Shown here: positions 1 through 64,000 of the stretch, piece by piece
Layout: every line of letters begins with the position of its first letter
How positions within the stretch are numbered: the stretch's first letter is position 1
Assembly (NCBI GenBank): GCA_016794035.1
Contig: JAEUHS010000059.1
Span: forward strand, 1-64,000
Origin: Planctomycetota bacterium
Lineage (GTDB): Bacteria; Planctomycetota; UBA1135; UBA2386
Direction of reading: 5' to 3'
DNA length: 64,000 bases
The notes under the pieces: generated by a model
The model's database searches: none
What the model was told of the DNA's origin: nothing
What the model saw: only the letters and a program-made list of their open reading frames with translations
Translations under genes and position numbers: made by a program

Positions 1-42
1 GCACCATCCGAACAGCGTAGACCGGCGAACCGCGACGGTGGC

Positions 43-48
43 TAGAGT
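43..48 (+). promoter_or_regulatory. Putative -10 box of the UbiA-family gene
   Basis: TAGAGT ends 8 nt before the ATG at 57, so transcription would begin at or next to the start codon (leaderless mRNA). No clear -35 is visible. The same TAnnnT spacing recurs before several genes in this window. Confidence 0.4.
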
Positions 49-56
49 CGGTGCAG

Positions 57-986
57 ATGTCCGCGTCTGCTCCCGCCTCCGGCCGCCCGTGGTCGGGCCT
101 GTGGCACCTCGCCGATCCGAAGATCAGCATCACGTCGGCCGCGGCGATGCTGGTCGGCGTCGCGGTAGCCGTGCACGAGGGACACTTCGCGCCGGGCTGG
201 CTCGCGGTCACGGCGCTGGCGCTGTTCGGCATGGAGGTGGCGAAGAACGCCTGGGGTGAAGTCGTCGACTTCGATTCGGGCACCGACCTCGCGGTGGCGC
301 CCGAGGACCGCACCGACTTCTCCGGCGGCAAGCGCGTGCTGGTCGACCGTCTGCTGACGCGCGGCCAGACCTGGGCGATCGCCGCGGTGTTCGGCGGCGT
401 CGGCGTCGGGCTCGGCGCCTGGATCGTGTTCGGCCGCGAACCGGCGGTGCTGTGGCTCGGGCTGGTCGGCCTCGTGCTCGGCTGGTCGTACCACGGCCCG
501 CCGCTGCGGCTGTGCTACCGCGGCCTCGGCGAGCTGGACGTCGTGCTCTGCTACGGGCCGCTGATCGTGCTCAGCGTCTACTGGATCCAGGCCGGCCCGG
601 GTCGGGTCGACGTGCTGTGGCTGGCGGTGCCGCTGGGGCTGCTGATCGCGGCGTTCCTGTGGGTCAACGAGTTCCCCGACCATCGCGCCGACGCCGCGGC
701 CGGCAAGCGCAACCTGGTCGTGCGGCTCGGCCCGCATCGCGCCAGCCGCGTGCTGCCGTGGCTGCACGCCGCCGCCTACGCGGTGCTGGTCGCGGCGCCG
801 TTCGTCGCGCGCCTGCCCTCGGCGGCGTGGTTCGGCCTGCTGGCGGTGCCGTTCTCGGTCTACGCCTGCGTGCAGACCTGGCGCGCGCCGTTCGACTTCT
901 ACCGCCGCCGTCCGGTCCAGCCGGCGTCGCTGCTGGCGTTCTGCGTCTACGCGCTCGGCAGCGGGCTCGGCGTGCTGCTCGCATGA
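57..986 (+). CDS. UbiA-family prenyltransferase (MenA-like)
   Basis: Integral-membrane prenyltransferase that attaches a polyprenyl chain to an aromatic acceptor; the MenA branch acts on 1,4-dihydroxy-2-naphthoate in menaquinone synthesis. The first Asp-rich motif is visible around N64 and D71-D77 (KNAWGEVVDFDSGTD) and the second around N204-D212 (NEFPDHRADAAAGK), both typical of the family, with about eight hydrophobic segments over 309 residues. I chose ATG 57 over GTG 51 because a TAGAGT box lies 8 nt upstream. The stop overlaps the next gene by ATGA, implying coupled translation. The acceptor is not provable from sequence, and the linked sugar transferase leaves room for another lipid role. 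Confidence 0.8.
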   Translation: MSASAPASGRPWSGLWHLADPKISITSAAAMLVGVAVAVHEGHFAPGWLAVTALALFGMEVAKNAWGEVVDFDSGTDLAVAPEDRTDFSGGKRVLVDRLLTRGQTWAIAAVFGGVGVGLGAWIVFGREPAVLWLGLVGLVLGWSYHGPPLRLCYRGLGELDVVLCYGPLIVLSVYWIQAGPGRVDVLWLAVPLGLLIAAFLWVNEFPDHRADAAAGKRNLVVRLGPHRASRVLPWLHAAAYAVLVAAPFVARLPSAAWFGLLAVPFSVYACVQTWRAPFDFYRRRPVQPASLLAFCVYALGSGLGVLLA

Positions 987-1675
987 TGCGGACGCGGGGG
1001 CAGCAGGGCGCCAACCGGGCGCTGGACCTGGTCGTGGCGGTGGCCGCGCTGCTGCTCCTGGCGCCGGTGCTGGCGGCGATCGCGCTGTGGGTCTGGTGGG
1101 ACCGTTCGGGGTCGATCGTCTACGCCGAGGCGCGCGTGGGGCGCGGCGGCCGGCCGTTTCCGGTCTACAAGTTCCGCACGCTGCGCGCCGGCAGTCCCGT
1201 CGAGCCCGCGGTCGCGGTCGCCGGCGATCGGCGCGTCACCGGGCCCGGGGCGCTGCTGCGCCGCTGGCGTCTCGACGAACTGCCGCAGCTCGCCTGCCTG
1301 CTCGCCGGCTCCATGAGCCTGGTCGGGCCGCGGCCGCAGACCGCCGACAACCTCGCCGCGCTCGACGCGCAGTCGCGCGACCGCATGCTCGCGGTGCGGC
1401 CCGGTCTGATCAGTCGCGCCGCGCTGCTGCACCTCGGCGAGGACGAGGTGCTGGCCGGGTTCCGCGACCCGGTGCGCTGCTACCGCACGATCCTGCTGCC
1501 GGCGAAGGTGGGCCTGGAGTTGGCGGACCTCGACACCTGGTCGCTGGCGCAGGACCTGCGCGTGCTGGTGCAGACGGCGGTGCAGGTGTTCACGCCCGGC
1601 GCGCGGCGTCGCTCCGAGCAGCGCGTGCGGGACCTGCTGCTGCATGGCGGCGCGGTGCCCGTGGCTACTTCGTGA
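983..1675 (+). CDS. Bacterial sugar transferase (initiating phosphoglycosyltransferase)
   Basis: Transfers a sugar-1-phosphate to undecaprenyl phosphate to start a polysaccharide or glycan repeat unit at the inner face of the membrane. The 230-residue protein has one N-terminal membrane segment (about 14-40), then KFRT (63-66), LDELPQ (97-102) and SLVGPRP (112-118), the core motifs of the WcaJ/PglC-type monotopic family. Its ATG overlaps the stop of the upstream prenyltransferase (ATGA); a second ATG follows immediately at 986. It converges on the next gene with an 11-bp tail overlap. Glycosyltransferases lie about 31 kb away, so this is not a compact polysaccharide cluster. Confidence 0.85.
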   Translation: MMRTRGQQGANRALDLVVAVAALLLLAPVLAAIALWVWWDRSGSIVYAEARVGRGGRPFPVYKFRTLRAGSPVEPAVAVAGDRRVTGPGALLRRWRLDELPQLACLLAGSMSLVGPRPQTADNLAALDAQSRDRMLAVRPGLISRAALLHLGEDEVLAGFRDPVRCYRTILLPAKVGLELADLDTWSLAQDLRVLVQTAVQVFTPGARRRSEQRVRDLLLHGGAVPVATS

Positions 1676-2504
1676 ACGCCGCGAAATCCGCGCCGCCGAG
1701 GCCGCGCGCGATCGCCGCGTCCATCGCCGCGACGATGGCCGGCAGCACCAGCAGGCGGTGGGCGCCGGCGGTCTCCTGCATCAGGCGCGCGTCCTTGCGC
1801 GCCATCGCCAGCTCGAAGCTGGCGGGGCCGTCGCCGGCCGCGATCACGCGCTGGCCGAGGAACGGCACCGCGCTGCCCGGCTTGAACACGTCGAACAGCT
1901 TCAGCAGCAGCTCGGGCGCCACGTCGTTGCCCTTGCCCATCGCCAGCACGTCGTGCATCGCGCCGGCCAGCACGAAGAACAGCGAGTTGCCGGCGAGCTT
2001 GTAGACCGCCGCGAGGTCGGGGCGTTCGCCGGTGTACCAGATCTTGCCGGTCATCGGCGCGAGCTCCGGCTGCAGCGCGTCGGCGTCGGGCTGAGGGCCA
2101 GCCAGCAGCATCAGGCCGCTGGCCTCGCGCGCGTTGGCCGGCGACATGAACACCGGCGCCGGCACGTAGCGCACGCCGGCGGCGCGCAGCGCGGCGAAGC
2201 GCGCCGCGACCCGGACCGGCAGGTTGGTGCTGTGGTCGACGACCGGCACGTCCGCGGCCAGGCCGGGCCGCAGCGCGGCGATCACGGCGTCGACGGCCGT
2301 GTCCTCGGCCAGCACCAGGTGCACGCGGGCGGCGCCGCGCACGGCGCTGGCCGGATCTGCCGCGGCCACGGCGCCCAGCTTCACGAGCGGCGCCAGCTTG
2401 TCGCGCGTGCGGTTCCAGATCCGGACCGGATGGCCCTTCCTGAGCAGGTTCTCGACCATGCCGGAGCCGAGCAGGCCCGTGCCGAGCAATGCGATGGTGT
2501 TCAT
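1665..2504 (-). CDS. NAD(P)-dependent beta-hydroxyacid dehydrogenase family protein
   Basis: Cytosolic oxidoreductase of the 3-hydroxyisobutyrate dehydrogenase / 6-phosphogluconate dehydrogenase-like superfamily. The Rossmann motif GTGLLG is at residues 8-13, NRT follows the second strand as in NADP-preferring members, and the probable catalytic lysine is K169 in YKLAGN. At 279 residues it is of normal length. I chose ATG 2504 because the Rossmann strand starts at residue 3; an upstream in-frame ATG at 2516 is possible. The C-terminal end overlaps the convergent sugar transferase. Substrate unknown; glyoxylate/succinic-semialdehyde reductases of this family are the closest alternatives. Confidence 0.8.
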   Translation of the reverse strand: MNTIALLGTGLLGSGMVENLLRKGHPVRIWNRTRDKLAPLVKLGAVAAADPASAVRGAARVHLVLAEDTAVDAVIAALRPGLAADVPVVDHSTNLPVRVAARFAALRAAGVRYVPAPVFMSPANAREASGLMLLAGPQPDADALQPELAPMTGKIWYTGERPDLAAVYKLAGNSLFFVLAGAMHDVLAMGKGNDVAPELLLKLFDVFKPGSAVPFLGQRVIAAGDGPASFELAMARKDARLMQETAGAHRLLVLPAIVAAMDAAIARGLGGADFAAFTK

Positions 2505-2636
2505 GGGGACCCGCATGGTCGAGCGTCGCGACCGCTCATGCAATCTTCCCGACCGGGCGCCGTGGCAATTGGCCACTGTGCGCCCGCGCGGCGGGCGCTA
2601 CGCTGCTGCAACGGTTCAGACCCGGAGGAGATCGGC

Positions 2637-4391
2637 ATGTTGGCAGGCAGACATCTCGCACGGGCGCTCGGCGCCTTCCTGTTCTCGTGGCTCGCGAGCA
2701 CCGCGGTGGGCCAGGCGTGGCGCATCGAAGCCGTGCCGGAGGCCGGCATCGAATTCGATGCGCCGAGCCGGCTCGAACGGCTGCCGATGCAGCTCGGTGA
2801 CGCGTCGCTGTACCACCGTGCGCGCCTGCGCCCCAAGGACGACGCCGACTTCGTGCGCGCCCAGTACTACTGGAACTGTGACGTCTACGTGTTCAGCAAG
2901 AAGGAGTCGGCCGATGCCGATGCGGACCTGCCGGAGGACATGCCGGCGGAACTGAAGGAGCAGATCAAGCGCCTGATGGCGACGATGGGCTCCAAACGCC
3001 ACCGGAGCTTCCAGTCCTGGCTCGACGAGGTGAAGGAGAAGCAGGCGGAGCTGAAGGTCGTCACCGCGGGCAAGAAGAAGCGCGGCAAGTCGGGCAAGCT
3101 CGACTACGCGCACTGGGTCTGGGTGGTGCCCGACGACTACGGCCCGGCCGGCGTCAGCTACTGCGAGGCGGCCGTGTTCGACTTCCAGGACAAGGAAGTG
3201 GCGCTCGTGATCGAGATGCCGCTCGAGAGCAAGAACCAGAAGTCGCCGAAGAGCAAGTGGTCGAACCTGATCGATCGCATCATCGCCAGCGGTCGCGAGC
3301 TCGACCCCGACTCCGCGGCGGCGGACTCCGACAAGAAGCGCGACAAGTACGCCGACACGCCGGACAAGCAGGCCGCGTTGGCCGCCGCGAAGGCGAACAT
3401 CCAGGGCCTGCAGGGCTGGGACTACTTCACGCAGCCGAACTACATCGTCATCTACTCGTGGGACTTCGAGAAGCCCGACGAGCGAACCAAGGCGAAGAAG
3501 GACGCGATCTTCTACTCGGAGCGGCTGGAGAAGATGCGCGAGCTCTACCTCGGCAACTACCCGCTCGACGCGACCGGCACCAAGGCGATCATGCCGGATC
3601 CGAAGTCGATCCCGAGCCTCGACGGACCGACGACCGGCGTGTCGACGGCGGCGCCGGCGCAGGCCGACGCGGGCGGCAGCGACGGCGGCGAGGGCAGCGA
3701 GCCGCCGAAGGAGAAGCTCGGCACGGTGCGCTTCTCGGTGTTCCGCCTGTGCGCGACCTACGACCAGTTCATGAAGTACGGCCAGTCGCCGCCCGGCGTC
3801 GTCGGCTGGTTCTCGCCGTCGAGCAAGGAGCTGGTCGTGTTCCTCGGCGGCGACCAGATGATGGGCAAGGGCGCGACCGAGACGGTGACCTACCACGAGG
3901 GCTGGCACCAGTACGCCGACTTCTACTTCGACCATCCCGAGCGGACCAAGCACGACTCGCTGCATCGCTGGTTCGACGAGGGCCACGGCGACTACTTCGG
4001 GTCGTTCCGCTGGGGCCAGTCGGGCTGGAAGTACGTCGGCTCGGACATGCGCTACAGCGACTGCAAGCAGATGGTGCGCGCCGGCGACTACGTGCCGTTC
4101 AAGGAGATCGTGCACTGGGACGTGCAGCGCTTCTATTCGGGCCGCGCGCCGTACTACTACGCGCAGGCGTTCTCGATGATCGACTTCCTGCGCCGCGGCG
4201 AGAAGTCCCGGGGCTGGGATCCGCGCTGGGGCACCGCGCTCGACATGTACCGCAAGGTCATGCTGGTGCACGGCGACAGCAAGCTCGCCTCCGACACGGC
4301 GTTCTTCAAGTTCACCGACGACGACTGGAAGGCACTCGAGGAGGCCTGGAAGGCCTGGGTCGGCAGCCCGCAGTTCCTGAACGGGAAGTGA
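2637..4391 (+). CDS. Secreted gluzincin-like metalloprotein (DUF1570/peptidase MA-like)
   Basis: A 584-residue exported protein with a signal peptide (about 1-26, ending near VGQA). A zinc site is visible: HEGWH at 420-424 (HExxH) and a probable third ligand E448 in WFDEGHGDYF, the arrangement of gluzincin peptidases. The N-terminal 200 residues are Lys/Glu-rich without a recognised fold, and a Ser/Gly/Ala-rich linker (about 340-360) precedes the catalytic part. GGAGGAG lies 8 nt before ATG 2637. It is divergent from the dehydrogenase, with 132 bp between. Peptidase activity is an inference from the HExxH...E pattern. Confidence 0.7.
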   Translation: MLAGRHLARALGAFLFSWLASTAVGQAWRIEAVPEAGIEFDAPSRLERLPMQLGDASLYHRARLRPKDDADFVRAQYYWNCDVYVFSKKESADADADLPEDMPAELKEQIKRLMATMGSKRHRSFQSWLDEVKEKQAELKVVTAGKKKRGKSGKLDYAHWVWVVPDDYGPAGVSYCEAAVFDFQDKEVALVIEMPLESKNQKSPKSKWSNLIDRIIASGRELDPDSAAADSDKKRDKYADTPDKQAALAAAKANIQGLQGWDYFTQPNYIVIYSWDFEKPDERTKAKKDAIFYSERLEKMRELYLGNYPLDATGTKAIMPDPKSIPSLDGPTTGVSTAAPAQADAGGSDGGEGSEPPKEKLGTVRFSVFRLCATYDQFMKYGQSPPGVVGWFSPSSKELVVFLGGDQMMGKGATETVTYHEGWHQYADFYFDHPERTKHDSLHRWFDEGHGDYFGSFRWGQSGWKYVGSDMRYSDCKQMVRAGDYVPFKEIVHWDVQRFYSGRAPYYYAQAFSMIDFLRRGEKSRGWDPRWGTALDMYRKVMLVHGDSKLASDTAFFKFTDDDWKALEEAWKAWVGSPQFLNGK

Positions 4392-4599
4392 GCAGCGATC
4401 GGTGTCGTCCGAGGGGCGATGCCGATCGGGACCGTCGGCACGGCCGCCGCGCGGTGGCGAGGCGCCGGCGGATCGGAGCCGTCACCACCACCGCTGCGAC
4501 GGTGAGGGATCCGGCCACGAGCCCGCGAACATCCCGGCTGGCCGAGCTGCGGCTGCCGTTGCTGCGTGACCTGCCGCGGCGGCGGTTCCGCCTGGTCCG

Positions 4600-5334
4600 T
4601 CAGTGGCCTTGGCTCGCGGGTGCGTTCGTGAGCTGCGCCAGCAGGCGTTCGGCGGCGAGCTTCTCGGCGGCGCGCTTGGTGCGGCCGTGGCCCTCCTCGC
4701 GGCGACCGTCTTCGAGCCGCGCGACGACGCGGAACTCCTGCTCGTGCTGCCGGCCCGTGGTCGCGAGCAGTTCGTAGCGCGGCTGGCCGAGCTTGTGGTG
4801 CTGGCACCAGTGCAGCAGCGCCGTCTTGCTGTCCTTCTCGGTGTCGTTGCCGCTCGACGCCTCGATGTCCTTCGGCAGCACGTGCCGACGCACGAACGCC
4901 TTCGCCGCGGTGACGCCGCCGTCGATCAGGATCGCGCCGATCACCGCCTCGACCAGGTCGGAGAGGATGCGGTCGCTGCAGCGCTCGGTCTCGCGCATGC
5001 CCTTGCCCGACAGCAGGTGATCGTGCAGCTGCAGGCGCAGGCCGACGGCGGCGAGCGGGCCGCGGCTGACGATGCGGGTGCGCGTTTCCGTCAGCGCGCC
5101 CTCTGCGATCTCCGGATGCGTGCGGTAGAGCCAGTCGGCGCTGGCGAAGTTCAGGAACGCGTCACCGAGGAACTCGAGCCGTTCATAGCTCTTCATGCCG
5201 TCGTTGCCGGTCGACGCGTGCGTCAGCGCGCGGTCGAGCAACGCCAGGTCCTCGAACTCGTGGCCGAGCCGTTCCTGCAGTTCGCGCAGCGAACGCTGGC
5301 GCGCTTCGAGTTGCAGGGGCGTGGGCTCGGTCAT
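4600..5334 (-). CDS. rnc: Ribonuclease III
   Basis: Double-strand-specific endoribonuclease that processes rRNA precursors and structured mRNAs in the cytoplasm. The 244-residue protein has the full family layout: RNase III signature ERLEFLGDAFL (E51-L61, with metal/active-site residues E54 and D58), the second acidic cluster in LSDLVEAVIGAIL (about 124-136), then a C-terminal dsRNA-binding domain (about 165-240). ATG 5334 gives the standard N terminus. The 208 bp downstream (4392-4599), between this gene and the convergent metalloprotein gene, show no recognisable gene or strong terminator. Confidence 0.96.
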   Translation of the reverse strand: MTEPTPLQLEARQRSLRELQERLGHEFEDLALLDRALTHASTGNDGMKSYERLEFLGDAFLNFASADWLYRTHPEIAEGALTETRTRIVSRGPLAAVGLRLQLHDHLLSGKGMRETERCSDRILSDLVEAVIGAILIDGGVTAAKAFVRRHVLPKDIEASSGNDTEKDSKTALLHWCQHHKLGQPRYELLATTGRQHEQEFRVVARLEDGRREEGHGRTKRAAEKLAAERLLAQLTNAPASQGH

Positions 5335-5354
5335 GGCGGTGGGGCGCTGCGCGC

Positions 5355-5383
5355 AGGGTAGTCACCGGCCCGGCGCTTGACCA
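5355..5383 (-). promoter_or_regulatory. Putative sigma70-type promoter for rnc
   Basis: On the minus strand TGGTCA (5383-5378) is followed by 17 bp and TACCCT (5360-5355), giving a leader of about 13 nt before the rnc ATG at 5334. Match to consensus is moderate. Confidence 0.35.
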
Positions 5384-5404
5384 CTCTCGGCGCTGCGCCT
5401 CGCG

Positions 5405-6550
5405 TCAGCCGGCGAAGCCCCAGTCGCCGGGTGCGGCGAGCGGCAGCCTGGCGACCTCGGCCGCGATCGCATCGACGGCGGCACGATCGTGACCGACGAC
5501 GGTCGCGTGACCGAGCTTGCGGCCGGCGCGCGGCGACTTGCCGTAGGCGTGCACGTGCAGTCCGGCCAGCGCCAGCAGGCGCGCACGCGCCGGCAGCTCG
5601 CCGATCAGGTTGACCATCGTCGCGACGCCGTCGCCGGCCATCGCCGTCGAGCCCAGGGGCAGTCCCAGGATCGCGCGCAGATGGTTCTCGAACTGCGAAC
5701 AGACCGAACCCTCGATCGTCCAGTGGCCGGAGTTGTGCACGCGCGGCGCCATCTCGTTGGCCAGCAGCGTGTCGCCCCGCAGGAACAGCTCGATCGTCAG
5801 CACGCCGGTGTAGTCGAGGTGCTCGAGCGCGGCGCGCACGAACGCGTCCGCGTCGCGCACGACCCGGGCCGGAACGTCCGGCGCCGGCGCGCGGCTGCGC
5901 CGCAGGATGCCGCCCGCGTGCTCGTTCTCGACCAGCGGGTAGACGGCGATCGAGCCGTCGCGGCCGCGCGCGGCGATCACCGACAGCTCGCGATCGAAGT
6001 CGACGAACTGCTCGACGATCAGCCCGCCGGTGCCGGGGCCAGCGAGGGCCTCCCACGCCGCGTCGATCGTCGCGGCCGGCCGTTCCTGCGCCCGCAGGCG
6101 GACCTGGCCGCGCCCGTCGTAGCCGAGGCGGCGCGTCTTGACGACGCACGGCAGGCCGACCTCGCCGACGGCGGTGTGCAGTTGTTCGCGGCTGTCGGCG
6201 GTGCGGAACTCGGGCACCGCCATGCCGAGCGAACGGAACAGCTGCTTCTCGCGCAGGCGGTCCTGGCCGATCGCCAGCGCGGTCGGCGACGGCGCGATGC
6301 GCGCGTGCGCCTGCAGCCAGTCGGCGGCGGCCGCCGGCACGTTCTCGAACTCGAACGTCACCAGCCGCACGCCGCGCACCAGCAGCCGCAGCGCCTCCGG
6401 ATCGTCGTAGGCGCCGACCACCAGTTCGCCGACGTGGCCGGCGACGGCGTCGGGTGCCGGGTCGAGGCAGCGGAAGCGCAGGCCGAGCGGCAGGCCGGCG
6501 AGCGCCAGCATGCGCGCCAGCTGGCCGCCGCCGAGGATGCCGACCACCAT
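5405..6550 (-). CDS. purK: N5-carboxyaminoimidazole ribonucleotide synthase
   Basis: ATP-grasp enzyme of de novo purine synthesis: it converts 5-aminoimidazole ribonucleotide, ATP and bicarbonate to N5-CAIR, which PurE then rearranges. The 381-residue protein starts with GILGGGQLARML (PurK signature), carries VTFEFENVP, the ATP-grasp region VVKTRRLGYDGRGQ, and ANEMAPRVHNSGHWT near residue 265. The ATG at 6550 overlaps the purE stop by one base (TGATG), so the two are coupled and transcribed together. Confidence 0.96.
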   Translation of the reverse strand: MVVGILGGGQLARMLALAGLPLGLRFRCLDPAPDAVAGHVGELVVGAYDDPEALRLLVRGVRLVTFEFENVPAAAADWLQAHARIAPSPTALAIGQDRLREKQLFRSLGMAVPEFRTADSREQLHTAVGEVGLPCVVKTRRLGYDGRGQVRLRAQERPAATIDAAWEALAGPGTGGLIVEQFVDFDRELSVIAARGRDGSIAVYPLVENEHAGGILRRSRAPAPDVPARVVRDADAFVRAALEHLDYTGVLTIELFLRGDTLLANEMAPRVHNSGHWTIEGSVCSQFENHLRAILGLPLGSTAMAGDGVATMVNLIGELPARARLLALAGLHVHAYGKSPRAGRKLGHATVVGHDRAAVDAIAAEVARLPLAAPGDWGFAG

Positions 6551-7065
6551 CAGCGGGGCTCCGCGCGCGGGTCGCGACCGGCGAGCACGTCCCTGGTGAT
6601 GCGCGCGCGGCGTGCCGCCAGCGCGGCCCGGACCGAGGCGTCGCGCACGCCGAGGATCGCCGCGGCCAGCAGCGCCGCGTTGATCGCGCCCGGCCTGCCG
6701 ATCGCCAGCGTGCCGACCGTCACGCCGCCGGGCATCTGCGCGATCGACAGCAGCGCGTCGATGCCGCGCAGCGCACCGGCCTCGATCGGCACGCCGAGCA
6801 CCGGCAGCACGGTCTTGCTGGCGGCCATGCCCGGCAGGTGGGCGGCGCCGCCAGCGCCGGCGACGAGGACCTGCAGGCCGCGCGATTCGGCGGTGCCGGC
6901 GTACTCCATCAGCCAGTCCGGCGTGCGATGCGCCGACACGACCACGCACTCGTGCGGGATCGCGAGTTCGTCGAGGGTGACGCTGCAGTGCTGCATCGTC
7001 TCCCAGTCCGACCGCGAGCCCATGATCACGCCGACGAGCGGCAGCGTCGAGGGGGTCTGGTTCAT
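6550..7065 (-). CDS. purE: N5-carboxyaminoimidazole ribonucleotide mutase
   Basis: Class I PurE, catalysing N5-CAIR to CAIR in purine synthesis. The 171-residue protein shows [10 protein letters not shown], the catalytic SAHRTP, and [12 protein letters not shown], all hallmark PurE motifs. Its ATG (7065) overlaps the stop of the upstream SbtA-like gene (ATGA) and its stop overlaps purK (TGATG), making a tightly coupled three-gene operon. Confidence 0.96.
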
Positions 7066-7412
7066 GGTGAGAGCGGGAAGTTCGCGCCGGCCTGCATCAG
7101 GGGCAAGCCGAACACGATGTTCCAGGGGAATGTCACGCCGAGCGCCGCCGCGACGTAGATCGACGGCTCGGACTCGGGCACCGCCAGCCGCATCGCCGCG
7201 AGCAGGGTCGCCAGGGCCTCGTGGTCGATCCCGACGTGCGACAGCTCGAAGCCGCCCTTGAAGCCGATCGCCCACAGCAGGTAGAGGGCGATCGGCTTGG
7301 TGACCGGTGCCGGGATCTCCAGCGGGCAGCGCAGCAACGGCGCCAGCAGCCCGAGCAGGAAGAACAGGCTCGGCGGGTTCTGCAGGTTGACGAGGGCGGC
7401 AGACCAGTCCAT
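7062..7412 (-). CDS. Shortened SbtA-like bicarbonate transporter (possible remnant)
   Basis: The 116-residue product looks like the two ends of a sodium-dependent bicarbonate permease (SbtA family, usually about 320-370 residues) joined together. Residues 1-63 match the SbtA start ([18 protein letters not shown], then [10 protein letters not shown]), and residues 65-107 match the C-terminal part ([20 protein letters not shown], then [14 protein letters not shown]). The roughly 200 residues in between, with most transmembrane helices, are missing. The reading frame is intact and overlaps purE by ATGA, so the gene may still be translated. Either an in-frame internal deletion or a small derived membrane protein. 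A link between bicarbonate supply and the bicarbonate-using PurK is tempting but unproven. Confidence 0.6.
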
Positions 7413-7466
7413 GCGAAGCGTCTCCGGGTCGGGTCGAGCGAGGCCAGCGCGGCGCCGCCGGCGCCG

Positions 7467-9302
<1,836 letters not shown>

Positions 9303-9406
9303 TTCAGCTCGCGGGGCGCCGGTGGAAACGGGCGCGTATTCGGGCGAAGGATTGTCGCGAACGGCGGCGATTGGTCAACTCCGGTCCGGAGCCCAGGCTG
9401 TAGCGC

Positions 9407-10051
9407 GTGAAGAATCCCGAGGCGAAGGCACCGCGGCGCGGCCGGCGGCGATGGTCGCGACGGCTGGCGTGGGCAGCGGTCGCTCTCGTCGCGGCGATCG
9501 TCGGTGCCAACGTGCACGTGCTGGTGGCCGGCGAGCGGTTCGTGTTTCCGGCCGCGGCGGTGGCGCCGGCGGACTGTCTGGTCGTGCCCGGCGCCCGCAT
9601 CCACGCCGACGGCACGCCGTTCCCGATGCTCGGCGACCGGCTGGAGGCGGCGTTCGATCTGTTCGCCCGCGGCAAGGCGCCGCGCATCGTGCTGAGCGGC
9701 CGCGGCGGCGGCGGCATCGCCGTCGACGAGGTGGCGGCGATGCGGCGCTGGTTGCTGGCCCGCGGCGTGGCGGCCGAGGTGCTGCTCGACGATCCGGCGG
9801 GCCTGCGCACGCTCGACACGATGCAGCGCTGCCGGACCGAGTTCGGCATGCGCTCGGCGATCGTCGTCAGCAACGGCTTCCACGTCGCTCGCGCCGTGTT
9901 CCTCGGCCGCCACGGCGGCCTCGACGCGCGCGGCGTCGCGGCGCCGCAGCTCGCCGACTACTCGACCGGGACCCTGTGGCGCAACCGCGGCCGCGAAGTG
10001 CTGGCGCGCGTGCGGGCGTGGCTGGACGTGTTCGTGTTCGGCGCTGCGTGA
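9407..10051 (+). CDS. SanA/YdcF family (DUF218) membrane-anchored protein
   Basis: A 214-residue protein with a basic N terminus, one transmembrane segment (about 21-37), and an extracytoplasmic DUF218 domain: CLVVPGARI, MLGDRLEAAFDLF, IVLSGRGGGG, LDTMQRCR and IVVSNGFHVARA are the family's recurring blocks. SanA members affect envelope barrier function. Translation is taken from GTG 9407; no clear alternative start exists. It is divergent from typA (104 bp apart) and converges on maf. Confidence 0.8.
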   Translation: MKNPEAKAPRRGRRRWSRRLAWAAVALVAAIVGANVHVLVAGERFVFPAAAVAPADCLVVPGARIHADGTPFPMLGDRLEAAFDLFARGKAPRIVLSGRGGGGIAVDEVAAMRRWLLARGVAAEVLLDDPAGLRTLDTMQRCRTEFGMRSAIVVSNGFHVARAVFLGRHGGLDARGVAAPQLADYSTGTLWRNRGREVLARVRAWLDVFVFGAA

Positions 10052-10061
10052 CGTCGCTCCG

Positions 10062-10640
10062 TCACGGCACCGACAGCCCCAACGCGCGCAGCTCCGCCGC
10101 CAGCCGCAGCAGCGGCAGGCCCTGGATCGCCGACTGGTCGGCGCTCTCGATGCGCTCGAACAGCGCGATGCCGAGGGCTTCGATCTTGTAGCTGCCGGCG
10201 CAGTCGAGCGGTCGCTCGGCTGTGACGTAGCGTTCGATCTCGGCGTCCGACAGCGGGCGCATCGTCAGCCGCGTGACGTCGGTCCATGCGACCAGTCCGG
10301 CCGGGTGCACGATCGCGACCGCGGTGTGCAGTTCGTGGCTGCGGCCCGACAGCCGCTGCAGCTGGGCGATCGCTGCGGCGACCGTGCCGGGCTTGTCGAG
10401 CACGGCGCCATCGAGGCAGGCGCACTGGTCGCCGCCGATCACGATCGCGTCGGGGAACCGCGCGGCGACCGCGGTCGCCTTCTGCCGCGCCAGTTCGGCG
10501 ACGACGGCCGCCGGCTCGCGCCCGGAGCGCTTGACCGCGCCTTCGTCGACGCCGGGCGGCGCACAGGTGAACGCAAGCCGCAGGCGCGCGAGCAGTTCGC
10601 GGCGGTAGGGGGACGTGCTCGCGAGCACCAGATCGGCCAT
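10062..10640 (-). CDS. maf: Maf-like nucleotide pyrophosphatase
   Basis: Cytosolic house-cleaning nucleoside triphosphate pyrophosphatase. The 192-residue protein begins LVLASTSPYRRELL (3-16), the Maf substrate-binding start, and contains IGGDQ, LDKPGT and SGRSHELHTAVAI followed by CAGSYKIEALG. I chose ATG 10640 because the family starts immediately before the LASTSP block; the 21-residue extension to 10703 would be unusual. The motif SGRSHELHT resembles Maf subfamilies acting on m7GTP or pseudo-UTP/UTP more than on dTTP, but specificity is not certain. Confidence 0.9.
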   Translation of the reverse strand: MADLVLASTSPYRRELLARLRLAFTCAPPGVDEGAVKRSGREPAAVVAELARQKATAVAARFPDAIVIGGDQCACLDGAVLDKPGTVAAAIAQLQRLSGRSHELHTAVAIVHPAGLVAWTDVTRLTMRPLSDAEIERYVTAERPLDCAGSYKIEALGIALFERIESADQSAIQGLPLLRLAAELRALGLSVP

Positions 10641-10744
10641 CGGCCCATTGCCGCCGCTGGCCGCCGCGGCGTCCAGGGCGAAATCCCGCCTCGCGCGGGG
10701 CATTGTATCGGGGGGCGTTCCGCCCGAACTCCCCGCTCTCCACC

Positions 10745-11794
10745 ATGAAGTCCCTCGCCATGCTCGTCGGCAGCGCGCTGTTGCTGCTGCTCCCCGTTCC
10801 CGCGCGCGCCCTCGATGCCGCCGTGCCCGCGACCTCGCCGTCGCTGCGCGTGCAGGATCCGAAGAAGCGCCCCCCCAAGCCGGTGCGCGTCGACTACTCG
10901 ATGGTCAAGCGGCTGTTCGGCATGGACCCGACGGTCGAAGCGGTCGACAACCCGCTCACGCCCGAGAAGGTCGCGCTCGGCAAGTTGCTCTACCACGAGC
11001 CGAGCCTGTCCAAGAACGGCAACCTCAGCTGCGCCTCGTGCCACGATCTGTCGACCTACGGCGTCGACAACAAGCCGCGGTCGCCGGGCAGCGACGGGAA
11101 GGAGGGTGAGCGCAACTCGCCGACGACCTACAACGCGTTCCGCCAGTTCGCCCAGTTCTGGGACGGCCGCGCCAAGAACGTCGAGGAGCAGTCGACGGGG
11201 CCGATGCTCAACGCCGTCGAGCATGGTCTCGCCGACGAAGCGGAGCTGGTGGCCCGGCTGAAGGCCAAGCCGGAGCTGGTCGCGGGCTTCGAGAAGGCGT
11301 TCCCCGGCGCCGACGCGGTGTCGGTCCACAACTTCCGGTTGGCGGTCGGCGCGTTCGAGCGCACGCTGGTGACGAAGTCGCGCTTCGACGCCTACCTCGA
11401 CGGCGACCAGAAGGCGCTGACCAACGAGGAGAAGCAGGGCCTCAACGACTTCATGCAGGTCGGCTGCATCACCTGCCACACGACGCGCCTGCTCGGCGGC
11501 AACATGTTCCAGAAGTCGGGCCTGCTGGCGCCGTATCCGAGCGAGGACCTCGGCCGCGGCAAGCTGACCGGCAACAAGGCCGACGACCACTTCTTCAAGG
11601 TGCCCGCGCTGCTGAACGTCGAGAAGACGGCGCCCTACTACCACGATGGCAAGGTCGCCACGCTCGAAGAGGCCGTGACCAAGATGGCCAAGCTGCAGCT
11701 CGGCAAGGACCTCACCGAGGAGCAGACCGCGTCGATCGTCACGTTCCTGAAGGCGCTGACCGGGCCGCTGCCCGAGGAGTTCGCCAAGCAGTAG
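10745..11794 (+). CDS. Di-heme cytochrome c peroxidase family protein
   Basis: Exported periplasmic protein (signal peptide about 1-23) of the di-heme peroxidase/MauG family, which reduces hydrogen peroxide with electrons from cytochromes. Two c-type heme sites are visible: CASCH at 96-100 and CITCH at 241-245. Family blocks LGKLLYHEPSLSKNGNLSC, NSPTTYNAFRQFAQFWDGR, EQSTGPMLN and PALLNVEKTAPYYHDG are present. Its 349 residues fit the family. ATG 10745 precedes a convincing signal peptide. No cytochrome maturation genes are nearby. Confidence 0.92.
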   Translation: MKSLAMLVGSALLLLLPVPARALDAAVPATSPSLRVQDPKKRPPKPVRVDYSMVKRLFGMDPTVEAVDNPLTPEKVALGKLLYHEPSLSKNGNLSCASCHDLSTYGVDNKPRSPGSDGKEGERNSPTTYNAFRQFAQFWDGRAKNVEEQSTGPMLNAVEHGLADEAELVARLKAKPELVAGFEKAFPGADAVSVHNFRLAVGAFERTLVTKSRFDAYLDGDQKALTNEEKQGLNDFMQVGCITCHTTRLLGGNMFQKSGLLAPYPSEDLGRGKLTGNKADDHFFKVPALLNVEKTAPYYHDGKVATLEEAVTKMAKLQLGKDLTEEQTASIVTFLKALTGPLPEEFAKQ

Positions 11795-11832
11795 CGGCTT
11801 GCATCGAGCGCAGGCTCGGCCATCATGGGTCG

Positions 11833-12612
11833 ATGACCGAGCTGCTGGTCGAACGCGCCGACAGCATCCTGACGCTGGTGCTGCATCGGCCCGATCGACT
11901 CAACGCCGTCACCGAGACGCTCTACCGGACGTTGGTCGACCGCCTCGCGGCCGCGTCGAGCGATTCCGCGGTGCGCGCGATCGTGCTGACCGGCGCCGGC
12001 CGCGCGTTCTGCGTCGGCGCCGACCTGAAGGCGCACGGCGACGGCGAACGCACCGACGCCGAGAGGCGGCAGTACGCGCAGCTGGGCCAGCAGGCCGCCG
12101 CCGCGATCCTGGCCTGCGACAAGCCGGTGATCGGCGCCGTGCACGGCCACGCGATCGGCGCCGGGCTCGAACTGGCGCTGGCGTGCGATCTGACGGTCGT
12201 CGCCGAGGACGCGAAGCTGCGTTTCCCCGAGCTGGCGCTCGGCACGTTCGTCGGCGGCGGCACCACCTTCACGCTGGTCGAGCGCGTCGGCATGACGCGC
12301 GCCAAGCACCTGCTGCTGCTCGGCCGCTTCTTCTCCGGCCGCGACGCGGTCGACTGGGGCATCTGCAACGACGCCGCGCCCGCTGCCGACGTGCCGCAGC
12401 GCGCGCAGGAGCTTGCTCACGAGGTCGCGGCGATGGCGCCGCGCTCGGTCGCGTTCTGCAAGCGGCTGTTGCACAAGGCGCGCGAGCGCACGATCGCGCA
12501 GGCGCTCGACGCCGAGGCCGACGCGCTGGCCGCCTGCATGGGCACCGAGGACTGGCACGAAGGCATCGATGCATTCCGCGAACGACGACCGCCCCGCTTC
12601 ACCGGCGAGTGA
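11833..12612 (+). CDS. Enoyl-CoA hydratase/isomerase family protein
   Basis: Crotonase-fold enzyme acting on acyl-CoA thioesters, 259 residues. It shows HRPDRLNAV (N-terminal CoA-binding start), AFCVGADLKAHG and GHAIGAGLELALACDL (the oxyanion-hole glycine region), then FPELALGTFVGGG. A glutamate occupies the first catalytic Glu position in PEL, but the second usual Glu is not clearly conserved, so the reaction could be hydration, isomerisation or hydrolysis. Its 3' end overlaps or abuts the acyl-CoA synthetase, pointing to a shared acyl-CoA pathway. Confidence 0.88.
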   Translation: MTELLVERADSILTLVLHRPDRLNAVTETLYRTLVDRLAAASSDSAVRAIVLTGAGRAFCVGADLKAHGDGERTDAERRQYAQLGQQAAAAILACDKPVIGAVHGHAIGAGLELALACDLTVVAEDAKLRFPELALGTFVGGGTTFTLVERVGMTRAKHLLLLGRFFSGRDAVDWGICNDAAPAADVPQRAQELAHEVAAMAPRSVAFCKRLLHKARERTIAQALDAEADALAACMGTEDWHEGIDAFRERRPPRFTGE

Positions 12613-14743
12613 GACCGGTGCCGTGCTCGATCGGATCCTGCGCCCGCGCGGCGTGGTGATCGTCGGCGCATCGGCGGATCCGCAGAAGCGCGGCTACCAG
12701 GCGATCGCGGCGCTGAAGCAGGCGTCGTACGCCGGCGCGATCCTGCCGGTCAATCCCAAGGGTGGCGAGCTGCTGGGCCTGCCGGTGGCGGCGTCGATCG
12801 GCGCGACCGTAGGCGACGCCGACCTGGCGCTGATCTGCACGCCGGCGGCGACCGTGCCCCGCGTGCTGGAGGAATGCGCGGCGCGCGGCATCGCCGGCGC
12901 CGTGGTGCTGGCGCTCGGCTTCCGCGAGGTCGGCGCCGAGGGGGCGGCGCTGGAGGCGGCGATGCTCGAGGTCGTGCGCCGCACCGGCATCCGCGTGATC
13001 GGCCCGAACACGTCGGGCATCCTGAACCCGCACCGCGGCCTGAACCTGATCGGCGTGCCGAACGTGCCCGCGGGCCGCATCGCGCTGCTGTCGCAGTCGG
13101 GCAACGTGTCGCTGCAGGTGATGATCGAGTCGATGCGGCGCTCGCGCACGGGCTTCTCGCAGGTGATCGGCGTCGGCAACGAGGTCGACCTGCGCTTCGA
13201 CGAGTACCTGCAGTACCTCGGCGACGAGCCGAACACGACCGCGATCGCGATGCACGTCGAGGGCTTCCGCGAGGGCCGCAAGTTCCTCGCGGTCGCCGAG
13301 CGCGTCACCGCCAAGAAGCCGGTGATCCTGCTGAAGGGCGGCCAGACGCTGCGCGGCAAGGCGGCGGCGCGGTCGCACACCGGCGCGCTGGCGGGCTCGT
13401 TCCCGGTGTTCCGCGCCGGGCTGCGGCGCGCGGGTGTGGTGCTGGTGCGGCGTTCGGACGAACTGTTCCACTGTGCCGAGACGCTGGCGACGCAGCCGGC
13501 GCGCGGTGGCTACCGCGGCGTCGCGGTGGTCACCGACGGTGGCGGCCACGGCACGCTGGCGGCCGATGCGCTGCATCGTCAGGGGGCGCAATTGGCCGGC
13601 CTCGCGCCGGCGACGGCCGCGGCGCTGCAGGCCGCGCTCGGCACCGGGGACGCGTCGGGCAACCCGGTCGACCTCGCCGGCCGCGCCGATGCCGACCCGA
13701 TGGTGTTCGCGCAGTGCGTCGAGGCGTTGATGCAGGAGGAGCAGGTCGGCACCGTGCTCGTCGTCGGCCTGTTCGGCGGCTACCACCGCCGCTTCGCCGC
13801 CGAGCTGCTGGCGCGCGAGGTCGCTGCCGCCAGCGCGCTGGTCGAATGCGCGCGTCGGCACCACCGGGCGCTGATCGTGCACAGTCTGTACGCCGATGCG
13901 CCGAGCGAACCGCTGGACGTGCTGCGCACCGCCGGCGTGCCGGTCGTGCGCTCGCTCGAGGTCGCGACGCGCTGCGCCGCCGCCTGCTACCAGCGCGGCG
14001 TGATGCTGAGCCAGCGCCGCGGCACGCCGCACCCGGCGCCGAAGGGGCAGTGGAGCGGACTCACGGCCGTGCGCGAGCAGGAACGGCGCGTGTTGCTCGA
14101 GACCGAGGCGCGCGAGCTGGTCGCCGGCTACGGCGTCACGTTCGTGCCGGCGACGCTGTGCCGCACCGCCGAGCAGGCCGAGGCGGCGGTCGCCGAACAC
14201 GGCGGCACCGCGGCGATCAAGGTCGTCGCGGGCGCGGTGTCGCACAAGACCGAGGCCGGCGGCGTCAGGCTCGGTGTGCGCACCGCCGACGCGCGGACGA
14301 CGTTCGCGGCGATCGACGCCAGCGTACGCGCCTGGTGCGCGACGCGTGGCCAGGCCGCCGACCTGCGCGGCGTGCTGGTCTCACCGCTGTTGCCGAAGCC
14401 GGTCGCCGAGCTGATCGTCGGCTGCAAGCGCGACCCGCACTACGGCACCGTGCTGGTGGTCGGCCTCGGTGGCACCGCGGTCGAGGTGCTGAAGGACGTG
14501 ACGCTGCGCCTGCTGCCGGTCACGCGCGACGACGTGCGCGAGATGCTGAAGGAGATCAAGGGCGCGCGGCTGCTGCGCGGCCATCGCGGCGCGCCGCCCG
14601 TCGACCGTGACGCGCTGGTCGCGACGATCCTGGCGTTCGCCGAGTGCGCGCGCAGCAACCCCGAGGTCGTCGAACTCGAGGTCAACCCGCTGTTCGCCTA
14701 CGAACACGGCTGCGTCGCCGTCGACGTGCGCGCGATGCTCTGA
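12569..14743 (+). CDS. Acyl-CoA synthetase (ADP-forming), fused alpha-beta type
   Basis: Interconverts an acid plus CoA and ATP with acyl-CoA plus ADP and phosphate. In order the protein has a CoA-binding Rossmann domain (VVIVGASADPQKRG), succinyl-CoA-ligase-like domains (GNVSLQVMIESM; SHTGALAGS, where the histidine is the likely phosphohistidine), and a C-terminal ATP-grasp domain (AAIKVVAGAVSHKTEAGGV, VVGLGGTAVEVLKD). ATG 12569 gives 724 residues and overlaps the upstream gene by 44 bp; GTG 12623 is an equally good start (706 residues) 10 bp past its stop. No GNAT domain as in Pat-type proteins. Acid substrate unknown. Confidence 0.85.
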   Translation: MHSANDDRPASPASETGAVLDRILRPRGVVIVGASADPQKRGYQAIAALKQASYAGAILPVNPKGGELLGLPVAASIGATVGDADLALICTPAATVPRVLEECAARGIAGAVVLALGFREVGAEGAALEAAMLEVVRRTGIRVIGPNTSGILNPHRGLNLIGVPNVPAGRIALLSQSGNVSLQVMIESMRRSRTGFSQVIGVGNEVDLRFDEYLQYLGDEPNTTAIAMHVEGFREGRKFLAVAERVTAKKPVILLKGGQTLRGKAAARSHTGALAGSFPVFRAGLRRAGVVLVRRSDELFHCAETLATQPARGGYRGVAVVTDGGGHGTLAADALHRQGAQLAGLAPATAAALQAALGTGDASGNPVDLAGRADADPMVFAQCVEALMQEEQVGTVLVVGLFGGYHRRFAAELLAREVAAASALVECARRHHRALIVHSLYADAPSEPLDVLRTAGVPVVRSLEVATRCAAACYQRGVMLSQRRGTPHPAPKGQWSGLTAVREQERRVLLETEARELVAGYGVTFVPATLCRTAEQAEAAVAEHGGTAAIKVVAGAVSHKTEAGGVRLGVRTADARTTFAAIDASVRAWCATRGQAADLRGVLVSPLLPKPVAELIVGCKRDPHYGTVLVVGLGGTAVEVLKDVTLRLLPVTRDDVREMLKEIKGARLLRGHRGAPPVDRDALVATILAFAECARSNPEVVELEVNPLFAYEHGCVAVDVRAML

Positions 14744-14771
14744 AGCCCTGCTGCGTCCGTCGGGGACAGGG

Positions 14772-16562
14772 TCACGCCGGCGCTTCGACCTGGGCCAGCA
14801 TGCGGGCGTAGGCGCCGCGCCGCGCGAGCAGTTCGGCGTGGCGGCCGGCCTCGACGATGCGGCCGCGTTCCAGGACCAGGATGCGATCGGCGGAGCGCAC
14901 CGTGGAGAGGCGGTGGGCGACGACCAACGCGGTGCGGCCGTGCAGCGCGATGCGCAGGGCGTGTTGCAGCCGCGCCTCGGACGCGCTGTCGATGCTGGCG
15001 GTCGCCTCGTCGAGCACCAGCAGGTCGGGCTCGACGACCAGCGCGCGCGCGAACGCGAGCAGCTGGCGTTCACCCTGCGAGAACGTGCCGCCACGTTCCT
15101 CGACCTGGCTGCGCAGACCGTCCGGCAGGCGGCGCACGAAGTCGGCGGCGCCGACGGTCTCGAGCGCGCGAAGGACGCGCGCCTCGTCGATCTGCGGATC
15201 GAACAGGCGCACGTTGTCGAGCACCGTGCCGGTGAACAGGAACAGGTCCTGGGCGACGAACGCGATGCGCTTGCGCAGCGACGCCGGGTCCAGTGCGCGC
15301 ACGTCGTCGCCGTCGATGCGCACAGCGCCGCCGGTGACGTCGCGCAGCCGAGCGACCAGCGCCAGCAGCGTGGTCTTGCCGGCGCCGGTCGGGCCGACGA
15401 TGGCGATCGTCTGCCCGGGTTCGGCGGTGAACGACACGTCGTGCAGCACCGGCGTGCCGGAGTCGTAGGCGAAAGCGACGCAGTCGAACTCGATGCGCGC
15501 GGCGCCGCGGCGGGCGCTGGGCCGCGCGTCGGGGTTCGGCGGCGGGAAGCGCTTCTCGTCGAGCAGGTGGAACACGCGCTCGGCGCTGGCGAACGCCGCC
15601 TGCAGCACGTTGTACTTCTCGCCCAGCTCCTTCACCGGGCCGGAGAACAGGGCGTAGTAGAGCCAGAACTGCACGAACTGGCCCGGCTGCATCGTACCCT
15701 CGAGCACCGCGCTGCCGCCGAACCACAGCAGCCCGACGGTCGTCGCGCGCAGCGCGAAGTCGACCAGCGCGAAGAACACCGAGAAGTGCAGCACGGTGGC
15801 GCGCCACGCGTCGGCGGTCTCGTGGTTGCGCGCCATGTACTTCTCGTGCACCGCCGCCTCGCGGCCGAACGCGCGCGTCGTGCGCACGCCGCCGATCAGC
15901 TCGGTCGTGTAGGCGTTCTGCAGCGCCAGCCGGCTCCGCACCGCGCGGTAGGCACGCTGCGCGTTGCGGCGGAACAGCACGCTGATGGCGATCACCACCG
16001 GCGTCGTCGCCACCGTGAACAGCGCCAGTTGCACGTCGAGGAAGAACAGCACCACCAGCACGCCGCCGATCTTCAGCAGGTCGAAGATCGACTGCAGCAC
16101 GCCGGTCGAGATCAGCTCGTTGAGGTTCTCGACGTCGCTGGTGATGCGCGTCGTCAGCTTGCCGGCCGGGTTCTTCTCGTGGAACGACAGCGACACGCCC
16201 AGCAGGTGATCGAACAGCCGTCGGCGCACGTCGCGGATCACGCGCTGGCCGTTCCAGGCCGTCAGCAGGCCGAAGACGTAGCCGAGCAGCGCGCCGGCCG
16301 CCGTGGTGCCGAGGAAGCCGGCGCCGTACCACAGCAGCACGCGCAGGCGCGCATCGTCGTCGCTGGTGGCGTCCCGCATCGGGCCGTCGATCGCGAAGCG
16401 CAGCAGCCAGGGCCCGAGCATCTCCAGCACGAACGACACCAGCAGGATCAGCAGGCAGACCGCGAAGCCGCGCCGGTAGGGGCGCACGAACGGCCACAGC
16501 CGCGCCAGGAAGCCGAACTGGATCCGACCCTCCATGACGTCGTCGAGGTAGGGGTCGCTCAC
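14772..16562 (-). CDS. ABC exporter half-transporter, catalytically complete subunit
   Basis: Type IV ABC exporter subunit (596 residues): N-terminal six-helix transmembrane domain (about 30-325), then the ATPase with Walker A GPTGAGKTT near 384, signature FSQGERQ, Walker B LLVLDEATASID with the catalytic glutamate, and VVAHRLST H-loop. It starts at GTG 16562, whose bases overlap the partner's stop (GTGA). With the upstream gene, whose Walker B carries Asp in place of Glu, it would make a heterodimeric exporter of the BmrC/BmrD or TM287/288 kind. Substrate (drug, lipid or peptide) unknown. Confidence 0.9.
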   Translation of the reverse strand: MSDPYLDDVMEGRIQFGFLARLWPFVRPYRRGFAVCLLILLVSFVLEMLGPWLLRFAIDGPMRDATSDDDARLRVLLWYGAGFLGTTAAGALLGYVFGLLTAWNGQRVIRDVRRRLFDHLLGVSLSFHEKNPAGKLTTRITSDVENLNELISTGVLQSIFDLLKIGGVLVVLFFLDVQLALFTVATTPVVIAISVLFRRNAQRAYRAVRSRLALQNAYTTELIGGVRTTRAFGREAAVHEKYMARNHETADAWRATVLHFSVFFALVDFALRATTVGLLWFGGSAVLEGTMQPGQFVQFWLYYALFSGPVKELGEKYNVLQAAFASAERVFHLLDEKRFPPPNPDARPSARRGAARIEFDCVAFAYDSGTPVLHDVSFTAEPGQTIAIVGPTGAGKTTLLALVARLRDVTGGAVRIDGDDVRALDPASLRKRIAFVAQDLFLFTGTVLDNVRLFDPQIDEARVLRALETVGAADFVRRLPDGLRSQVEERGGTFSQGERQLLAFARALVVEPDLLVLDEATASIDSASEARLQHALRIALHGRTALVVAHRLSTVRSADRILVLERGRIVEAGRHAELLARRGAYARMLAQVEAPA

Positions 16563-18337
16563 GCCTCGTCCTCGGGCAGGCTCTCGAGCGCCGCGGCCTC
16601 GCTCTGGCGGCGGAAGGCCTGCGCGTAGAGCCCGTTGCGCGCCATCAGGTCATGGTGGTCGCCCTGTTCGAGCACGCGGCCGCCGTCGAGCACCAGGATG
16701 CGATCGGCGTCCTGCAGCACCGACAGCCGATGCGACGCCACCAGCAGCGTGCGGCCGCGCCGCTGCTCGTGCAGACCGCGCAGGATGCGCCGCTCGGTCA
16801 CCGGGTCGACCGCCGACAGCGTGTCGTCGAGCATCAGGCCCGGCCGGTCGCTGTGCAGCGCGCGGGCCAGCGACACGCGCTGGCGCTGGCCACCGGACAG
16901 GGTGACCCCACGTTCGCCGACGATGGTCTGCAGGCCCAGGTGCAGCTGGGGCAGGTCCTGGTCGAGCGCGGCGGCGGCGACCGCGGCGTCGAGTTCGAAC
17001 GTGAGGTCCGCATCGGCGGCGAAGCCGACGTTGGCGGCGACGGTGTCGCTGAACAGGAACGGTTCCTGCGGCGCCAGCGCGAACAGCGCGCGCAGCGCCC
17101 TCGGCGACAGGTCGAGCACGTCGTGGTCGTCGACGAACACCGCGCCGCGCGGCGGATCGTAGAAGCGCAGCAGCAGCGACAGCAGGGTCGACTTGCCGCT
17201 GCCGACGGGGCCGGCGAGGCCGAGCTTCTGCCCGGGCGCCAGCGTGAACGACACGTCCTGCAGCGCCGGCCGCGTGCTGCCCGGGTAGGTGAACGTCAGG
17301 TGCTCGACCCGCACGCGGCCCTGCAGCTCGGGCGACGCGCCGGTGTCGGGCTCGGGTTCGACCTCGAACAGCTCCTCGATGCGGATGCCGGCCGCGTGCG
17401 CGCGCGGCAGCGTCGCCAGCGTCCAGCCGAGGATCTCGAGCGGGAACGTCAGCAGCGCCAGGTAGCCGAGGAACTGGAACAGCTGGCCGACCGTGATGTC
17501 ACCGGCGATCACCTGGTGGCCGCCGACCAGCAGCACGCCGAGCATCACGACGCCGCTGGTCGAGTGCGACATCGCGTTCAGCAGCGCGCGCAGCCGCGTC
17601 AGCCTCAGGTTCGCCAGCAGGTAGCGGCGGTTGCGCGTCGCCATCGCCGCGCGCTCGCGGGCGCCGATGCCGAACTGCTGCACGACACGGATGCCGGCGA
17701 AGTCCTCCTGCGCGCGCTGCGAGACCTCGCCGATCGCCTCCTGCGACTTCTTGCTCCAGCGGTGCAGGCGCGGCATCAGGACGCGCATCGCGACGAACAG
17801 CACGCCGAACACGCCGAGCGACGCCAGCGTCACCGGCAAGTCCATGCTGGCCATCAGCCACGTGCCGGCCGGCAGCAGGCAGATGGTGCTGCCGCCGTGC
17901 AGCAGCAACGGACCCATCACGAAGCGCACCAGCTCGACGTCCTGCGTCAGCCGGCTCGTCACGTCGCCGGTGCGCGAGCGGTCGAACCAGGCGACCGGCA
18001 GCCGCTGCAGGTGGGCGACCAGGTCGTTCTTCAGATCCTCCTCGACGTTGCGCGACGCGTCGATCAGCGTCTTGCGCGACACGTAGCGGCTGCCGGCCTC
18101 GACCACGGCGAGCACCAGCAGCAGCCAGCAGGTCTGCCGCAGCGCGTCGGTCGTGCCGCCGGCCGACAGCTGGTCGAGCGCGTTGCCGAGCAGGCGCGGC
18201 ATCCACAGCGACACGGCGGCGTGCACGGGCACGAACGCCATGCCCACGAGCACCAGCACGAGGTGGCGGCGCAGCAGCGACGCGGGCCGCCCGAAGGCGC
18301 GAGCGATCGAACGCAACGTGGACAAGGGGCGCAGCAT
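16559..18337 (-). CDS. ABC exporter half-transporter, degenerate-site subunit
   Basis: Partner half-transporter (592 residues) with six predicted helices, Walker A GPVGSGKST, signature LSGGQRQ, Walker B LMLDDTLSAVD and H-loop VASHRLS. The second acidic residue after Walker B is Asp instead of the catalytic Glu, as in the inactive site of asymmetric heterodimeric exporters. I chose ATG 18337 because GGGAGG precedes it; a TTG at 18361 in the same frame would add eight residues that include the ribosome-binding site. Divergent from the pseudopilin genes. Confidence 0.9.
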   Translation of the reverse strand: MLRPLSTLRSIARAFGRPASLLRRHLVLVLVGMAFVPVHAAVSLWMPRLLGNALDQLSAGGTTDALRQTCWLLLVLAVVEAGSRYVSRKTLIDASRNVEEDLKNDLVAHLQRLPVAWFDRSRTGDVTSRLTQDVELVRFVMGPLLLHGGSTICLLPAGTWLMASMDLPVTLASLGVFGVLFVAMRVLMPRLHRWSKKSQEAIGEVSQRAQEDFAGIRVVQQFGIGARERAAMATRNRRYLLANLRLTRLRALLNAMSHSTSGVVMLGVLLVGGHQVIAGDITVGQLFQFLGYLALLTFPLEILGWTLATLPRAHAAGIRIEELFEVEPEPDTGASPELQGRVRVEHLTFTYPGSTRPALQDVSFTLAPGQKLGLAGPVGSGKSTLLSLLLRFYDPPRGAVFVDDHDVLDLSPRALRALFALAPQEPFLFSDTVAANVGFAADADLTFELDAAVAAAALDQDLPQLHLGLQTIVGERGVTLSGGQRQRVSLARALHSDRPGLMLDDTLSAVDPVTERRILRGLHEQRRGRTLLVASHRLSVLQDADRILVLDGGRVLEQGDHHDLMARNGLYAQAFRRQSEAAALESLPEDEA

Positions 18338-18361
18338 CGAGCCTCGCCTCCCGTGTTGCAA

Positions 18362-18371
18362 ATGTCGACAT
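18362..18371. promoter_or_regulatory. 10-bp palindrome in the divergent intergenic region
   Basis: ATGTCGACAT is a perfect palindrome in the 165 bp between the ABC exporter and the giant pseudopilin gene, so it could be an operator. A 10-bp palindrome can arise by chance; no promoter elements were clearly placed around it. Confidence 0.2.
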
Positions 18372-18502
18372 CACGGCCGCCGTGGCCGCGCGCGTCCCGT
18401 TGCGGGACGGCGGGGCCGGATCGTCACCACCCGGGCCCGCGCGCCTGCCGATACCGCCCGGGAGTCACGTCGGAGAACGCGCCCTTGCAGGAGAAGCTGA
18501 CC

Positions 18503-21500
18503 ATGCATGCAACTCGTATCAGGCAGGAAGAAGGTTTCACGCTCGTCGAGCTCGTGTTCGCCTTCGTCATCCTCGTGGTCTGTTCGGTGGCGCTGATCGA
18601 TCATCTGGCCGTCAACTACAAGACGACGGCGACCGAGCGCGACCGCGTGTTCGCCTACACCAAGGCGCAGGCGATCCTGTCGGAGGTCCAGGGCTTCGTC
18701 GACCGCGGCCAGGTCAACGCGGCGGTCGACCTCGACGTGCTCGACGACGGCGTCGTCAACAAGACCCCGCTGACGATCCAGACCGACGCGTTCGGCGCCC
18801 TGGTGCCGGCGAGTCACGTCGTTTCGGGCAACTTCCAGCGCAAGGGCCAGTGGGTGTGGTCGCGCCGGATCACGGTGCAGCCGTTCGTCGGCCTCAACAA
18901 CCGCAACGTGCGCTACGTGACGGTGCGCGTCTACAAGAAGGACGACAGCGGCGTCGACCGGCCGATGGCGGACCTGTCGGCGGTCATCAACTCGGCCGGC
19001 AGCGCGTTCCCGACCACGCAGGTGTTCGACATCTACCTGCTGGCGATCGAGAACGTCCCCGGCTGGTGGGTCTTCATGGACTCGATCAAGCCGTTCGTCG
19101 AATCGATGGTGACCGACCTCGAGACCCGCAATCCCGGTCTCTCGTTCCGCACCCACTGGATCACCAAGGCGACCTTCGGCCGCAACCAGGGCTATCGGCC
19201 GTACACCAACGAGACCACCGACAGCCACGCGGCGATCTCCGAGGTCTACCACTACCCGGGTCGCATGCCGACCGGCAACGCGTCGACGTTCTACTACGTG
19301 CCCGACAACATGCGCGGTCGCGTCAACATCGACGGCGTCGATCGCCACGGCTACGACAGCAGCCTGAACCCGCACCCGTACGCGCTCGCCGACTTCTTCA
19401 ACCACGGCATGCGCTACCCGGACGAGCTGGCGCTCTGGCAGACCCGCGTCGCCGACATCGAGCAGCGGGAGAAGGACATCGTCGACGCGATCGCGCTGGG
19501 CAATCCGCCGCCGGCCGAACTCGACGACATGTCCAAGGAGCCGACGATGCGGCTGTTGCTGGAGGACCTGTACAGCAACCCCGACAAGTACAAGAACGCG
19601 CTGATGATCAACCTGCACGGCGAGCTGCTGCCGATGCCGGCCCTGCGCAACTACAGCGACGCGGCGAAGGAGCCGGTCGCGCACCCGTACGAGCGCGTCG
19701 TCACGCACCCCGAGGAGCTGCGCACGAAGAACAACGACGCCGGCGTCACCGACTCGCTGCAGCTGCGCATGTACGCCTACCGCACGAACGCGCGTGAGGC
19801 GGCGACGCCCGATCGCATGACCGACCCGATGGTCGTCGAGATCGTCGGCATGAACCTCACCGACTCGACGAGCCCCACCAAGCTCGACGCATCGGTGACG
19901 CTGCAGAACATCCCCGGCGGTGTGTCGGTCGGTGGCAGCTCCGACTACTCCGTCACCTGGCTGGCCGCCAAGCACGCCACCGACTCGCCGGCGAGCGGCG
20001 AGATGTACTACACGGCCGAGTTCGTCGACCCGGGTGGCACGGCCGAGCGCTTCACGCGCATCTACCTGTTCAACACGCCGCTGGTCGCGCCGCCGGTCAC
20101 GCAGAGCGGTCTCGTCTACGGCCTCGCCAACACCGAGCAGGCGCGGCTCTACTGGATGCCGTACATCCCGAGCCCGGTCAAGGCACCCAGCGGCGTGCCG
20201 AGCTTCGACACGATGGACCTGACCAAGACCGGCACCGGGCCGAAGAACACCGCGCGCTGGACGGCACGCATCAACCCGTCGGTGCTGACGGGGTCCAAGT
20301 TCGTCGACGAGGACGGCAACACCTACAACCCGGCCGGCGACGTCGTGCTGAAGGTCCGCACGCGCATCGCGTCTGGCTACGGCACCAGCACCGACTGGCA
20401 GCGCAGCGGCACGATGTGGCCGCCGGCCGACCGCATGATGCCCGACAACCAGTCGGTCACCTACGCCTGGTGGACCAACAGCAAGGAGGACGTGCCGTTC
20501 ACCGAACGCGCGCAGTTCAACGGCGATCCGCGCCACGTGCCGTACAAGGACTGCTTCAACGGCGGCGACGACTTCCCGAACAGCTACAACTGGTTCCACG
20601 ACGCGCTGAACAACGCCAGCGAGAACGCGCGCGCGGACTTCACCAGCCTCAACACGTCGAACCTCTACAACCGCTGGAACGGCGAGATGTCGACCGACGT
20701 GCCGCGCTACTTCCAGCTGCTGCGCGAGGGCATCACCAAGAGCGCGATCGTCTACACGACGCTGACCGGTTACTCGTACTACTACCTCGGCCTCGGCAAC
20801 GACATCGGCTACGACTCGGCCAACGGCTACCCGAACTCGATCCCGAGCGACCTGACGCCGCACGGTTCGCCGAGCACCACCGGCTACATCAACACGATCA
20901 TCGGCCAGCGGCGCTACGTGCGCAGCGCGACCGGTGGCGGCAACTACTGGTGGGGCATGCCGTGGCTCGGCGAGCTCTACCCGGACAGCGACCAGGCCGC
21001 GTGGTTCGACACCTCGGGCGGGACCATGCGCGGCAACCTGGCCGCGGGCACCGGCAGCGGCCAGTTCTACCAGGGCACCTGCAACAGCGTGTACGCCGGC
21101 AGCAACCGCACCGCCTACGGCACGGCCTGCAACAACTACATGCAGCGCACCTCGGCGCCCGGCTGCACGACGCTGTTCAACATCGGCACGTCGGGGTCGT
21201 CGTTCCACCACACGTCGTCGAGCGGCAACGGCACGCTGACGGCGGTCGGCCAGGAGCTGGCCGACAACTACAGCATGTCGATGCCGAACGCGGCGCCGAT
21301 CACGCGTCCGTTCGGGCTGAACTGGAGCGGCAGCACCGGCGAGCACTGGAGCTACGCCCCGTACGCCACCAAGTACACGGCGTCGCTCTACCGCACCTAC
21401 TACACGCACGCCTCGGGCGTCGGCTCGGGCCTGGTCAAGCTGGTCGACCCCGGCAACACCAGCGCCGCCTACGTGGTCGTCAACGGCATCAGCAACGCGG

Positions 21501-22009
21501 TCGACAACGGCACCACGTTCATCGCCAAGTTCTCGGTGCTGTCGCTGGTGCACTCGTTCTTCGAGGCGGGCAGCACCACGAACACGCTGCGCATCCCGCA
21601 GCTGCCGCGACTGGAGATCCAGTCGCCGACCGACATCACCGAACTGATCGACCCGACGACGATCGACGTGCAGTTCGACGTCGATTGGACGCGCTGGGAC
21701 GGCATCCCGTACGCCGCGACCGGCACCTACAGCGAGAACGAGGCTCTGCTCGAGTACGTGCTGATGTACTCGAACGACGGCGGCACCACCTGGCTGTTCA
21801 TGCAGGACGATTCGCCGGCGACACCGGGGCAGCGGCCGGCGAGCGCCTACGTGGTGGCGGATGCCGGGGTCGGCGGCGAGACCTACTCGTGGAACGTGCC
21901 CTCGGCGGCGTTCCCGCAGGGCAGCTACCTGCTGCGCATCGACTGCTACCGGCAGGGCGCGCAGGTGCACTACTCGTACCACAAGACCAAGATCTTCATC
22001 CAACGCTGA
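18503..22009 (+). CDS. Giant pseudopilin-like secreted protein (prepilin N-terminal signal)
   Basis: A 1168-residue protein beginning with a class III (prepilin) signal: basic leader, then G/FTLVE at 11-16 with Glu at mature position 5, and a hydrophobic helix (about 16-37). Prepilin peptidase would cleave after G11 and the helix would be inserted in the membrane or a pseudopilus. The rest has no family I recognise; it is rich in Asn, Tyr, Thr and Ser, and ends in an Ig/FnIII-like stretch (YSNDGGTTWLF near 1090). Minor pseudopilins are usually 150-350 residues, so this is extreme. AGGAGAAG precedes ATG 18503. Followed after 8 bp by a second pseudopilin gene. Confidence 0.8.
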   Translation: MHATRIRQEEGFTLVELVFAFVILVVCSVALIDHLAVNYKTTATERDRVFAYTKAQAILSEVQGFVDRGQVNAAVDLDVLDDGVVNKTPLTIQTDAFGALVPASHVVSGNFQRKGQWVWSRRITVQPFVGLNNRNVRYVTVRVYKKDDSGVDRPMADLSAVINSAGSAFPTTQVFDIYLLAIENVPGWWVFMDSIKPFVESMVTDLETRNPGLSFRTHWITKATFGRNQGYRPYTNETTDSHAAISEVYHYPGRMPTGNASTFYYVPDNMRGRVNIDGVDRHGYDSSLNPHPYALADFFNHGMRYPDELALWQTRVADIEQREKDIVDAIALGNPPPAELDDMSKEPTMRLLLEDLYSNPDKYKNALMINLHGELLPMPALRNYSDAAKEPVAHPYERVVTHPEELRTKNNDAGVTDSLQLRMYAYRTNAREAATPDRMTDPMVVEIVGMNLTDSTSPTKLDASVTLQNIPGGVSVGGSSDYSVTWLAAKHATDSPASGEMYYTAEFVDPGGTAERFTRIYLFNTPLVAPPVTQSGLVYGLANTEQARLYWMPYIPSPVKAPSGVPSFDTMDLTKTGTGPKNTARWTARINPSVLTGSKFVDEDGNTYNPAGDVVLKVRTRIASGYGTSTDWQRSGTMWPPADRMMPDNQSVTYAWWTNSKEDVPFTERAQFNGDPRHVPYKDCFNGGDDFPNSYNWFHDALNNASENARADFTSLNTSNLYNRWNGEMSTDVPRYFQLLREGITKSAIVYTTLTGYSYYYLGLGNDIGYDSANGYPNSIPSDLTPHGSPSTTGYINTIIGQRRYVRSATGGGNYWWGMPWLGELYPDSDQAAWFDTSGGTMRGNLAAGTGSGQFYQGTCNSVYAGSNRTAYGTACNNYMQRTSAPGCTTLFNIGTSGSSFHHTSSSGNGTLTAVGQELADNYSMSMPNAAPITRPFGLNWSGSTGEHWSYAPYATKYTASLYRTYYTHASGVGSGLVKLVDPGNTSAAYVVVNGISNAVDNGTTFIAKFSVLSLVHSFFEAGSTTNTLRIPQLPRLEIQSPTDITELIDPTTIDVQFDVDWTRWDGIPYAATGTYSENEALLEYVLMYSNDGGTTWLFMQDDSPATPGQRPASAYVVADAGVGGETYSWNVPSAAFPQGSYLLRIDCYRQGAQVHYSYHKTKIFIQR

Positions 22010-22017
22010 GGCGCACC

Positions 22018-23052
22018 ATGGCCAGAACTCCCCATCACGCCGCCGCCGGCTTCAGCCTGCTCGAACTGATCGTGGCATCGGCGCTGCTCAGCATCATGGC
22101 GCTCGCCGTGTCGACTCTGTCGGTCTCCGGCGCCCAGGGGCAGGAGTACGCCGGGCGGCTCAACCGGGTCACCGAGCTGACGCAGGACGTGGTCGACAAG
22201 ATGCGGCTCGAGCTGGTCTCGAGCGTGCGTCTGTTCGGCAACGACGCCGAGGGCACCGGCAACCTGGCGCTGCTCGATCTCGGTGGCGCACCGGCGCCGC
22301 TGTCCGGATCGACGCTGCCGACGGTCAGCCCGGCGGCGAGCATCCGGACCGACACGGTGAGCAATCGGATCACCGGCAACTCGCTGTTCTTCACCAAGCT
22401 CGCCTGGACCGATCGCTTCGTCTGCACCAGCGGCCGCGACTACCTGGTCGACGTCTACCGGTGGGTGTACTACTACCTGACGCCGGTGGACGGTGGCCCG
22501 ACGCCGACGCGCGCCGTCGGCCTGGATCTGGCGCGGGTGCTCAGCGAACCGCTGGCCGATGCGTCGGCGATCGATCGCATCACCGATCCGGACGACCTGG
22601 CCGAGGTGCTGGAGCACCTGCACGAGGCGACCGCGGACGCCGACGGCGTCGTGCATGCGGCGTGCGAGGTCGTGTGGCAGCGCGGCGGCGACCCGACCGC
22701 GGTCGGCACGTTCCGGCAGATCGAGGACACCGTGTTCACCCTGTCGGACGACCCCGTGGACGGCAGGCCGGATCCGTGGGTGATCCAGCGCAACGACGCC
22801 GACAGCCACGGCCTGCTGGCGTACCGCCACCACTCGGTCGCCACGATCTACTCGCAGGCGAACTACGGCGTCGGGCGCTACGGCTGGGTCACCACGTCGG
22901 GCAGCGGTTTCCCGCACGGGCTCGAAGTGCAGGTCGTGGGCCCGAGTTCGGCCCGGCAGGTGCTGCTGCACCTGGTGGTCGCCAGCACCAGCCGGCGCGG
23001 CCGCCCGGCCTGGAGCGACCTGCAGGTGGTCGTCGACGGTCGCGATCTCTGA
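22018..23052 (+). CDS. Pseudopilin-like protein (prepilin N-terminal signal)
   Basis: A 344-residue protein with a prepilin cleavage site AAAG/FSLLE (Glu at mature +5) and one hydrophobic helix (about 13-33), resembling GspJ/PilW-type minor pseudopilins in position of the signal but with an unassigned C-terminal domain. The start is ATG 22018, 8 bp after the giant pseudopilin gene, so the two are almost certainly co-transcribed and may form one surface complex. No secretion ATPase, peptidase or secretin gene is in the window. Confidence 0.8.
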   Translation: MARTPHHAAAGFSLLELIVASALLSIMALAVSTLSVSGAQGQEYAGRLNRVTELTQDVVDKMRLELVSSVRLFGNDAEGTGNLALLDLGGAPAPLSGSTLPTVSPAASIRTDTVSNRITGNSLFFTKLAWTDRFVCTSGRDYLVDVYRWVYYYLTPVDGGPTPTRAVGLDLARVLSEPLADASAIDRITDPDDLAEVLEHLHEATADADGVVHAACEVVWQRGGDPTAVGTFRQIEDTVFTLSDDPVDGRPDPWVIQRNDADSHGLLAYRHHSVATIYSQANYGVGRYGWVTTSGSGFPHGLEVQVVGPSSARQVLLHLVVASTSRRGRPAWSDLQVVVDGRDL

Positions 23053-23159
23053 GCGCCGGCGCCCGGCGGTAGACGGCCTGCGCATGGCCGCGGGGCCGTC
23101 CCGGACGGGCGACCGGACCGGGTCGGCCGCCGCTCGGGCACCCGGGACCCGGTCGGGCA

Positions 23160-23188
23160 TTGATCCGCCGGGCCGCGCTCCCTACGCT
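23160..23188 (+). promoter_or_regulatory. Sigma70-type promoter for rpoZ
   Basis: TTGATC (23160-23165), a 17-bp spacer and TACGCT (23183-23188) stand about 45 bp before the rpoZ ATG. This is one of the best matches to the housekeeping consensus in the window. Confidence 0.5.
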
Positions 23189-23233
23189 GCTCCGCCCCTC
23201 AGGTCCGCCCACAGCCCCCGCGTCAGAAGCCAC

Positions 23234-23458
23234 ATGGAACAAAGCCTCCCCCAGGAGCTGGTCAAGCAGGTCGGCGGTTCGTTCCGCCTGACGACGTTGC
23301 TGCAGAAGCGCGTGCGCGAACTCGTGCGCGGCCAGAAGCCGCTGTTCGAGACCCGCGAACGCAACTACATCAAGATCGCCAGCGAGGAGCTGCGTCGCGG
23401 CCTGATCGAGCTGGTGGCCGACGAGGAGCAGACCGGCCCGACGCGCATCGAAGTCTGA
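23234..23458 (+). CDS. rpoZ: RNA polymerase omega subunit
   Basis: A 74-residue protein with the omega core: FRLTTLLQKRVRELVRG (about 16-32), then the KIASEELRRGLIEL block (about 47-60) that corresponds to the conserved ALREI region in other bacteria. Omega stabilises the beta-prime subunit of RNA polymerase. ATG 23234 has a sigma70-type promoter upstream. It converges with yyaL; the 73 bp between them hold only an imperfect GC hairpin. The assignment rests on a short but characteristic pattern. Confidence 0.75.
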   Translation: MEQSLPQELVKQVGGSFRLTTLLQKRVRELVRGQKPLFETRERNYIKIASEELRRGLIELVADEEQTGPTRIEV

Positions 23459-23531
23459 CCCGGGGTCGCGTCGCGGTGTCGGCGGCGACCCGGCCACGGC
23501 TCCCCGGGCAGGGCCTGTTCGGCGCGCGGCT

Positions 23532-25274
23532 TCAGCCCTGCCGGCGTTCGCTCTCGATCGTCTCGATCGCGAGCAGCAGTTCGTCCGGCGTGCGCGCGAC
23601 CGCGCGCGGCGTCGAGCCGACGCTGAGGTGGACGACCGGCGCGGCTTCGACCTGGAAGCCGCTGCGGCCGAGCAGCACGGGGTCGTGCTTCGGATCGAGC
23701 ATCTGCACGATGCGTGACGGCACGTAGGTCGACAGCGCGGTGCGCCGCAGTTCGACCGACGCCGCGGCGTTGCGGTCGCCGACGATGGTCAGGAACAGCG
23801 GTTCGTAGAAGATCAGGTCGACGGCGCGGCCGTAGCCGGCGACGTAGTAGCCGTACTCCTTGTAGTCCTGCGCGAACGACTCGAGCGCCGCGGTGGCCTC
23901 GCCGTAGAACTCGGGCCGCCGCGACAGGTACGACAGCCGCACCAGCGACTCCGCCATGGTCGCGTTGTCGAGGATCGAACGGTTGCGGCGCCGCATCGAG
24001 CCCTTGTTGCCGGGGTCGTGCAGGATGTCGAAGAAGCCGCCGGACGGCGCCTTGTGGCGCGCGATGCAGCGTTCGGCGATCGCCTCGGCGGGCAGCAACA
24101 GATCCGAGTCGCCGGCGTGCTGCGACGCGTCGATCAGCGCGCGGATCAGCAACGCCTGGTCGGCCAGCATGCCCGGCAGGTGGTAGGTGCCGTCCCAGTA
24201 GTGGTAGACGTCCTGGCCGTCGTAGAGGTGGTCGAGCAGGAACCGCAGCGTCTGCATCGCCCGGTCGCGCCAGTCGGGGCGCGACAGCACGGCGGATGCC
24301 TTCAGCAGGCTCGACACGGCCAGCGCATTCGCGTGGCAGTAGACGGTGCGATCGAGGGTCGGCGCGAGGCGCTCGGCGCGGGCCGCACGATCGCCGACGA
24401 AGTAGTCCTGGTCGCCGTTCTGGCTGCCGGCGAACGCGCCGGTGTGCTCGTCGCGCATCGTCGTCAGCATCCAGTCGACGATGCCCTGCGCGGTGCGACC
24501 GTACGCGTCGCGGCCGAACACTTGATAGGCCTCGAGGTAGGCGCGCAGCACCAGCGCGTTCTGGTCGAGCAGCTTCTCGTAGTTCGGCGTGTGCCAGTCC
24601 GGCGTGCGTGAGTAGCGGAAGAAGCCGCCGTCGACGATGTCGTGCAGGGGGCTCTCCATCATGCGATCGAGCGTCAGCACGACGACCTCGCGCATCTGTT
24701 CGTCGTCGCGCTTGCTGACCTGCACCAGCGCGAAGTCCAGCGCCTCGGGGTGCGGGAACTTGCTGCCCTCGCCGAAACCGCCGTGGCGGTGGTCGAGCTT
24801 GTCGTAGATCGCAAGCGCGATGTCGTCGACCATCTCGCGGCGCAACGTCGTGCGCACCACCGGTTCGCGGTCGTCGCGGTGCGCCCACAGCTCGCGCAGG
24901 CCCTTCTGGATGTCGTCCTTGCGCTTCTGCCAGGCGGTGCGCACGCGCTCGAGCTGGCGGCGCAGCTGCTCGGCGGTCAGGTAGTTCTCGTGCGCGATCA
25001 GTTCGCCGTCCGGCGTCAGCCACGCGATCGTCGGCCAGGCGCCGGTGCCGTAGCGCTGGTTGACGTCAGGACGCCGCTCGGCGTCGACGTGCACGGGCAC
25101 GAAGGCCTCTTCGACCAGTTGCACGACGCCCGGGTCGGTGAAGCTCTTGGCCATCAACTCGCGGCAGTACTGACACCATGGCGCGGTCAGCACCATCAGC
25201 ACCGGCCGATCGGCCGTCGCCGCGGCGCGCAGGGTGGCCGGCTCGAAGTGCTGCCATCGGATGTTGTCGGTCAT
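23532..25274 (-). CDS. YyaL/SPATA20-type thioredoxin-domain protein (DUF255)
   Basis: A 580-residue cytosolic protein with an N-terminal thioredoxin fold carrying WCQYC (W33-C37) and a C-terminal six-hairpin (alpha/alpha-barrel) region of the glycoside-hydrolase/epimerase type. Characteristic blocks are TAPWCQYCRELM, HVDAERRPDVNQRY, DKLDHRHGGFGEGSKFPHP, VDGGFFRYSRTPDWHTPNYEK and YHYWDG. The family is widespread and conserved, but its reaction is not established. ATG 25274. A 131-bp gap separates it from rsfS upstream on the coding strand's 3' side; I see no gene there. Confidence 0.88.
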   Translation of the reverse strand: MTDNIRWQHFEPATLRAAATADRPVLMVLTAPWCQYCRELMAKSFTDPGVVQLVEEAFVPVHVDAERRPDVNQRYGTGAWPTIAWLTPDGELIAHENYLTAEQLRRQLERVRTAWQKRKDDIQKGLRELWAHRDDREPVVRTTLRREMVDDIALAIYDKLDHRHGGFGEGSKFPHPEALDFALVQVSKRDDEQMREVVVLTLDRMMESPLHDIVDGGFFRYSRTPDWHTPNYEKLLDQNALVLRAYLEAYQVFGRDAYGRTAQGIVDWMLTTMRDEHTGAFAGSQNGDQDYFVGDRAARAERLAPTLDRTVYCHANALAVSSLLKASAVLSRPDWRDRAMQTLRFLLDHLYDGQDVYHYWDGTYHLPGMLADQALLIRALIDASQHAGDSDLLLPAEAIAERCIARHKAPSGGFFDILHDPGNKGSMRRRNRSILDNATMAESLVRLSYLSRRPEFYGEATAALESFAQDYKEYGYYVAGYGRAVDLIFYEPLFLTIVGDRNAAASVELRRTALSTYVPSRIVQMLDPKHDPVLLGRSGFQVEAAPVVHLSVGSTPRAVARTPDELLLAIETIESERRQG

Positions 25275-25405
25275 GACCGGTGAAGGTGGTCCGCGGTGGG
25301 AACGATCTGTCGAACGGGCCGAGCGGGATGGGGTCGGACGGGGCGCTTCCTTTTAGGGCAAGCGGTGGCGCCTGCCACCCTGCCCGCCGGGATGCAGCCG
25401 ACACC

Positions 25406-25957
25406 TCACTCCTGCGGTGTCGGCGCATCCGGCGGCGCGCCGGGCTTCTGCGGCAGGAAGGCGCCGAAGCCGTCGAGCGTCGGCTGGCGCACCTCGGTGC
25501 GGGCGACCGGCGCCGGCGCCAGGGGCGTGAACGGCACCCGCGGCACGTCGGCCCACAGGTCTTCGAGCGCGTAGTAGGCGCGGGCTTCCGGCAGGAACAG
25601 GTGCACGACCACGTCGTCGAAGTCGAGCAGCACCCAGTTCGATTCCTCGGTCTCGAGGCCGCCGGTGTTGCGCCGGCGCCGACCGCGGGTCGCCTTGCTC
25701 TCGAGATCGAGTTCCTTGGCCAGGGCCTGGCCCTGGCGGGTGCTGCCGACCGTGGCGATCACGAAGTAGTCGGCGATCACCAGCGGGCCGGACACGTCGA
25801 GCACGACGATGTCCTTCGCCTGCTTCTCGTCGAGCCGTTGCGCGATCGCCAGCGCCATCTGGCGCGCGGCGGGGTCCGGGGTGTTGATGGGACGCGGGGA
25901 ACGCTCGGTTGCGGAGGTGCTCAACTCTGACTTCTCGGGGCGCGGTGAGGAACGCAC
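25406..25957 (-). CDS. rsfS: Ribosomal silencing factor RsfS
   Basis: Binds uL14 on the 50S subunit and blocks subunit joining when nutrients are short. The RsfS core is clear: LAIAQRLDEKQAKDIVVLDV (about 35-54), IADYFVIATVGSTRQ, then ESNWVLLDFDDVVVHLF and AYYALEDLWAD. The 183-residue form is longer than usual (about 110-130): GTG 25957 gives a 32-residue N-terminal extension, and ATG 25861 would start just before the core. The C-terminal proline-rich tail (about 140-183) is also extra. Confidence 0.85.
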   Translation of the reverse strand: MRSSPRPEKSELSTSATERSPRPINTPDPAARQMALAIAQRLDEKQAKDIVVLDVSGPLVIADYFVIATVGSTRQGQALAKELDLESKATRGRRRRNTGGLETEESNWVLLDFDDVVVHLFLPEARAYYALEDLWADVPRVPFTPLAPAPVARTEVRQPTLDGFGAFLPQKPGAPPDAPTPQE

Positions 25958-26075
25958 GACGCCGGAAGGATAGCCGACGTCGTCGGGAGCGTAACCCCCC
26001 CGGTCCCGAAGCCAGCACCCGTGCCACGAACTCCGGTCGGCATGGCCGGCCGCGGCCCGGGACTGCCGCGTCGCC

Positions 26076-28172
<2,097 letters not shown>

Positions 28173-28281
28173 GGGGGTCGGGGTCGCCGGGAGCGAAGGT
28201 CCGGCGCTGAAAAGGGCGCGGCACGATAGCCGCGGGGGGGCTCGGGGGGCAAGGACGACTGCCGGCGCGGCGGCGCGGCCG

Positions 28282-29064
28282 TCATTCCCGATCGGGTGGT
28301 GGCGCCGGTTCGGCCGGCGGCGCGGGTTCGGCGGCGGCCTGGACCTCGAGGGCCGCGGCCGCGGGGCCCGTGGCGTCGGCCGCCGCTGCCGCCGCCGCAT
28401 CGCCCGAGATCGGGCGCTGCGGCGCGACGAACGTCTCCGCGGGCCGTCGGTGCAGCCGGCGCTGGCGGCGGCGCTTCCACAGCCAGAACCACAGGGCGAC
28501 CGCGATGCCGGCGCCGATCGAGCCCCAGAGCATGCCGCGTTCGACCTTCTGGACGGTGGCGATCGCGCTCTCGATCACGCCGGCGCCGCGGTAGCCGAGC
28601 CAGGTCAGCGTCGGCACCAGCACGGCGATGCCGAGGCCGTCGAGCAGCAGGAAGCGGCGCCACGGCATCTTCATCGTGCCAGCGGTGAAGAACGCGACCA
28701 CGCGCAGCCCGGCGACGAAGCGGGCGATGACGATCACCAGGTCGCCGCGCCGCCGGAACCATCGGTCGAAGATCGCCAGCCGCTGCTTGGTGACGAAGTA
28801 GCGCAGCCAGCGCAGGCGCAGCAGCCGCACGCCGAACACGCGGCCGAGCACGAACGGCACCAGGTCGCCGGCGAGGATCGAGCCGGCGCACCACAGCATC
28901 ATCCAGTGCAGCGACGCGTGCTCCGGGAACTTCGCGCACACGTAGCCGGCCGCCAGCAGGCCGATCTCCTCCGGCAGCGGCAAGCCGATCCCGCACAGCA
29001 GGAACACCAACGCCACCCCGAAGTAGGGGTACTCGGTGATGGCGTTGACGATCTGGTCGAACAT
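28282..29064 (-). CDS. DedA family membrane protein
   Basis: A 260-residue inner-membrane protein of the DedA/SNARE-associated family, linked to polyprenyl-phosphate or phospholipid flipping. Blocks: LCGIGLPLPEEIGLLAAGY, GSILAGDLVPFVLGR, FRRRGDLVIVIARFVAGLR with the conserved R, FFTAGTMKMPWRRF, and TWLGYRGAG. The last about 60 residues are an Ala/Pro/Glu-rich cytoplasmic tail. It starts 6 bp after the upstream gene of the ABC operon, so it is probably its last member. Confidence 0.88.
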   Translation of the reverse strand: MFDQIVNAITEYPYFGVALVFLLCGIGLPLPEEIGLLAAGYVCAKFPEHASLHWMMLWCAGSILAGDLVPFVLGRVFGVRLLRLRWLRYFVTKQRLAIFDRWFRRRGDLVIVIARFVAGLRVVAFFTAGTMKMPWRRFLLLDGLGIAVLVPTLTWLGYRGAGVIESAIATVQKVERGMLWGSIGAGIAVALWFWLWKRRRQRRLHRRPAETFVAPQRPISGDAAAAAAADATGPAAAALEVQAAAEPAPPAEPAPPPDRE

Positions 29065-29070
29065 GGCCGG

Positions 29071-29847
29071 TCAGCGCAGGTGGGGCCACAGCGGCTCGAA
29101 CCGCGGGTCGTCGTACACGGCGCCGAGGTCGACGTCGGTGTCGCCGGCGAGCCAGCGCCGCACTTCGTCGAGTCGCGTGGCCCACTCGGTGGCCAGTTGC
29201 CGGTCGCGGACTTCCGCGCTGCGCGAGATCGCGGTCGCGAGCACGCCGAGGGCCTGGGCCCGTTCGCCGGCGGCGAGCAGGCCGGCGGCGAGTTTCGGGG
29301 CCAGGAACGTGCGCTGCTCGCGCACCTCGGGGCTGCCGCGCAGCCGTTCGGCCTGGGCGAGGTAGCGGTCCGCCAGCGCCGCGGCGCCGCCGCCGGCCGC
29401 CAGCCGTTCGGCCAGCGCCGGTTGCTGCCGGCACGCGACCTCGGGCAGGAACGCCATCGTCTGCAGCAGTTCGACCTCGCGCCGCCCGGCGTCGGCGCGC
29501 GCCGATTCGAGCCAGGCCAGCGCGGTCTGCAGCCGGCGCCAGGCATCGGCACCGGTCGGATCGGCGGCGGCGCGGCGCTCGTCGAGCGCGAGGCGGTAGG
29601 CGAACACCGCGTGGCCGTCGGTCCAGGTCGGCATCAGGTCGAGCAACTGCCGCGCGCGGGCGAAGTACTCGGCGTCGTCGCCCGAGCGCTGCGCCTCGGC
29701 CAGCGCCGCCCAGGTGAACGGCAGCAACGCCGGCCGCACGAAGGCGCCGGCCAGCTGCCGCCACACCGCGGGCGTCGGCGGTGCGACCACCCAGGCGAGC
29801 GCCATGCACGCCGCGGCCGCGGCGTTTCGCAGGGATCGTCTCGTCAT
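29071..29847 (-). CDS. Exported alpha-helical protein of unknown function
   Basis: I do not recognise this 258-residue protein. It has a signal-like N terminus (basic residues, then hydrophobic about 8-25) and is otherwise helical and Ala/Arg/Glu-rich, with a TPR-like stretch (FARARQLLDLMPTWTDGHAV near 65-85) and a conserved-looking C terminus. Its start overlaps the stop of the membrane gene before it (ATGA), and the DedA gene follows 6 bp on, so it belongs to the ABC operon and may be its extracytoplasmic partner. Confidence 0.6.
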   Translation of the reverse strand: MTRRSLRNAAAAACMALAWVVAPPTPAVWRQLAGAFVRPALLPFTWAALAEAQRSGDDAEYFARARQLLDLMPTWTDGHAVFAYRLALDERRAAADPTGADAWRRLQTALAWLESARADAGRREVELLQTMAFLPEVACRQQPALAERLAAGGGAAALADRYLAQAERLRGSPEVREQRTFLAPKLAAGLLAAGERAQALGVLATAISRSAEVRDRQLATEWATRLDEVRRWLAGDTDVDLGAVYDDPRFEPLWPHLR

Positions 29848-30878
29848 CGCCCGAGCCTTCGGCGCAGCAGCATCGCGACGATCATGGCCAAAGACCCCGC
29901 CGCGAGGGAAGGGATGCACGCCGAGAACGTGCGGCCCGCGAGCACCTCGTGGCCGCGCAGCAGCGACCGCACCGCGTCGTCGGCCGGCCCGGCGCCGCCG
30001 ATCGTGCCTACGAACAGCAGCCCACCGGCCGCGGTCAGCACCGTCGGCAGCGTCGCCGCCGCCCCGAACAGCATCGCCAGCGCCAGCGCGACGAAGCTCG
30101 GCAGCAGGTAGATCCAGGCCGCCCGCACGCCGTTCCACAGGCCCGAGCGGGTGCCGGCTTCGACCGCGACCACCGCGCCGCGCGGGAACAGCAGCGGCAC
30201 CGTGCCCGACACGAACTCGAGTTCGAGGGTGTGCAGCGGCCGCGCCGGCAGGGGCACGCGCACGAGTTGCAGCGACTGTTCGAACGTCACTTCGGCGGCG
30301 GCGGCCGGGGCGCCGTCGACGTGCACGCGCACGTGGGTCGGCTGCCACGGCCCGGTCGGCGGCCCGGCGGCTGGGCGCAGCCGCACCTCGTCGAGCACGC
30401 GGTCGCCGAGCGCGAACGAGAGCCGCGGCTGCGTCGCGGTCAGCAGCGGTTGCGGCGGCACCGGCAGTTCGACGTGTGCCACCGCCGTCGCCGGCGCGCC
30501 GAGCAGCCGCGCGAAGCCCGTCATCAGCGGCAGTGTCAGCACCAGCTGCGCCAGCAGCGCGCCGGCCAGCGCGGCGCCGCAGCCGCGCAGGGGACCGCGC
30601 TGCAGCCGTTCGACCTGATCGCGGCCGGGTCGCCGCGCCGCGAACAGCGGCCAGAAGGTCGCCGCCGCCGCCGCGCAGGCGAACGCGGCCACGACCAGCG
30701 GCAGGTGCAGCCACGGCGTCTGCGCGCCGGGCGCGGTCTCGAGGCCGGCCAGCGGCGTGGTCGTGGCGGTGCGCAGCAGCGCGCTCGCGCCCGTCGCGCC
30801 CAGCACCGGCAGCAGCGCGCGCCGCAGGCAGTGCACGAACGTCAGCGTGAACGGGTGCCGCGCGCGCAGACCGGTCAT
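29844..30878 (-). CDS. Probable ABC-transporter membrane subunit
   Basis: A 344-residue membrane protein with hydrophobic segments near 20-35, 58-80, 100-122, 250-275, 280-300 and 320-338, and a beta-rich extracytoplasmic section of about 120 residues between the third and fourth. No named permease family is recognisable. It lies between an ABC ATPase gene (stop/start overlap TCA/CAT, that is ATGA on the coding strand) and a coupled exported protein, so permease function is inferred from context. Confidence 0.6.
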   Translation of the reverse strand: MTGLRARHPFTLTFVHCLRRALLPVLGATGASALLRTATTTPLAGLETAPGAQTPWLHLPLVVAAFACAAAAATFWPLFAARRPGRDQVERLQRGPLRGCGAALAGALLAQLVLTLPLMTGFARLLGAPATAVAHVELPVPPQPLLTATQPRLSFALGDRVLDEVRLRPAAGPPTGPWQPTHVRVHVDGAPAAAAEVTFEQSLQLVRVPLPARPLHTLELEFVSGTVPLLFPRGAVVAVEAGTRSGLWNGVRAAWIYLLPSFVALALAMLFGAAATLPTVLTAAGGLLFVGTIGGAGPADDAVRSLLRGHEVLAGRTFSACIPSLAAGSLAMIVAMLLRRRLGR

Positions 30879-31726
30879 GGCTGCCCGCCCCGAGGTCCGG
30901 CGAGCCGGCGGAACAGCGCGAACAGGTGCTGCCGCTGGCGTTCGACCGCCAGCACCTCGCCGCCGAGCCGGCGCGCCGCGTCGCCGAGCCGTGCGATCGC
31001 GCCGTCGTCGAGGCCGCGCACGACCAGCGCCTGCGCGTCGGTGCCGAGCAGGGCAGCCAGCGTGCCGCGCGCGCGCAGTTCGCCGGCCTGCAGCACGAGC
31101 ACCTCGTCGCAGATCTCCTCGACCTCGAGCAGCTGGTGCGACGCCATCAGCACCGCGGTGCCCGCGGCGGCGCGCTCGCGCAGGATCGCCATCACGGTCG
31201 CGCTGCCGAACGGATCCAGCCCGGCGGTCGGCTCGTCGAGCAGCAGCACCTCGGGGTCGCCGAGCAGCGCGGCGGCGAGCGCGAGCCGCCGCTGCATGCC
31301 GGTGCTGAAGGTGCGGATCCAGCGCCGGCCGGTGTGCCGCAGGTCGAGCCGTTCGAGCCAGCGCTCGGCGCGCGCGTCGGACTCGGCGTTCGGCAGGCCC
31401 AGCTCGGCGCCGACGTAGGCGAGGAACTCGCGCGCCGACAGCACATCGAGCGGCAGCGGGCCTTCGGGCTGGAACGCGACGCGGCGCCGCAGCGCGCGCG
31501 CGGTCGGCGGCTGGTCGAGCACGGTGGCGGTGCCGCCGGTCGGCAGCTGCAGCCCGGCGAGCACGCGCAGCAGGGTGGTCTTGCCCGAGCCGTTGGGGCC
31601 CAGCACGCCGACGATGCGGCCCGGCGCGAGGTCGAGGTCGAGCGGCCGCAGCGCGTCCACCGCCTGCTGCCGGCCGCGCCGCGGGAAGGTCACGGCGAGT
31701 TGGCGAGCCGAGATGGCAGTTGCCAT
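30875..31726 (-). CDS. ABC transporter ATP-binding protein
   Basis: A 283-residue ATPase of the ABC-2/drug or natA-like type: Walker A GPNGSGKTTL (about 43-52), Q-loop in AFQPEG, signature FSTGMQRRL, Walker B LLLDEPTAGLDP and H-loop ASHQ. The signature glutamine/methionine variant (STGMQ) is typical of ABC-2-like ATPases. First gene of a coupled four-gene operon with a membrane subunit, an exported helical protein and a DedA protein. ATG 31726. Substrate unknown. Confidence 0.88.
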   Translation of the reverse strand: MATAISARQLAVTFPRRGRQQAVDALRPLDLDLAPGRIVGVLGPNGSGKTTLLRVLAGLQLPTGGTATVLDQPPTARALRRRVAFQPEGPLPLDVLSAREFLAYVGAELGLPNAESDARAERWLERLDLRHTGRRWIRTFSTGMQRRLALAAALLGDPEVLLLDEPTAGLDPFGSATVMAILRERAAAGTAVLMASHQLLEVEEICDEVLVLQAGELRARGTLAALLGTDAQALVVRGLDDGAIARLGDAARRLGGEVLAVERQRQHLFALFRRLAGPRGGQP

Positions 31727-31746
31727 GTGGGCGCCGATGGTATCCT
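31720..31746 (+). promoter_or_regulatory. Putative promoter of the FHA gene
   Basis: TTGCCA (31720-31725), a short 15-bp spacer and TATCCT (31741-31746) precede the TTG start of the FHA gene by about 44 bp. The short spacer makes this tentative; the TATCCT box recurs elsewhere in the window. Confidence 0.3.
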
Positions 31747-31789
31747 GCGCCGCGTTCCCTTTCCTCGTGCGCGAGCGCGGAGCTTCGGC

Positions 31790-32554
31790 TTGAACGGCTA
31801 CCTGCAGTTGGCGGATGGACGGACCGTGCCGGTGCGCGACGGTCTCCTGATCGGACGCGTCGCCGGCTGCGACGTCGTCGTCGACGATGCCAAGGCGTCG
31901 CGGCGCCACGCGCGCGTCGTCGTCGAGGGCGGCGTCGTCGAGATCGAGGACCTCGGCAGCAGCAACGGCACGCTGCTGAACGGCAACCCGGTCACGCGCC
32001 GCGTGCTGCGCGCCGGCGACACGGTGCAGATCGGCCAGAGCGCGATCGTCTACCGCGAAGGGCCGGCGCCGGGTGCGGCGGCAGCGGCGGCGCCCGCGGC
32101 CGCGGCGACGTTCGACGACGACGACGATCTGTTCGCGGCCACCGCGACGAGCACGCCGGCGAAGGCGCCGCCGCCGCCCGCCGTGCCCGCGCCCGCACCG
32201 CCGCCGTCGGCTCCCGCGGCGCCGCCGCGCGCCGCCGCGCCGCCGCCGCCATCGCCACCGCCGGCCGCACCTGCGCGCAACGTCGTCGAGTTCGAGGACG
32301 AGGTCGTCGAGCTGCGCCGCGCACCCGAACCGCCGCCGCGCGCCACCGGCAGTGCCGCGGCACCGAGCGGCGGCGAGCCGCAGGTCACGGCCCAGTCGCG
32401 CATCCTGCAGTACAGCAAGACCGGCCCCGGCAGCGGCGGCCTGCTCGGCGACGACCTGGCGCAGCTGAGCGGCGGCACGCGTTCGCTGCTCTACGCGGTC
32501 GTGCTGCTGGTCGCCGCCGCCATCGTCTACGGCGTCATCCACCTGGTGCGCTGA
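31790..32554 (+). CDS. FHA-domain protein with C-terminal membrane anchor
   Basis: A phosphothreonine-binding FHA domain (about 1-90: LLIGRVAGCDVVVDDAKASR, then RHARVV, DLGSSNGTLLNG and AGDTVQIGQ) is followed by a long Ala/Pro-rich linker (about 90-160), a short conserved-looking stretch, and one C-terminal helix (about 229-252) that would anchor the protein with the FHA domain in the cytoplasm. No ATG is in frame before the FHA core; TTG 31790, with GGAG 8 nt upstream, is the best start. The last 20 bp overlap the convergent glycosyltransferase gene. It presumably docks to a Ser/Thr-kinase substrate, though no kinase is nearby. Confidence 0.8.
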   Translation: MNGYLQLADGRTVPVRDGLLIGRVAGCDVVVDDAKASRRHARVVVEGGVVEIEDLGSSNGTLLNGNPVTRRVLRAGDTVQIGQSAIVYREGPAPGAAAAAAPAAAATFDDDDDLFAATATSTPAKAPPPPAVPAPAPPPSAPAAPPRAAAPPPPSPPPAAPARNVVEFEDEVVELRRAPEPPPRATGSAAAPSGGEPQVTAQSRILQYSKTGPGSGGLLGDDLAQLSGGTRSLLYAVVLLVAAAIVYGVIHLVR

Positions 32555-33617
32555 CGGCGCGCTGCGCGTGCAGCCGCCGCCAGACCGCGACCAGCCGCGC
32601 CGCCGCCGTCGACCACGCGAACTGCTGCGCGCGCGCGCGCCGCGCCGAGCCGGCCGCGTCGCCGCCGTCGTCGGTGGTCGCCGCGATCGCCTCGGCCCAG
32701 GCGGCCGCGTCGTCGGGCGGCAGCAGCCGACCCGCGCCGCCGAGCACCTCGGGCAACGCGCCGCAGTCGCTGGCCAGCACCGGCCGGCCGTGCGCGAGGC
32801 CTTCGAGCGCGCACAGGCCGAAGCCCTCGTGTCGCGACGGCACCACGACGGCGCGGGCGTGCCGGTACAGCCGCAGCAGTTCGTCGTCGTCGATGGCGCC
32901 GAACCAGTGCACGAACGGGGTCTGCGCCAGTCCGACACCGGCACCGGCCTCACGGCCTACCAGCCACAGCTCGGGGCGGCGGTCCGGCGGCAGCGCCGCG
33001 AGCGCGCGCACGACGACGGCGAGGTTCTTGCGCCGTTCGAGGTGTCCGACGTGCAGCAGGTAGCCGTTCGCCGGCACCGGCCGCAACGGCGGCGCCAGAC
33101 CGGTGGCCGGCAGGTCGACGCCGTTGGGCACCACCGTCGCCGGTGCGCTGCCCGGCACCAGGGCCGCGAGCCGGCGCGCGGTCCACTCGCTCGGCACCAC
33201 GATCGCGTCCGCGCGCCGCAGCGATCGGCGCAGCACGGCGCGCGCGAGCCAGCGCGGCCAACGCGTCAGGCCATCGGCGGCACGGGTGTCGTGCACCAGC
33301 AGGCAGGTCGGCACGCCGACGTTCGGCAGCGGCAGGAAGCCGTGGTCGAACACCGTCGCGTCGAGCTCCCGCAGCATCGCCGGCAGCCGCCGCGCCTCGG
33401 CGCGGGCCCGCCCGATCGCCGGCGCGGCCGGGATCGCGATCGGCTGCCACCGCACGCCGTCGTCGGCCGGCGGCGCGAACGACTCCGCGTGCAACACCGT
33501 GATGCGTTCGGCGGGCGCCAGCAACGTCGCCGCGTGGTCGACCAGCTGCAGCAGGCGGCGGTTGGCGCCCGACGGCGGCCCGAGCAGCCAGCCGGCGACG
33601 GCGACGTGCAGCTTCAT
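32535..33617 (-). CDS. Glycosyltransferase family 4
   Basis: GT-B-fold cytosolic glycosyltransferase, 360 residues. Visible motifs are the N-terminal GANRRLLQL region, VPSEWTARRL, VVPNGVD, LLHVGHLERRKNL (donor-domain start) and SRHEGFGLCALEGLAHGRPV with the EGFG...E nucleotide-sugar-binding pair. It is third in an operon of three family-4 enzymes read on the minus strand; its ATG overlaps the previous gene's stop (ATGA). Donor and acceptor unknown; the set fits synthesis of an oligosaccharide or surface glycan. Confidence 0.88.
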   Translation of the reverse strand: MKLHVAVAGWLLGPPSGANRRLLQLVDHAATLLAPAERITVLHAESFAPPADDGVRWQPIAIPAAPAIGRARAEARRLPAMLRELDATVFDHGFLPLPNVGVPTCLLVHDTRAADGLTRWPRWLARAVLRRSLRRADAIVVPSEWTARRLAALVPGSAPATVVPNGVDLPATGLAPPLRPVPANGYLLHVGHLERRKNLAVVVRALAALPPDRRPELWLVGREAGAGVGLAQTPFVHWFGAIDDDELLRLYRHARAVVVPSRHEGFGLCALEGLAHGRPVLASDCGALPEVLGGAGRLLPPDDAAAWAEAIAATTDDGGDAAGSARRARAQQFAWSTAAARLVAVWRRLHAQRAVSAPGG

Positions 33618-34569
33618 CGCGCCACCAGCCGGGTGTGGATCTCGCGCCAGCGGCGCGCGGTCGCGCCGGCCGGGAACGCGGCGGCGCGGCGCGGGCCGGC
33701 GGCGACGAGCCGCGCGCTGACGGCCGGCTCCAGCACCCGCAGCAGGCCGGCGGCGATGTCCCGGATGTCGCGCGGGTCGACGAACACGGCGTCGTCGGCG
33801 ACCAGTTCGCGGAACGGCGCGAGCTCGCTGCAGACCAGCGGCGCACCGGCCTGCATCGCCTCGAGCACCGGCAGGCCGAAGCCCTCGAACAGCGAGCACT
33901 GCACGACCGCACGGCAGCGCTGCAGCTGGCGCCGCTTCTCGGCCTCGTCGACGTAGTCGTGCGGCGGTCCGACGAAACGCAACGGCGGCAGGTCAGGGCG
34001 CTCGCGGGCGGCGAGCACGTGCGCCGCGGCGACCCGGCCGCGGTTCTTGCGCGGACGATCGTCGCCGAGCACCAGCAGCGGCCCGTCGCGCGGCGCGGGC
34101 TCGGCGGCGTCGAGCGGCGGCAACCCGTGCGGCACGTGGTGCAGGCGCCGCGGATCGTGCACCAGCGCGCGCGCGAGGTGCAGCGTGAACTGCGACGGCG
34201 CGAGCACCGCGCTGGCCGCGCGCAGCGACAGCCGCGTCGCCAGCCGGCGCCACCGCGGCGTGCGTTCGCCGGCTGCCGCTGCGACCGGACTGTGCAGCAC
34301 GTCGGCCCCGCGGCGACCGGACTGTGCAGCACGTCGGCCCCGAGCTCGCGCAGCAGGCGCGGCAGCGTCCACTGGCGCTGTGCGGCGCCGCGCGGGGCGG
34401 CGACCGTGCGCACGCCGTCGAGGTCCGGCGGCGCCGCGCCCGGCGGCAGCAGCAGCACGAGGTCGCCGGGGAACTGCGCCGCGTAGGCGGTGAGTCCGTG
34501 CAGGAATGCGCGGGCGACGCCGGTCACGGGCCCGTCGCCGAGGCAGGTGCCGTCGAACACGACCCTCAT
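33614..34569 (-). pseudogene. Glycosyltransferase family 4, frameshifted by a 32-bp tandem duplication
   Basis: Middle gene of the glycosyltransferase operon. From ATG 34569 the product reads MRVVFDGTCLGDGPVTGVAR through LGADVLHSPVAA, then loses frame at a 32-bp direct repeat (34281-34312 and 34313-34344). Beyond it the correct family sequence resumes in another frame: APSQFTLHLARAL, HHVPHGLPP, LVLGDDRPRKNR, SLFEGFGLPVLEAMQAGAP. Deleting one copy restores one 307-residue frame ending at 33614, with ATGA overlaps at both ends. In the present state the donor-binding half is not translated in frame. Either a real, potentially reversible mutation or a sequencing/assembly artefact. Confidence 0.85.
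34281..34344. repeat. 32-bp tandem direct duplication inside a glycosyltransferase gene
   Basis: Two head-to-tail copies, 34281-34312 and 34313-34344, are identical over their first 30 bases and differ only at the penultimate base. The unit is not a multiple of three, so it shifts the frame. Removing one copy makes the junction sequence continuous in all respects. Confidence 0.95.
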
Positions 34570-35651
34570 CGCGCGACCTCGTGGTAGAGCGCCGCGTGCG
34601 CCGCGGCGCAGTCGCGCCAGCGGTAGGTCGCGGCGCGGGCGCGACCGGCCGCGCGGCGGGCGTTCGCCAGCGCCGCGTCGCCGAGCAGCCGCGACACGCC
34701 GGCCGCCAGGGCGTCGGCGTCGCCGGGCGCGACCAGTTCGATCGCGCCGTCGCCGAGTTCGCGCATCGCCGCGACGTCGGCAGCGACGACCGGCACGCCG
34801 AGCTGCATCGCCTCGAGCGGCGGGAAGCCGAAGCCCTCCCAGCGCGACGGATAGACCAGCAGCTCGGCGTGCTGCAGCAGATGGAACATGCGCGCGTCGT
34901 CGGCGGCGTGGTGCCAATGCACGAGCCCCTCGTCTGCGGCCGCGCGCAGCGCCGCGACGATCTCGTCGCACTGCCAGCCGATCGTGCCGACGACGACCAG
35001 CAGCGGCCGTGGCGTCGGCAGCCGGCGCCAGGCGGCCAGCAGGGTCCGGTGGTCCTTGCGCGGCTCGATGGTGCCGAGGCACAGCGCGTAGCGGCGACCC
35101 GCGAACGGGTGGGCACCGGCCGGGCCGCCGGCCACGTGGTCGGCGCCGAACGGGATCACGCGCGGCGGCGGCGCCGCGGGCACGAACGTGCGCACGTCGT
35201 CGGCGGTGGCCCGGGACGGCACGACCACCGCGGCCGCGCGCGCGATCGCCGCGAACGTGCGGTCGCGCAGCACGGCGGCGTTCGGCCCGTGCCAGCTCGC
35301 CTCGCGCACGAACGCGAGGTCGTGCACGGTCAGCACGGCGCGCGCGTGCGTCACCGGCGGCTGCACGAAGTCGGTCCAGTGGAACACGGCCACGCGGCCG
35401 GCGAGCCGGTCGGCGCCGAGCCCGAGCCGCGCCAGCAGCGGCAGCGACCGACCGGGGATCGGCAGCCGGTGCAGCACCGCGCGCGGCGGCACCGGCACCG
35501 CGCGCGCCGCGGCCGCGAGGCTGTGGCCGAACAGGTGCACGATCACGTCGTCGCGCGCGGCCAGCGCCGCGGCCAGTTCGCGGGTCGCGCGGCCGATGCC
35601 GGCGAACGACAGCAGCGCGGGGCGGTAGTCGAGGGCGATCGGCAGGGGCAC
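34566..35651 (-). CDS. Glycosyltransferase family 4
   Basis: First gene of the operon, 361 residues, GT-B fold. N-terminal GIGRATRELAAAL, then AVLTVHDLAF, VVPSRATADDV, VIPFGADHV, LCLGTIEPRKDHRTLL and the donor-site block PSRWEGFGFPPLEAMQLGVPVV. This resembles mannosyl- or rhamnosyltransferases of the WbaZ/MtfB kind, but the sugar cannot be assigned. Stop overlaps the start of the frameshifted second enzyme (ATGA). It is divergent from the secreted repeat protein, sharing a 77-bp intergenic region. Confidence 0.9.
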   Translation of the reverse strand: MPLPIALDYRPALLSFAGIGRATRELAAALAARDDVIVHLFGHSLAAAARAVPVPPRAVLHRLPIPGRSLPLLARLGLGADRLAGRVAVFHWTDFVQPPVTHARAVLTVHDLAFVREASWHGPNAAVLRDRTFAAIARAAAVVVPSRATADDVRTFVPAAPPPRVIPFGADHVAGGPAGAHPFAGRRYALCLGTIEPRKDHRTLLAAWRRLPTPRPLLVVVGTIGWQCDEIVAALRAAADEGLVHWHHAADDARMFHLLQHAELLVYPSRWEGFGFPPLEAMQLGVPVVAADVAAMRELGDGAIELVAPGDADALAAGVSRLLGDAALANARRAAGRARAATYRWRDCAAAHAALYHEVAR

Positions 35652-35703
35652 GGCGGGTTCGGATGACGGTTCGAGGACGGCGGCACTCGGACGTGCGCGA
35701 CGG

Positions 35704-35709
35704 TATCCT
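35704..35709 (+). promoter_or_regulatory. Putative -10 box of the secreted repeat protein
   Basis: TATCCT 19 bp before ATG 35729; expected leader about 12 nt. No convincing -35. Confidence 0.3.
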
Positions 35710-35728
35710 GCTTCCGCGCCGGTCCGTC

Positions 35729-37264
35729 ATGCAACGCAGCTCCGTGCTCTGCCTCCTGTTCGCTGCCGTCGCGGCCATCGCCGTCGCGGTGGCGGTGTAC
35801 GCCAGTGGCGACGCGCCGGCGCCCGGACCGACGCCGCCGGGGCGCATGCGGTTCCCGCCGCCGGACCCGCACCGGGCGATCCACGGCGACGACACGCCGG
35901 CCGTGCCACGCGGCGCGCCGCAGGTGCACGTCGAGGTGCGCGACGAGGCGACGTTCGTGCCACCGCCGCCGGAGCGGGTGTTCGCGCGTGTCGCCGGCGA
36001 AGGCGCGTGGTTGCCGGCGACCGTGCTCGCCGGCGAAGGCGCCGGCTTCGACCCGCCGCGCGCCCGCCCGGGTCTGGCGATGATCGCGATCGCGCTCGAC
36101 GGCGGCCACCGGCTGCTGCGCCAGCTCGCGCTCGGCGACGAGGGCCAGACCGAGTACCGGCTCGGCGCGCGCGTGGTCGTGCGCGGCCACGTCACCGGCG
36201 ACCAGGACTGGCCGCTGCGCGGCGCCGAGGTGTGGCTCGGCGAACTCGATGCCGACGGCCAGCGCCGCACCGCGACCACCGATGCGGAGGGCGCGTTCGA
36301 ACTCGACACGCCGGACGGCGCCGGCGTGCCGTGCGTGGTGACCGCGCCGAAGCGGGCCGTGCACTGGCAGGTGCTCGCGGTCGCGCCGCCGGGCCCCGAC
36401 CTGCGCATCGCGCTGGGCCCGGGCGCATCGCTCGAGGTGCAGCTGGCGGCGGCGGCCGACGACATCGGCGCCGCGCGCGTGTTCGTGGTGCCGACCGGCG
36501 CCGTCAGCACGGCGCTGGCGCAGCACCCGTTCTTCCTGCAGGCGCTGACCGACGGCCACGCCGTCGGCGCGAACGGTCGCGCCACGGTGCCGGACCTGCC
36601 GATCGACGGGACGCTCGCCGTGCTGGTCCGGCATCCGCGGTTGCCGGGCATGGCGCCGGTGACCGTGACGCTGCGCGACTCGCCGCAGCGCGTGGTCGTT
36701 CCGCTGCAGTTCGCCGAGGCGGCGTGGACCGGACGGGTCGTCGACACGGCGGGTGCGCCGCTGGCCGCGGTGTCGGTCTGGTCGCGGCAGCCGGGCCAGC
36801 CGCTCGGCGCGCCGGGCTCGGCGCGGCTGCTGCCGCCGCAGGTGCCGCGGCGCGGCGTCTGTGCCACCGCGACCGACGCCGAGGGCGCCTTCACCGTGGG
36901 TGCGGTGCCGGCGCCGGACGCGCTCGTGTCGCTGCGCGCCTGGGGTTTCGCCGGGCTCGACGTGGCGGCCACGTCGCTTCGCGCCGCGGCGCCGATCGTG
37001 CTGCCGGCGTGGCGCGGCGGCGACCCCGCGTTCCATCTGCTGCCGCCCGCAAGCGGCGTGCGCTGGCAGGCGTCGACGGATCTCGGCGGCGGTGTGCAGG
37101 CGGTGTTGGAGCCCGACCAGCCGTGGGTGGTGTCGTTCCCGCACGCCGGGCGGTTCACCGTCGTGGTGACGACCCGCACCGGCGACGTCGTGTGCGGCAG
37201 CGAGACGTTCCACGGTCTCGATGTCACCGGCCCGGTCGAGCTGGCGTCGCCGCGGTTGCCCTGA
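35729..37264 (+). CDS. Membrane-anchored or exported protein with carboxypeptidase-regulatory-like domains
   Basis: A 511-residue protein with an uncleaved-signal or signal-peptide-like N-terminal helix (about 5-25), a proline-rich linker (28-60), and at least two Ig-like carboxypeptidase-regulatory domains recognisable by TTDAEGAFELDTPDG (about 190) and ATDAEGAFTVGAVPAPDAL (about 387). These are beta-sandwich modules used in surface or periplasmic proteins. No catalytic motif is visible. It is monocistronic, followed by 277 bp without a protein gene that hold a small putative transcription unit and a terminator. Confidence 0.7.
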   Translation: MQRSSVLCLLFAAVAAIAVAVAVYASGDAPAPGPTPPGRMRFPPPDPHRAIHGDDTPAVPRGAPQVHVEVRDEATFVPPPPERVFARVAGEGAWLPATVLAGEGAGFDPPRARPGLAMIAIALDGGHRLLRQLALGDEGQTEYRLGARVVVRGHVTGDQDWPLRGAEVWLGELDADGQRRTATTDAEGAFELDTPDGAGVPCVVTAPKRAVHWQVLAVAPPGPDLRIALGPGASLEVQLAAAADDIGAARVFVVPTGAVSTALAQHPFFLQALTDGHAVGANGRATVPDLPIDGTLAVLVRHPRLPGMAPVTVTLRDSPQRVVVPLQFAEAAWTGRVVDTAGAPLAAVSVWSRQPGQPLGAPGSARLLPPQVPRRGVCATATDAEGAFTVGAVPAPDALVSLRAWGFAGLDVAATSLRAAAPIVLPAWRGGDPAFHLLPPASGVRWQASTDLGGGVQAVLEPDQPWVVSFPHAGRFTVVVTTRTGDVVCGSETFHGLDVTGPVELASPRLP

Positions 37265-37401
37265 TCTTCGACCCCTGGCGCCGTCGCCGGCGCGCGCTGG
37301 ATCCCGGGCTGGGACGGCGGCAAGCGGCCTTGCCGCGGCCGGGTCCGCATCGCTCGCCGCGGCGCGCCGCGCACGCGCCGACCCGCGTGCGCCGGGCGGG
37401 G

Positions 37402-37505
37402 TATGCTCTCCGGCTCGCTGCGTGTGAACGCTGCGTGCAACCTCGTGTGGCTTCGTTGTGTGGTGGGGGGACCGGGTCCGTCTGGCCCCGGTCCCCACTT
37501 TTCTT
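37402..37505 (+). ncRNA. Possible short transcript between a TATGCT box and a terminator
   Basis: TATGCT (37402-37407) is followed about 60 bp later by a 10-bp GC hairpin with a T-rich tail, which would give an RNA of roughly 90 nt. Inside are two copies of GCTGCGTG spaced by 5 nt (37418-37438 region). It could be a small RNA or just the 3' part of the upstream transcript. It does not match 6S, 4.5S or tmRNA by eye. Confidence 0.2.
37467..37496 (+). terminator. Rho-independent terminator
   Basis: GGGGACCGGG (37467-37476) pairs perfectly with CCCGGTCCCC (37487-37496) around a 10-nt loop, followed by ACTTTTCTT. It would end the transcript from the upstream gene or short RNA just before the promoter of the HD gene. 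Confidence 0.65.
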
Positions 37506-37532
37506 GGCCGCACGGGACGGCGGTGCTACGGT
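37504..37532 (+). promoter_or_regulatory. Promoter of the HD-hydrolase/barrel/HMA operon
   Basis: TTGGCC (37504-37509), a 17-bp spacer and TACGGT (37527-37532) end 9 bp before GTG 37542, so the mRNA would be leaderless or nearly so. It sits directly after the terminator, insulating this operon. Confidence 0.5.
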
Positions 37533-37541
37533 CGCGGCCGC

Positions 37542-38885
37542 GTGAGCATCCTGCGCGATCCCGTCCACGGCGACATCGAACTCACGCGCGACGAACTGCG
37601 CCTCGTCGACACCAGCGAGTTCCAGCGCCTGCGCGGCATCAAGCAGCTCGGCAGCGCCAGCCTGGTGTATCCGGGCGCCGTGCACACCCGCTTCGAGCAC
37701 TCGATCGGCACGCTGCACGTCTGTGACCAGCTGCTCGACGCCTGCAACAAGAACGCGGCGCGCGATCCGGCCGGCTGCCATCGTGTGAGCGACGAAGAGC
37801 GGCGCGTGCTGCGCGCGGCGGCGCTGCTGCACGACGTCACGCACGTTCCGTACGGGCACAACATCGAGGACCAGACCGGCCTGCTGCCGCGGCACGACGA
37901 ACCGGCCCGCTTCCAGGCCGTGCTCGGCGACACCGAGCTCGGCGCCGAACTCGACCGCCAGGGCCTGCGGCAGGACGTGCTCGCGGTGCTGACCGGCGCC
38001 GGCCGCGCGGTGCCGGCGTTCTGGCGCCAGGTCGTCAGCGACACCATCGACGCCGACCTGCTCGACTACCTGCGCCGCGACGCGCACTTCACCGGCCTCG
38101 AGCTGCGCTACGACCGCCGCGTCGTCGACTACTTCCGCGTCGCGCGCGGCGACGGCCGCATGTTCGTCGACTGCGAGAAGAACGGCATGCTGCGCGAGGA
38201 CATCGTCTCCGAGCTGCTGCGCGTGCTCGAGTGCCGCTACCACTTCAGCGAACGCGTCTACTACCACCACGCCAAGGTCGCCGCCGGCGCGCTGCTGGCG
38301 CGCATGGTCGAACTGGCGTTGCGCAGCGCGGCGCTCGGCGCCGACGAGCTGCAGCAGCTGACCGACGAGTCGCTGGTGGTGCGGCTGGCGCAGCTCGACC
38401 TCGGCGAGGCCGCCGCCACCGAACGGCTGCGCCGCTTCGTCGCGCGCTTCCGCCGCCGGTCGCTGCCCAAGCGCGTGCTGGTGCTGCCGTACTACCAGAA
38501 CCAGGCCGTGCAGGACGAGCTGCTGCAGCGCTACTTCGAGCCGGGCCGGCCCGAGCCGCGCTTTCAGTGGGAGGCGGCGATGGAGCAGGCGGCGCAGCAG
38601 GCGTTCGGCCAGCCGGTCGACGTGATCCTCTACTGCCCGAAGCGCCGCATGCAGTTGAAGGAGGCGAAGACGCTGGTGCGCTTCCCGGGCGAGGGCGAGC
38701 GCACGCTGCCGCTCGATGCCTTCACCGACCAGATCCCGCGCCTGCGCGACCTCGCCGAGAGCTACCCGCGCATGTGGAAGCTGTACGTGTTCACGTCGGC
38801 CGAGGACAGGGCCGTGCGCCGCAAGCTGCAGGCCATGTGTCTGGCCACGCTGCCCGCCGGGTGCCGCAACGCGCTGGTGCTGTGA
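37542..38885 (+). CDS. HD-domain phosphohydrolase (dNTPase/SAMHD1-like)
   Basis: A 447-residue cytosolic HD-superfamily hydrolase. Metal ligands are visible as H53 (TRFEHSIG), H97-D98 (LLHDVTHVPYGH, with H101 and H106 also conserved) and a late aspartate in SDTIDADLLDYLRRD (about 170). The start DPVHGDIELTRDE and QRLRGIKQLGS is the SAMHD1/YdhJ-type opening, a group with triphosphohydrolase members acting on dNTPs. The GTG start is supported by the promoter 9 bp upstream. Its stop overlaps the next start (TGATG), so it is coupled to the barrel and HMA genes. Substrate unproven. Confidence 0.85.
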   Translation: MSILRDPVHGDIELTRDELRLVDTSEFQRLRGIKQLGSASLVYPGAVHTRFEHSIGTLHVCDQLLDACNKNAARDPAGCHRVSDEERRVLRAAALLHDVTHVPYGHNIEDQTGLLPRHDEPARFQAVLGDTELGAELDRQGLRQDVLAVLTGAGRAVPAFWRQVVSDTIDADLLDYLRRDAHFTGLELRYDRRVVDYFRVARGDGRMFVDCEKNGMLREDIVSELLRVLECRYHFSERVYYHHAKVAAGALLARMVELALRSAALGADELQQLTDESLVVRLAQLDLGEAAATERLRRFVARFRRRSLPKRVLVLPYYQNQAVQDELLQRYFEPGRPEPRFQWEAAMEQAAQQAFGQPVDVILYCPKRRMQLKEAKTLVRFPGEGERTLPLDAFTDQIPRLRDLAESYPRMWKLYVFTSAEDRAVRRKLQAMCLATLPAGCRNALVL

Positions 38886-39727
38886 TGTGGCGTTGCGCCC
38901 TGCCGTGCGTCCTGCTGCCGTCGCTCGCGGCGCAGTTCTACACCACGGACGCCGGCGTGCAGTCGCCGGACCTGCCGTCGCTGCGCGAACGCATCGAGTG
39001 GCGTTCGCGCCGCGACGCCGAGCAGTGGATCGCCGAGACCCGCCTGGTCTGGTCGCCGCGGCGCGAGCTGGAGCTCGACCTGACCGTGCCGCTGGTCGCG
39101 CGCCACCTCGACGGCGTCGGCGGTCGTTCGGCGCAGCAGGGTCTCGGCGATGTCGTCACCTCGGGCAAGCTGGCCCTGGTGCGCGACGACGGCGTGATGC
39201 AGAGCGACCGGCTGTCCCTGCTGCTCGACGTGTCGTTGCCGACCGGCGACGACGATGGCACCGTCGATGGGCTGGACCTCGGTCCGCGCGCGGCGCTCGG
39301 CCTCGGCACCGCCGGCGTCGGCGCCGGCATCGGCGGCACGATCGTGCGCGACCGTCACCGGGCGGCCGCCGCGGTGCGCTGGTGGCAGTTCGCGCGCGAC
39401 GGCGGCTTCGAGCCGGGCCCGATGCTCGCGCTCGACGTCGCGTGGTGGTACCGCCTGACGCCGGCGGTGTTCGCACCGCACGGCGACGAGGTCGAACTGC
39501 GGCTGGTGGTCGAGGCGCTGGCGCGCTGGGTTGCCGACGACCGCCGCGGCGGCAACGATGTCGGCAACGGTGGCCACGAGCTGCGACTCGTCGTCGGGCT
39601 GCAGGCCAACCTGACGCCGTCCTTCGCCCTCGAACTCGGCGCCGTGTTGCCGCTGACCGAGACCACGTCGTCGCCGTTCGGCGACGAGCGGCTCGGTGGC
39701 CTGTTCTCCTGCCGGATGTCCTTCTGA
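38885..39727 (+). CDS. Outer-membrane beta-barrel protein (MetA-pathway/transporter-like)
   Basis: A 280-residue exported protein: short signal peptide (about 1-16, ALPCVLLPSLAAQ), then alternating amphipathic strands with PTGDDDGTVDGLDLGPRAAL, the pattern of the putative phenol-degradation MetA / transporter-type barrel family, ending with an aromatic residue (CRMSF). This suggests an outer-membrane channel of about 12-14 strands. Its ATG overlaps the HD gene's stop and its own stop overlaps the ATG of the heavy-metal-domain lipoprotein (both TGATG). Cargo unknown; the neighbour suggests a metal or metalloid. Confidence 0.65.
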   Translation: MWRCALPCVLLPSLAAQFYTTDAGVQSPDLPSLRERIEWRSRRDAEQWIAETRLVWSPRRELELDLTVPLVARHLDGVGGRSAQQGLGDVVTSGKLALVRDDGVMQSDRLSLLLDVSLPTGDDDGTVDGLDLGPRAALGLGTAGVGAGIGGTIVRDRHRAAAAVRWWQFARDGGFEPGPMLALDVAWWYRLTPAVFAPHGDEVELRLVVEALARWVADDRRGGNDVGNGGHELRLVVGLQANLTPSFALELGAVLPLTETTSSPFGDERLGGLFSCRMSF

Positions 39728-40212
39728 TGCACGACCGCCTCCCGTTGACGACGTTCCTGCTGCTCGCCGCCTGCCAGACGACACTGCCGCCCGCCCGCGC
39801 GACGCCGGCCGGCCACGGCCTGCAGCGCGCCTGGATCGTCGCGTTCGGCCTCGAGTGACTGCCGTGTGCGAAGGCCGTGGCCGACGGCCTGCGGCGCCTG
39901 GATGGCGTCGCCGATGTGGAGGTGGATCTGCAGGCGAACCTCTGTCTGGTGACGCCGCAGGCGGATCGACTGCCGGACCTCGCGGGCCTGCCTCTGGCGG
40001 TGCGTGAGGCCGGCTTTCGCGCCGGTGGACTCTGGATCGAAGCGCGTGGCACCGTGTCCAGGCAGGCCGGTGGCGGCGGTCGGTTCACGATCGACGGCAC
40101 CGACGTCGCGCTGTCGTTCGCGGGTGCCGCCGACGGGCCCGCGACCGTGACCGGTCGTGTCGAGTTCGGCGCGACGCCGGCGCTGGTGGCCGACTCGCCG
40201 CCGCAGCGCTAA
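39727..40212 (+). CDS. Probable selenoprotein: HMA-domain lipoprotein with UGA at the first CxxC position
   Basis: Reading through the in-frame TGA at 39856-39858 gives one 161-residue protein. It has a lipoprotein signal with lipobox LLAAC (C16), a short linker, then a heavy-metal-associated domain: VAFGLE, residue 44 = TGA, LPC (C47), AKAVADGLRRLDGV and VEVDLQANLCLVTP, which is beta-alpha-beta HMA in every respect except that the first Cys of the metal-binding CxxC is UGA. A beta-rich C-terminal part of about 60 residues follows. A hairpin with bacterial SECIS geometry lies 14-32 nt after the TGA. A downstream GTG (39877) would lack the first strand and metal loop, so an independent short gene is unlikely. 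The alternative is a Cys-to-stop mutation. Confidence 0.7.
39856..39890 (+). promoter_or_regulatory. Candidate bacterial SECIS element
   Basis: After TGA 39856-39858, AGGCCGT (39872-39878) pairs perfectly with ACGGCCT (39884-39890) around the 5-nt loop GGCCG. The loop starts 21 nt after the UGA and its first two bases are G, meeting the published rules for bacterial SECIS (stem 4-16 bp, loop 3-14 nt, G among first two loop bases, UGA-loop spacing 16-37 nt). Confidence 0.6.
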
Positions 40213-40216
40213 CGGA

Positions 40217-40729
40217 TCACGCCTTGCCGGCCGCCGTCGGCTGCAGCAGCGCGCCGAGCCCGACCAGCACGAACGACAGCAGCCACAGGTAGTAGCCGGG
40301 CCGCAGCGACTCGATCAGTTCCTGTTCGCAGAGGTACAGCCAGCTCGCGTTCAGCCCGCCGCAGCCGAGCAGCAGCACGCCGGGGATCGCGCGGTGCTTC
40401 TTCGCGGCGAACATCGCGAACGCCGCCAGCATCAGCAGGTTGGTCAGGCACGTCGAGCCGAGCACGCGCGACTTCCAGGCCTCGTCCTGGCTCGGCGGGT
40501 CGCCGACCAGCAGGTCCCAGGCGAAGCGGCACGCGCCCCAGCCGGGCAGCCAGTCGGGACCGCTGGCGGCGTGGCTCGACGCCGAGGAGCCGAGCCAGCG
40601 CGCCCACTCGGTGCCGGCGCCGAGCAGCTGCTGGCCCTGGAACACGGGCACCAGCCAGGCGACGACGTACAGCACGACGCCGGCGGTGAGCAGCTTGCTG
40701 CCGGCACTGCGTTGTCGGGGTTTGCTCAT
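40217..40729 (-). CDS. Four-helix membrane protein of unknown function
   Basis: A 170-residue integral-membrane protein with hydrophobic segments near 12-30, 90-108, 116-132 and 142-162. Between the first two lies a soluble loop with WARWLGSS and WLPGWGACRFAWDLL. No family is recognisable. It ends 5 bp from the convergent HMA lipoprotein gene and starts 7 bp after the exonuclease gene on the same strand, so it is probably the last gene of the aminotransferase-exonuclease operon. Confidence 0.6.
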   Translation of the reverse strand: MSKPRQRSAGSKLLTAGVVLYVVAWLVPVFQGQQLLGAGTEWARWLGSSASSHAASGPDWLPGWGACRFAWDLLVGDPPSQDEAWKSRVLGSTCLTNLLMLAAFAMFAAKKHRAIPGVLLLGCGGLNASWLYLCEQELIESLRPGYYLWLLSFVLVGLGALLQPTAAGKA

Positions 40730-40736
40730 GGTGCGA

Positions 40737-41825
40737 TCACTTCCGGCTCGGCGCCCAGTCGGCGCGGTAGCGCAGGATCAGGTCGCGACAGCGGCGGTAG
40801 ACCGCGCTGGTCGCGCGCACGTCGTGGGCGTTGTACTCGGCGATCTTCAGGATCTCGCCGCGCGCGTAGGCCGGCGCGACCATCGAGCCGTCCATGACCT
40901 CCTTCGGGCTCTCGATGCCGAGCGCCCAGCAGACGACGTCGAGCTTGCTCGGGCCGCGGCCGCGCTGCGTGACGAGTTCGAACAGGTCGAGGTGCGGGCG
41001 CAGCGAGAACCGGTTCGACAGCAGGTCGACGCGCGCGGGGATGCCGTGGATCAGGCTGCGCGTGACCAGGAACGGCACGTCGAAGCCGCGGCCGTTGAAC
41101 GACACCACGCACTCGGCGCGGCCCGCCAGCGCCCAGAACGCGCGCAGCAGGTCCGGCTCGCTCATCGGCCGCAGCCACGGCGGGCAGTCGGCGATCTCCG
41201 TGCCCTCGGGCGGCACCGCGAGCACGGTGACCGCGTCGTCGCCCGGCTCCGCATCGCCGTCGCCGATCGCCAGCGACACCACCTTGCCGAAGAACGGCGA
41301 CATGCCCATCACCGCGGCCGGCTCCATCTCCTTGCGCTGCGCATTGTCGGCCAGCGCCTCGGCGACGGTCGGCGGCAGCTCGCGGCGGTCGAACGCCGGC
41401 ACGGTCTCGATGTCGAACACCAGCGTGCGACAGCACAGGTCCTCGACCGGCGCCAGCGCCGGGTCGACCAGCTGGTCCGGATCGAAGCCGTCGGCCGCTT
41501 CGCCGGGCGCGATCGCCTTCAGCCGTTCGATCACCATCTGCGGCTTGCCCTGCCACTCCTTGACGCGGCCGCGCACCTTGACCGGACCCTGCAGCGGCGC
41601 CGCCTTCGTGGCCTCCATCGCCTCCTTCGCGTCGGCCCAGATCTTGGCCTCGATCACCGCGTGCACATCGGCGAGTTCGACCACCAGGAACGGCTTGCCG
41701 TCCTTGGTCTGCAGTTCCTTCCACGAACGCAGCTGCGCGAACACGTCCCAGTCGTGGTCGGCGACCTCGAGCGCGGCGAGGTGCTCCGCCTGCAGCACGC
41801 GCTGCTTCTGTTCGTCGTGGTTCAC
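40737..41825 (-). CDS. OB-fold plus PolB-like 3'-5' exonuclease protein
   Basis: A 362-residue protein. The N-terminal about 115 residues look like a tRNA_anti/OB-fold nucleic-acid-binding domain (VKVRGRVKEWQGKPQMVIER). From about 135 follows a DnaQ-like exonuclease of the predicted PolB-type family: Exo I LVFDIETVP (D and E ligands), Exo II VVSFNGRGFDVPFL, and Exo III with YNAHDVRATSAVY. It starts at GTG 41825, overlapping the aminotransferase stop (GTGA). The polymerase part is absent; this would trim single strands in repair. Confidence 0.8.
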   Translation of the reverse strand: MNHDEQKQRVLQAEHLAALEVADHDWDVFAQLRSWKELQTKDGKPFLVVELADVHAVIEAKIWADAKEAMEATKAAPLQGPVKVRGRVKEWQGKPQMVIERLKAIAPGEAADGFDPDQLVDPALAPVEDLCCRTLVFDIETVPAFDRRELPPTVAEALADNAQRKEMEPAAVMGMSPFFGKVVSLAIGDGDAEPGDDAVTVLAVPPEGTEIADCPPWLRPMSEPDLLRAFWALAGRAECVVSFNGRGFDVPFLVTRSLIHGIPARVDLLSNRFSLRPHLDLFELVTQRGRGPSKLDVVCWALGIESPKEVMDGSMVAPAYARGEILKIAEYNAHDVRATSAVYRRCRDLILRYRADWAPSRK

Positions 41826-43009
41826 TTCGCCTCCGCGTAGGCGCGCAGCCGCGAGATCGCCTCGCGCAGCTGGTCCAGCGACACCGCGTAGCTGAGCCGC
41901 AGGAAACCGGGGGCGGCGAACGCGCTGCCCGGCACGACCGCGAGCCGGTGCTGCTCGAGCAGCTGGCGGGCCATCGTGACGTCGTCGAGCCCGCGCGCGC
42001 GGCCCAGCGCGCGGGCGTCGACGAGCGCGTAGAACGCGCCGCGCGGCGCCGGCAGCGCGAGCCCGGGGATGTCGGCCAGGGCCTCCAGCAGGAACGCGCG
42101 CCGCTCGCCGAACGCGCGCTGGCGCCGCGCCTGGTCGTCGGGCAGCGGCACCTCGCAGGCCGTCAGCATCGCCGCCTGGCTGATCGTGCAGGCGTTGCCG
42201 AGCACCTGGCTCTGGATGCGGCCGCAGGCGTCGATCACCGGCTGCGGCCCGGCCAGGAAGCTGGTGCGCCAGCCGGTCATCGTGTGGCTCTTGGTGAAGC
42301 CGCTGACGACCAGCGTGCGTTCGCGGCCGCCCGGCAGCGCCGCCGGCGAGACGTGCACCGCGCCGTCGTAGAGCAGGGTGCCGTAGATCTCGTCGGAGAC
42401 CAGCCACAGGTCGAGTTCGCGCGCCACGTCGACGATCGCCTGCAGCTGCGCGCGGGTCGGCACGGCGCCGGACGGGTTGTTCGGGAAGTTCAGCACCAGG
42501 CCCCTGGCGCCGTGCCGCCGCACGGCGGCCGCGATCGTCGCGGCATCGTGCACGAAGCCCTGCTCGGGCACCGCGGGCACGACGGCCGGCACGCCGTCGG
42601 CCATCGTCACCAGGGCCGGATACGAGACCCAGTGCGGCGCCAGGATCAGCACCGGGTCGCCAGGCTCGACGAGGGCGGCGAGCGCCATGTGCAGCGCCGC
42701 CTTGGCGCCAGCGCACACCATCACCTCGGCGGGTTCGTAGTCGAGTCCGAACGTGGCCCGCAGCCACCGGGCGCCGGCGGCGCGCAGCTTCGGCACGCCG
42801 GCCGCGGCGGTGTAGCGCGTGTTGCCCTGTTCGATCGCCTGGATGCCGGCCGCCGCGATCGGCCCCGGCGTCGGGAAGTCGGGTTCGCCGGCACCGAGCG
42901 ACACGACGTCGACGCCGCGCTGTCGCATCGCCGCAGCCTGCGCCGAGATCGCGAGGGTCGCCGACTCCTCGATGCGGCGGGAACGGGCGTTCGGGGCGAT
43001 GCCTGCCAT
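41822..43009 (-). CDS. aspC: Class I/II aminotransferase (aspartate aminotransferase type)
   Basis: PLP-dependent transaminase, 395 residues. Blocks: SLGAGEPDFPTPGPI, NTRYTAAAGVPKLR, VCAGAKAALHMAL, LNFPNNPSGAVP, SDEIYGTLLYDG and SGFTKSHTMTGWRTSFLAG; the Schiff-base lysine is the K in GFTKSHTMTGWR. The family I-gamma aspartate aminotransferases fit best, though alanine or prephenate use is possible. I chose ATG 43009 because the upstream 16 residues of the longer frame are not conserved-looking. The stop overlaps the exonuclease start (GTGA). Confidence 0.9.
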   Translation of the reverse strand: MAGIAPNARSRRIEESATLAISAQAAAMRQRGVDVVSLGAGEPDFPTPGPIAAAGIQAIEQGNTRYTAAAGVPKLRAAGARWLRATFGLDYEPAEVMVCAGAKAALHMALAALVEPGDPVLILAPHWVSYPALVTMADGVPAVVPAVPEQGFVHDAATIAAAVRRHGARGLVLNFPNNPSGAVPTRAQLQAIVDVARELDLWLVSDEIYGTLLYDGAVHVSPAALPGGRERTLVVSGFTKSHTMTGWRTSFLAGPQPVIDACGRIQSQVLGNACTISQAAMLTACEVPLPDDQARRQRAFGERRAFLLEALADIPGLALPAPRGAFYALVDARALGRARGLDDVTMARQLLEQHRLAVVPGSAFAAPGFLRLSYAVSLDQLREAISRLRAYAEAK

Positions 43010-43118
43010 GGTGCGAGTAGAACGTGCGTGCCGGACGAAGGCAAACCTGCCCGACACGGGAAGCGCGCCCGCCCGATCGGCGTCACAGACAACCGTGCTG
43101 ATGCGCGCGGAGCCGCGC

Positions 43119-43124
43119 TACGCT
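43119..43124 (+). promoter_or_regulatory. Putative -10 box of the 709-residue protein gene
   Basis: TACGCT ends 11 bp before ATG 43136, implying a leader of only about 4-5 nt. No convincing -35; TGCTGA at 17 bp spacing is a poor match. Confidence 0.35.
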
Positions 43125-43135
43125 CCACGCCAACG

Positions 43136-45265
43136 ATGCCGAAGCCCAAGCCCAAGCGCCTGCGATTCCTGCGCACCGTCGGAATCGTCCTGCTGTCGCT
43201 GCTCGTCTTCCTGCTGCTGTTCGTCGCCGCGTTCGTCTGGAACCCGTTCGAGGGGTCGCTGCCCGAACTGCGCGACGTGGTGCCGCGCGGCGTCAACTTC
43301 TTCGTGCGCAAGCAGCGGCTCGCCGCCGACTTCAGCAGCTTCCCCGAACCGAAGTTCTGGACCGAGTTCGCGGACTCGCGCGCCTATGCCGACGTGATGC
43401 AGACGCGCGCCGTGCAGGAGCTGAAGCGCGGCGGCCTCGAGCGCAGCCTGCAGGAGGTCGCGGCGACGCTCGAACGCGTGCGCACCGACAGCAGCGGCTG
43501 GATCGACGTGATGCGCGACGTCATCGGCCAGGAGGTGATCGTCGCCGGCTACGAGGTCGACTACACGCAGCAGCCGTCGCGACCGCTGGCGGAGCCGTGG
43601 TGGTGCGTCTACACGCGCGTCAGCTGGCGGGTGCGCGCCGCCCACGGCCTGATGCGCTTCGGCTTCGTGCAGGACCAGCTGCGGCAGAACGGCATCGGCG
43701 TGCAGACCGACGGCGACCTGCTGGTGCTGCAGCCGACCGGCGTGCCCGGACCGCTGTATCTGAAGCGCCACCTCGACGCCGTGATGATCGCCAACAGCAA
43801 GCTGCTGCTCGAGCAGTCGCAGCGCCTGCTCGACGGCAGCCGCGACGAGGAGCCGATCGGCCAGATGCCGGCCTACACCGATGGCGCGCAGCTGCGCATC
43901 GACGACTGGGCCCAGCGCAACGCCGTCGACACGCCCAACGTGCTCGAGTTCGTGGTCGAGCCCAACACGTTCGACGCCTTCCGCCGGTTCGCCGCCGGCT
44001 GGCCGAATCCGCAGAACCGCGACAGCATGAACGAGCGCGTGCTGGCGAGCTTCGTCAACCTCAAGGGCTGGCAGCAGGTCACCGGCGGCCTGATCTTCGG
44101 CCCGCGCGGGCTGACGGCGACCGGGCAGGTCGGTCTGAACAGCAAGCAGCACACCGCCTTCCAGAGCAGCTTCTACCGCGCCGAGCAGCAGCGCCGCGAG
44201 GAGTGGCTCGACCCGTTCCTGGCGATGGTGCCCGAGTCGGCCTGCGCGGCGGCGGCGTTGCGCATGCCCGCCGGCGACTTCCTCTACGCGATGTTCGACG
44301 CGCTGGATCCGGCCGAGAAGGACTTCATCAACGACGGCATGAAGCGGGCGGTGTTCCAGGGCAACACGCTGACCGACACGCGCGACCTGATCGAGAAGCT
44401 GAAGGTCGCGTTCCTGCCGCGCACCGGCTTCGTGTTCCGCCGCAACGTGCCCGACGAGGACCGCGACGACAAGGGCGAGCTGAAGGTGCCGGTCACGGCG
44501 CGTTCGCCGATGCCGCAGGTCGCCTGGGTGTTCTGGATCCGCCCCGGCGCCGCGGCGATGGTCGAGGAGTTCGTGGCGATGATGCGCGCGCACTTCCAGA
44601 CGTTCTACTTCAAGCGCGTCTACTACCTGCGGGTGCCGCACGCGAGCGGCGTGTTCACCGAGCCCGTCAGCGAGTTCACCAACCCGCAGATCCCGGCGAC
44701 CGGCGCGATCGCGATGATCGTGTTCCGCGACTTCTTCGTCGTCGCCAACTCGGGCCCGTTCGTGCGCGACATCCTGCGCACCCGCTATCCGGCCCTGTCG
44801 GGGGCGCGATCGATGCGGCAGCTGCCGGAGTTCGAGGCGTTCCAGGCGAACATGCCCGCCGAGTTGAACGGCGTCGTCTGGTTGCGCGGCGAGAACCTGG
44901 TGCCGGTGCTCGACGACTACATGAAGTTCGCCGAGTCGGCGAACGAGCTGCCGGATCCCGATTGGCAGCGCAGCGTGCGTCCCGCGGCAGAGGAGCAGGT
45001 GCGGCGGTCGAAGTACCCGCAGTATCCGAGCGTCGCCAGCATGCCGCCGACGATGACCCAGCCCGGCGGCGAGTTCGACCAGGCCGTGGTCGCGCACATG
45101 CAGGAGCAGTGGCGCCGCGAGCGCACCAGCTTCACCGCCGACGACCGCGCCCAGATGCAGCAGCTGCGGGCCTTCGCGCGCGCGTTGCGGGCCGGTTTCG
45201 TGCAGGTCGAACTCGAGAACAGCTACATCCGGTTCCTGGCCACCCTGATCCCCGATCTGCGCTGA
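43136..45265 (+). CDS. Large membrane-anchored extracytoplasmic protein (DUF3352-like)
   Basis: A 709-residue protein with a basic N terminus, one transmembrane helix (about 12-34) and a long soluble region rich in charged and aromatic residues. The layout (anchor, then LPELRDVVPRGVNFFVRKQ, repeated beta-alpha units and LVVANSGPFV-like segments) resembles planctomycete DUF3352-type proteins, but I cannot assign a function. It is monocistronic, with a TACGCT box just upstream and the tRNA-Leu promoter just downstream. Confidence 0.6.
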   Translation: MPKPKPKRLRFLRTVGIVLLSLLVFLLLFVAAFVWNPFEGSLPELRDVVPRGVNFFVRKQRLAADFSSFPEPKFWTEFADSRAYADVMQTRAVQELKRGGLERSLQEVAATLERVRTDSSGWIDVMRDVIGQEVIVAGYEVDYTQQPSRPLAEPWWCVYTRVSWRVRAAHGLMRFGFVQDQLRQNGIGVQTDGDLLVLQPTGVPGPLYLKRHLDAVMIANSKLLLEQSQRLLDGSRDEEPIGQMPAYTDGAQLRIDDWAQRNAVDTPNVLEFVVEPNTFDAFRRFAAGWPNPQNRDSMNERVLASFVNLKGWQQVTGGLIFGPRGLTATGQVGLNSKQHTAFQSSFYRAEQQRREEWLDPFLAMVPESACAAAALRMPAGDFLYAMFDALDPAEKDFINDGMKRAVFQGNTLTDTRDLIEKLKVAFLPRTGFVFRRNVPDEDRDDKGELKVPVTARSPMPQVAWVFWIRPGAAAMVEEFVAMMRAHFQTFYFKRVYYLRVPHASGVFTEPVSEFTNPQIPATGAIAMIVFRDFFVVANSGPFVRDILRTRYPALSGARSMRQLPEFEAFQANMPAELNGVVWLRGENLVPVLDDYMKFAESANELPDPDWQRSVRPAAEEQVRRSKYPQYPSVASMPPTMTQPGGEFDQAVVAHMQEQWRRERTSFTADDRAQMQQLRAFARALRAGFVQVELENSYIRFLATLIPDLR

Positions 45266-45281
45266 TGGGGCCGGTGCCGGG

Positions 45282-45309
45282 TTGAAAACACCTCCGAGCC
45301 GGCTACTCT
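45282..45309 (+). promoter_or_regulatory. Sigma70-type promoter of tRNA-Leu
   Basis: TTGAAA (45282-45287), a 16-bp spacer and TACTCT (45304-45309) end 18 bp before the tRNA. This is the clearest housekeeping promoter in the window. Confidence 0.6.
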
Positions 45310-45327
45310 CCTCGCCCGCTGCGACCG

Positions 45328-45415
45328 GCCCAGATGGCGGAATTGGCAGACGCACTAGCTTGAGGTGCTAGCGCCCCAAAAGGGCTTGCAGGTTCAAATC
45401 CTGTTCTGGGCACCA
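45328..45415 (+). tRNA. tRNA-Leu (anticodon GAG)
   Basis: An 88-nt class II tRNA. The acceptor stem GCCCAGA pairs with TCTGGGC, the D-loop region GGAATTGGCAGACG is leucine-like, the anticodon stem CTAGC/GCTAG encloses the loop TTGAGGT with anticodon GAG (CUC/CUU codons), a long variable arm follows, and the T-loop is GGTTCAAATCC. CCA is encoded. Confidence 0.97.
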
Positions 45416-45554
45416 CTCTCCCCGCGGAGCGTGGCAGCGTTGTCGGGGAACGCGACAGTCGTCGGGGAGGCGGTGCACGGCGGGCGCGTCGGCCGCGGGT
45501 CCGCCGAGCGGGCAGACCTAAGGACCGCGTCCGCTGTGCGCCGATAGCCGGACC

Positions 45555-46370
45555 ATGAAGAGGGGCGGGGCGTCCGGATCCAGCGAGCAGGGCTTCACGC
45601 TGCTCGAGCTGATGATCGTCGTCTCGATCCTCGCGATCATCGCCGGCATCGGCGTGCCGCAGTACGTGTCCGCGCTGCGCATCGCCCGGGTCGGCAAGGC
45701 CAAGCACGAACTGGTGACGATCTCGCACGCGATCGAGGCCTACGCGGCGAGCAACGAGGGGCAGCTGCCGCTGACGCTGTACCAGGTCGGGTTCGGCGGC
45801 AAGAACGATCCGTGGGGAGTACCCTACTGCTACCTGAACTACGGCGACGGCACCGGCGACGGTCTGCAGTGGGCGGTCGAAGCGGGCCTGGTCGATCCTT
45901 CGGCCGTCAAGGGCATGGACAGCGGTGGCGGCGGTGGGGGCGGTGGCGGCGGTGGGGGCGGCGGTGGCGGCGGCGCGCTGCTCGGCGGCAAGCGCGGCGG
46001 CTTCCTGTTGCCGCCTGCGTGGGCCGTGCCGCAGGATCCTGTCGTGCTGGGCCGAACGGGCGCCAATGCCGCGGCGACGGCGACCGCCGACAGCGTGCTC
46101 GGCACGCTGACGCGCGACGTGCTGTCGAACGAACGCGAGGCGCTGGTCAGCGGCATCGCCGCCAGCGGCGGGTTCCGGATGTTCACCGGCGTGGCGACCG
46201 AGACCACGCGCCGGCGCGATCGCTACATGTTCCCGCTGAACACCGACTACGACCTGTTCAGCCTCGGTCCGAACGGGCGCACCAGCGTCTCGCTGGGCGA
46301 GTCGATGGGGCAGGACGACGTCATCCGCGCCAACAACGGCGGCTTCTTCGGCACCGCTGCGGACTACTGA
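45555..46370 (+). CDS. GspG-like major pseudopilin with a poly-glycine insert
   Basis: A 271-residue protein with prepilin site EQG/FTLLELMIVVSI and helix (about 13-36), then the GspG-type start SALRIARVGKAKHELVTISH and DPWGVPYCYLNYGDG. A run of 17 glycines (about 124-140) followed by a second Gly-rich stretch splits the C-terminal domain and would be a flexible insertion. Type II secretion pseudopilins are normally about 140 residues, so the protein is enlarged. Start ATG 45555 is 139 bp after the tRNA; it probably leads an operon with the HAMP protein and kinase. Confidence 0.8.
   Translation: MKRGGASGSSEQGFTLLELMIVVSILAIIAGIGVPQYVSALRIARVGKAKHELVTISHAIEAYAASNEGQLPLTLYQVGFGGKNDPWGVPYCYLNYGDGTGDGLQWAVEAGLVDPSAVKGMDSGGGGGGGGGGGGGGGGGALLGGKRGGFLLPPAWAVPQDPVVLGRTGANAAATATADSVLGTLTRDVLSNEREALVSGIAASGGFRMFTGVATETTRRRDRYMFPLNTDYDLFSLGPNGRTSVSLGESMGQDDVIRANNGGFFGTAADY
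45924..45974. repeat. GGN-codon tract encoding 17 glycines
   Basis: An 18-bp unit (45924-45941) is exactly repeated at 45942-45959, followed by a partial GGC/GGT run. Length variation in steps of three would change the glycine linker without shifting the frame. Confidence 0.9.
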
Positions 46371-46378
46371 GTGTGCTC

Positions 46379-47032
46379 ATGAATCGACGAGTCAGGCGTT
46401 GGCGTTTCATCGTGGACTGGAAGCTGCAGGGCAGCCTCTGCGCCCACAGCGTGCTGTACGGCCTGCTGGTGCTGGTCGCGGTCTCGATCGGCATCTTCCT
46501 GCCGCTGCTGTGGAACCTCGGTGACGCCGATCGTGCCAGCGTCATGGAGGAGCAGGCGGTGGTGATGCTCTACATGCACGAACGGTTCTGGTGGCTGGCG
46601 CTGCTGTGCCTCGTCATCGTCGTGCTCGGGGCCGTCAAGTTCAGCCATCGCATCGCCGGCCCGCTGGTGCGCTTCAAGCGCAACCTGCGGCTGATGGCCG
46701 ACGGCAAGCTGCCCTCGCCGCTGCGCACGCGCTCCGGCGACTACCTGCAGGAGGAGGTCGCCTGCCTCAACCAGGCCGTTGCCGGCATCACGGCGCGCGT
46801 CGAGTCGATGCAGAAGGCGCACGCGGCGCTGCAGCACGAGCTCGCGGCGCTGGCCGCATCCGGTTCGCGACAGGCGCGCGACGACCTCGAGCCGGTGTTC
46901 GCCGCGAGCCGTGAACTGCAGCAGAGCCTCGCAGCCATCCAGCGCTTCGACACCCGGGACGACGCGCTGCCGCAGACGGCACCGGCCGGCCGGCCGAGCC
47001 TGCAGTTCGCCGGCAGCGGCGAAGGCGGCTGA
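46379..47032 (+). CDS. Two-helix membrane protein with HAMP linker but no output domain
   Basis: A 217-residue protein: helices near 25-45 and 72-92, then a HAMP-type linker (SHRIAGPLVRFKRNLRLMADGK, parallel-coil pattern) and a coiled coil (about 130-190) with no kinase, methyl-accepting or cyclase domain. It starts 8 bp after the pseudopilin gene (GTG 46373 is an alternative) and its stop directly abuts the GTG of the histidine kinase, so it may tune signalling by that kinase. Confidence 0.65.
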   Translation: MNRRVRRWRFIVDWKLQGSLCAHSVLYGLLVLVAVSIGIFLPLLWNLGDADRASVMEEQAVVMLYMHERFWWLALLCLVIVVLGAVKFSHRIAGPLVRFKRNLRLMADGKLPSPLRTRSGDYLQEEVACLNQAVAGITARVESMQKAHAALQHELAALAASGSRQARDDLEPVFAASRELQQSLAAIQRFDTRDDALPQTAPAGRPSLQFAGSGEGG

Positions 47033-48829
47033 GTGACGGCGACTCGCAAGCTGGCGCCGAGCGGCATCCTGACGTCGCGCATCGGGCGGCGTCTGATCGC
47101 GTTGTTTCTCGGCTGTGCGCTGTTGCCGCTGATCGCCTTCGCCTGGCTGACGCTGTCGCGCGTGACCGAGCAGATGAGCGCCGACACGCGCGAGTCCCTG
47201 CACCAGGGCGCCAAGACCGCCGGCATGGGGCTGGCGGCCAGGCTCGGCCAGGTCGCGGCCGACCTGGTGCTGGTCGGCGAACTGGTGCAGAACCATCTCG
47301 GCGAGCTGCAGCACGGCGAACCGCTGCCGCTGTCGGCGCAGATCGCCGATCGCTGCGCCGCGGTCTGGCTGTCCGACCAGGGCCGCGTCGTCGTGCTGCG
47401 CGGGGAACCGCAGGCGTCCCTGCCCGAGTGGAAACCGGCCGACCTGGCCCACCTCGATGCCGGCAAGCCCCTGGTGCGCGTGGTCGGCACACCGCCGCAT
47501 CTGCTGATGGTGCGCCGGGTCGGCGATGCCGGCAGCGGCCGGCTGCTGGGCGCGGAACTCAGCGACAACCGCTTCTGGGATCCGCAGGAGCTGCGCAGCC
47601 CGGGCGCGCAGTTCGCGGTGCTCGACACGGGCGGCCGGGTGCTGTGCCACTCGTTCGAACAGCTGCCGCAGGTGACGCCGCTGCTGGCGACCGTGGCCGG
47701 GCAGCAGGCGTCCGGTACGTTCGAGTGGGTCGCGAACGGTGAACCGCACCTCGCGCGCTACTGGCGCGCGTTCCTGAGCCCCCAGTACGCGATCGACCTG
47801 CTGGTCGTGCAGTCGCGGCCGTGTCGTGAGGCGTCGAAGATCATCGACGCCTTCGTGTGGTGGTTCGGACTGACCGCCGCCTGCACGCTGCTGTGCGTGC
47901 TGCTCGCGAGCCTGGTGCAGATGCGTCGCACGCTCGGCCCGATCCTGTCGCTGAACGAGGCGACGCGTCGCGTGGCGCAGAACGACCTCGGCGTGCGCGT
48001 GTCGATCAAGAGCCGCGACGAATTCGGCGAGCTCGGCAGCGCGTTCAACCACATGACCGCACAGCTGCAGGAGAACGTGCGGCGGCGGGAGCAGACCGAG
48101 CGCGAGCTGGTGGCGTCGCGCGACGCGGCGCTCGCGGCGGCGCGGGCCAAGGCGGAGTTCGTGACCAACGTCTCGCACGAGTTCCGCACGCCGATGGCGG
48201 AGATCATCGGCGCGACCGAGATCCTGTCGCAGATGGACGACGTCGATCCCGAGGCGCGGCGCGAGTTCGCGGCGATCGCGTTCTCCGGTGCGACGCGACT
48301 GGCCCGGCTGGTCGACGACGTGCTGCAGCTCGGCTCGATGGTGGCCTGGGACATGGAGCCGACGGACGTCGCCGCGACCCTGCGCGATGCCGTGGCGTCG
48401 ATGCCCAGCTCGGTCGCGCAGCGGGTGCGCTGTGACATCCCGCCGGACCTGCCGCGGGTCACGGGCGTCGAACATCGGCTGACCGACATCTGGTGCCGGC
48501 TGCTCGACAACGCGCACAAGTTCAGCCCGCGCGAGGCGCCGATCGAGCTGCGGGCGCGCCACCAGCACGGCGAGGTCGTGGTCGAGGTCGTCGATCGGGG
48601 GGTCGGCATCTCCCGGCTCGACCTGCTGACGATCTTCGAACCGTTCCGGCAGGTCGGCCGCGACCAGCTGACCGACAAGGCCAACGGCACCGGCCTCGGC
48701 CTGACGCTGGTCAAGAACACCGTCGAGCGCCACGGCGGTCGCATCGAGGTCGACAGCGAACTGGGCAACGGCTCGACCTTCCGGGTCCGGTTGCCGATCG
48801 CCGTCGAGGCACCGGTCGCCGTCGGCTGA
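47033..48829 (+). CDS. Sensor histidine kinase with HAMP domain
   Basis: A 598-residue membrane kinase: helices near 20-40 and 278-300 flank an extracytoplasmic sensor of about 235 residues (Cache-like), followed by HAMP (RRTLGPILSLNEATRRVAQN, about 303-360) and coiled coil, then HisKA with the phosphoacceptor in NVSHEFRTPMAEI, and HATPase_c with LLDNAHKFSP (N box), DRGVGI, and GTGLGLTLVKNTVERHGG. It starts at GTG 47033, immediately after the HAMP-protein stop. No response regulator is in the cluster. Confidence 0.9.
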   Translation: MTATRKLAPSGILTSRIGRRLIALFLGCALLPLIAFAWLTLSRVTEQMSADTRESLHQGAKTAGMGLAARLGQVAADLVLVGELVQNHLGELQHGEPLPLSAQIADRCAAVWLSDQGRVVVLRGEPQASLPEWKPADLAHLDAGKPLVRVVGTPPHLLMVRRVGDAGSGRLLGAELSDNRFWDPQELRSPGAQFAVLDTGGRVLCHSFEQLPQVTPLLATVAGQQASGTFEWVANGEPHLARYWRAFLSPQYAIDLLVVQSRPCREASKIIDAFVWWFGLTAACTLLCVLLASLVQMRRTLGPILSLNEATRRVAQNDLGVRVSIKSRDEFGELGSAFNHMTAQLQENVRRREQTERELVASRDAALAAARAKAEFVTNVSHEFRTPMAEIIGATEILSQMDDVDPEARREFAAIAFSGATRLARLVDDVLQLGSMVAWDMEPTDVAATLRDAVASMPSSVAQRVRCDIPPDLPRVTGVEHRLTDIWCRLLDNAHKFSPREAPIELRARHQHGEVVVEVVDRGVGISRLDLLTIFEPFRQVGRDQLTDKANGTGLGLTLVKNTVERHGGRIEVDSELGNGSTFRVRLPIAVEAPVAVG

Positions 48830-48850
48830 CCGCGGCGCCGCCGGCGCGCG

Positions 48851-50287
48851 TCAGCGCACGGCGCGCTGCATCGCCTGCCAGAGGTCGTCGACGTGCCGCC
48901 GTTCGGTCGCGAGCGCGCCGATCGAGACGCGCACCATCCAGCGGCCGTCCAGCTGCGCCGGGGTCAGCCACGCCGCGCCGGTGCGGTGCAGCCGTTCGAC
49001 CCATGCCAGCGTGTGACGGTCGAGCTCGGCCTCGGTGAGGCCGGGCGGTTCGTGGCGGATGCACACGGTCTGCAGCGGCACCGGCGCCAGCACGCGCCAC
49101 GGCGGCGTGTCGCGCACCCGGTCGGCGAGCCAGCGCGCATTGGCGAGGTCCCGCCGCAGGCGGGCCTGCAGCCGGTCGGTGCCATGCGTGCGGATCAGGC
49201 TCCAGAGCTTCAGCGCGCGGAAGCGTCGGCCCAGCGCGATGCCCCAGTCGCGGTAGTTCTTGACCCGATCGTCCATCGCGGTGCGCAGGTAGCTGGGATT
49301 GGTGCTCATGACGCGCACGAGATGCTGCTCGTCGCGCACGAACAACACCGAACAGTCGAACGAGGCGCCGAGCCACTTGTGGGGGTTGGTGACCACCGAG
49401 TCGGCCGCCTCGATGCCGTGCCACAGGTGGCGGCACTCCGGCAGGATCGCCGCCGAGCCGGCCATCGCCGCGTCGACGTGCAGCCAGGCGCGGTGCTCGC
49501 GCGCGAGTCCGGCGCAGGCGTCGATCGGGTCCATCGCCGTCGTCGCGGTGGTGCCGGTCGTCGCCACGATCGCGCAGGGCCGGGCGCCGGTCGCGCGGTC
49601 GGCGGCGAGCTGCCGCGCCAGCGCGCGCGGGTCGAGCGCGCGTTCGGCGTCGGTCGCGATGCTGCGGACGTGTTCGCGGCCGAAGCCCACCAGCAGCGCC
49701 GCCTTGGCCACCGAGCTGTGCGCCTCGCGGCTGGTGTAGACCAGCAGCGGTGGGCCGGCGTGCTGCATGCCGGTGGTGGCGGCGGCGTGGCCCGACGCGC
49801 GTTCGCGGGCGCACGCGAGCGCGACCAAGGTGCTGGTCGAGGCGGTGTCCTGGATCACTCCCTGCCAGGCCGCGCCGAGGCCGCTCATCTGCCGCAACCA
49901 GTCGACGACGCGCTCTTCGAGTTCGGTCAGCGCCGGCGCGGACTGCCAGGCGAGCCCGAGCACTCCGAGGCCCGTCGACAGGAAGTCGCCGAGCACGGCG
50001 GCGAGGTCGCCGTTCGACGGGAAGTAGCCGAAGAAGCGCGGGTGCTGCCAGTGCGAGACGGCCGGCATCAGGATGCGGTCGAGGTCGGCCAGCACGGCGG
50101 GAAACCCCTCGGGTGCGCGCGGCGGTGACGGGGGCAGTTGTGCCAGCACGTCGCCCGGCGCCGACGTGGAGCACACCGGGCGGTCGGCGACGTCGCGGCG
50201 GTAGTCGGCGATCCAGTCGACGACCGTGTGCGCGAGGCGACGGAACTCTTCCGCATCCATCGACAGGCGATCGGGCTCTCGATTCAT
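48851..50287 (-). CDS. PLP-dependent amino acid decarboxylase (group II)
   Basis: A 478-residue cytosolic enzyme of the aromatic-L-amino-acid/glutamate decarboxylase family, releasing CO2 from an amino acid to give an amine. Family blocks are HWQHPRFFGYFPSNG, TSTLVALACARERAS, HVDAAMAGSAAILPECRHL, and the Schiff-base lysine in VVTNPHKWLGASFDCSVLF. The layout matches tyrosine/DOPA/tryptophan decarboxylases; substrate not determined. ATG 50287. It stands alone, convergent with the histidine kinase. Confidence 0.9.
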   Translation of the reverse strand: MNREPDRLSMDAEEFRRLAHTVVDWIADYRRDVADRPVCSTSAPGDVLAQLPPSPPRAPEGFPAVLADLDRILMPAVSHWQHPRFFGYFPSNGDLAAVLGDFLSTGLGVLGLAWQSAPALTELEERVVDWLRQMSGLGAAWQGVIQDTASTSTLVALACARERASGHAAATTGMQHAGPPLLVYTSREAHSSVAKAALLVGFGREHVRSIATDAERALDPRALARQLAADRATGARPCAIVATTGTTATTAMDPIDACAGLAREHRAWLHVDAAMAGSAAILPECRHLWHGIEAADSVVTNPHKWLGASFDCSVLFVRDEQHLVRVMSTNPSYLRTAMDDRVKNYRDWGIALGRRFRALKLWSLIRTHGTDRLQARLRRDLANARWLADRVRDTPPWRVLAPVPLQTVCIRHEPPGLTEAELDRHTLAWVERLHRTGAAWLTPAQLDGRWMVRVSIGALATERRHVDDLWQAMQRAVR

Positions 50288-50502
50288 GGTGTGCTCGGGT
50301 GCGCCGCGAGGACAGCGGCCGTTGGGATGGGGCCTTCGGCGACAGGACGTGGCCGGCGCCGATTGCAGCGGCCGCGCATGGCTCCTGCCAGTCCCCCGTG
50401 ACGTCGCCGCGAAGACCGCCGAGAGCGGTGATCCGGCAGGTGCGTTCGCTATGCTCGCGTCTCACCACCGGCGCGCGGAACGCGTGCCGCGGCGAACCAT
50501 CG

Positions 50503-51384
50503 ATGAACCAACCGCACGGATCTCCGGAACCGTCCAGCCCCTCGCCGGCGCAGATCGCCGCGACCATCGCGTTGCTCGGCGACGATCGAGGGCCCGTGCA
50601 GACCGCGGCGCGGGAGCGTCTGCTGCGCTGGGGCGAACTGGCGCTGGTGCAGTTGCGCGAGGGCGCCGAGTGCGAACACGTGCGCACGCGGGCGCGCTGC
50701 CGCGCGCTGCTGCGCACGTTCGAGGTGCGTGACTGTCTGCGCCGCTTCGGCCGGCTGCGCATCGGCCGCGGCGGCCGCGGCTCGGCGCCGGCGCTGCTCG
50801 AAGGCGCGGTGCTGCTGTCGAACATGGTGCGCACGTTCGTGCCCGAGGCGGCGGAGCTCGGCCGCCGGCTGCGCCAGGAGGCCCAGCGCCTGCGGCGCGA
50901 GTTCGCCGGGCGCAGCCTGCCGACCTGCGCGCGCCTGCTCGCCGAGCGGCTGCACGACCAGCTCGGGTTGCACGGCAGCAACGCCAGCGTGCTCGAACTG
51001 GACCATGTGCTGGTCGACCGCGTGCTGAAGCAGCGCATCGGCGTGCCGGTGTCGCTGTCGCTGATCTACCTGCTGGTCGCGCGCTGGGCCGGTCTGTCGG
51101 TCGCGGGTGTCGCCCTGCCCGATCACTTCCTGGTGCGCCTGCACGGTGTGCGGCCGGTCCTCGTCGATCCGTTCCACGGCGGTCGGCTGATCACCAAGGC
51201 CGACTGCGCCCGCTACCTGCGCAGCAACGGCCACGACCAGGTCAGCGAACACCTGCGCGATCTGACCGATCGCGAACTGCTGATCCACTACCTGCGCAGC
51301 CTGCGGCGTGCCGCGAAGTACCGCGCGGTGCCGGAGACGCAGCAGACGCTCGGCCGCGCCCTCGACCTGCTCGAGACCAGCTGA
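50503..51384 (+). CDS. SirB1-like transglutaminase-core protein
   Basis: A 293-residue protein whose C-terminal half matches the Transglut_core2/SirB1 family: LLAERLHDQLGLHGS, VLKQRIGVPVSLSLIYL, AGVALPDHFLVRL, LVDPFHGGRLIT. The usual transglutaminase cysteine is not apparent (GVPVSLSL occupies that site), as in other SirB1 proteins. The N-terminal about 60 residues look HEAT-like. Start ATG 50503 follows a TATGCT box at 50450-50455. Function is not established. The next gene begins 1 bp past its stop. Confidence 0.75.
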   Translation: MNQPHGSPEPSSPSPAQIAATIALLGDDRGPVQTAARERLLRWGELALVQLREGAECEHVRTRARCRALLRTFEVRDCLRRFGRLRIGRGGRGSAPALLEGAVLLSNMVRTFVPEAAELGRRLRQEAQRLRREFAGRSLPTCARLLAERLHDQLGLHGSNASVLELDHVLVDRVLKQRIGVPVSLSLIYLLVARWAGLSVAGVALPDHFLVRLHGVRPVLVDPFHGGRLITKADCARYLRSNGHDQVSEHLRDLTDRELLIHYLRSLRRAAKYRAVPETQQTLGRALDLLETS

Positions 51385-51385
51385 C

Positions 51386-52663
51386 GTGGCTGGTTCTCGG
51401 CGGGGGACACGGTGGCCGGCGGCGCTGCTGCTGGCCGGAGCGGGCTGCAGCGGGGTGTTCCAGCACGCGCTGCCGGAGCGGCCGGCCGACTACCGGGTCG
51501 TCGTCGAGGCCGCGACCGGGCTGCGGGTCGGCAGCGCCGAATGCGACATCACGCCGGCGGTCGGCGGCTACATGGCGGGTTTCAGCTTGGCGCGCACCAG
51601 CACCGCGGTGGCGTCGCCGCTGAAGGTGCGCGCGCTGGTCGTCGAGACCGGCGGCCGCCGGTTCGCGATCGTCGGCATCGACAACCTCGGCGTGATGCGC
51701 GAGGACGTCGACTGGATCAAGGCGGGCCTGCCGGGCTTCGCCAACGGCGACGTGTTCCTCTGTGCGAGCCACACGCACGCCGGCCCGGACCTGATCGGGC
51801 TGTGGGGCTACTACCTGCTCGGGTCGGGGCGCGATCGCGACTACGTGGTGCGGCTGCGCGAAGCGACCGCGTCGGCGGTCGCGGCGGCGCGCGCGGCGGC
51901 GGCGCCGGCGACCTTCGTCCGTGGCGAGGCGAGGTTGCCGCCGACTGGGCTGGTGAAGAACGCCAACCGGCCCGAGGTGTTCGATCGCCGCGTGACCGTG
52001 CTGCAGGCGAAGGCGCTCGACGACGGCCGGCCGCTCGGCACGCTGCTGCACCTGGCCTGCCATCCCGAAGTGCTGCCGCGCCGCAACACCGAACTCAGTG
52101 CCGACTTCGTCGGCGAACTGTGCGACGCGTGGCGGGCGCGCGGGCACGGCCAGGCGGTGTTCGCCAACGGCGCGCTCGGCGCGATGGTGTCGCCGACCGG
52201 GCAGTCGCGCGATCTGGCCGGCGCGCACTGTATGGGGGTGGCGCTCTGCGACCTGGCCGAAGCGGCGCTGCGGAGCGCGGCGCCGTTGGCGGTCGACACG
52301 ATCGAGGTGCGGCGGCGCGACGTCTTCCTGCCGCTGGTGTCGGCGGGCTTCCGGCTCGGCCGGCTGACGACCGCGCTCGAGCGTGAGCTCTACGCCGGCC
52401 ATGCGCGCAGCACGGTCGGCTTCCTGCGGCTGGGTTCGTTCGCGGCAGTCGCGGTGCCCGGTGAGATGGAGCCGGGCCTCGCCGAACAGATGCGCGCGCA
52501 GCTGCAGCGCCCGGACCTGCTGGTGTTCGGCCTGTGTGACGACGAGGTCGGCTACCTGCTGCGCGAGAAGGACGCCGTCGACCCCGAGTTCGCCTACGAG
52601 CGGTCGATGAGTCCGTGTCGGTCGGCCGGCGAGCGCGTGCGGCGCGCGATCACCGGCCGCTGA
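51386..52663 (+). CDS. Neutral/alkaline ceramidase-like lipoprotein
   Basis: A 425-residue exported lipoprotein (lipobox near LLAGAGC, C about 22) of the neutral/alkaline non-lysosomal ceramidase fold. It shows VGSAECDITPAVGGYMAGF, ASHTHAGPDLIG (metal-binding His pair), HLACHPEVLPRRN and AVPGEMEPGLAEQM. Zinc-dependent hydrolysis of an amide-linked lipid or a related substrate would occur in the periplasm. It starts at GTG 51386, one base after the SirB1-like stop, so the two are co-translated. Planctomycete genomes carry many homologues, and true ceramidase activity is not assured. Confidence 0.8.
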   Translation: MAGSRRGTRWPAALLLAGAGCSGVFQHALPERPADYRVVVEAATGLRVGSAECDITPAVGGYMAGFSLARTSTAVASPLKVRALVVETGGRRFAIVGIDNLGVMREDVDWIKAGLPGFANGDVFLCASHTHAGPDLIGLWGYYLLGSGRDRDYVVRLREATASAVAAARAAAAPATFVRGEARLPPTGLVKNANRPEVFDRRVTVLQAKALDDGRPLGTLLHLACHPEVLPRRNTELSADFVGELCDAWRARGHGQAVFANGALGAMVSPTGQSRDLAGAHCMGVALCDLAEAALRSAAPLAVDTIEVRRRDVFLPLVSAGFRLGRLTTALERELYAGHARSTVGFLRLGSFAAVAVPGEMEPGLAEQMRAQLQRPDLLVFGLCDDEVGYLLREKDAVDPEFAYERSMSPCRSAGERVRRAITGR

Positions 52664-52673
52664 GCGCGGCGCG

Positions 52674-53318
52674 TCAGCCGAATCGGGTCGGATAGGGCAG
52701 CAAGTGATCGACCGCGTCGAACACCGGCCAGAACAGGTATGGCAGCACGTAGATCAGCAGCACCATGGTGACGATGCCGCTGTACGGCAGGCGCTGGATC
52801 GTGTCGTAGAGGCCGCGCAGACCGGGCGCCAGGCCGGTGACGATGCCGGCGCCGTCGAGCGGCGGCAGCGGGATCACGTTGAAGATCGCCAGCAGCAGGT
52901 TCAGCAGCAGGAACACGCTGGCGATGCGGCGGATCGCCTCGGTCGTGCCGCTCTCGGGGCGGCCGATCAACCACAGGATCGCGAACGCGATCGCGGCGAG
53001 CAGCAGGTTCGACAGCGGCCCGGCGGCGGACATCAAGGCCGCCTTCTTCGGGTTGTGGTAGGCCCAGCGCGCGTCGATCGGCGCGTGTGCGAAGCCGAAG
53101 CACATCGAGCCGTGGCTCAGGAACAGGCTCAGCAGCGGCAGGGCGACCATGCCGAACGGCTCGCGCCGCATGTGCGGCAGCGGATTGAGCGTCACCTGGC
53201 CGGCGTGGTAGGCGGTGCGGTCGCCGCCGAGCAGCGCGAACAGGGCATGGGCCGCCTCGTGCACCGTGAGGCTGATGATCAGCGTCACGAACAACAGGAT
53301 CACCAGCTCCCAGTTCAC
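52674..53318 (-). CDS. Site-2 protease family (M50) zinc metalloprotease
   Basis: A 214-residue integral-membrane protease with HExxH as H20-E21-A-A-H24 in the first helix and the second metal-site motif NVIPLPPLDGAGI (about 160-172). Further helices lie near 60-80, 100-120 and 185-205. It belongs to the minimal rhomboid-like S2P/YwhC group without PDZ domain. GTG 53318 overlaps the xseB stop (GTGA); translation of the long upstream frame is not supported. Substrate unknown. Confidence 0.85.
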   Translation of the reverse strand: MNWELVILLFVTLIISLTVHEAAHALFALLGGDRTAYHAGQVTLNPLPHMRREPFGMVALPLLSLFLSHGSMCFGFAHAPIDARWAYHNPKKAALMSAAGPLSNLLLAAIAFAILWLIGRPESGTTEAIRRIASVFLLLNLLLAIFNVIPLPPLDGAGIVTGLAPGLRGLYDTIQRLPYSGIVTMVLLIYVLPYLFWPVFDAVDHLLPYPTRFG

Positions 53319-53569
53319 GCGTCGTCCTCGTCCGGCGTCGCCTCCTGGTCCATCGCCGCAGCCAGTTCGGCGGTGACCTTCTTCACCTTGGTCTCGGTCG
53401 CGGCGAGCTTCTGCCGGCACACGGCGAGCAGAGTGGCCGCGCGCTCGACCTTGTCCGACAGCAGGTCGAGGTCGATCTCGCCGGACTCGATGTCCTGCAG
53501 GATCTGCTCGAGCTCAGCGCTCGCGGCCGCATAGCTGGGCTCGTCGCCCTTCTTCTTCTTGTCGCTCAT
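53315..53569 (-). CDS. xseB: Exodeoxyribonuclease VII small subunit
   Basis: An 84-residue helical-hairpin protein with the XseB pattern: SYAAASAELEQILQDIESGE, then LDLLSDKVERAATLLAVCRQKL. It joins XseA to make exonuclease VII, which degrades single-stranded DNA. Its start overlaps the xseA stop (ATGA) and its stop overlaps the protease start (GTGA), so xseA-xseB-M50 are translationally coupled. Confidence 0.92.
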   Translation of the reverse strand: MSDKKKKGDEPSYAAASAELEQILQDIESGEIDLDLLSDKVERAATLLAVCRQKLAATETKVKKVTAELAAAMDQEATPDEDDA

Positions 53570-55185
53570 GGGGAATCGGGTTGCACGTCGGCGACGCGCA
53601 CGGCGGCGCGACCATCGCGGAACTGTACGACGACGTCGTCGCCGGCGGTGATCCTGGTCGCGGACGGCAGCACCTTGCCGTCCCGCGCGCGCACCAGCGT
53701 GAAGCCGCGGCCGAGCACCCGGACCGGGTCGAGCAGCCGCAGCCGTGTCGTGGCGCTGTCCAGCCGGGTACGGCGCCGGTCGAGCTGGCGACCCGCCGCG
53801 TGGTCCACGCGGGTCGCGGCCTGCCGCAGGTCGGCCCGTTCGGCGCCGAGGCGGAACACCGTGCGGACCTGCAGTTCGTGGCCGGTGCGCGCGAGCAGCG
53901 TGTGTTCGCGGCGCAGGCGCTGTTCGGCGGCACGTTGCACGCCGCGCGCGTGGCGCTGCAGGTCGCGCTGCAGTTCCTGCAGGCGGCGATGCACCGCGTG
54001 CTGCAGCCGCTCGGCGCGTTCGTGCGTGTCCTCGCGCGCCGCCTCGATGCCCCGCACGAGCAGTCCGGCGACGGCGGTCGGTGTCTTCTCGGAGTGCGCG
54101 ATGGCGTCGAGCACCGACTGGTCGCGCTGGTGGCCGATGCCGACGACGATCTTCAGCGGGTGCTTGGCGACGGCGCGCGCGACGTCGAGGTCGTCGAACC
54201 AGGCCAGGTCGGTGCGCGAGCCGCCGCCGCGCACGATGCACAGCACGTCGAAGTCGGGGGCGCGGTCGGCGAACCAGGCGAGGCCGCGCAGCAGGCTCGA
54301 CTTGAGCTCGGCACCCTGCACCTTGATCGGCACCAGCGTGACGTCGAAACCGAGCCGGGCCTCCTGCAGATGGCGCAGGAAGTCGTTCCAGCCGTCGGAC
54401 TCGGGGCTCGTCAGCACGCCGATGCGCAGCGCCGGGATCGGGAAGCCGAGCGAACGGTTGCGTTCGGCGAGGCCCTGCTGGCGCAGCTCGCCGAGGATCT
54501 GTTCGCGCGTCAACGCGAGCTTGCCGAGCGTGAAGGTCGGATCGATGTCCTCGATCACGACCTGGAAACGCCCGCTGCCGACCCACAGGTCGAGCCGCAC
54601 CAGCGCGCGGATCTCGATGCCGTCGCGCAGGGTCAGCGGGTGGTCGCCGGCCGCCAGCCGCGGCAGCAACCGCTCTGCCGTGCGGCCGAACAGCGCCACC
54701 TCGACCGCGGCGATCGCGCGCGGTTGCCGCGGCGACTTCTCGGCCAGCTGGAAGAACCGGTGTTCGCGCCCGGCGGACTTGTCGAAGTCGACGATCTCCC
54801 CGACGACCCAGATCGTCTCGGGGAACGCCTGGCGCAGGCTGTCGCGCACCCGCGTGTTCAGCGCCGAGATCGACAGCGCCGGCGCCGGTTCGGCGCCCGG
54901 CCCGTCGGCGGGCGGCAGTCGCAGCGCCTGCGCCTTGGTCGCCGTCGCCGTCGTTCCCAGCGTGCCGGCGAGCAGCGAGGGGATCTCGGGCGCGAACTCG
55001 AACAGGTGGCGCGACAGGGTCGCGTAGACGCGCTCCACCTGCGCCGCCGGAACGCGCCAGACCTTGCCCTTGGGGTCCCATCGGCGACCGGGCAGGTCCT
55101 TGACGAGCGCGACCAGGTCCTCGCGGTAGGGGAATCGGATCAGCAGACTGGTGCCGTCTGGATCGAGTTCCACCGTGCCGCTCAT
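53566..55185 (-). CDS. xseA: Exodeoxyribonuclease VII large subunit with N-terminal HARP-like domain
   Basis: A 539-residue protein, about 80-90 longer than usual XseA. Residues 1-70 (LLIRFPYREDLVALVKDLPG, RRWDPKGKVWRVP, VERVYATLSRHLFEF) look like a HARP/DUF3850-type beta-alpha module. From about 105 follow the XseA OB-fold (SISALNTRVRDSLRQAFPE, IWVVGEI) and the catalytic domain (RNRSLGFPIPALRIGVLTSPESDGWNDFLRHL; CIVRGGGSRTDLAWFDD; GIGHQRDQSVLD). It opens the xseA-xseB-M50 operon. The extra domain could add duplex or junction binding. Confidence 0.9.
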   Translation of the reverse strand: MSGTVELDPDGTSLLIRFPYREDLVALVKDLPGRRWDPKGKVWRVPAAQVERVYATLSRHLFEFAPEIPSLLAGTLGTTATATKAQALRLPPADGPGAEPAPALSISALNTRVRDSLRQAFPETIWVVGEIVDFDKSAGREHRFFQLAEKSPRQPRAIAAVEVALFGRTAERLLPRLAAGDHPLTLRDGIEIRALVRLDLWVGSGRFQVVIEDIDPTFTLGKLALTREQILGELRQQGLAERNRSLGFPIPALRIGVLTSPESDGWNDFLRHLQEARLGFDVTLVPIKVQGAELKSSLLRGLAWFADRAPDFDVLCIVRGGGSRTDLAWFDDLDVARAVAKHPLKIVVGIGHQRDQSVLDAIAHSEKTPTAVAGLLVRGIEAAREDTHERAERLQHAVHRRLQELQRDLQRHARGVQRAAEQRLRREHTLLARTGHELQVRTVFRLGAERADLRQAATRVDHAAGRQLDRRRTRLDSATTRLRLLDPVRVLGRGFTLVRARDGKVLPSATRITAGDDVVVQFRDGRAAVRVADVQPDSP

Positions 55186-55195
55186 CGACGGCGTT

Positions 55196-55804
55196 TCATA
55201 GCGGATCGCCGGCGGCGGCGAGCACGGAAACCGCGTCGCGGGCGGCCGCCTTGGCCGCGGCGATCGTGATCGGCCGACCGGCCGCGGTGCTGAGGTCGGT
55301 CATCACGTCCGGAGACAGGCCGCAGGGACGCACCGCCTGGAACGGGGCGAGGTCCATCGCGACGTTGAGCGCGATGCCATGCAGGTTGATCCAGTGCTTC
55401 ACGGCGACGCCGATCGAGGCGAACTTGCGGTCGCCGACGAACACGCCGGTGCCGTCGACCGAGGCCGTCGCGGGCAGGCCGAACGCCGCCGCGATCGCGA
55501 CCCCGAACGCCTCCAGCCGCCGCAGCCAGTCGCGCACGTCGTGCCGCGGCAGGCGCAGCACCGGGTAGACCACGAGCTGGCCCGGACCGTGGTAGGTGAT
55601 CTTGCCGCCACGATCGGTCGCCACGATGTCCGGCCCGAGTTCCGCGGCGGGGGTCGCTCGGCCGGCGGTGTAGACCGGGTCGTGTTCGACCAGCAGGATG
55701 CGTCCCGCGGACTCGCCGCGGTGCACGGCGCCGTGCAGGGCGCGCATCGCCGCCAGCACGGTCGCGAACGGCGCTCGGCCAAGGTCCTCGATTTCGGGGC
55801 GCAA
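55196..55804 (-). CDS. lipB: Octanoyltransferase LipB
   Basis: Transfers octanoate from acyl carrier protein to lipoyl domains in lipoate synthesis. The 202-residue protein shows TDRGGKITYHGPGQLVVYPV (65-83), the catalytic pair K127 (RKFASIG) and C161 (RPCGLS), and KHWINLHGIALNV. It begins with TTG 55804, supported by TAGTCT 6 nt upstream, so the mRNA is probably leaderless. It is divergent from the short membrane protein gene. Confidence 0.93.
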   Translation of the reverse strand: MRPEIEDLGRAPFATVLAAMRALHGAVHRGESAGRILLVEHDPVYTAGRATPAAELGPDIVATDRGGKITYHGPGQLVVYPVLRLPRHDVRDWLRRLEAFGVAIAAAFGLPATASVDGTGVFVGDRKFASIGVAVKHWINLHGIALNVAMDLAPFQAVRPCGLSPDVMTDLSTAAGRPITIAAAKAAARDAVSVLAAAGDPL

Positions 55805-55810
55805 GGCGGC

Positions 55811-55816
55811 AGACTA
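55811..55816 (-). promoter_or_regulatory. Putative -10 box of lipB
   Basis: On the minus strand TAGTCT ends 6 nt before the TTG start of lipB, giving a leaderless transcript. Confidence 0.4.
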
Positions 55817-55823
55817 GCGGATC

Positions 55824-56204
55824 GTGGGCTTCGTCGTGATCGTCGTCTGTGCTGCCGCGCTGCAGCAACTCGGTGTCGAGCCGTATCCCGGTGAGGTGGG
55901 CCGACCCGTAACGGTGACCGCCGCGAACGAATCGGGCCCGATGACCGGGCTGGAGGTGGAGGTCGAACTGCCCGACGGGTCGGGGCGGGCGATCGGCACG
56001 ACCGATGCCCAGGGTCATCTCGAGTTCGTGCCCGGCGCCGTTGGCCAGCACGTGTTCCGCGCCGTCGTCGACGGCGCGCTGGTGCTGGCGCCGCATCGCG
56101 TGATCGCGGCACGGCGCCGGTGGTGGATCGCCCTCGGCAGCGTTCCCTTGGGGCTCGCGCTGCTGTGGCAGATCAGCCGAGCACGCGGTCGACGTGGCCC
56201 TTGA
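55824..56204 (+). CDS. Small exported beta-sandwich protein with C-terminal anchor
   Basis: A 126-residue protein with a short hydrophobic N terminus (about 2-13), a carboxypeptidase-regulatory/Ig-like central domain (VEVELPDGSGRAIGTTDAQGHLEFVP, about 47-70) and a C-terminal helix (about 99-117) followed by Arg residues. The start is GTG 55824, between lipB and the convergent thioredoxin gene, with which it overlaps by 32 bp. Function unknown. Confidence 0.55.
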   Translation: MGFVVIVVCAAALQQLGVEPYPGEVGRPVTVTAANESGPMTGLEVEVELPDGSGRAIGTTDAQGHLEFVPGAVGQHVFRAVVDGALVLAPHRVIAARRRWWIALGSVPLGLALLWQISRARGRRGP

Positions 56205-56493
56205 CGGTGCGCAGGTCGGCGTTGCCGGTGAAACGATCGACCTCCTTGCCGTCCTTGAAGAAGACGCAGGTCGGCACGCTCATGATGCCGAGGCTGGCCG
56301 CGGAGTCCTGCGCGGCGTCGATGTCGATCTTGTAGACGTCCATGCGGCCCTTGTAGTCGCCGGCGACCTTCTCGATCGTCGGCGCCAGGGCTTTGCAAGG
56401 CTGGCACCAGCTCGCCGAGAAGTCGACGAGGACCGGGTTCTTGGCGGCCTGCAGGGTGCTCTGGAAGTTGGTGTCGGTGAGTTCGGTGACCAT
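56173..56493 (-). CDS. trxA: Thioredoxin
   Basis: A 106-residue cytosolic disulfide reductase with active site W29-C30-Q31-P32-C33; the usual CGPC is CQPC here. Fold markers include DFSASWCQPCKALAP and IMSVPTCVFFKDGKEVDRFTG, with the cis-proline in SVPT. I chose ATG 56493, the normal trx start. It is downstream of the Mrp and small Cys-protein genes, and its 3' end overlaps the convergent membrane protein gene. Confidence 0.92.
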   Translation of the reverse strand: MVTELTDTNFQSTLQAAKNPVLVDFSASWCQPCKALAPTIEKVAGDYKGRMDVYKIDIDAAQDSAASLGIMSVPTCVFFKDGKEVDRFTGNADLRTVKGHVDRVLG

Positions 56494-56592
56494 GGTTTCT
56501 GTGCAGCGGCCGCGGAGCGCGCAGGCCGGAAGCCGTAGATTCTGTCCCACGTCGTGGGACGTGCAAGGTGTTGGTGGGAGGAGTGTGCGCGG

Positions 56593-56814
56593 TCAGTTGC
56601 CGCGGTTCATCGCGGCGAGCAGGCGCTCGGTGGGAATCCCGTTCTGCATCGCGACGTCGGCGATCGAGTCGTGCGGGTTGAAGCCGCAGTTCTGGCAGCC
56701 GCCGAGATGGAAGTCGCGCATCAGCACCATGCCCAGCGATGGATCGGCGGTGAGCACTTCCAGCATGGTGGTCTGCGCGGTGAAGGACGTCTGGTGGTCG
56801 GTCTTCTCGTTCAT
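56593..56814 (-). CDS. Small Cys-protein (DUF1858/ScdA-N-like)
   Basis: A 73-residue protein with the pattern LGMVLMRDFHLGGCQNCGFN then DSIADVAMQNGIPTERLLAAM. Helical, with a CQNC pair near 40-43, it resembles the DUF1858/DUF542 domain found next to hybrid-cluster and Fe-S repair proteins. ATG 56814 lies 20 bp after the mrp stop; thioredoxin follows 99 bp on. It may bind a metal or Fe-S cluster or exchange disulfides with thioredoxin. Confidence 0.6.
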   Translation of the reverse strand: MNEKTDHQTSFTAQTTMLEVLTADPSLGMVLMRDFHLGGCQNCGFNPHDSIADVAMQNGIPTERLLAAMNRGN

Positions 56815-56834
56815 GGTCGTTCGGATCTCTGGAT

Positions 56835-57899
56835 TCACTCTGCGTTGAGGATGCTGACGCGCTGGGCCACCTTGCCGGCGATCTCCGACAGGGCGCGGGC
56901 GCTGGCCGAGTCGGGCGCCGCGATGGTGATGGGGTTGCCGGCGTCGCCACCTTCGCGGACGGCGATCTCCAGCGGCACCTGGCCCAGCAGCGGAATCCCG
57001 AACTCGCGTTCGATCTTCGCCCCGCCACCGCTGCCGAACAGGTGGTAGCGTTCGCTGGATCCCGGCGGCGAGAACCAGGCCATGTTCTCGACCACCCCGA
57101 GCACCGGGACGTTGACGGTCTGGAACATCCGGATGGCCTTGCGCACGTCCAACACCGATACGTCCTGCGGTGTCGTGACGATGATGGCGCCCATCAGGTG
57201 CGCCTGTTGGCTGAGCGACAGTTGCGCATCGCCCGTGCCGGGCGGCAGATCGACGACCAGGTAGTCCAGGTCGCGCCACGCGACGTCGAACAGGAACTGC
57301 CGCACCGCGGAGTGCAGCATCGGCCCGCGCCAGATGACCGGCTGGTCGTCGGCCACGAGCAAGGCCATCGACATGACCTGCAATCCGTGGCGCTCGAACG
57401 GCACGATCTTCTTGTCCTCGACTGTGGGCTGGCCGGTCAGTCCGAGCATCAGCGGCACGTTCGGTCCGTACACGTCCGCATCGAGGATGCCGACGCGGGC
57501 GCCGGTCCGCTGCAGCGCGCAAGCCAGGTTCACCGCGACGGTGCTCTTGCCGACGCCGCCCTTGCCCGACGAGACCGCCAGCACGTTCTTGACGCCGGGG
57601 ATCAGGCCCTTCTCGCCGAGCACCGGACGGCTCGCGGTGACCCGCGCGGACATCGTCACGGTGACCTGTTCGACGCCGGGCAGGCCGCGGACCGCACGTT
57701 CTGCCTGTTCCCGCATCAAGTCCTTGACCGGACAGGCGGGGGTCGTCAGTTCGAGCGTGAAGGCGACGTTGGCGCCGCAGATTCGCAGATCCTTGACGAA
57801 CCCCAGATCGACGACGTCGCGATGCAGGTCGGGGTCGCGGACGGCCCGCAGGGCCTCGAGCACGGCGGCTTCCGTCGGTGAGACGAGCGGGGTTGGCAT
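56835..57899 (-). CDS. mrp: Mrp/NBP35 family Fe-S carrier ATPase lacking the CxxC
   Basis: A 354-residue P-loop ATPase that delivers Fe-S clusters. N-terminal MIP18-like (DUF59) domain with TPACP (53-57), deviant Walker A SGKGGVGKST (111-120), DADVYGPNVP, and LPPGTGDAQLS. The usual C-terminal cluster-binding CxxC after ENM is absent: the site reads ENMAWFSPPGSSERYHLFG. ATG 57899 is favoured by TTGAAA and a weak TAATTC box placing the transcript start at the ATG. First gene of an mrp-small Cys protein-trxA group. Confidence 0.9.
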   Translation of the reverse strand: MPTPLVSPTEAAVLEALRAVRDPDLHRDVVDLGFVKDLRICGANVAFTLELTTPACPVKDLMREQAERAVRGLPGVEQVTVTMSARVTASRPVLGEKGLIPGVKNVLAVSSGKGGVGKSTVAVNLACALQRTGARVGILDADVYGPNVPLMLGLTGQPTVEDKKIVPFERHGLQVMSMALLVADDQPVIWRGPMLHSAVRQFLFDVAWRDLDYLVVDLPPGTGDAQLSLSQQAHLMGAIIVTTPQDVSVLDVRKAIRMFQTVNVPVLGVVENMAWFSPPGSSERYHLFGSGGGAKIEREFGIPLLGQVPLEIAVREGGDAGNPITIAAPDSASARALSEIAGKVAQRVSILNAE

Positions 57900-58170
57900 G
57901 GCGGCAGAATTAGCCTGAGAATAGGGCACATTTCAAGCTCCGCCGCGGGCGGCCGCGATCCGGGTGTCCCCCCGGCTTCAGCGGGCGGTTACAAGGCGTT
58001 GGTGGCGAGCGGCTTGCGGCCCATGCCGCCGACGCCTGCTCACGCTGGTTCCCAGCGATCGACGGGCGCTGCGGAAGGAAGCTCCGTCCCACGCGTCGAA
58101 TGCTGCCGGCGCCGCCGCCTCGTACTGAGCCAGGCCTGCAAGCCGCCCCGTCATCGCCTGCCCGAGAAGC

Positions 58171-58176
58171 TAGAGT
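58171..58176 (+). promoter_or_regulatory. Putative -10 box of the anchored secreted protein gene
   Basis: TAGAGT ends 6 nt before ATG 58183 (3 nt before ATG 58180), so the mRNA would be leaderless. The 270 bp upstream (57900-58170) hold no other gene that I can see. Confidence 0.4.
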
Positions 58177-58182
58177 CCCATG

Positions 58183-59130
58183 ATGCTCATCCGCCGAATC
58201 CTGCCACTGCTGCTGCTCGCGACCTGGCTGCCGAGCCAGGAGGACCGTCTCAACGAGAAGGAGATGGAGATGGAGAAGCGCATCCGGATGCGTGCCGAGC
58301 GGGGCGAGGGCAAGGAGAAGTCGGAAGACGGGAAGATGTCGGAGGAGGAGGAACTGAAGCGCCTCACACCCGAGGAGCGACTGGCGCGCACGGTGCGGAC
58401 CAATGCGTCGGCGTTCTGTCGCTTCGTGGCCGCGATCAAGCCGCAGAAGCTGATGCCTGGACAGTCGGGAGTCATGGTGGTCTCGGCCCTGCTGAACGGT
58501 CAGGCGGTGTTGCCATCGCCGCCGCCGATGGAGATGGTCGCGGCCCGGCAGCAGGGGATCGTGACGCTGGGCGAACTCGGCTTCCACCCGGCAGAACTGG
58601 CGCGTCAGGCAACCGGGTATGTCGGGCGGCCGGTCTACGACAACTACGCCATCTTCGAGATCCCCGTGACGGTCGCCGCGGATGCCACCGTCGGCACCAA
58701 GCAGCCCGTCATCATCGACCTGCGCTTCGACATCTACGACGGAGTGACGGCCCAGCCGATCGGACGCTTCTTCGACCGCGCCACGGCGGAGGTCGAGGTC
58801 GGGCGCACGCTCGATCCGGCGGTCCAGGGTGGCCGCTCCGTGTCCGTGGAGCCGGCCGTCGTCGATGACGGGTCGGCCGGTTCTGGGAGCGCGCCGGACC
58901 CTGTGCCCGGCGTCCCAGCCCAGGACGACGGGAAGGTGATCCGCGGTCAGGAACCGTCGATCGTATCCGAGCCGAGCGCGGCGACCGCCCACGGCCTGCC
59001 GGAGCCCGCAGCCCCTGCGGGTGACTGGTCGCCGATCCCCGACGACAGCGGCATGCTGCCGTTGCCGGTGTGGCTTGGCGGCGGGGCGCTGCTGTTGGTG
59101 ATCGTGCTGATGCTCGCGCGCCGGAAGTAG
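58183..59130 (+). CDS. Secreted protein with charged coil and C-terminal membrane anchor
   Basis: A 315-residue exported protein (ATG 58180 would add one Met). Signal peptide about 1-16, then a Glu/Lys/Arg-rich, Met-rich coiled section (about 19-60), a beta-rich central domain (about 75-205, with a conserved-looking DLRFDIYDGVTAQPIGRFF), a disordered Asp/Pro/Ala-rich linker, and a C-terminal helix (PLPVWLGGGALLLVIVLML) followed by ARRK. No family recognised. Monocistronic, apparently leaderless. Confidence 0.6.
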   Translation: MLIRRILPLLLLATWLPSQEDRLNEKEMEMEKRIRMRAERGEGKEKSEDGKMSEEEELKRLTPEERLARTVRTNASAFCRFVAAIKPQKLMPGQSGVMVVSALLNGQAVLPSPPPMEMVAARQQGIVTLGELGFHPAELARQATGYVGRPVYDNYAIFEIPVTVAADATVGTKQPVIIDLRFDIYDGVTAQPIGRFFDRATAEVEVGRTLDPAVQGGRSVSVEPAVVDDGSAGSGSAPDPVPGVPAQDDGKVIRGQEPSIVSEPSAATAHGLPEPAAPAGDWSPIPDDSGMLPLPVWLGGGALLLVIVLMLARRK

Positions 59131-59318
59131 CGCGGCGAGGCGTGTCCGACGATCTGCACGCGGCGCGGAGTCCGGGTGCCGGGCGCTCGTCCTGGATGCG
59201 GCACGGTTCTTGTCGACTTCGATCTCACGGTGCGTCCGAGCCGTTGCTCGTGGCGAACACCGCTGCAGCGGAGTCGGCGTATCACCAGGCTCCGGAACCA
59301 CTGCCACGGAGGTTGGCC

Positions 59319-60524
59319 ATGATGTTGCCGAAGTTCCTGTCGAAGCGACGGAAGCCCTTGTCCGCCGGACAGCTCGTACCGCTCGAGCAACTCGATCACA
59401 TGCTGGATGTGACGTCGGACCGGTTCACGTCGACGGTGGAGAGGCTGGCGGGACAGTTTCTTCGTTCCCGCGCCACCCTCGATCTGGCCCAGTTTCGAGA
59501 AGGCCGGCGCTCGCCTGTCAATCAGGCAGGCATGCCTGACATTCCGGACCTGCGCGGCACTTCCTACCAAACCGAACTGCGGCGCATCACGCCGATGGAC
59601 CGGGAGGAAGAATTCCGCATGGCGCGCCGACACGAGTTCCTCCGGGCCCTCGTGATTCGCGGCCTGGTTGCTGCTGGCTTCGACGCATCCGAGGCCGAGC
59701 AGCGGATCCATCGCCCGGCCAGGGAGCTGGTGGCGGAGCTGCGTGCCCGCCCGGCGAGCCGTGCCGTGGATGCGTCGTGGCTGGAGCACGTCGTCGGCCA
59801 ACTGGAAGAGCTGCGCAACCTCTATGTCGAGGGCGCTCTCTACATCGTGTTGAGCACCGTGAATCGCTACCGAGGCCTCGGTGTCGACACCGCCGACCTG
59901 ATTCAGGAGGGCAACGCATCCTTGTTCCAGGCGATCGACGGGTTCGACTGGCGCCGCGACGTCCGGTTCCGGACCTACGCGCAGTATTGGGTCCACCAGG
60001 CGGTGCTGAAGATGCTCTACAACAGTTCGCGCACCGTGCGGGTGCCGATCTGGGTGCAGAAGGTGCTGGGCAAGATCCGCCGCGCCCAGGAGGCGGGGCG
60101 GCGGGAAGGGCGCGAGCTGACGCCGGAAGAACTCGGCACTCGCATCGGCATCCCCGCCGAGCGCGTGAAGTGGGTGCTGGCGACGCGTCGCTATGCCGTG
60201 AGCCTCGATGCCGAGATCGCGACGGGTGAGGGCGGCACGATGGCGCAGAGCCTGCCCGACCCCAGCTTGGTCCCGATCCCCGAGTCGATCCCGGCCGGCG
60301 ACCTGCGCGAGGTGCTGAACGAGACCATGGCCGACCTGCCGCCGCGCGAGCAGGGCATCCTGCGGCGCCGCTTCGGTCTCGACGGCGACGAACCACAGAC
60401 GCTCGGTCAGATCGCCGTCGATCTCGGCATCACCGCGGAGCGCGTGCGTCAGCTGCAGAACGCCGCGCTCGGCCGCATCAAGAAGCCGAGCAAGTTGCGG
60501 CGCCTGCAGGCGTTCGTCGAGTGA
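59319..60524 (+). CDS. RNA polymerase sigma-70-family factor
   Basis: A 401-residue sigma factor with region 2 (about 172-235: YIVLSTVNRYRGLGVDTADL, then IQEGNASLFQAIDGF and FRTYAQYWVHQAVLKML), region 3 (LTPEELGTRIGIPAERVKWV) and region 4 (LPPREQGILRRRFGLDGDEP, then TLGQIAVDLGITAERVRQLQ). The first 90 residues replace region 1.1 with an unrelated basic segment. CGGAGG precedes ATG 59319. It is neither ECF nor clearly RpoD; a group 2/3 alternative factor is likely. Confidence 0.88.
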   Translation: MMLPKFLSKRRKPLSAGQLVPLEQLDHMLDVTSDRFTSTVERLAGQFLRSRATLDLAQFREGRRSPVNQAGMPDIPDLRGTSYQTELRRITPMDREEEFRMARRHEFLRALVIRGLVAAGFDASEAEQRIHRPARELVAELRARPASRAVDASWLEHVVGQLEELRNLYVEGALYIVLSTVNRYRGLGVDTADLIQEGNASLFQAIDGFDWRRDVRFRTYAQYWVHQAVLKMLYNSSRTVRVPIWVQKVLGKIRRAQEAGRREGRELTPEELGTRIGIPAERVKWVLATRRYAVSLDAEIATGEGGTMAQSLPDPSLVPIPESIPAGDLREVLNETMADLPPREQGILRRRFGLDGDEPQTLGQIAVDLGITAERVRQLQNAALGRIKKPSKLRRLQAFVE

Positions 60525-60546
60525 GCCGAGGCGAGCATCGCGGCGG

Positions 60547-61440
60547 TCACGCGTCGTCGCGATCCTGCTCCCGGCCCTCGTTGGCGTTCTGCTGCATGTC
60601 CGCCCACGCGTCCTCGAAGAGCCGGCGGTAGACGGCCGGGCGCTGGTCGCGATGCACCGGCAGGATGCGGTGCATGGTGCGGACCTTCCGGAGCTCGATC
60701 TCGGCGATCAGGGCGCCCGCATCCCCGGTGCCGACCGCGAGCAGTTCGCCGGTCGGATCGACGATGCGTCCGTCGCCGAGGAACGACTGCGGTTCCTGGC
60801 TCTTTACCGACGGCTCCTGGCCGGTGCGATTGCAGCCGAGCACGAACACCTGGTTCTCGATGGCGCGCGCGCGCAGCAGGGTGCGCCAGTGTTGTGCCCG
60901 GGCTTCGGGCCATTGACCCGGCACCAGCAGCAGCTCGGCGCCCTTGTGGAAGTAGTAACGCGCGAGCTCCGGGAAGCGCAGGTCGTAGCAGACCAGCACG
61001 CCGAATCGGCCCAATCGCGTCGAGAAGACCCGCGGTTCGTCGCCCGCCGTGTGATGGCGCGGTTCGAGGTTCGGCGAGAACAGGTGCATCTTGCGGTAGG
61101 AGCCGATGCGCTCGCCGCGATCGAAGACCGTCGCGGTGTTGTAGATCTTGCCGTCGGCCGACTCGATCGCGCTGCCGACCGCCAGCAGGTCGTGGGTGGC
61201 GGACAATTCCTGCAGCTCGCGATCCGCAGCCTCGGCTGCGGCGACGATCTGCTCGTCGAACGACGTCAGGAACGAGGTCGACCACAGCTCCGGCAAGACG
61301 CAGAGGGCCGCGCCGGCATCGGCTGCTTCCTCGACCCCCGCTCGCATCGCGGCGCAGTTCGCCGCCACGTCGCCCGGGCGCACGTCGAACTGGATGCACG
61401 CGGCGCGGTAGTCCTCGATCGTCGTTTCGGTGGCGGTCAC
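60547..61440 (-). CDS. Carbon-nitrogen hydrolase (nitrilase superfamily)
   Basis: A 297-residue amidase with the catalytic triad visible: E51 (LPELW), K117 (YRKMHLF) and C151 (VCYDLRFPE). CYDLRFPEL is typical of omega-amidase / NIT2-like members. I chose GTG 61440: TATCCT ends 7 nt upstream (leaderless), and a longer frame to 61530 would run through the 17-bp hairpin. Substrate likely a short omega-amide. Confidence 0.88.
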   Translation of the reverse strand: MTATETTIEDYRAACIQFDVRPGDVAANCAAMRAGVEEAADAGAALCVLPELWSTSFLTSFDEQIVAAAEAADRELQELSATHDLLAVGSAIESADGKIYNTATVFDRGERIGSYRKMHLFSPNLEPRHHTAGDEPRVFSTRLGRFGVLVCYDLRFPELARYYFHKGAELLLVPGQWPEARAQHWRTLLRARAIENQVFVLGCNRTGQEPSVKSQEPQSFLGDGRIVDPTGELLAVGTGDAGALIAEIELRKVRTMHRILPVHRDQRPAVYRRLFEDAWADMQQNANEGREQDRDDA

Positions 61441-61447
61441 CGTGATC

Positions 61448-61453
61448 AGGATA
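61448..61453 (-). promoter_or_regulatory. Putative -10 box of the nitrilase-family gene
   Basis: On the minus strand TATCCT ends 7 nt before GTG 61440; a weak TTACGG lies 17 bp further upstream. The position supports a leaderless GTG start. Confidence 0.4.
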
Positions 61454-61511
61454 GCGGCGGCGGCGTACGGCCGTAACTGCGAAGACGCCTTCGATGCCGT
61501 CCCGGAACGCA

Positions 61512-61547
61512 ACGCGGGGGACCGTCGCACGCGACGGTCCCCCGCGT
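61512..61547 (-). terminator. Strong hairpin downstream of the HU gene
   Basis: A perfect 17-bp inverted repeat (arms 61512-61528 and 61531-61547, 2-nt centre) begins 19 bp after the HU stop. It would fold into a very stable hairpin. No T-run follows on the minus strand, so it may block read-through or protect the mRNA 3' end and not be a classical intrinsic terminator. Confidence 0.5.
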
Positions 61548-61566
61548 CGGTACCCGGGTGACGGGA

Positions 61567-61998
61567 TCAGCCCTTGAAGAGCATGTCGTCGGTCGGCAGG
61601 CCCGGCGACTTCTTGTTCCTGGGCGCCGCGTTGGTGCGCGTCTCGACGATCAGCTGATCGCTCGGCTTGAAGATGATCGTCTCCTTGTTGGCGACGTCGA
61701 TGCTCTCGCCGGTCAGCGGGTGCTTGTAGGCTCGGCCCTTGCGAATCCGGCGCTCGAAGGTGCCGAACCCCTTGACCGCCACCTTGCCGCGACCGCGCAG
61801 CAGATCGCTGACGGCGTCGAGCACCGCGTCCAGGACGCGTGCGGCCGTGCGCCGCGGAACGTTCAGTTCCTCGGCGACCCGGTCGGCCAGAATGCCCTTG
61901 TTGGCTTGGCGACCGAAGGCCTCCTCGGCGGCAGCCGTGACCTTCCCAGTCGCCTGATCCATGCGATCCATCGCATCCTGCTTCGTCGTACGGGTCAT
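61567..61998 (-). CDS. HU/IHF-family DNA-binding protein
   Basis: Histone-like DNA-bending protein, 143 residues. The HU fold is clear: VPRRTAARVLDAVLDAVSDL, GRGKVAVKGFGTFERRIRKG (beta-arm start) and KHPLTGESIDVANKETIIFK. The N-terminal about 45 residues and a basic tail (RNKKSPGLPTDDMLFKG) are extra compared with the usual 90. ATG 61998. A perfect 17-bp hairpin follows the gene. Confidence 0.92.
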   Translation of the reverse strand: MTRTTKQDAMDRMDQATGKVTAAAEEAFGRQANKGILADRVAEELNVPRRTAARVLDAVLDAVSDLLRGRGKVAVKGFGTFERRIRKGRAYKHPLTGESIDVANKETIIFKPSDQLIVETRTNAAPRNKKSPGLPTDDMLFKG

Positions 61999-62072
61999 CC
62001 GTGAGTCCCCTGTTTCCCGGTTGGCTTCGTTGCGGCAGGCTCCCCGCCTGCCAGATTCGTTTGTCCTCTCCG

Positions 62073-62888
62073 TCAGCTCTTTGCGGCCTGCGGAGTCGTT
62101 CGCGGCGCCCCGACGTAGCGTTCGAGGCCCGAGACCAACTTCGCGAGGTAGCGCGCAGCGACGCTGCCGGGGAAGACTTCGCTGAACGGCGCGCGCTTCA
62201 AAACGGCGCCCTCAACGGAGCTATCTTCCGGCAGCAGCCCGAGCCAGTTGAGGTCGAAGCCCAAAAAGCGCTCGGTGCAGCCCTTGAGCTTCAAGAACAC
62301 CTGCTCCGCCTCTTCGGGTGAACGCACGCGATTCACGACGCAGTGGATCGGCTTGGTGTAGCCGTCCTGCACGACGACCTTGACGATCCCGTAGGCGTCT
62401 GCGATCGCCGCGAAGTTGCTCGTCGTGACCAGGATCGTGTGGTCGGCGATGCTGACGAAGTCGGTCACGCCCTTCGAGACGCCTGCGCCGGTGTCCAGCA
62501 GGACCACGTCGCAGAACGGCGAGAGCTCCTCGATGGCGACGCAGATGCGTGCCCGGCCGTTGTCGTCGAGATTCGCCATCTCCTTGACGCCGCTGCCGCC
62601 GCTGATGAACTTCACCTTGCAGGGGCCGGTCTCGATGATGTCGGCGAGTTCGGCCTTGCCGTCGATGTAGTCCGACAGGGTCTTGGTCGGCTTGATCCCC
62701 GCGAGGATGTGCGCGTTGGCCAGTCCCAGGTCGGTGTCGACGATGACCGTTCTGTGGCCGCGTCGACTGAACTCGCAGGCGAGGTTGACCGAGAGCGATG
62801 TCTTGCCGACGCCGCCCTTTCCCGACGTCACGGCGAAGATGGTCGCTCGCTTGCCCGTCTTTTCGGACATGTTCAGTTTCTCAGACAT
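62073..62888 (-). CDS. FlhG/MinD-like ParA-family ATPase
   Basis: A 271-residue cytosolic ATPase with deviant Walker A SGKGGVGKTSLSVNLA, DTDLGLANAHILAG (the signature aspartate block of FlhG/YlxH) and LLDTGAGVSKGVTDF. Such proteins set the number or placement of flagella or other polar machines. Two close starts exist (ATG 62888 and ATG 62870). No flagellar gene lies nearby, and no membrane-targeting helix is obvious at the C terminus. Confidence 0.85.
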   Translation of the reverse strand: MSEKLNMSEKTGKRATIFAVTSGKGGVGKTSLSVNLACEFSRRGHRTVIVDTDLGLANAHILAGIKPTKTLSDYIDGKAELADIIETGPCKVKFISGGSGVKEMANLDDNGRARICVAIEELSPFCDVVLLDTGAGVSKGVTDFVSIADHTILVTTSNFAAIADAYGIVKVVVQDGYTKPIHCVVNRVRSPEEAEQVFLKLKGCTERFLGFDLNWLGLLPEDSSVEGAVLKRAPFSEVFPGSVAARYLAKLVSGLERYVGAPRTTPQAAKS

Positions 62889-63082
62889 GTTTCGTCACCG
62901 TCCGCCCGCGGCGGCACTGGGCGATTCATCGGCAACGACATCCTCCGAGCTTGTGTCCAACTGCGGGACGTCGCCGGACATGGGTCTCAACGAGTCGCGG
63001 CGACCTGTCGATCTACTCCACACCGAGCCGACCGGCGATCCTGCCGGCTTCCGCGTCGGGTCAGGCGGAGCCCAAAGAGCCC

Positions 63083-63571
63083 ATGGCGTCGAATCTGCGG
63101 CGAACCAGTGATCGTGACCTCCTGCCACTCGCGGCGTCCGGCATGCGGCATGCGGCGCTGTGGTTGCCGGCGCTGGTGATCGTGGTCACCTCACTGGTCC
63201 TGACCGACTATTGCCGCCAGCTGCTGAACGATGCGAAGCAGGCGGCGCCCGGCGCGCTCGACGGGTTCACGCTCTCGTTCGTGCTCGGCGGGTTCGTCCT
63301 GGCCAGTGCCGCACTGGTCATGGTCCAGGCCAGTCGGATCGCGAGTCGCGTCGAGGGTCCGGAACGTCGCCTGATCCAGGCATTGCGTCGCATGCGGGGC
63401 GGCGATCTCTCGTTCCGCGTGCATCTGCGCCGCGGCGACCCGCTGACCGCCGTTGCCCGCGAGTGCAACGAACTGCTCGACTGGCTCAACGCCAATCCAC
63501 CGGCGGGGGCGCGGGTCGGCGGCGACATCGTCGACGTCGCCCACGAGCAGCTCGAAGAGGTGGCGCCGTGA
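63083..63571 (+). CDS. Two-helix membrane protein with HAMP linker but no output domain
   Basis: A 162-residue protein with helices near 22-45 and 63-85 and a HAMP-type segment (SRIASRVEGPERRLIQALRR, then MRGGDLSFRVHLRRGDPLTA). It has the same architecture as the protein at 46379-47032, though similarity is mainly in layout. No kinase or receptor domain. Its stop overlaps the GTG of the next gene (GTGA). The 194 bp upstream to the FlhG-like gene have no clear gene. Confidence 0.6.
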   Translation: MASNLRRTSDRDLLPLAASGMRHAALWLPALVIVVTSLVLTDYCRQLLNDAKQAAPGALDGFTLSFVLGGFVLASAALVMVQASRIASRVEGPERRLIQALRRMRGGDLSFRVHLRRGDPLTAVARECNELLDWLNANPPAGARVGGDIVDVAHEQLEEVAP

Positions 63572-63861
63572 GGCTGCACGGCCCACGGCGACAGGAATGG
63601 TTCGTGGCCGCCTTGGTGGTGGCCGCCGCGGGGGGGAGCGCGTGGCAGTTGCACGAGCACGCGCGCGCGATCGATGCGCACAGCGCCCGCCGCGAGGAAC
63701 AGCTGGAGCGGCTGTCGGAACTGTCGCAGGCGACTGCGTTGGCGGATCGTGGCGCGCAGGCCGTGGCCGGCGTGTTCGATGGCCACGAGGTCGTGGTGGC
63801 ACGTGCGCCGTGGGGCACGCACCTGGCGCTGCGGCCTGGCGCCGCGGAGGGCGAGCGATGA
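63568..63861 (+). CDS. Small single-pass membrane protein of unknown function
   Basis: A 97-residue protein: basic N terminus, one helix (about 11-27), a coiled-coil stretch (EHARAIDAHSARREEQLERL, about 29-50) and a short beta-rich end. It starts at GTG 63568 and ends overlapping the next ATG (ATGA). It belongs to an operon with the HAMP protein and the gene running off the window. Confidence 0.55.
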   Translation: MRLHGPRRQEWFVAALVVAAAGGSAWQLHEHARAIDAHSARREEQLERLSELSQATALADRGAQAVAGVFDGHEVVVARAPWGTHLALRPGAAEGER

Positions 63862-64000
63862 TCGACGCCGGTGAACCTGTCGGCTGGTCGCCCTGGCGCA
63901 GCCTGTTCGATTCCCCGCTGCTGGTCGCCGCCTGGGGCGCCATCGTCTGCGGTTGCCTCGCCATGCTCGACGTCGGTGCCGCCCTCGAGCGCGCCGAGTC
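63858..64000 (+). CDS. Start of a membrane protein gene, truncated by the window end
   Basis: Only 47 codons are present (MIDAGEPVGWSPWRSLF...), including a hydrophobic helix near 20-40. It overlaps the previous gene by ATGA. It continues beyond 64000; function unknown. Confidence 0.5.
   Translation, partial: MIDAGEPVGWSPWRSLFDSPLLVAAWGAIVCGCLAMLDVGAALERAE

What the first reader, a model, noticed from the sequence alone, without database searches (positions are those of the whole stretch)
39727..40212. Probable selenoprotein: UGA replaces the first Cys of an HMA metal-binding loop in a lipoprotein
Read through the TGA at 39856-39858, the frame continues as a textbook HMA domain with residue 44 (UGA), L, P, C47, that is UxxC where relatives have CxxC. 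Both halves are one fold in one frame; the upstream 43 codons carry the lipoprotein signal and first strand, the downstream part has the helix and other strands. A selenocysteine/cysteine metal or redox site in a secreted HMA lipoprotein is, as far as I know, not a described family. Automatic annotation would call two fragments or drop both.
Basis: partly seen in the sequence, partly recalled or inferred. Interest (0 to 1): 0.93.

Follow-up and report, generated by a model that had tools for sequence, protein, structure and literature searches.

The report
Selenocysteine metal-binding lipoprotein of planctomycetes
A planctomycete gene that ordinary annotation cuts off at an in-frame UGA codon very likely encodes a selenium-containing lipoprotein with selenocysteine in its predicted metal-binding loop; 20 related genomes keep a UGA in the same loop, usually right after a gene for a predicted outer-membrane barrel, and the pair would likely handle copper- or mercury-like metals at the cell envelope.

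Summary
Frame 39727-40212 has one in-frame TGA (39856-39858); read through, it gives a 161-residue predicted lipoprotein with HMA loop U44-L-P-C47. The genome has selA, selB, selD and tRNA-Sec. I found UGA at loop position 1, 2 or both in 22 loci of 21 genomes, window included: 16 UxxU, 3 UxxC, 3 CxxU. All 11 hits of the first protein-database search start in or after the loop. Two RNA hairpins follow the UGA, are kept by paired base changes and are weaker or absent in 14 Cys HMA loci. Purifying selection acts on both sides of the UGA.

Sec HMA proteins are known (NCBIfam NF041115; MerP in ocean metagenomes). This one differs: a predicted lipoprotein with an added OB-like domain, and in 18-19 of 25 loci a barrel gene of one family directly upstream. 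Metal-type regulators or pumps lie near 4 of 13 relatives (an RND pump near a fifth), none seen beside the window. Likely role: binding and hand-over of a soft metal (Cu+, Ag+, Hg2+) at the outer membrane. Metal, direction and selenium itself are untested. New variant of a known kind.

The parts
39727..40212 (+). CDS of the predicted selenocysteine lipoprotein (161 residues read through one UGA; stop TAA at 40210-40212)
   Evidence: homologues
39763..39774 (+). lipobox-like LAA-C16 after a short hydrophobic stretch: predicted lipoprotein signal
   Evidence: read by eye; a Cys at this place in 16 of 20 rows of A6; the lipobox pattern is recalled, no signal-peptide program was run
39817..40050 (+). 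HMA domain (residues 31-108)
   Evidence: Pfam match 40-96; AF2 model mean pLDDT 86.2; Foldseek rank 1 MerP 1osd, E 1.8e-4
39856..39858 (+). in-frame TGA, predicted Sec44
   Evidence: Sec or Cys at this place in all 20 rows of A6
39865..39867 (+). TGT, Cys47; TGA in the three UxxU genes of the same taxonomic family
39872..39890 (+). hairpin H1 (7 pairs, loop GGCCG, loop 21-25 nt after the UGA): predicted SECIS element
39893..39909 (+). hairpin H2 (6 pairs, loop TGGAT): possibly the SECIS of the second UGA that relatives have
40018..40209 (+). C-terminal five-stranded beta domain, OB-like (residues 98-161)
   Evidence: AF2 model of this part alone, mean pLDDT 86.3; weak matches, mostly OB folds
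38885..39727 (+). predicted outer-membrane beta-barrel protein; its stop TGA overlaps the ATG of the lipoprotein gene (TGATG)
   Evidence: PF13557 22.7 bits, cut-off 22; same barrel family upstream in 18-19 of 25 loci

Best explanation
The gene very likely encodes an outer-membrane lipoprotein, predicted to face the periplasm, whose HMA domain would bind a soft metal ion (Cu+, Ag+ or Hg2+) between selenocysteine-44 and Cys-47 and likely passes it to or from the predicted beta-barrel encoded by the overlapping gene just upstream. Shown: the in-frame UGA, the conserved frame on both sides of it, the Sec genes, the hairpins conserved across the family, and the conserved gene pair. Inferred: that the UGA is read as Sec, that hairpin H1 is the SECIS, the cell location, the metal, the partnership with the barrel and the direction of transfer. 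The OB-like domain is likely the part that docks or spaces the HMA head (inference only).
For: Sec machinery: selB 321 bits, tRNA-Sec 74 bits, ARAGORN tRNA-SeC(tca), selA 473 bits, selD 360 bits; SelD is itself a Sec form, GSGUAAKLPP. UGA in the loop of 22 loci from 21 genomes: 16 UxxU, 3 UxxC, 3 CxxU. selA matched at E 5e-134 or better in 19 of the 19 such genomes that were in the 392-genome sample, against 239 of 392 over cut-off (P 5e-4 for the first 15). tRNA-Sec over cut-off in 20 of these 21. Hairpins: 89.5% of cells paired (shuffled 78.9, 0 of 500), 31 cells with double changes (shuffled 10.4, 0 of 500), slid versions 29-49% paired; the same two found de novo; H1 median -13.1 kcal/mol in 22 UGA loci and -2.5 in 14 Cys loci. 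dN/dS below 1 on both sides. HMA fold with MerP, CopZ and copper-ATPase domains as top matches. Barrel gene upstream in 18-19 of 25 loci. Metal-type regulators or pumps near 4 of 13 relatives and an RND pump near a fifth.
Against: For the window alone the folding energy is not unusual given its high G+C (z -0.96, p 0.17 against synonymous codons); the case rests on the family. One of five pair measures is weak (further pair types 18 against 15.7, reached in 52 of 500 shuffles). L051 and L035 do not keep H1 in register. Two of 14 Cys loci have H1 energies as low as the weakest UGA loci (L054 -8.3, L090 -7.8), and only two of the 14 Cys loci (L052, L063) are full-length homologues. No metal gene was recognised beside the window pair or in 8 of the 13 relatives' regions (not every neighbour was scanned). 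The MerR-type regulators score under the cut-offs of the metal-specific models. One UGA-form genome, G161, has no tRNA-Sec over cut-off. The two same-genus genomes lack the gene. The barrel's Pfam match is barely over cut-off and names no metal. There are no translation or selenium data here.
Confidence: 0.66

Rival explanations
1. It is a redox protein: the U-x-x-C pair forms and breaks a selenenylsulfide and reduces disulfides or peroxides in the periplasm; the HMA fold only serves as scaffold.
For: Most known selenoproteins are thought to be redox proteins (PMC13188914, section 7 parts 1 and 2 read). In L069 the neighbouring gene joins a UGA-bearing HMA-like lipoprotein to a thioredoxin-like part with WCGPC (by eye). 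Thioredoxin-like genes lie near L077 (Pfam) and L080 (weak matches under cut-off).
Against: The fold is HMA with MerP and CopZ among the best matches, and metal-type regulators or pumps are near 4 of 13 relatives. A swap of Sec and Cys fits either role.
Confidence: 0.22
2. It is an envelope sensor rather than a carrier: metal or oxidant binding at U44/C47 is signalled through the OB-like domain, as in the outer-membrane lipoprotein NlpE (CutF) of E. coli.
Against: That match is tied with many unrelated OB folds, and the conserved partner is a barrel gene, not a signalling gene.
Confidence: 0.08
3. The UGA is a true stop and the downstream part is a separate or decaying gene.
For: A mechanical ORF list gives a 111-residue ORF from a GTG at 39877, and the 11 best database matches are such pieces.
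Against: UGA in the same loop in 22 loci with Cys codons in others, purifying selection on both sides, hairpins with paired changes, and full-length CxxC homologues.
Confidence: 0.02

Closest known systems
UxxU_metal_bind, NCBIfam NF041115 (listed in PMC13188914 as 'Metal-binding protein (putative mercuric reductase)', UxxU, 2 Sec)
   Same: A small metal-binding domain with UxxU in the loop; 20 of 20 members of A6 match it at E 0.01 or better, best 2.4e-10.
   Different: Model of 74 positions; the window protein scores 16.5 bits against a cut-off of 95 and has in addition a predicted lipoprotein signal, an OB-like domain and a barrel gene beside it.
MerP, periplasmic mercury-binding protein (TIGR02052; a Sec form is listed in PMC2398784, two sequences)
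   Same: Exported HMA protein with a two-residue metal loop; Foldseek rank 1 is MerP 1osd.
   Different: 21.6 bits against a cut-off of 92.55; solved MerP chains are single HMA domains of 72 residues, this is a two-domain predicted lipoprotein.
CopZ copper chaperones (NF047957, NF033795)
   Same: HMA fold and loop; best NCBIfam score, 34 bits.
   Different: Cut-off of 85 not reached; CopZ is cytosolic (recalled).
Full-length CxxC homologues, among them Candidatus Scalindua proteins (P0013 and others)
   Same: Hydrophobic N-terminus, HMA and a C-terminal domain in one protein.
   Different: Cys at both positions, no lipobox Cys in L052 and L063; in genome G442, which encodes the L052 protein, no selA match and no tRNA-Sec over cut-off was found.

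Membership tests
Bacterial selenoprotein | selA, selB, selC and selD in the genome | tested here: met
Bacterial selenoprotein | in-frame UGA where homologues have Cys or Sec, frame conserved on both sides | tested here: met
Bacterial selenoprotein | SECIS-type hairpin shortly downstream of the UGA | tested here: met
   At family level. In the window alone the hairpin is present but its energy is not unusual (p 0.17); function not tested.
Bacterial selenoprotein | selenium in the protein | not testable with these tools
   needs 75Se labelling or mass spectrometry
HMA domain (PF00403) | profile score over the curated cut-off, with the two-residue metal loop | tested here: met
   27.7 bits, cut-off 24.8, with Cys written at 44; fold. 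The six-frame search that began after the UGA gave 24.3 bits, just under.
UxxU_metal_bind NF041115 | score over the curated cut-off of 95 bits | tested here: not met
   16.5 bits
MerP TIGR02052 | score over the curated cut-off of 92.55 bits | tested here: not met
   21.6 bits
CopZ NF047957 | score over the curated cut-off of 85 bits | tested here: not met
   34 bits
Bacterial lipoprotein | signal peptide ending in a lipobox Cys | tested here: inconclusive
   LAAC read by eye; Cys at this place in 16 of 20 rows; no predictor was run
NlpE-like OB lipoprotein | OB domain of the NlpE type | tested here: inconclusive

The most novel reading that the evidence does not exclude
Planctomycetes carry an unannotated, selenium-based outer-membrane metal module: a beta-barrel plus a two-domain HMA lipoprotein that holds a soft metal with one or two selenocysteines. 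In the double-Sec genes two tandem SECIS hairpins serve the two UGAs nine bases apart, H1 for the first and H2 for the second: the three loci that lack the first UGA have the three weakest H1 hairpins of 22.
Probability: 0.42. Interest if true: 0.76.

Novelty: new variant of a known kind. Interest (0 to 1): 0.63.

Why it matters
It adds a family of likely selenoproteins that gene callers truncate: the 11 best database matches are all pieces that start at the loop. It points to selenocysteine used for metal binding at the outer membrane rather than for redox catalysis. The Sec/Cys swaps at both loop positions within one fold give a natural series for asking what selenium buys a metal site, and the double-UGA genes offer a test of how two closely spaced Sec codons are decoded.

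Tried and rejected
A scan of genome contigs with the profile confirmed no relative (24 pattern matches, none confirmed), probably because its patterns ask for Cys where the genes have TGA; the genome search was used instead. The true-stop reading was rejected. A sequencing error was judged unlikely because UGA recurs in the loop in 21 genomes. Filing under NF041115, MerP or CopZ was rejected on scores. In one search the minus-strand loci were read on the wrong strand; one search corrected this. A first RNA alignment had L035 out of register and was replaced.

Rows left out: of the 30 loci returned I translated 20; four more were already known homologues (L009, L039-L041) and six were not looked at (L057, L061, L062, L064, L065, L066). 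Of the 14 weaker TGA-bearing rows in the printed, capped part of that list, five had UGA in the loop, three had a longer UxxxC loop (L086, L093, L094; not counted among the 22) and six had the TGA outside the loop, probably the real stop (L085, L087-L090, L092). L014 is cut by a contig end before the loop.

Barrel test: L035 has an unrelated barrel-like ORF, L074 and L079 none found; for L082, L083 and L084 too little upstream sequence was fetched (a barrel-like end is visible by eye in L084). L077 is weak (9e-5 in a file of 27 ORFs); the window, L031 and L033 are the seeds of that profile. L079 is A+T-rich and my ORF picker found only two ORFs in its region, so its neighbourhood was hardly tested.

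The four loop types taken together do not cluster on the tree beyond chance (as low in 59 of 200 shuffles). Structure matches of the C-terminal domain are weak (no Foldseek E under 0.001, best 0.17). Literature: the listings showed no paper on a Sec HMA lipoprotein; most subscription journals and preprints are not held. PMC13188914: passages, and parts 1 and 2 of 3 of section 7 with all of Table 1; PMC9312934, PMC2398784 and PMC12013277: passages only; the others only in listings. That Pla163 is Rohdeia mirabilis, and cultured, is recalled; the taxonomy gave no entry under the strain name.

Full report
Observation. The window reads ATG at 39727, one in-frame TGA at 39856-39858 and TAA at 40210-40212. 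Table 11 gives a 380-codon ORF in the same frame that ends at the TGA, and a 111-codon ORF from a GTG at 39877. With Cys written for U44, Pfam HMA matches residues 40-96 with 27.7 bits (cut-off 24.8). A lipobox-like LAAC ends at Cys16 (by eye).

Sec machinery. The genome (G000, 4.83 Mb, 133 contigs, 94% complete, 3.15% contamination) has selB (321 bits, cut-off 242), selA (473 bits), selD (360 bits) and tRNA-Sec (74 bits; ARAGORN tRNA-SeC). Its SelD is a Sec form (GSGUAAKLPP), a known selenoprotein family.

Relatives. Of 101 genomes, G000 included, 9 matched the protein. A profile of six homologues (A3) was run on 392 genomes of the phylum; 208 matched, many through ordinary HMA proteins. I translated 20 of the 30 loci returned and the 14 weaker TGA-bearing rows in the printed part of the list. 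With those this gave 22 loci in 21 genomes with UGA at one or both loop positions: 16 UxxU, 3 UxxC (window, L034, L051), 3 CxxU (L035, L058, L091). In an alignment of 20 full-length proteins, positions 44 and 47 are always Sec or Cys, and G108 is invariant.

Link to Sec decoding. selA matched in 19 of the 19 UGA-form genomes that were in the 392-genome sample; over the cut-off it is present in 239 of 392. For the first 15 the chance is 5e-4; shared ancestry is not removed. tRNA-Sec was over cut-off in 26 of 28 genomes tested. The two exceptions are G161 (UxxU, with selA; against the reading) and G442 (CxxC, with no selA match). G295, a CxxC genome, has both.

Hairpins. From the first loop codon, 54 bases of the 22 loci align without gaps. 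Two hairpins, columns 17-35 and 38-54, have 89.5% of cells paired (shuffled 78.9, 0 of 500), 31 cells changed on both sides (shuffled 10.4, 0 of 500), 8 pairs with such a change (shuffled 4.6, 5 of 500) and a covariation score of 0.363 (shuffled 0.188, 0 of 500); the number of further pair types is not clearly raised (18 against 15.7, 52 of 500). Slid by 1 to 3 columns, 29-49% of cells pair. RNAalifold gives the same two hairpins unprompted. One visible reason: KAVxDGL and KGVxDAL proteins swap GCC..GGC for GGC..GCC, so the amino acids follow the stem. H1 energy is -7.1 to -14.3 in 22 UGA loci and 0 to -8.3 in 14 Cys loci, so the ranges touch (medians -13.1 and -2.5, Mann-Whitney 4e-7). Only two of the 14 Cys loci (L052, L063) are full-length homologues; the rest are other HMA proteins. 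Against synonymous-codon nulls the UGA loci combine to 1.6e-10 and the Cys loci to 0.45, the window alone to p 0.17; related loci are not independent. The three CxxU loci have the three weakest H1: noticed after the fact, with three cases.

Selection and history. dN/dS between L032 and L033 is 0.26 before the UGA and 0.19 after it; between the window and L031 0.41 and 0.48. The window (UxxC) groups with three UxxU genes of its family, support 100/99, and has TGT where they have TGA. P0005, a metagenome protein 61-62% identical to the window, begins MPCAKAV, so it keeps Cys47 too. Whether the second UGA was lost in the window's line or gained in its sisters is not settled, as the tree is not rooted.

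Databases. A search of 5.8 billion proteins with the six-row profile gave 11 hits, the window's own piece P0003 among them, all 107-137 residues and starting in or after the loop; the search scores only 7997 candidates of similar length. The 20-row profile gave 99 hits, among them full-length CxxC proteins, some named Candidatus Scalindua.

Fold. The model of the window protein (37 sequences) has mean pLDDT 86.2 and the HMA order of strands and helices, followed by beta strands. Best matches are MerP, plant HMA7 and CopZ. The last 64 residues alone give five strands, mean pLDDT 86.3, with weak matches, mostly OB folds.

Neighbourhood. The gene before it (38885-39727) is a predicted outer-membrane barrel (PF13557, 22.7 bits, cut-off 22) whose stop overlaps the ATG. 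A barrel gene of the same family ends -1 to 92 bases upstream in 18 of 25 loci, and weakly in a 19th; three of these are the profile's seeds. Of 13 regions of relatives examined, four carry metal-type genes: L068 (MerR family, and a DF-family domain joined to a MerC-like part, both under their cut-offs), L069 (MerR family, copper-type P-ATPase over cut-off, CusA-type pump under cut-off), L071 (ArsR family, copper-type P-ATPase over cut-off) and L080 (MerR family; a Cys form). The MerR-type regulators score under the cut-offs of every metal-specific model, so their metal is not named. L070 has an RND pump whose substrate is not resolved. The other eight regions, and the window and L034, show none, though not every neighbour was scanned. 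G000 has a CopZ-like HMA frame and a 799-codon HMA frame of CopA size side by side on another contig.

Known state. NCBIfam has NF041115 (UxxU metal-binding) and MerT_CopZ_Se. A 2026 review (PMC13188914) covers 119 selenoprotein families or subfamilies; its Table 1 holds NF041115, a mercuric transport protein and a cation ATPase with Sec, but no row for an HMA lipoprotein, and the words HMA, lipoprotein and Planctomycet do not occur in its main text. A 2008 study (PMC2398784) lists a Sec MerP with two sequences.

Verdict. In all likelihood a real selenoprotein gene (my estimate 0.96), and a new variant within the known kind of Sec-containing HMA metal-binding proteins. Metal binding at the outer membrane is the most likely role, with a redox role as the main rival.

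Noticed in passing
L069:4869-5600 (minus strand): Next to the UxxU lipoprotein of G143 lies another predicted lipoprotein whose HMA-like loop reads TUMTU (two UGAs) and which continues into a thioredoxin-like part with WCGPC (by eye).
   Followed up: partly
L071:8770-9290 (plus strand): A predicted lipoprotein with two in-frame UGAs, GUTU, between an ArsR-family gene and a copper-type P-ATPase in G125.
   Followed up: no
L081-L084: A second subfamily of HMA lipoproteins with a UPIU or UPMU loop and a longer C-terminal part.
   Followed up: partly
L086, L093, L094: HMA proteins with a longer UxxxC loop (QUGGAC, LUGLSC, TUPISC); no selA match was found for G300, the genome of L093.
   Followed up: no
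L068:2611-3369 (minus strand): A domain matching NCBIfam's DF family (seleno)protein (45 bits, cut-off 70) joined to a MerC-like part (29.9 bits, cut-off 170).
   Followed up: no
window 45555-46370: A type IV pilin-like ORF with a long run of glycines, just after a tRNA-Leu gene.
   Followed up: no
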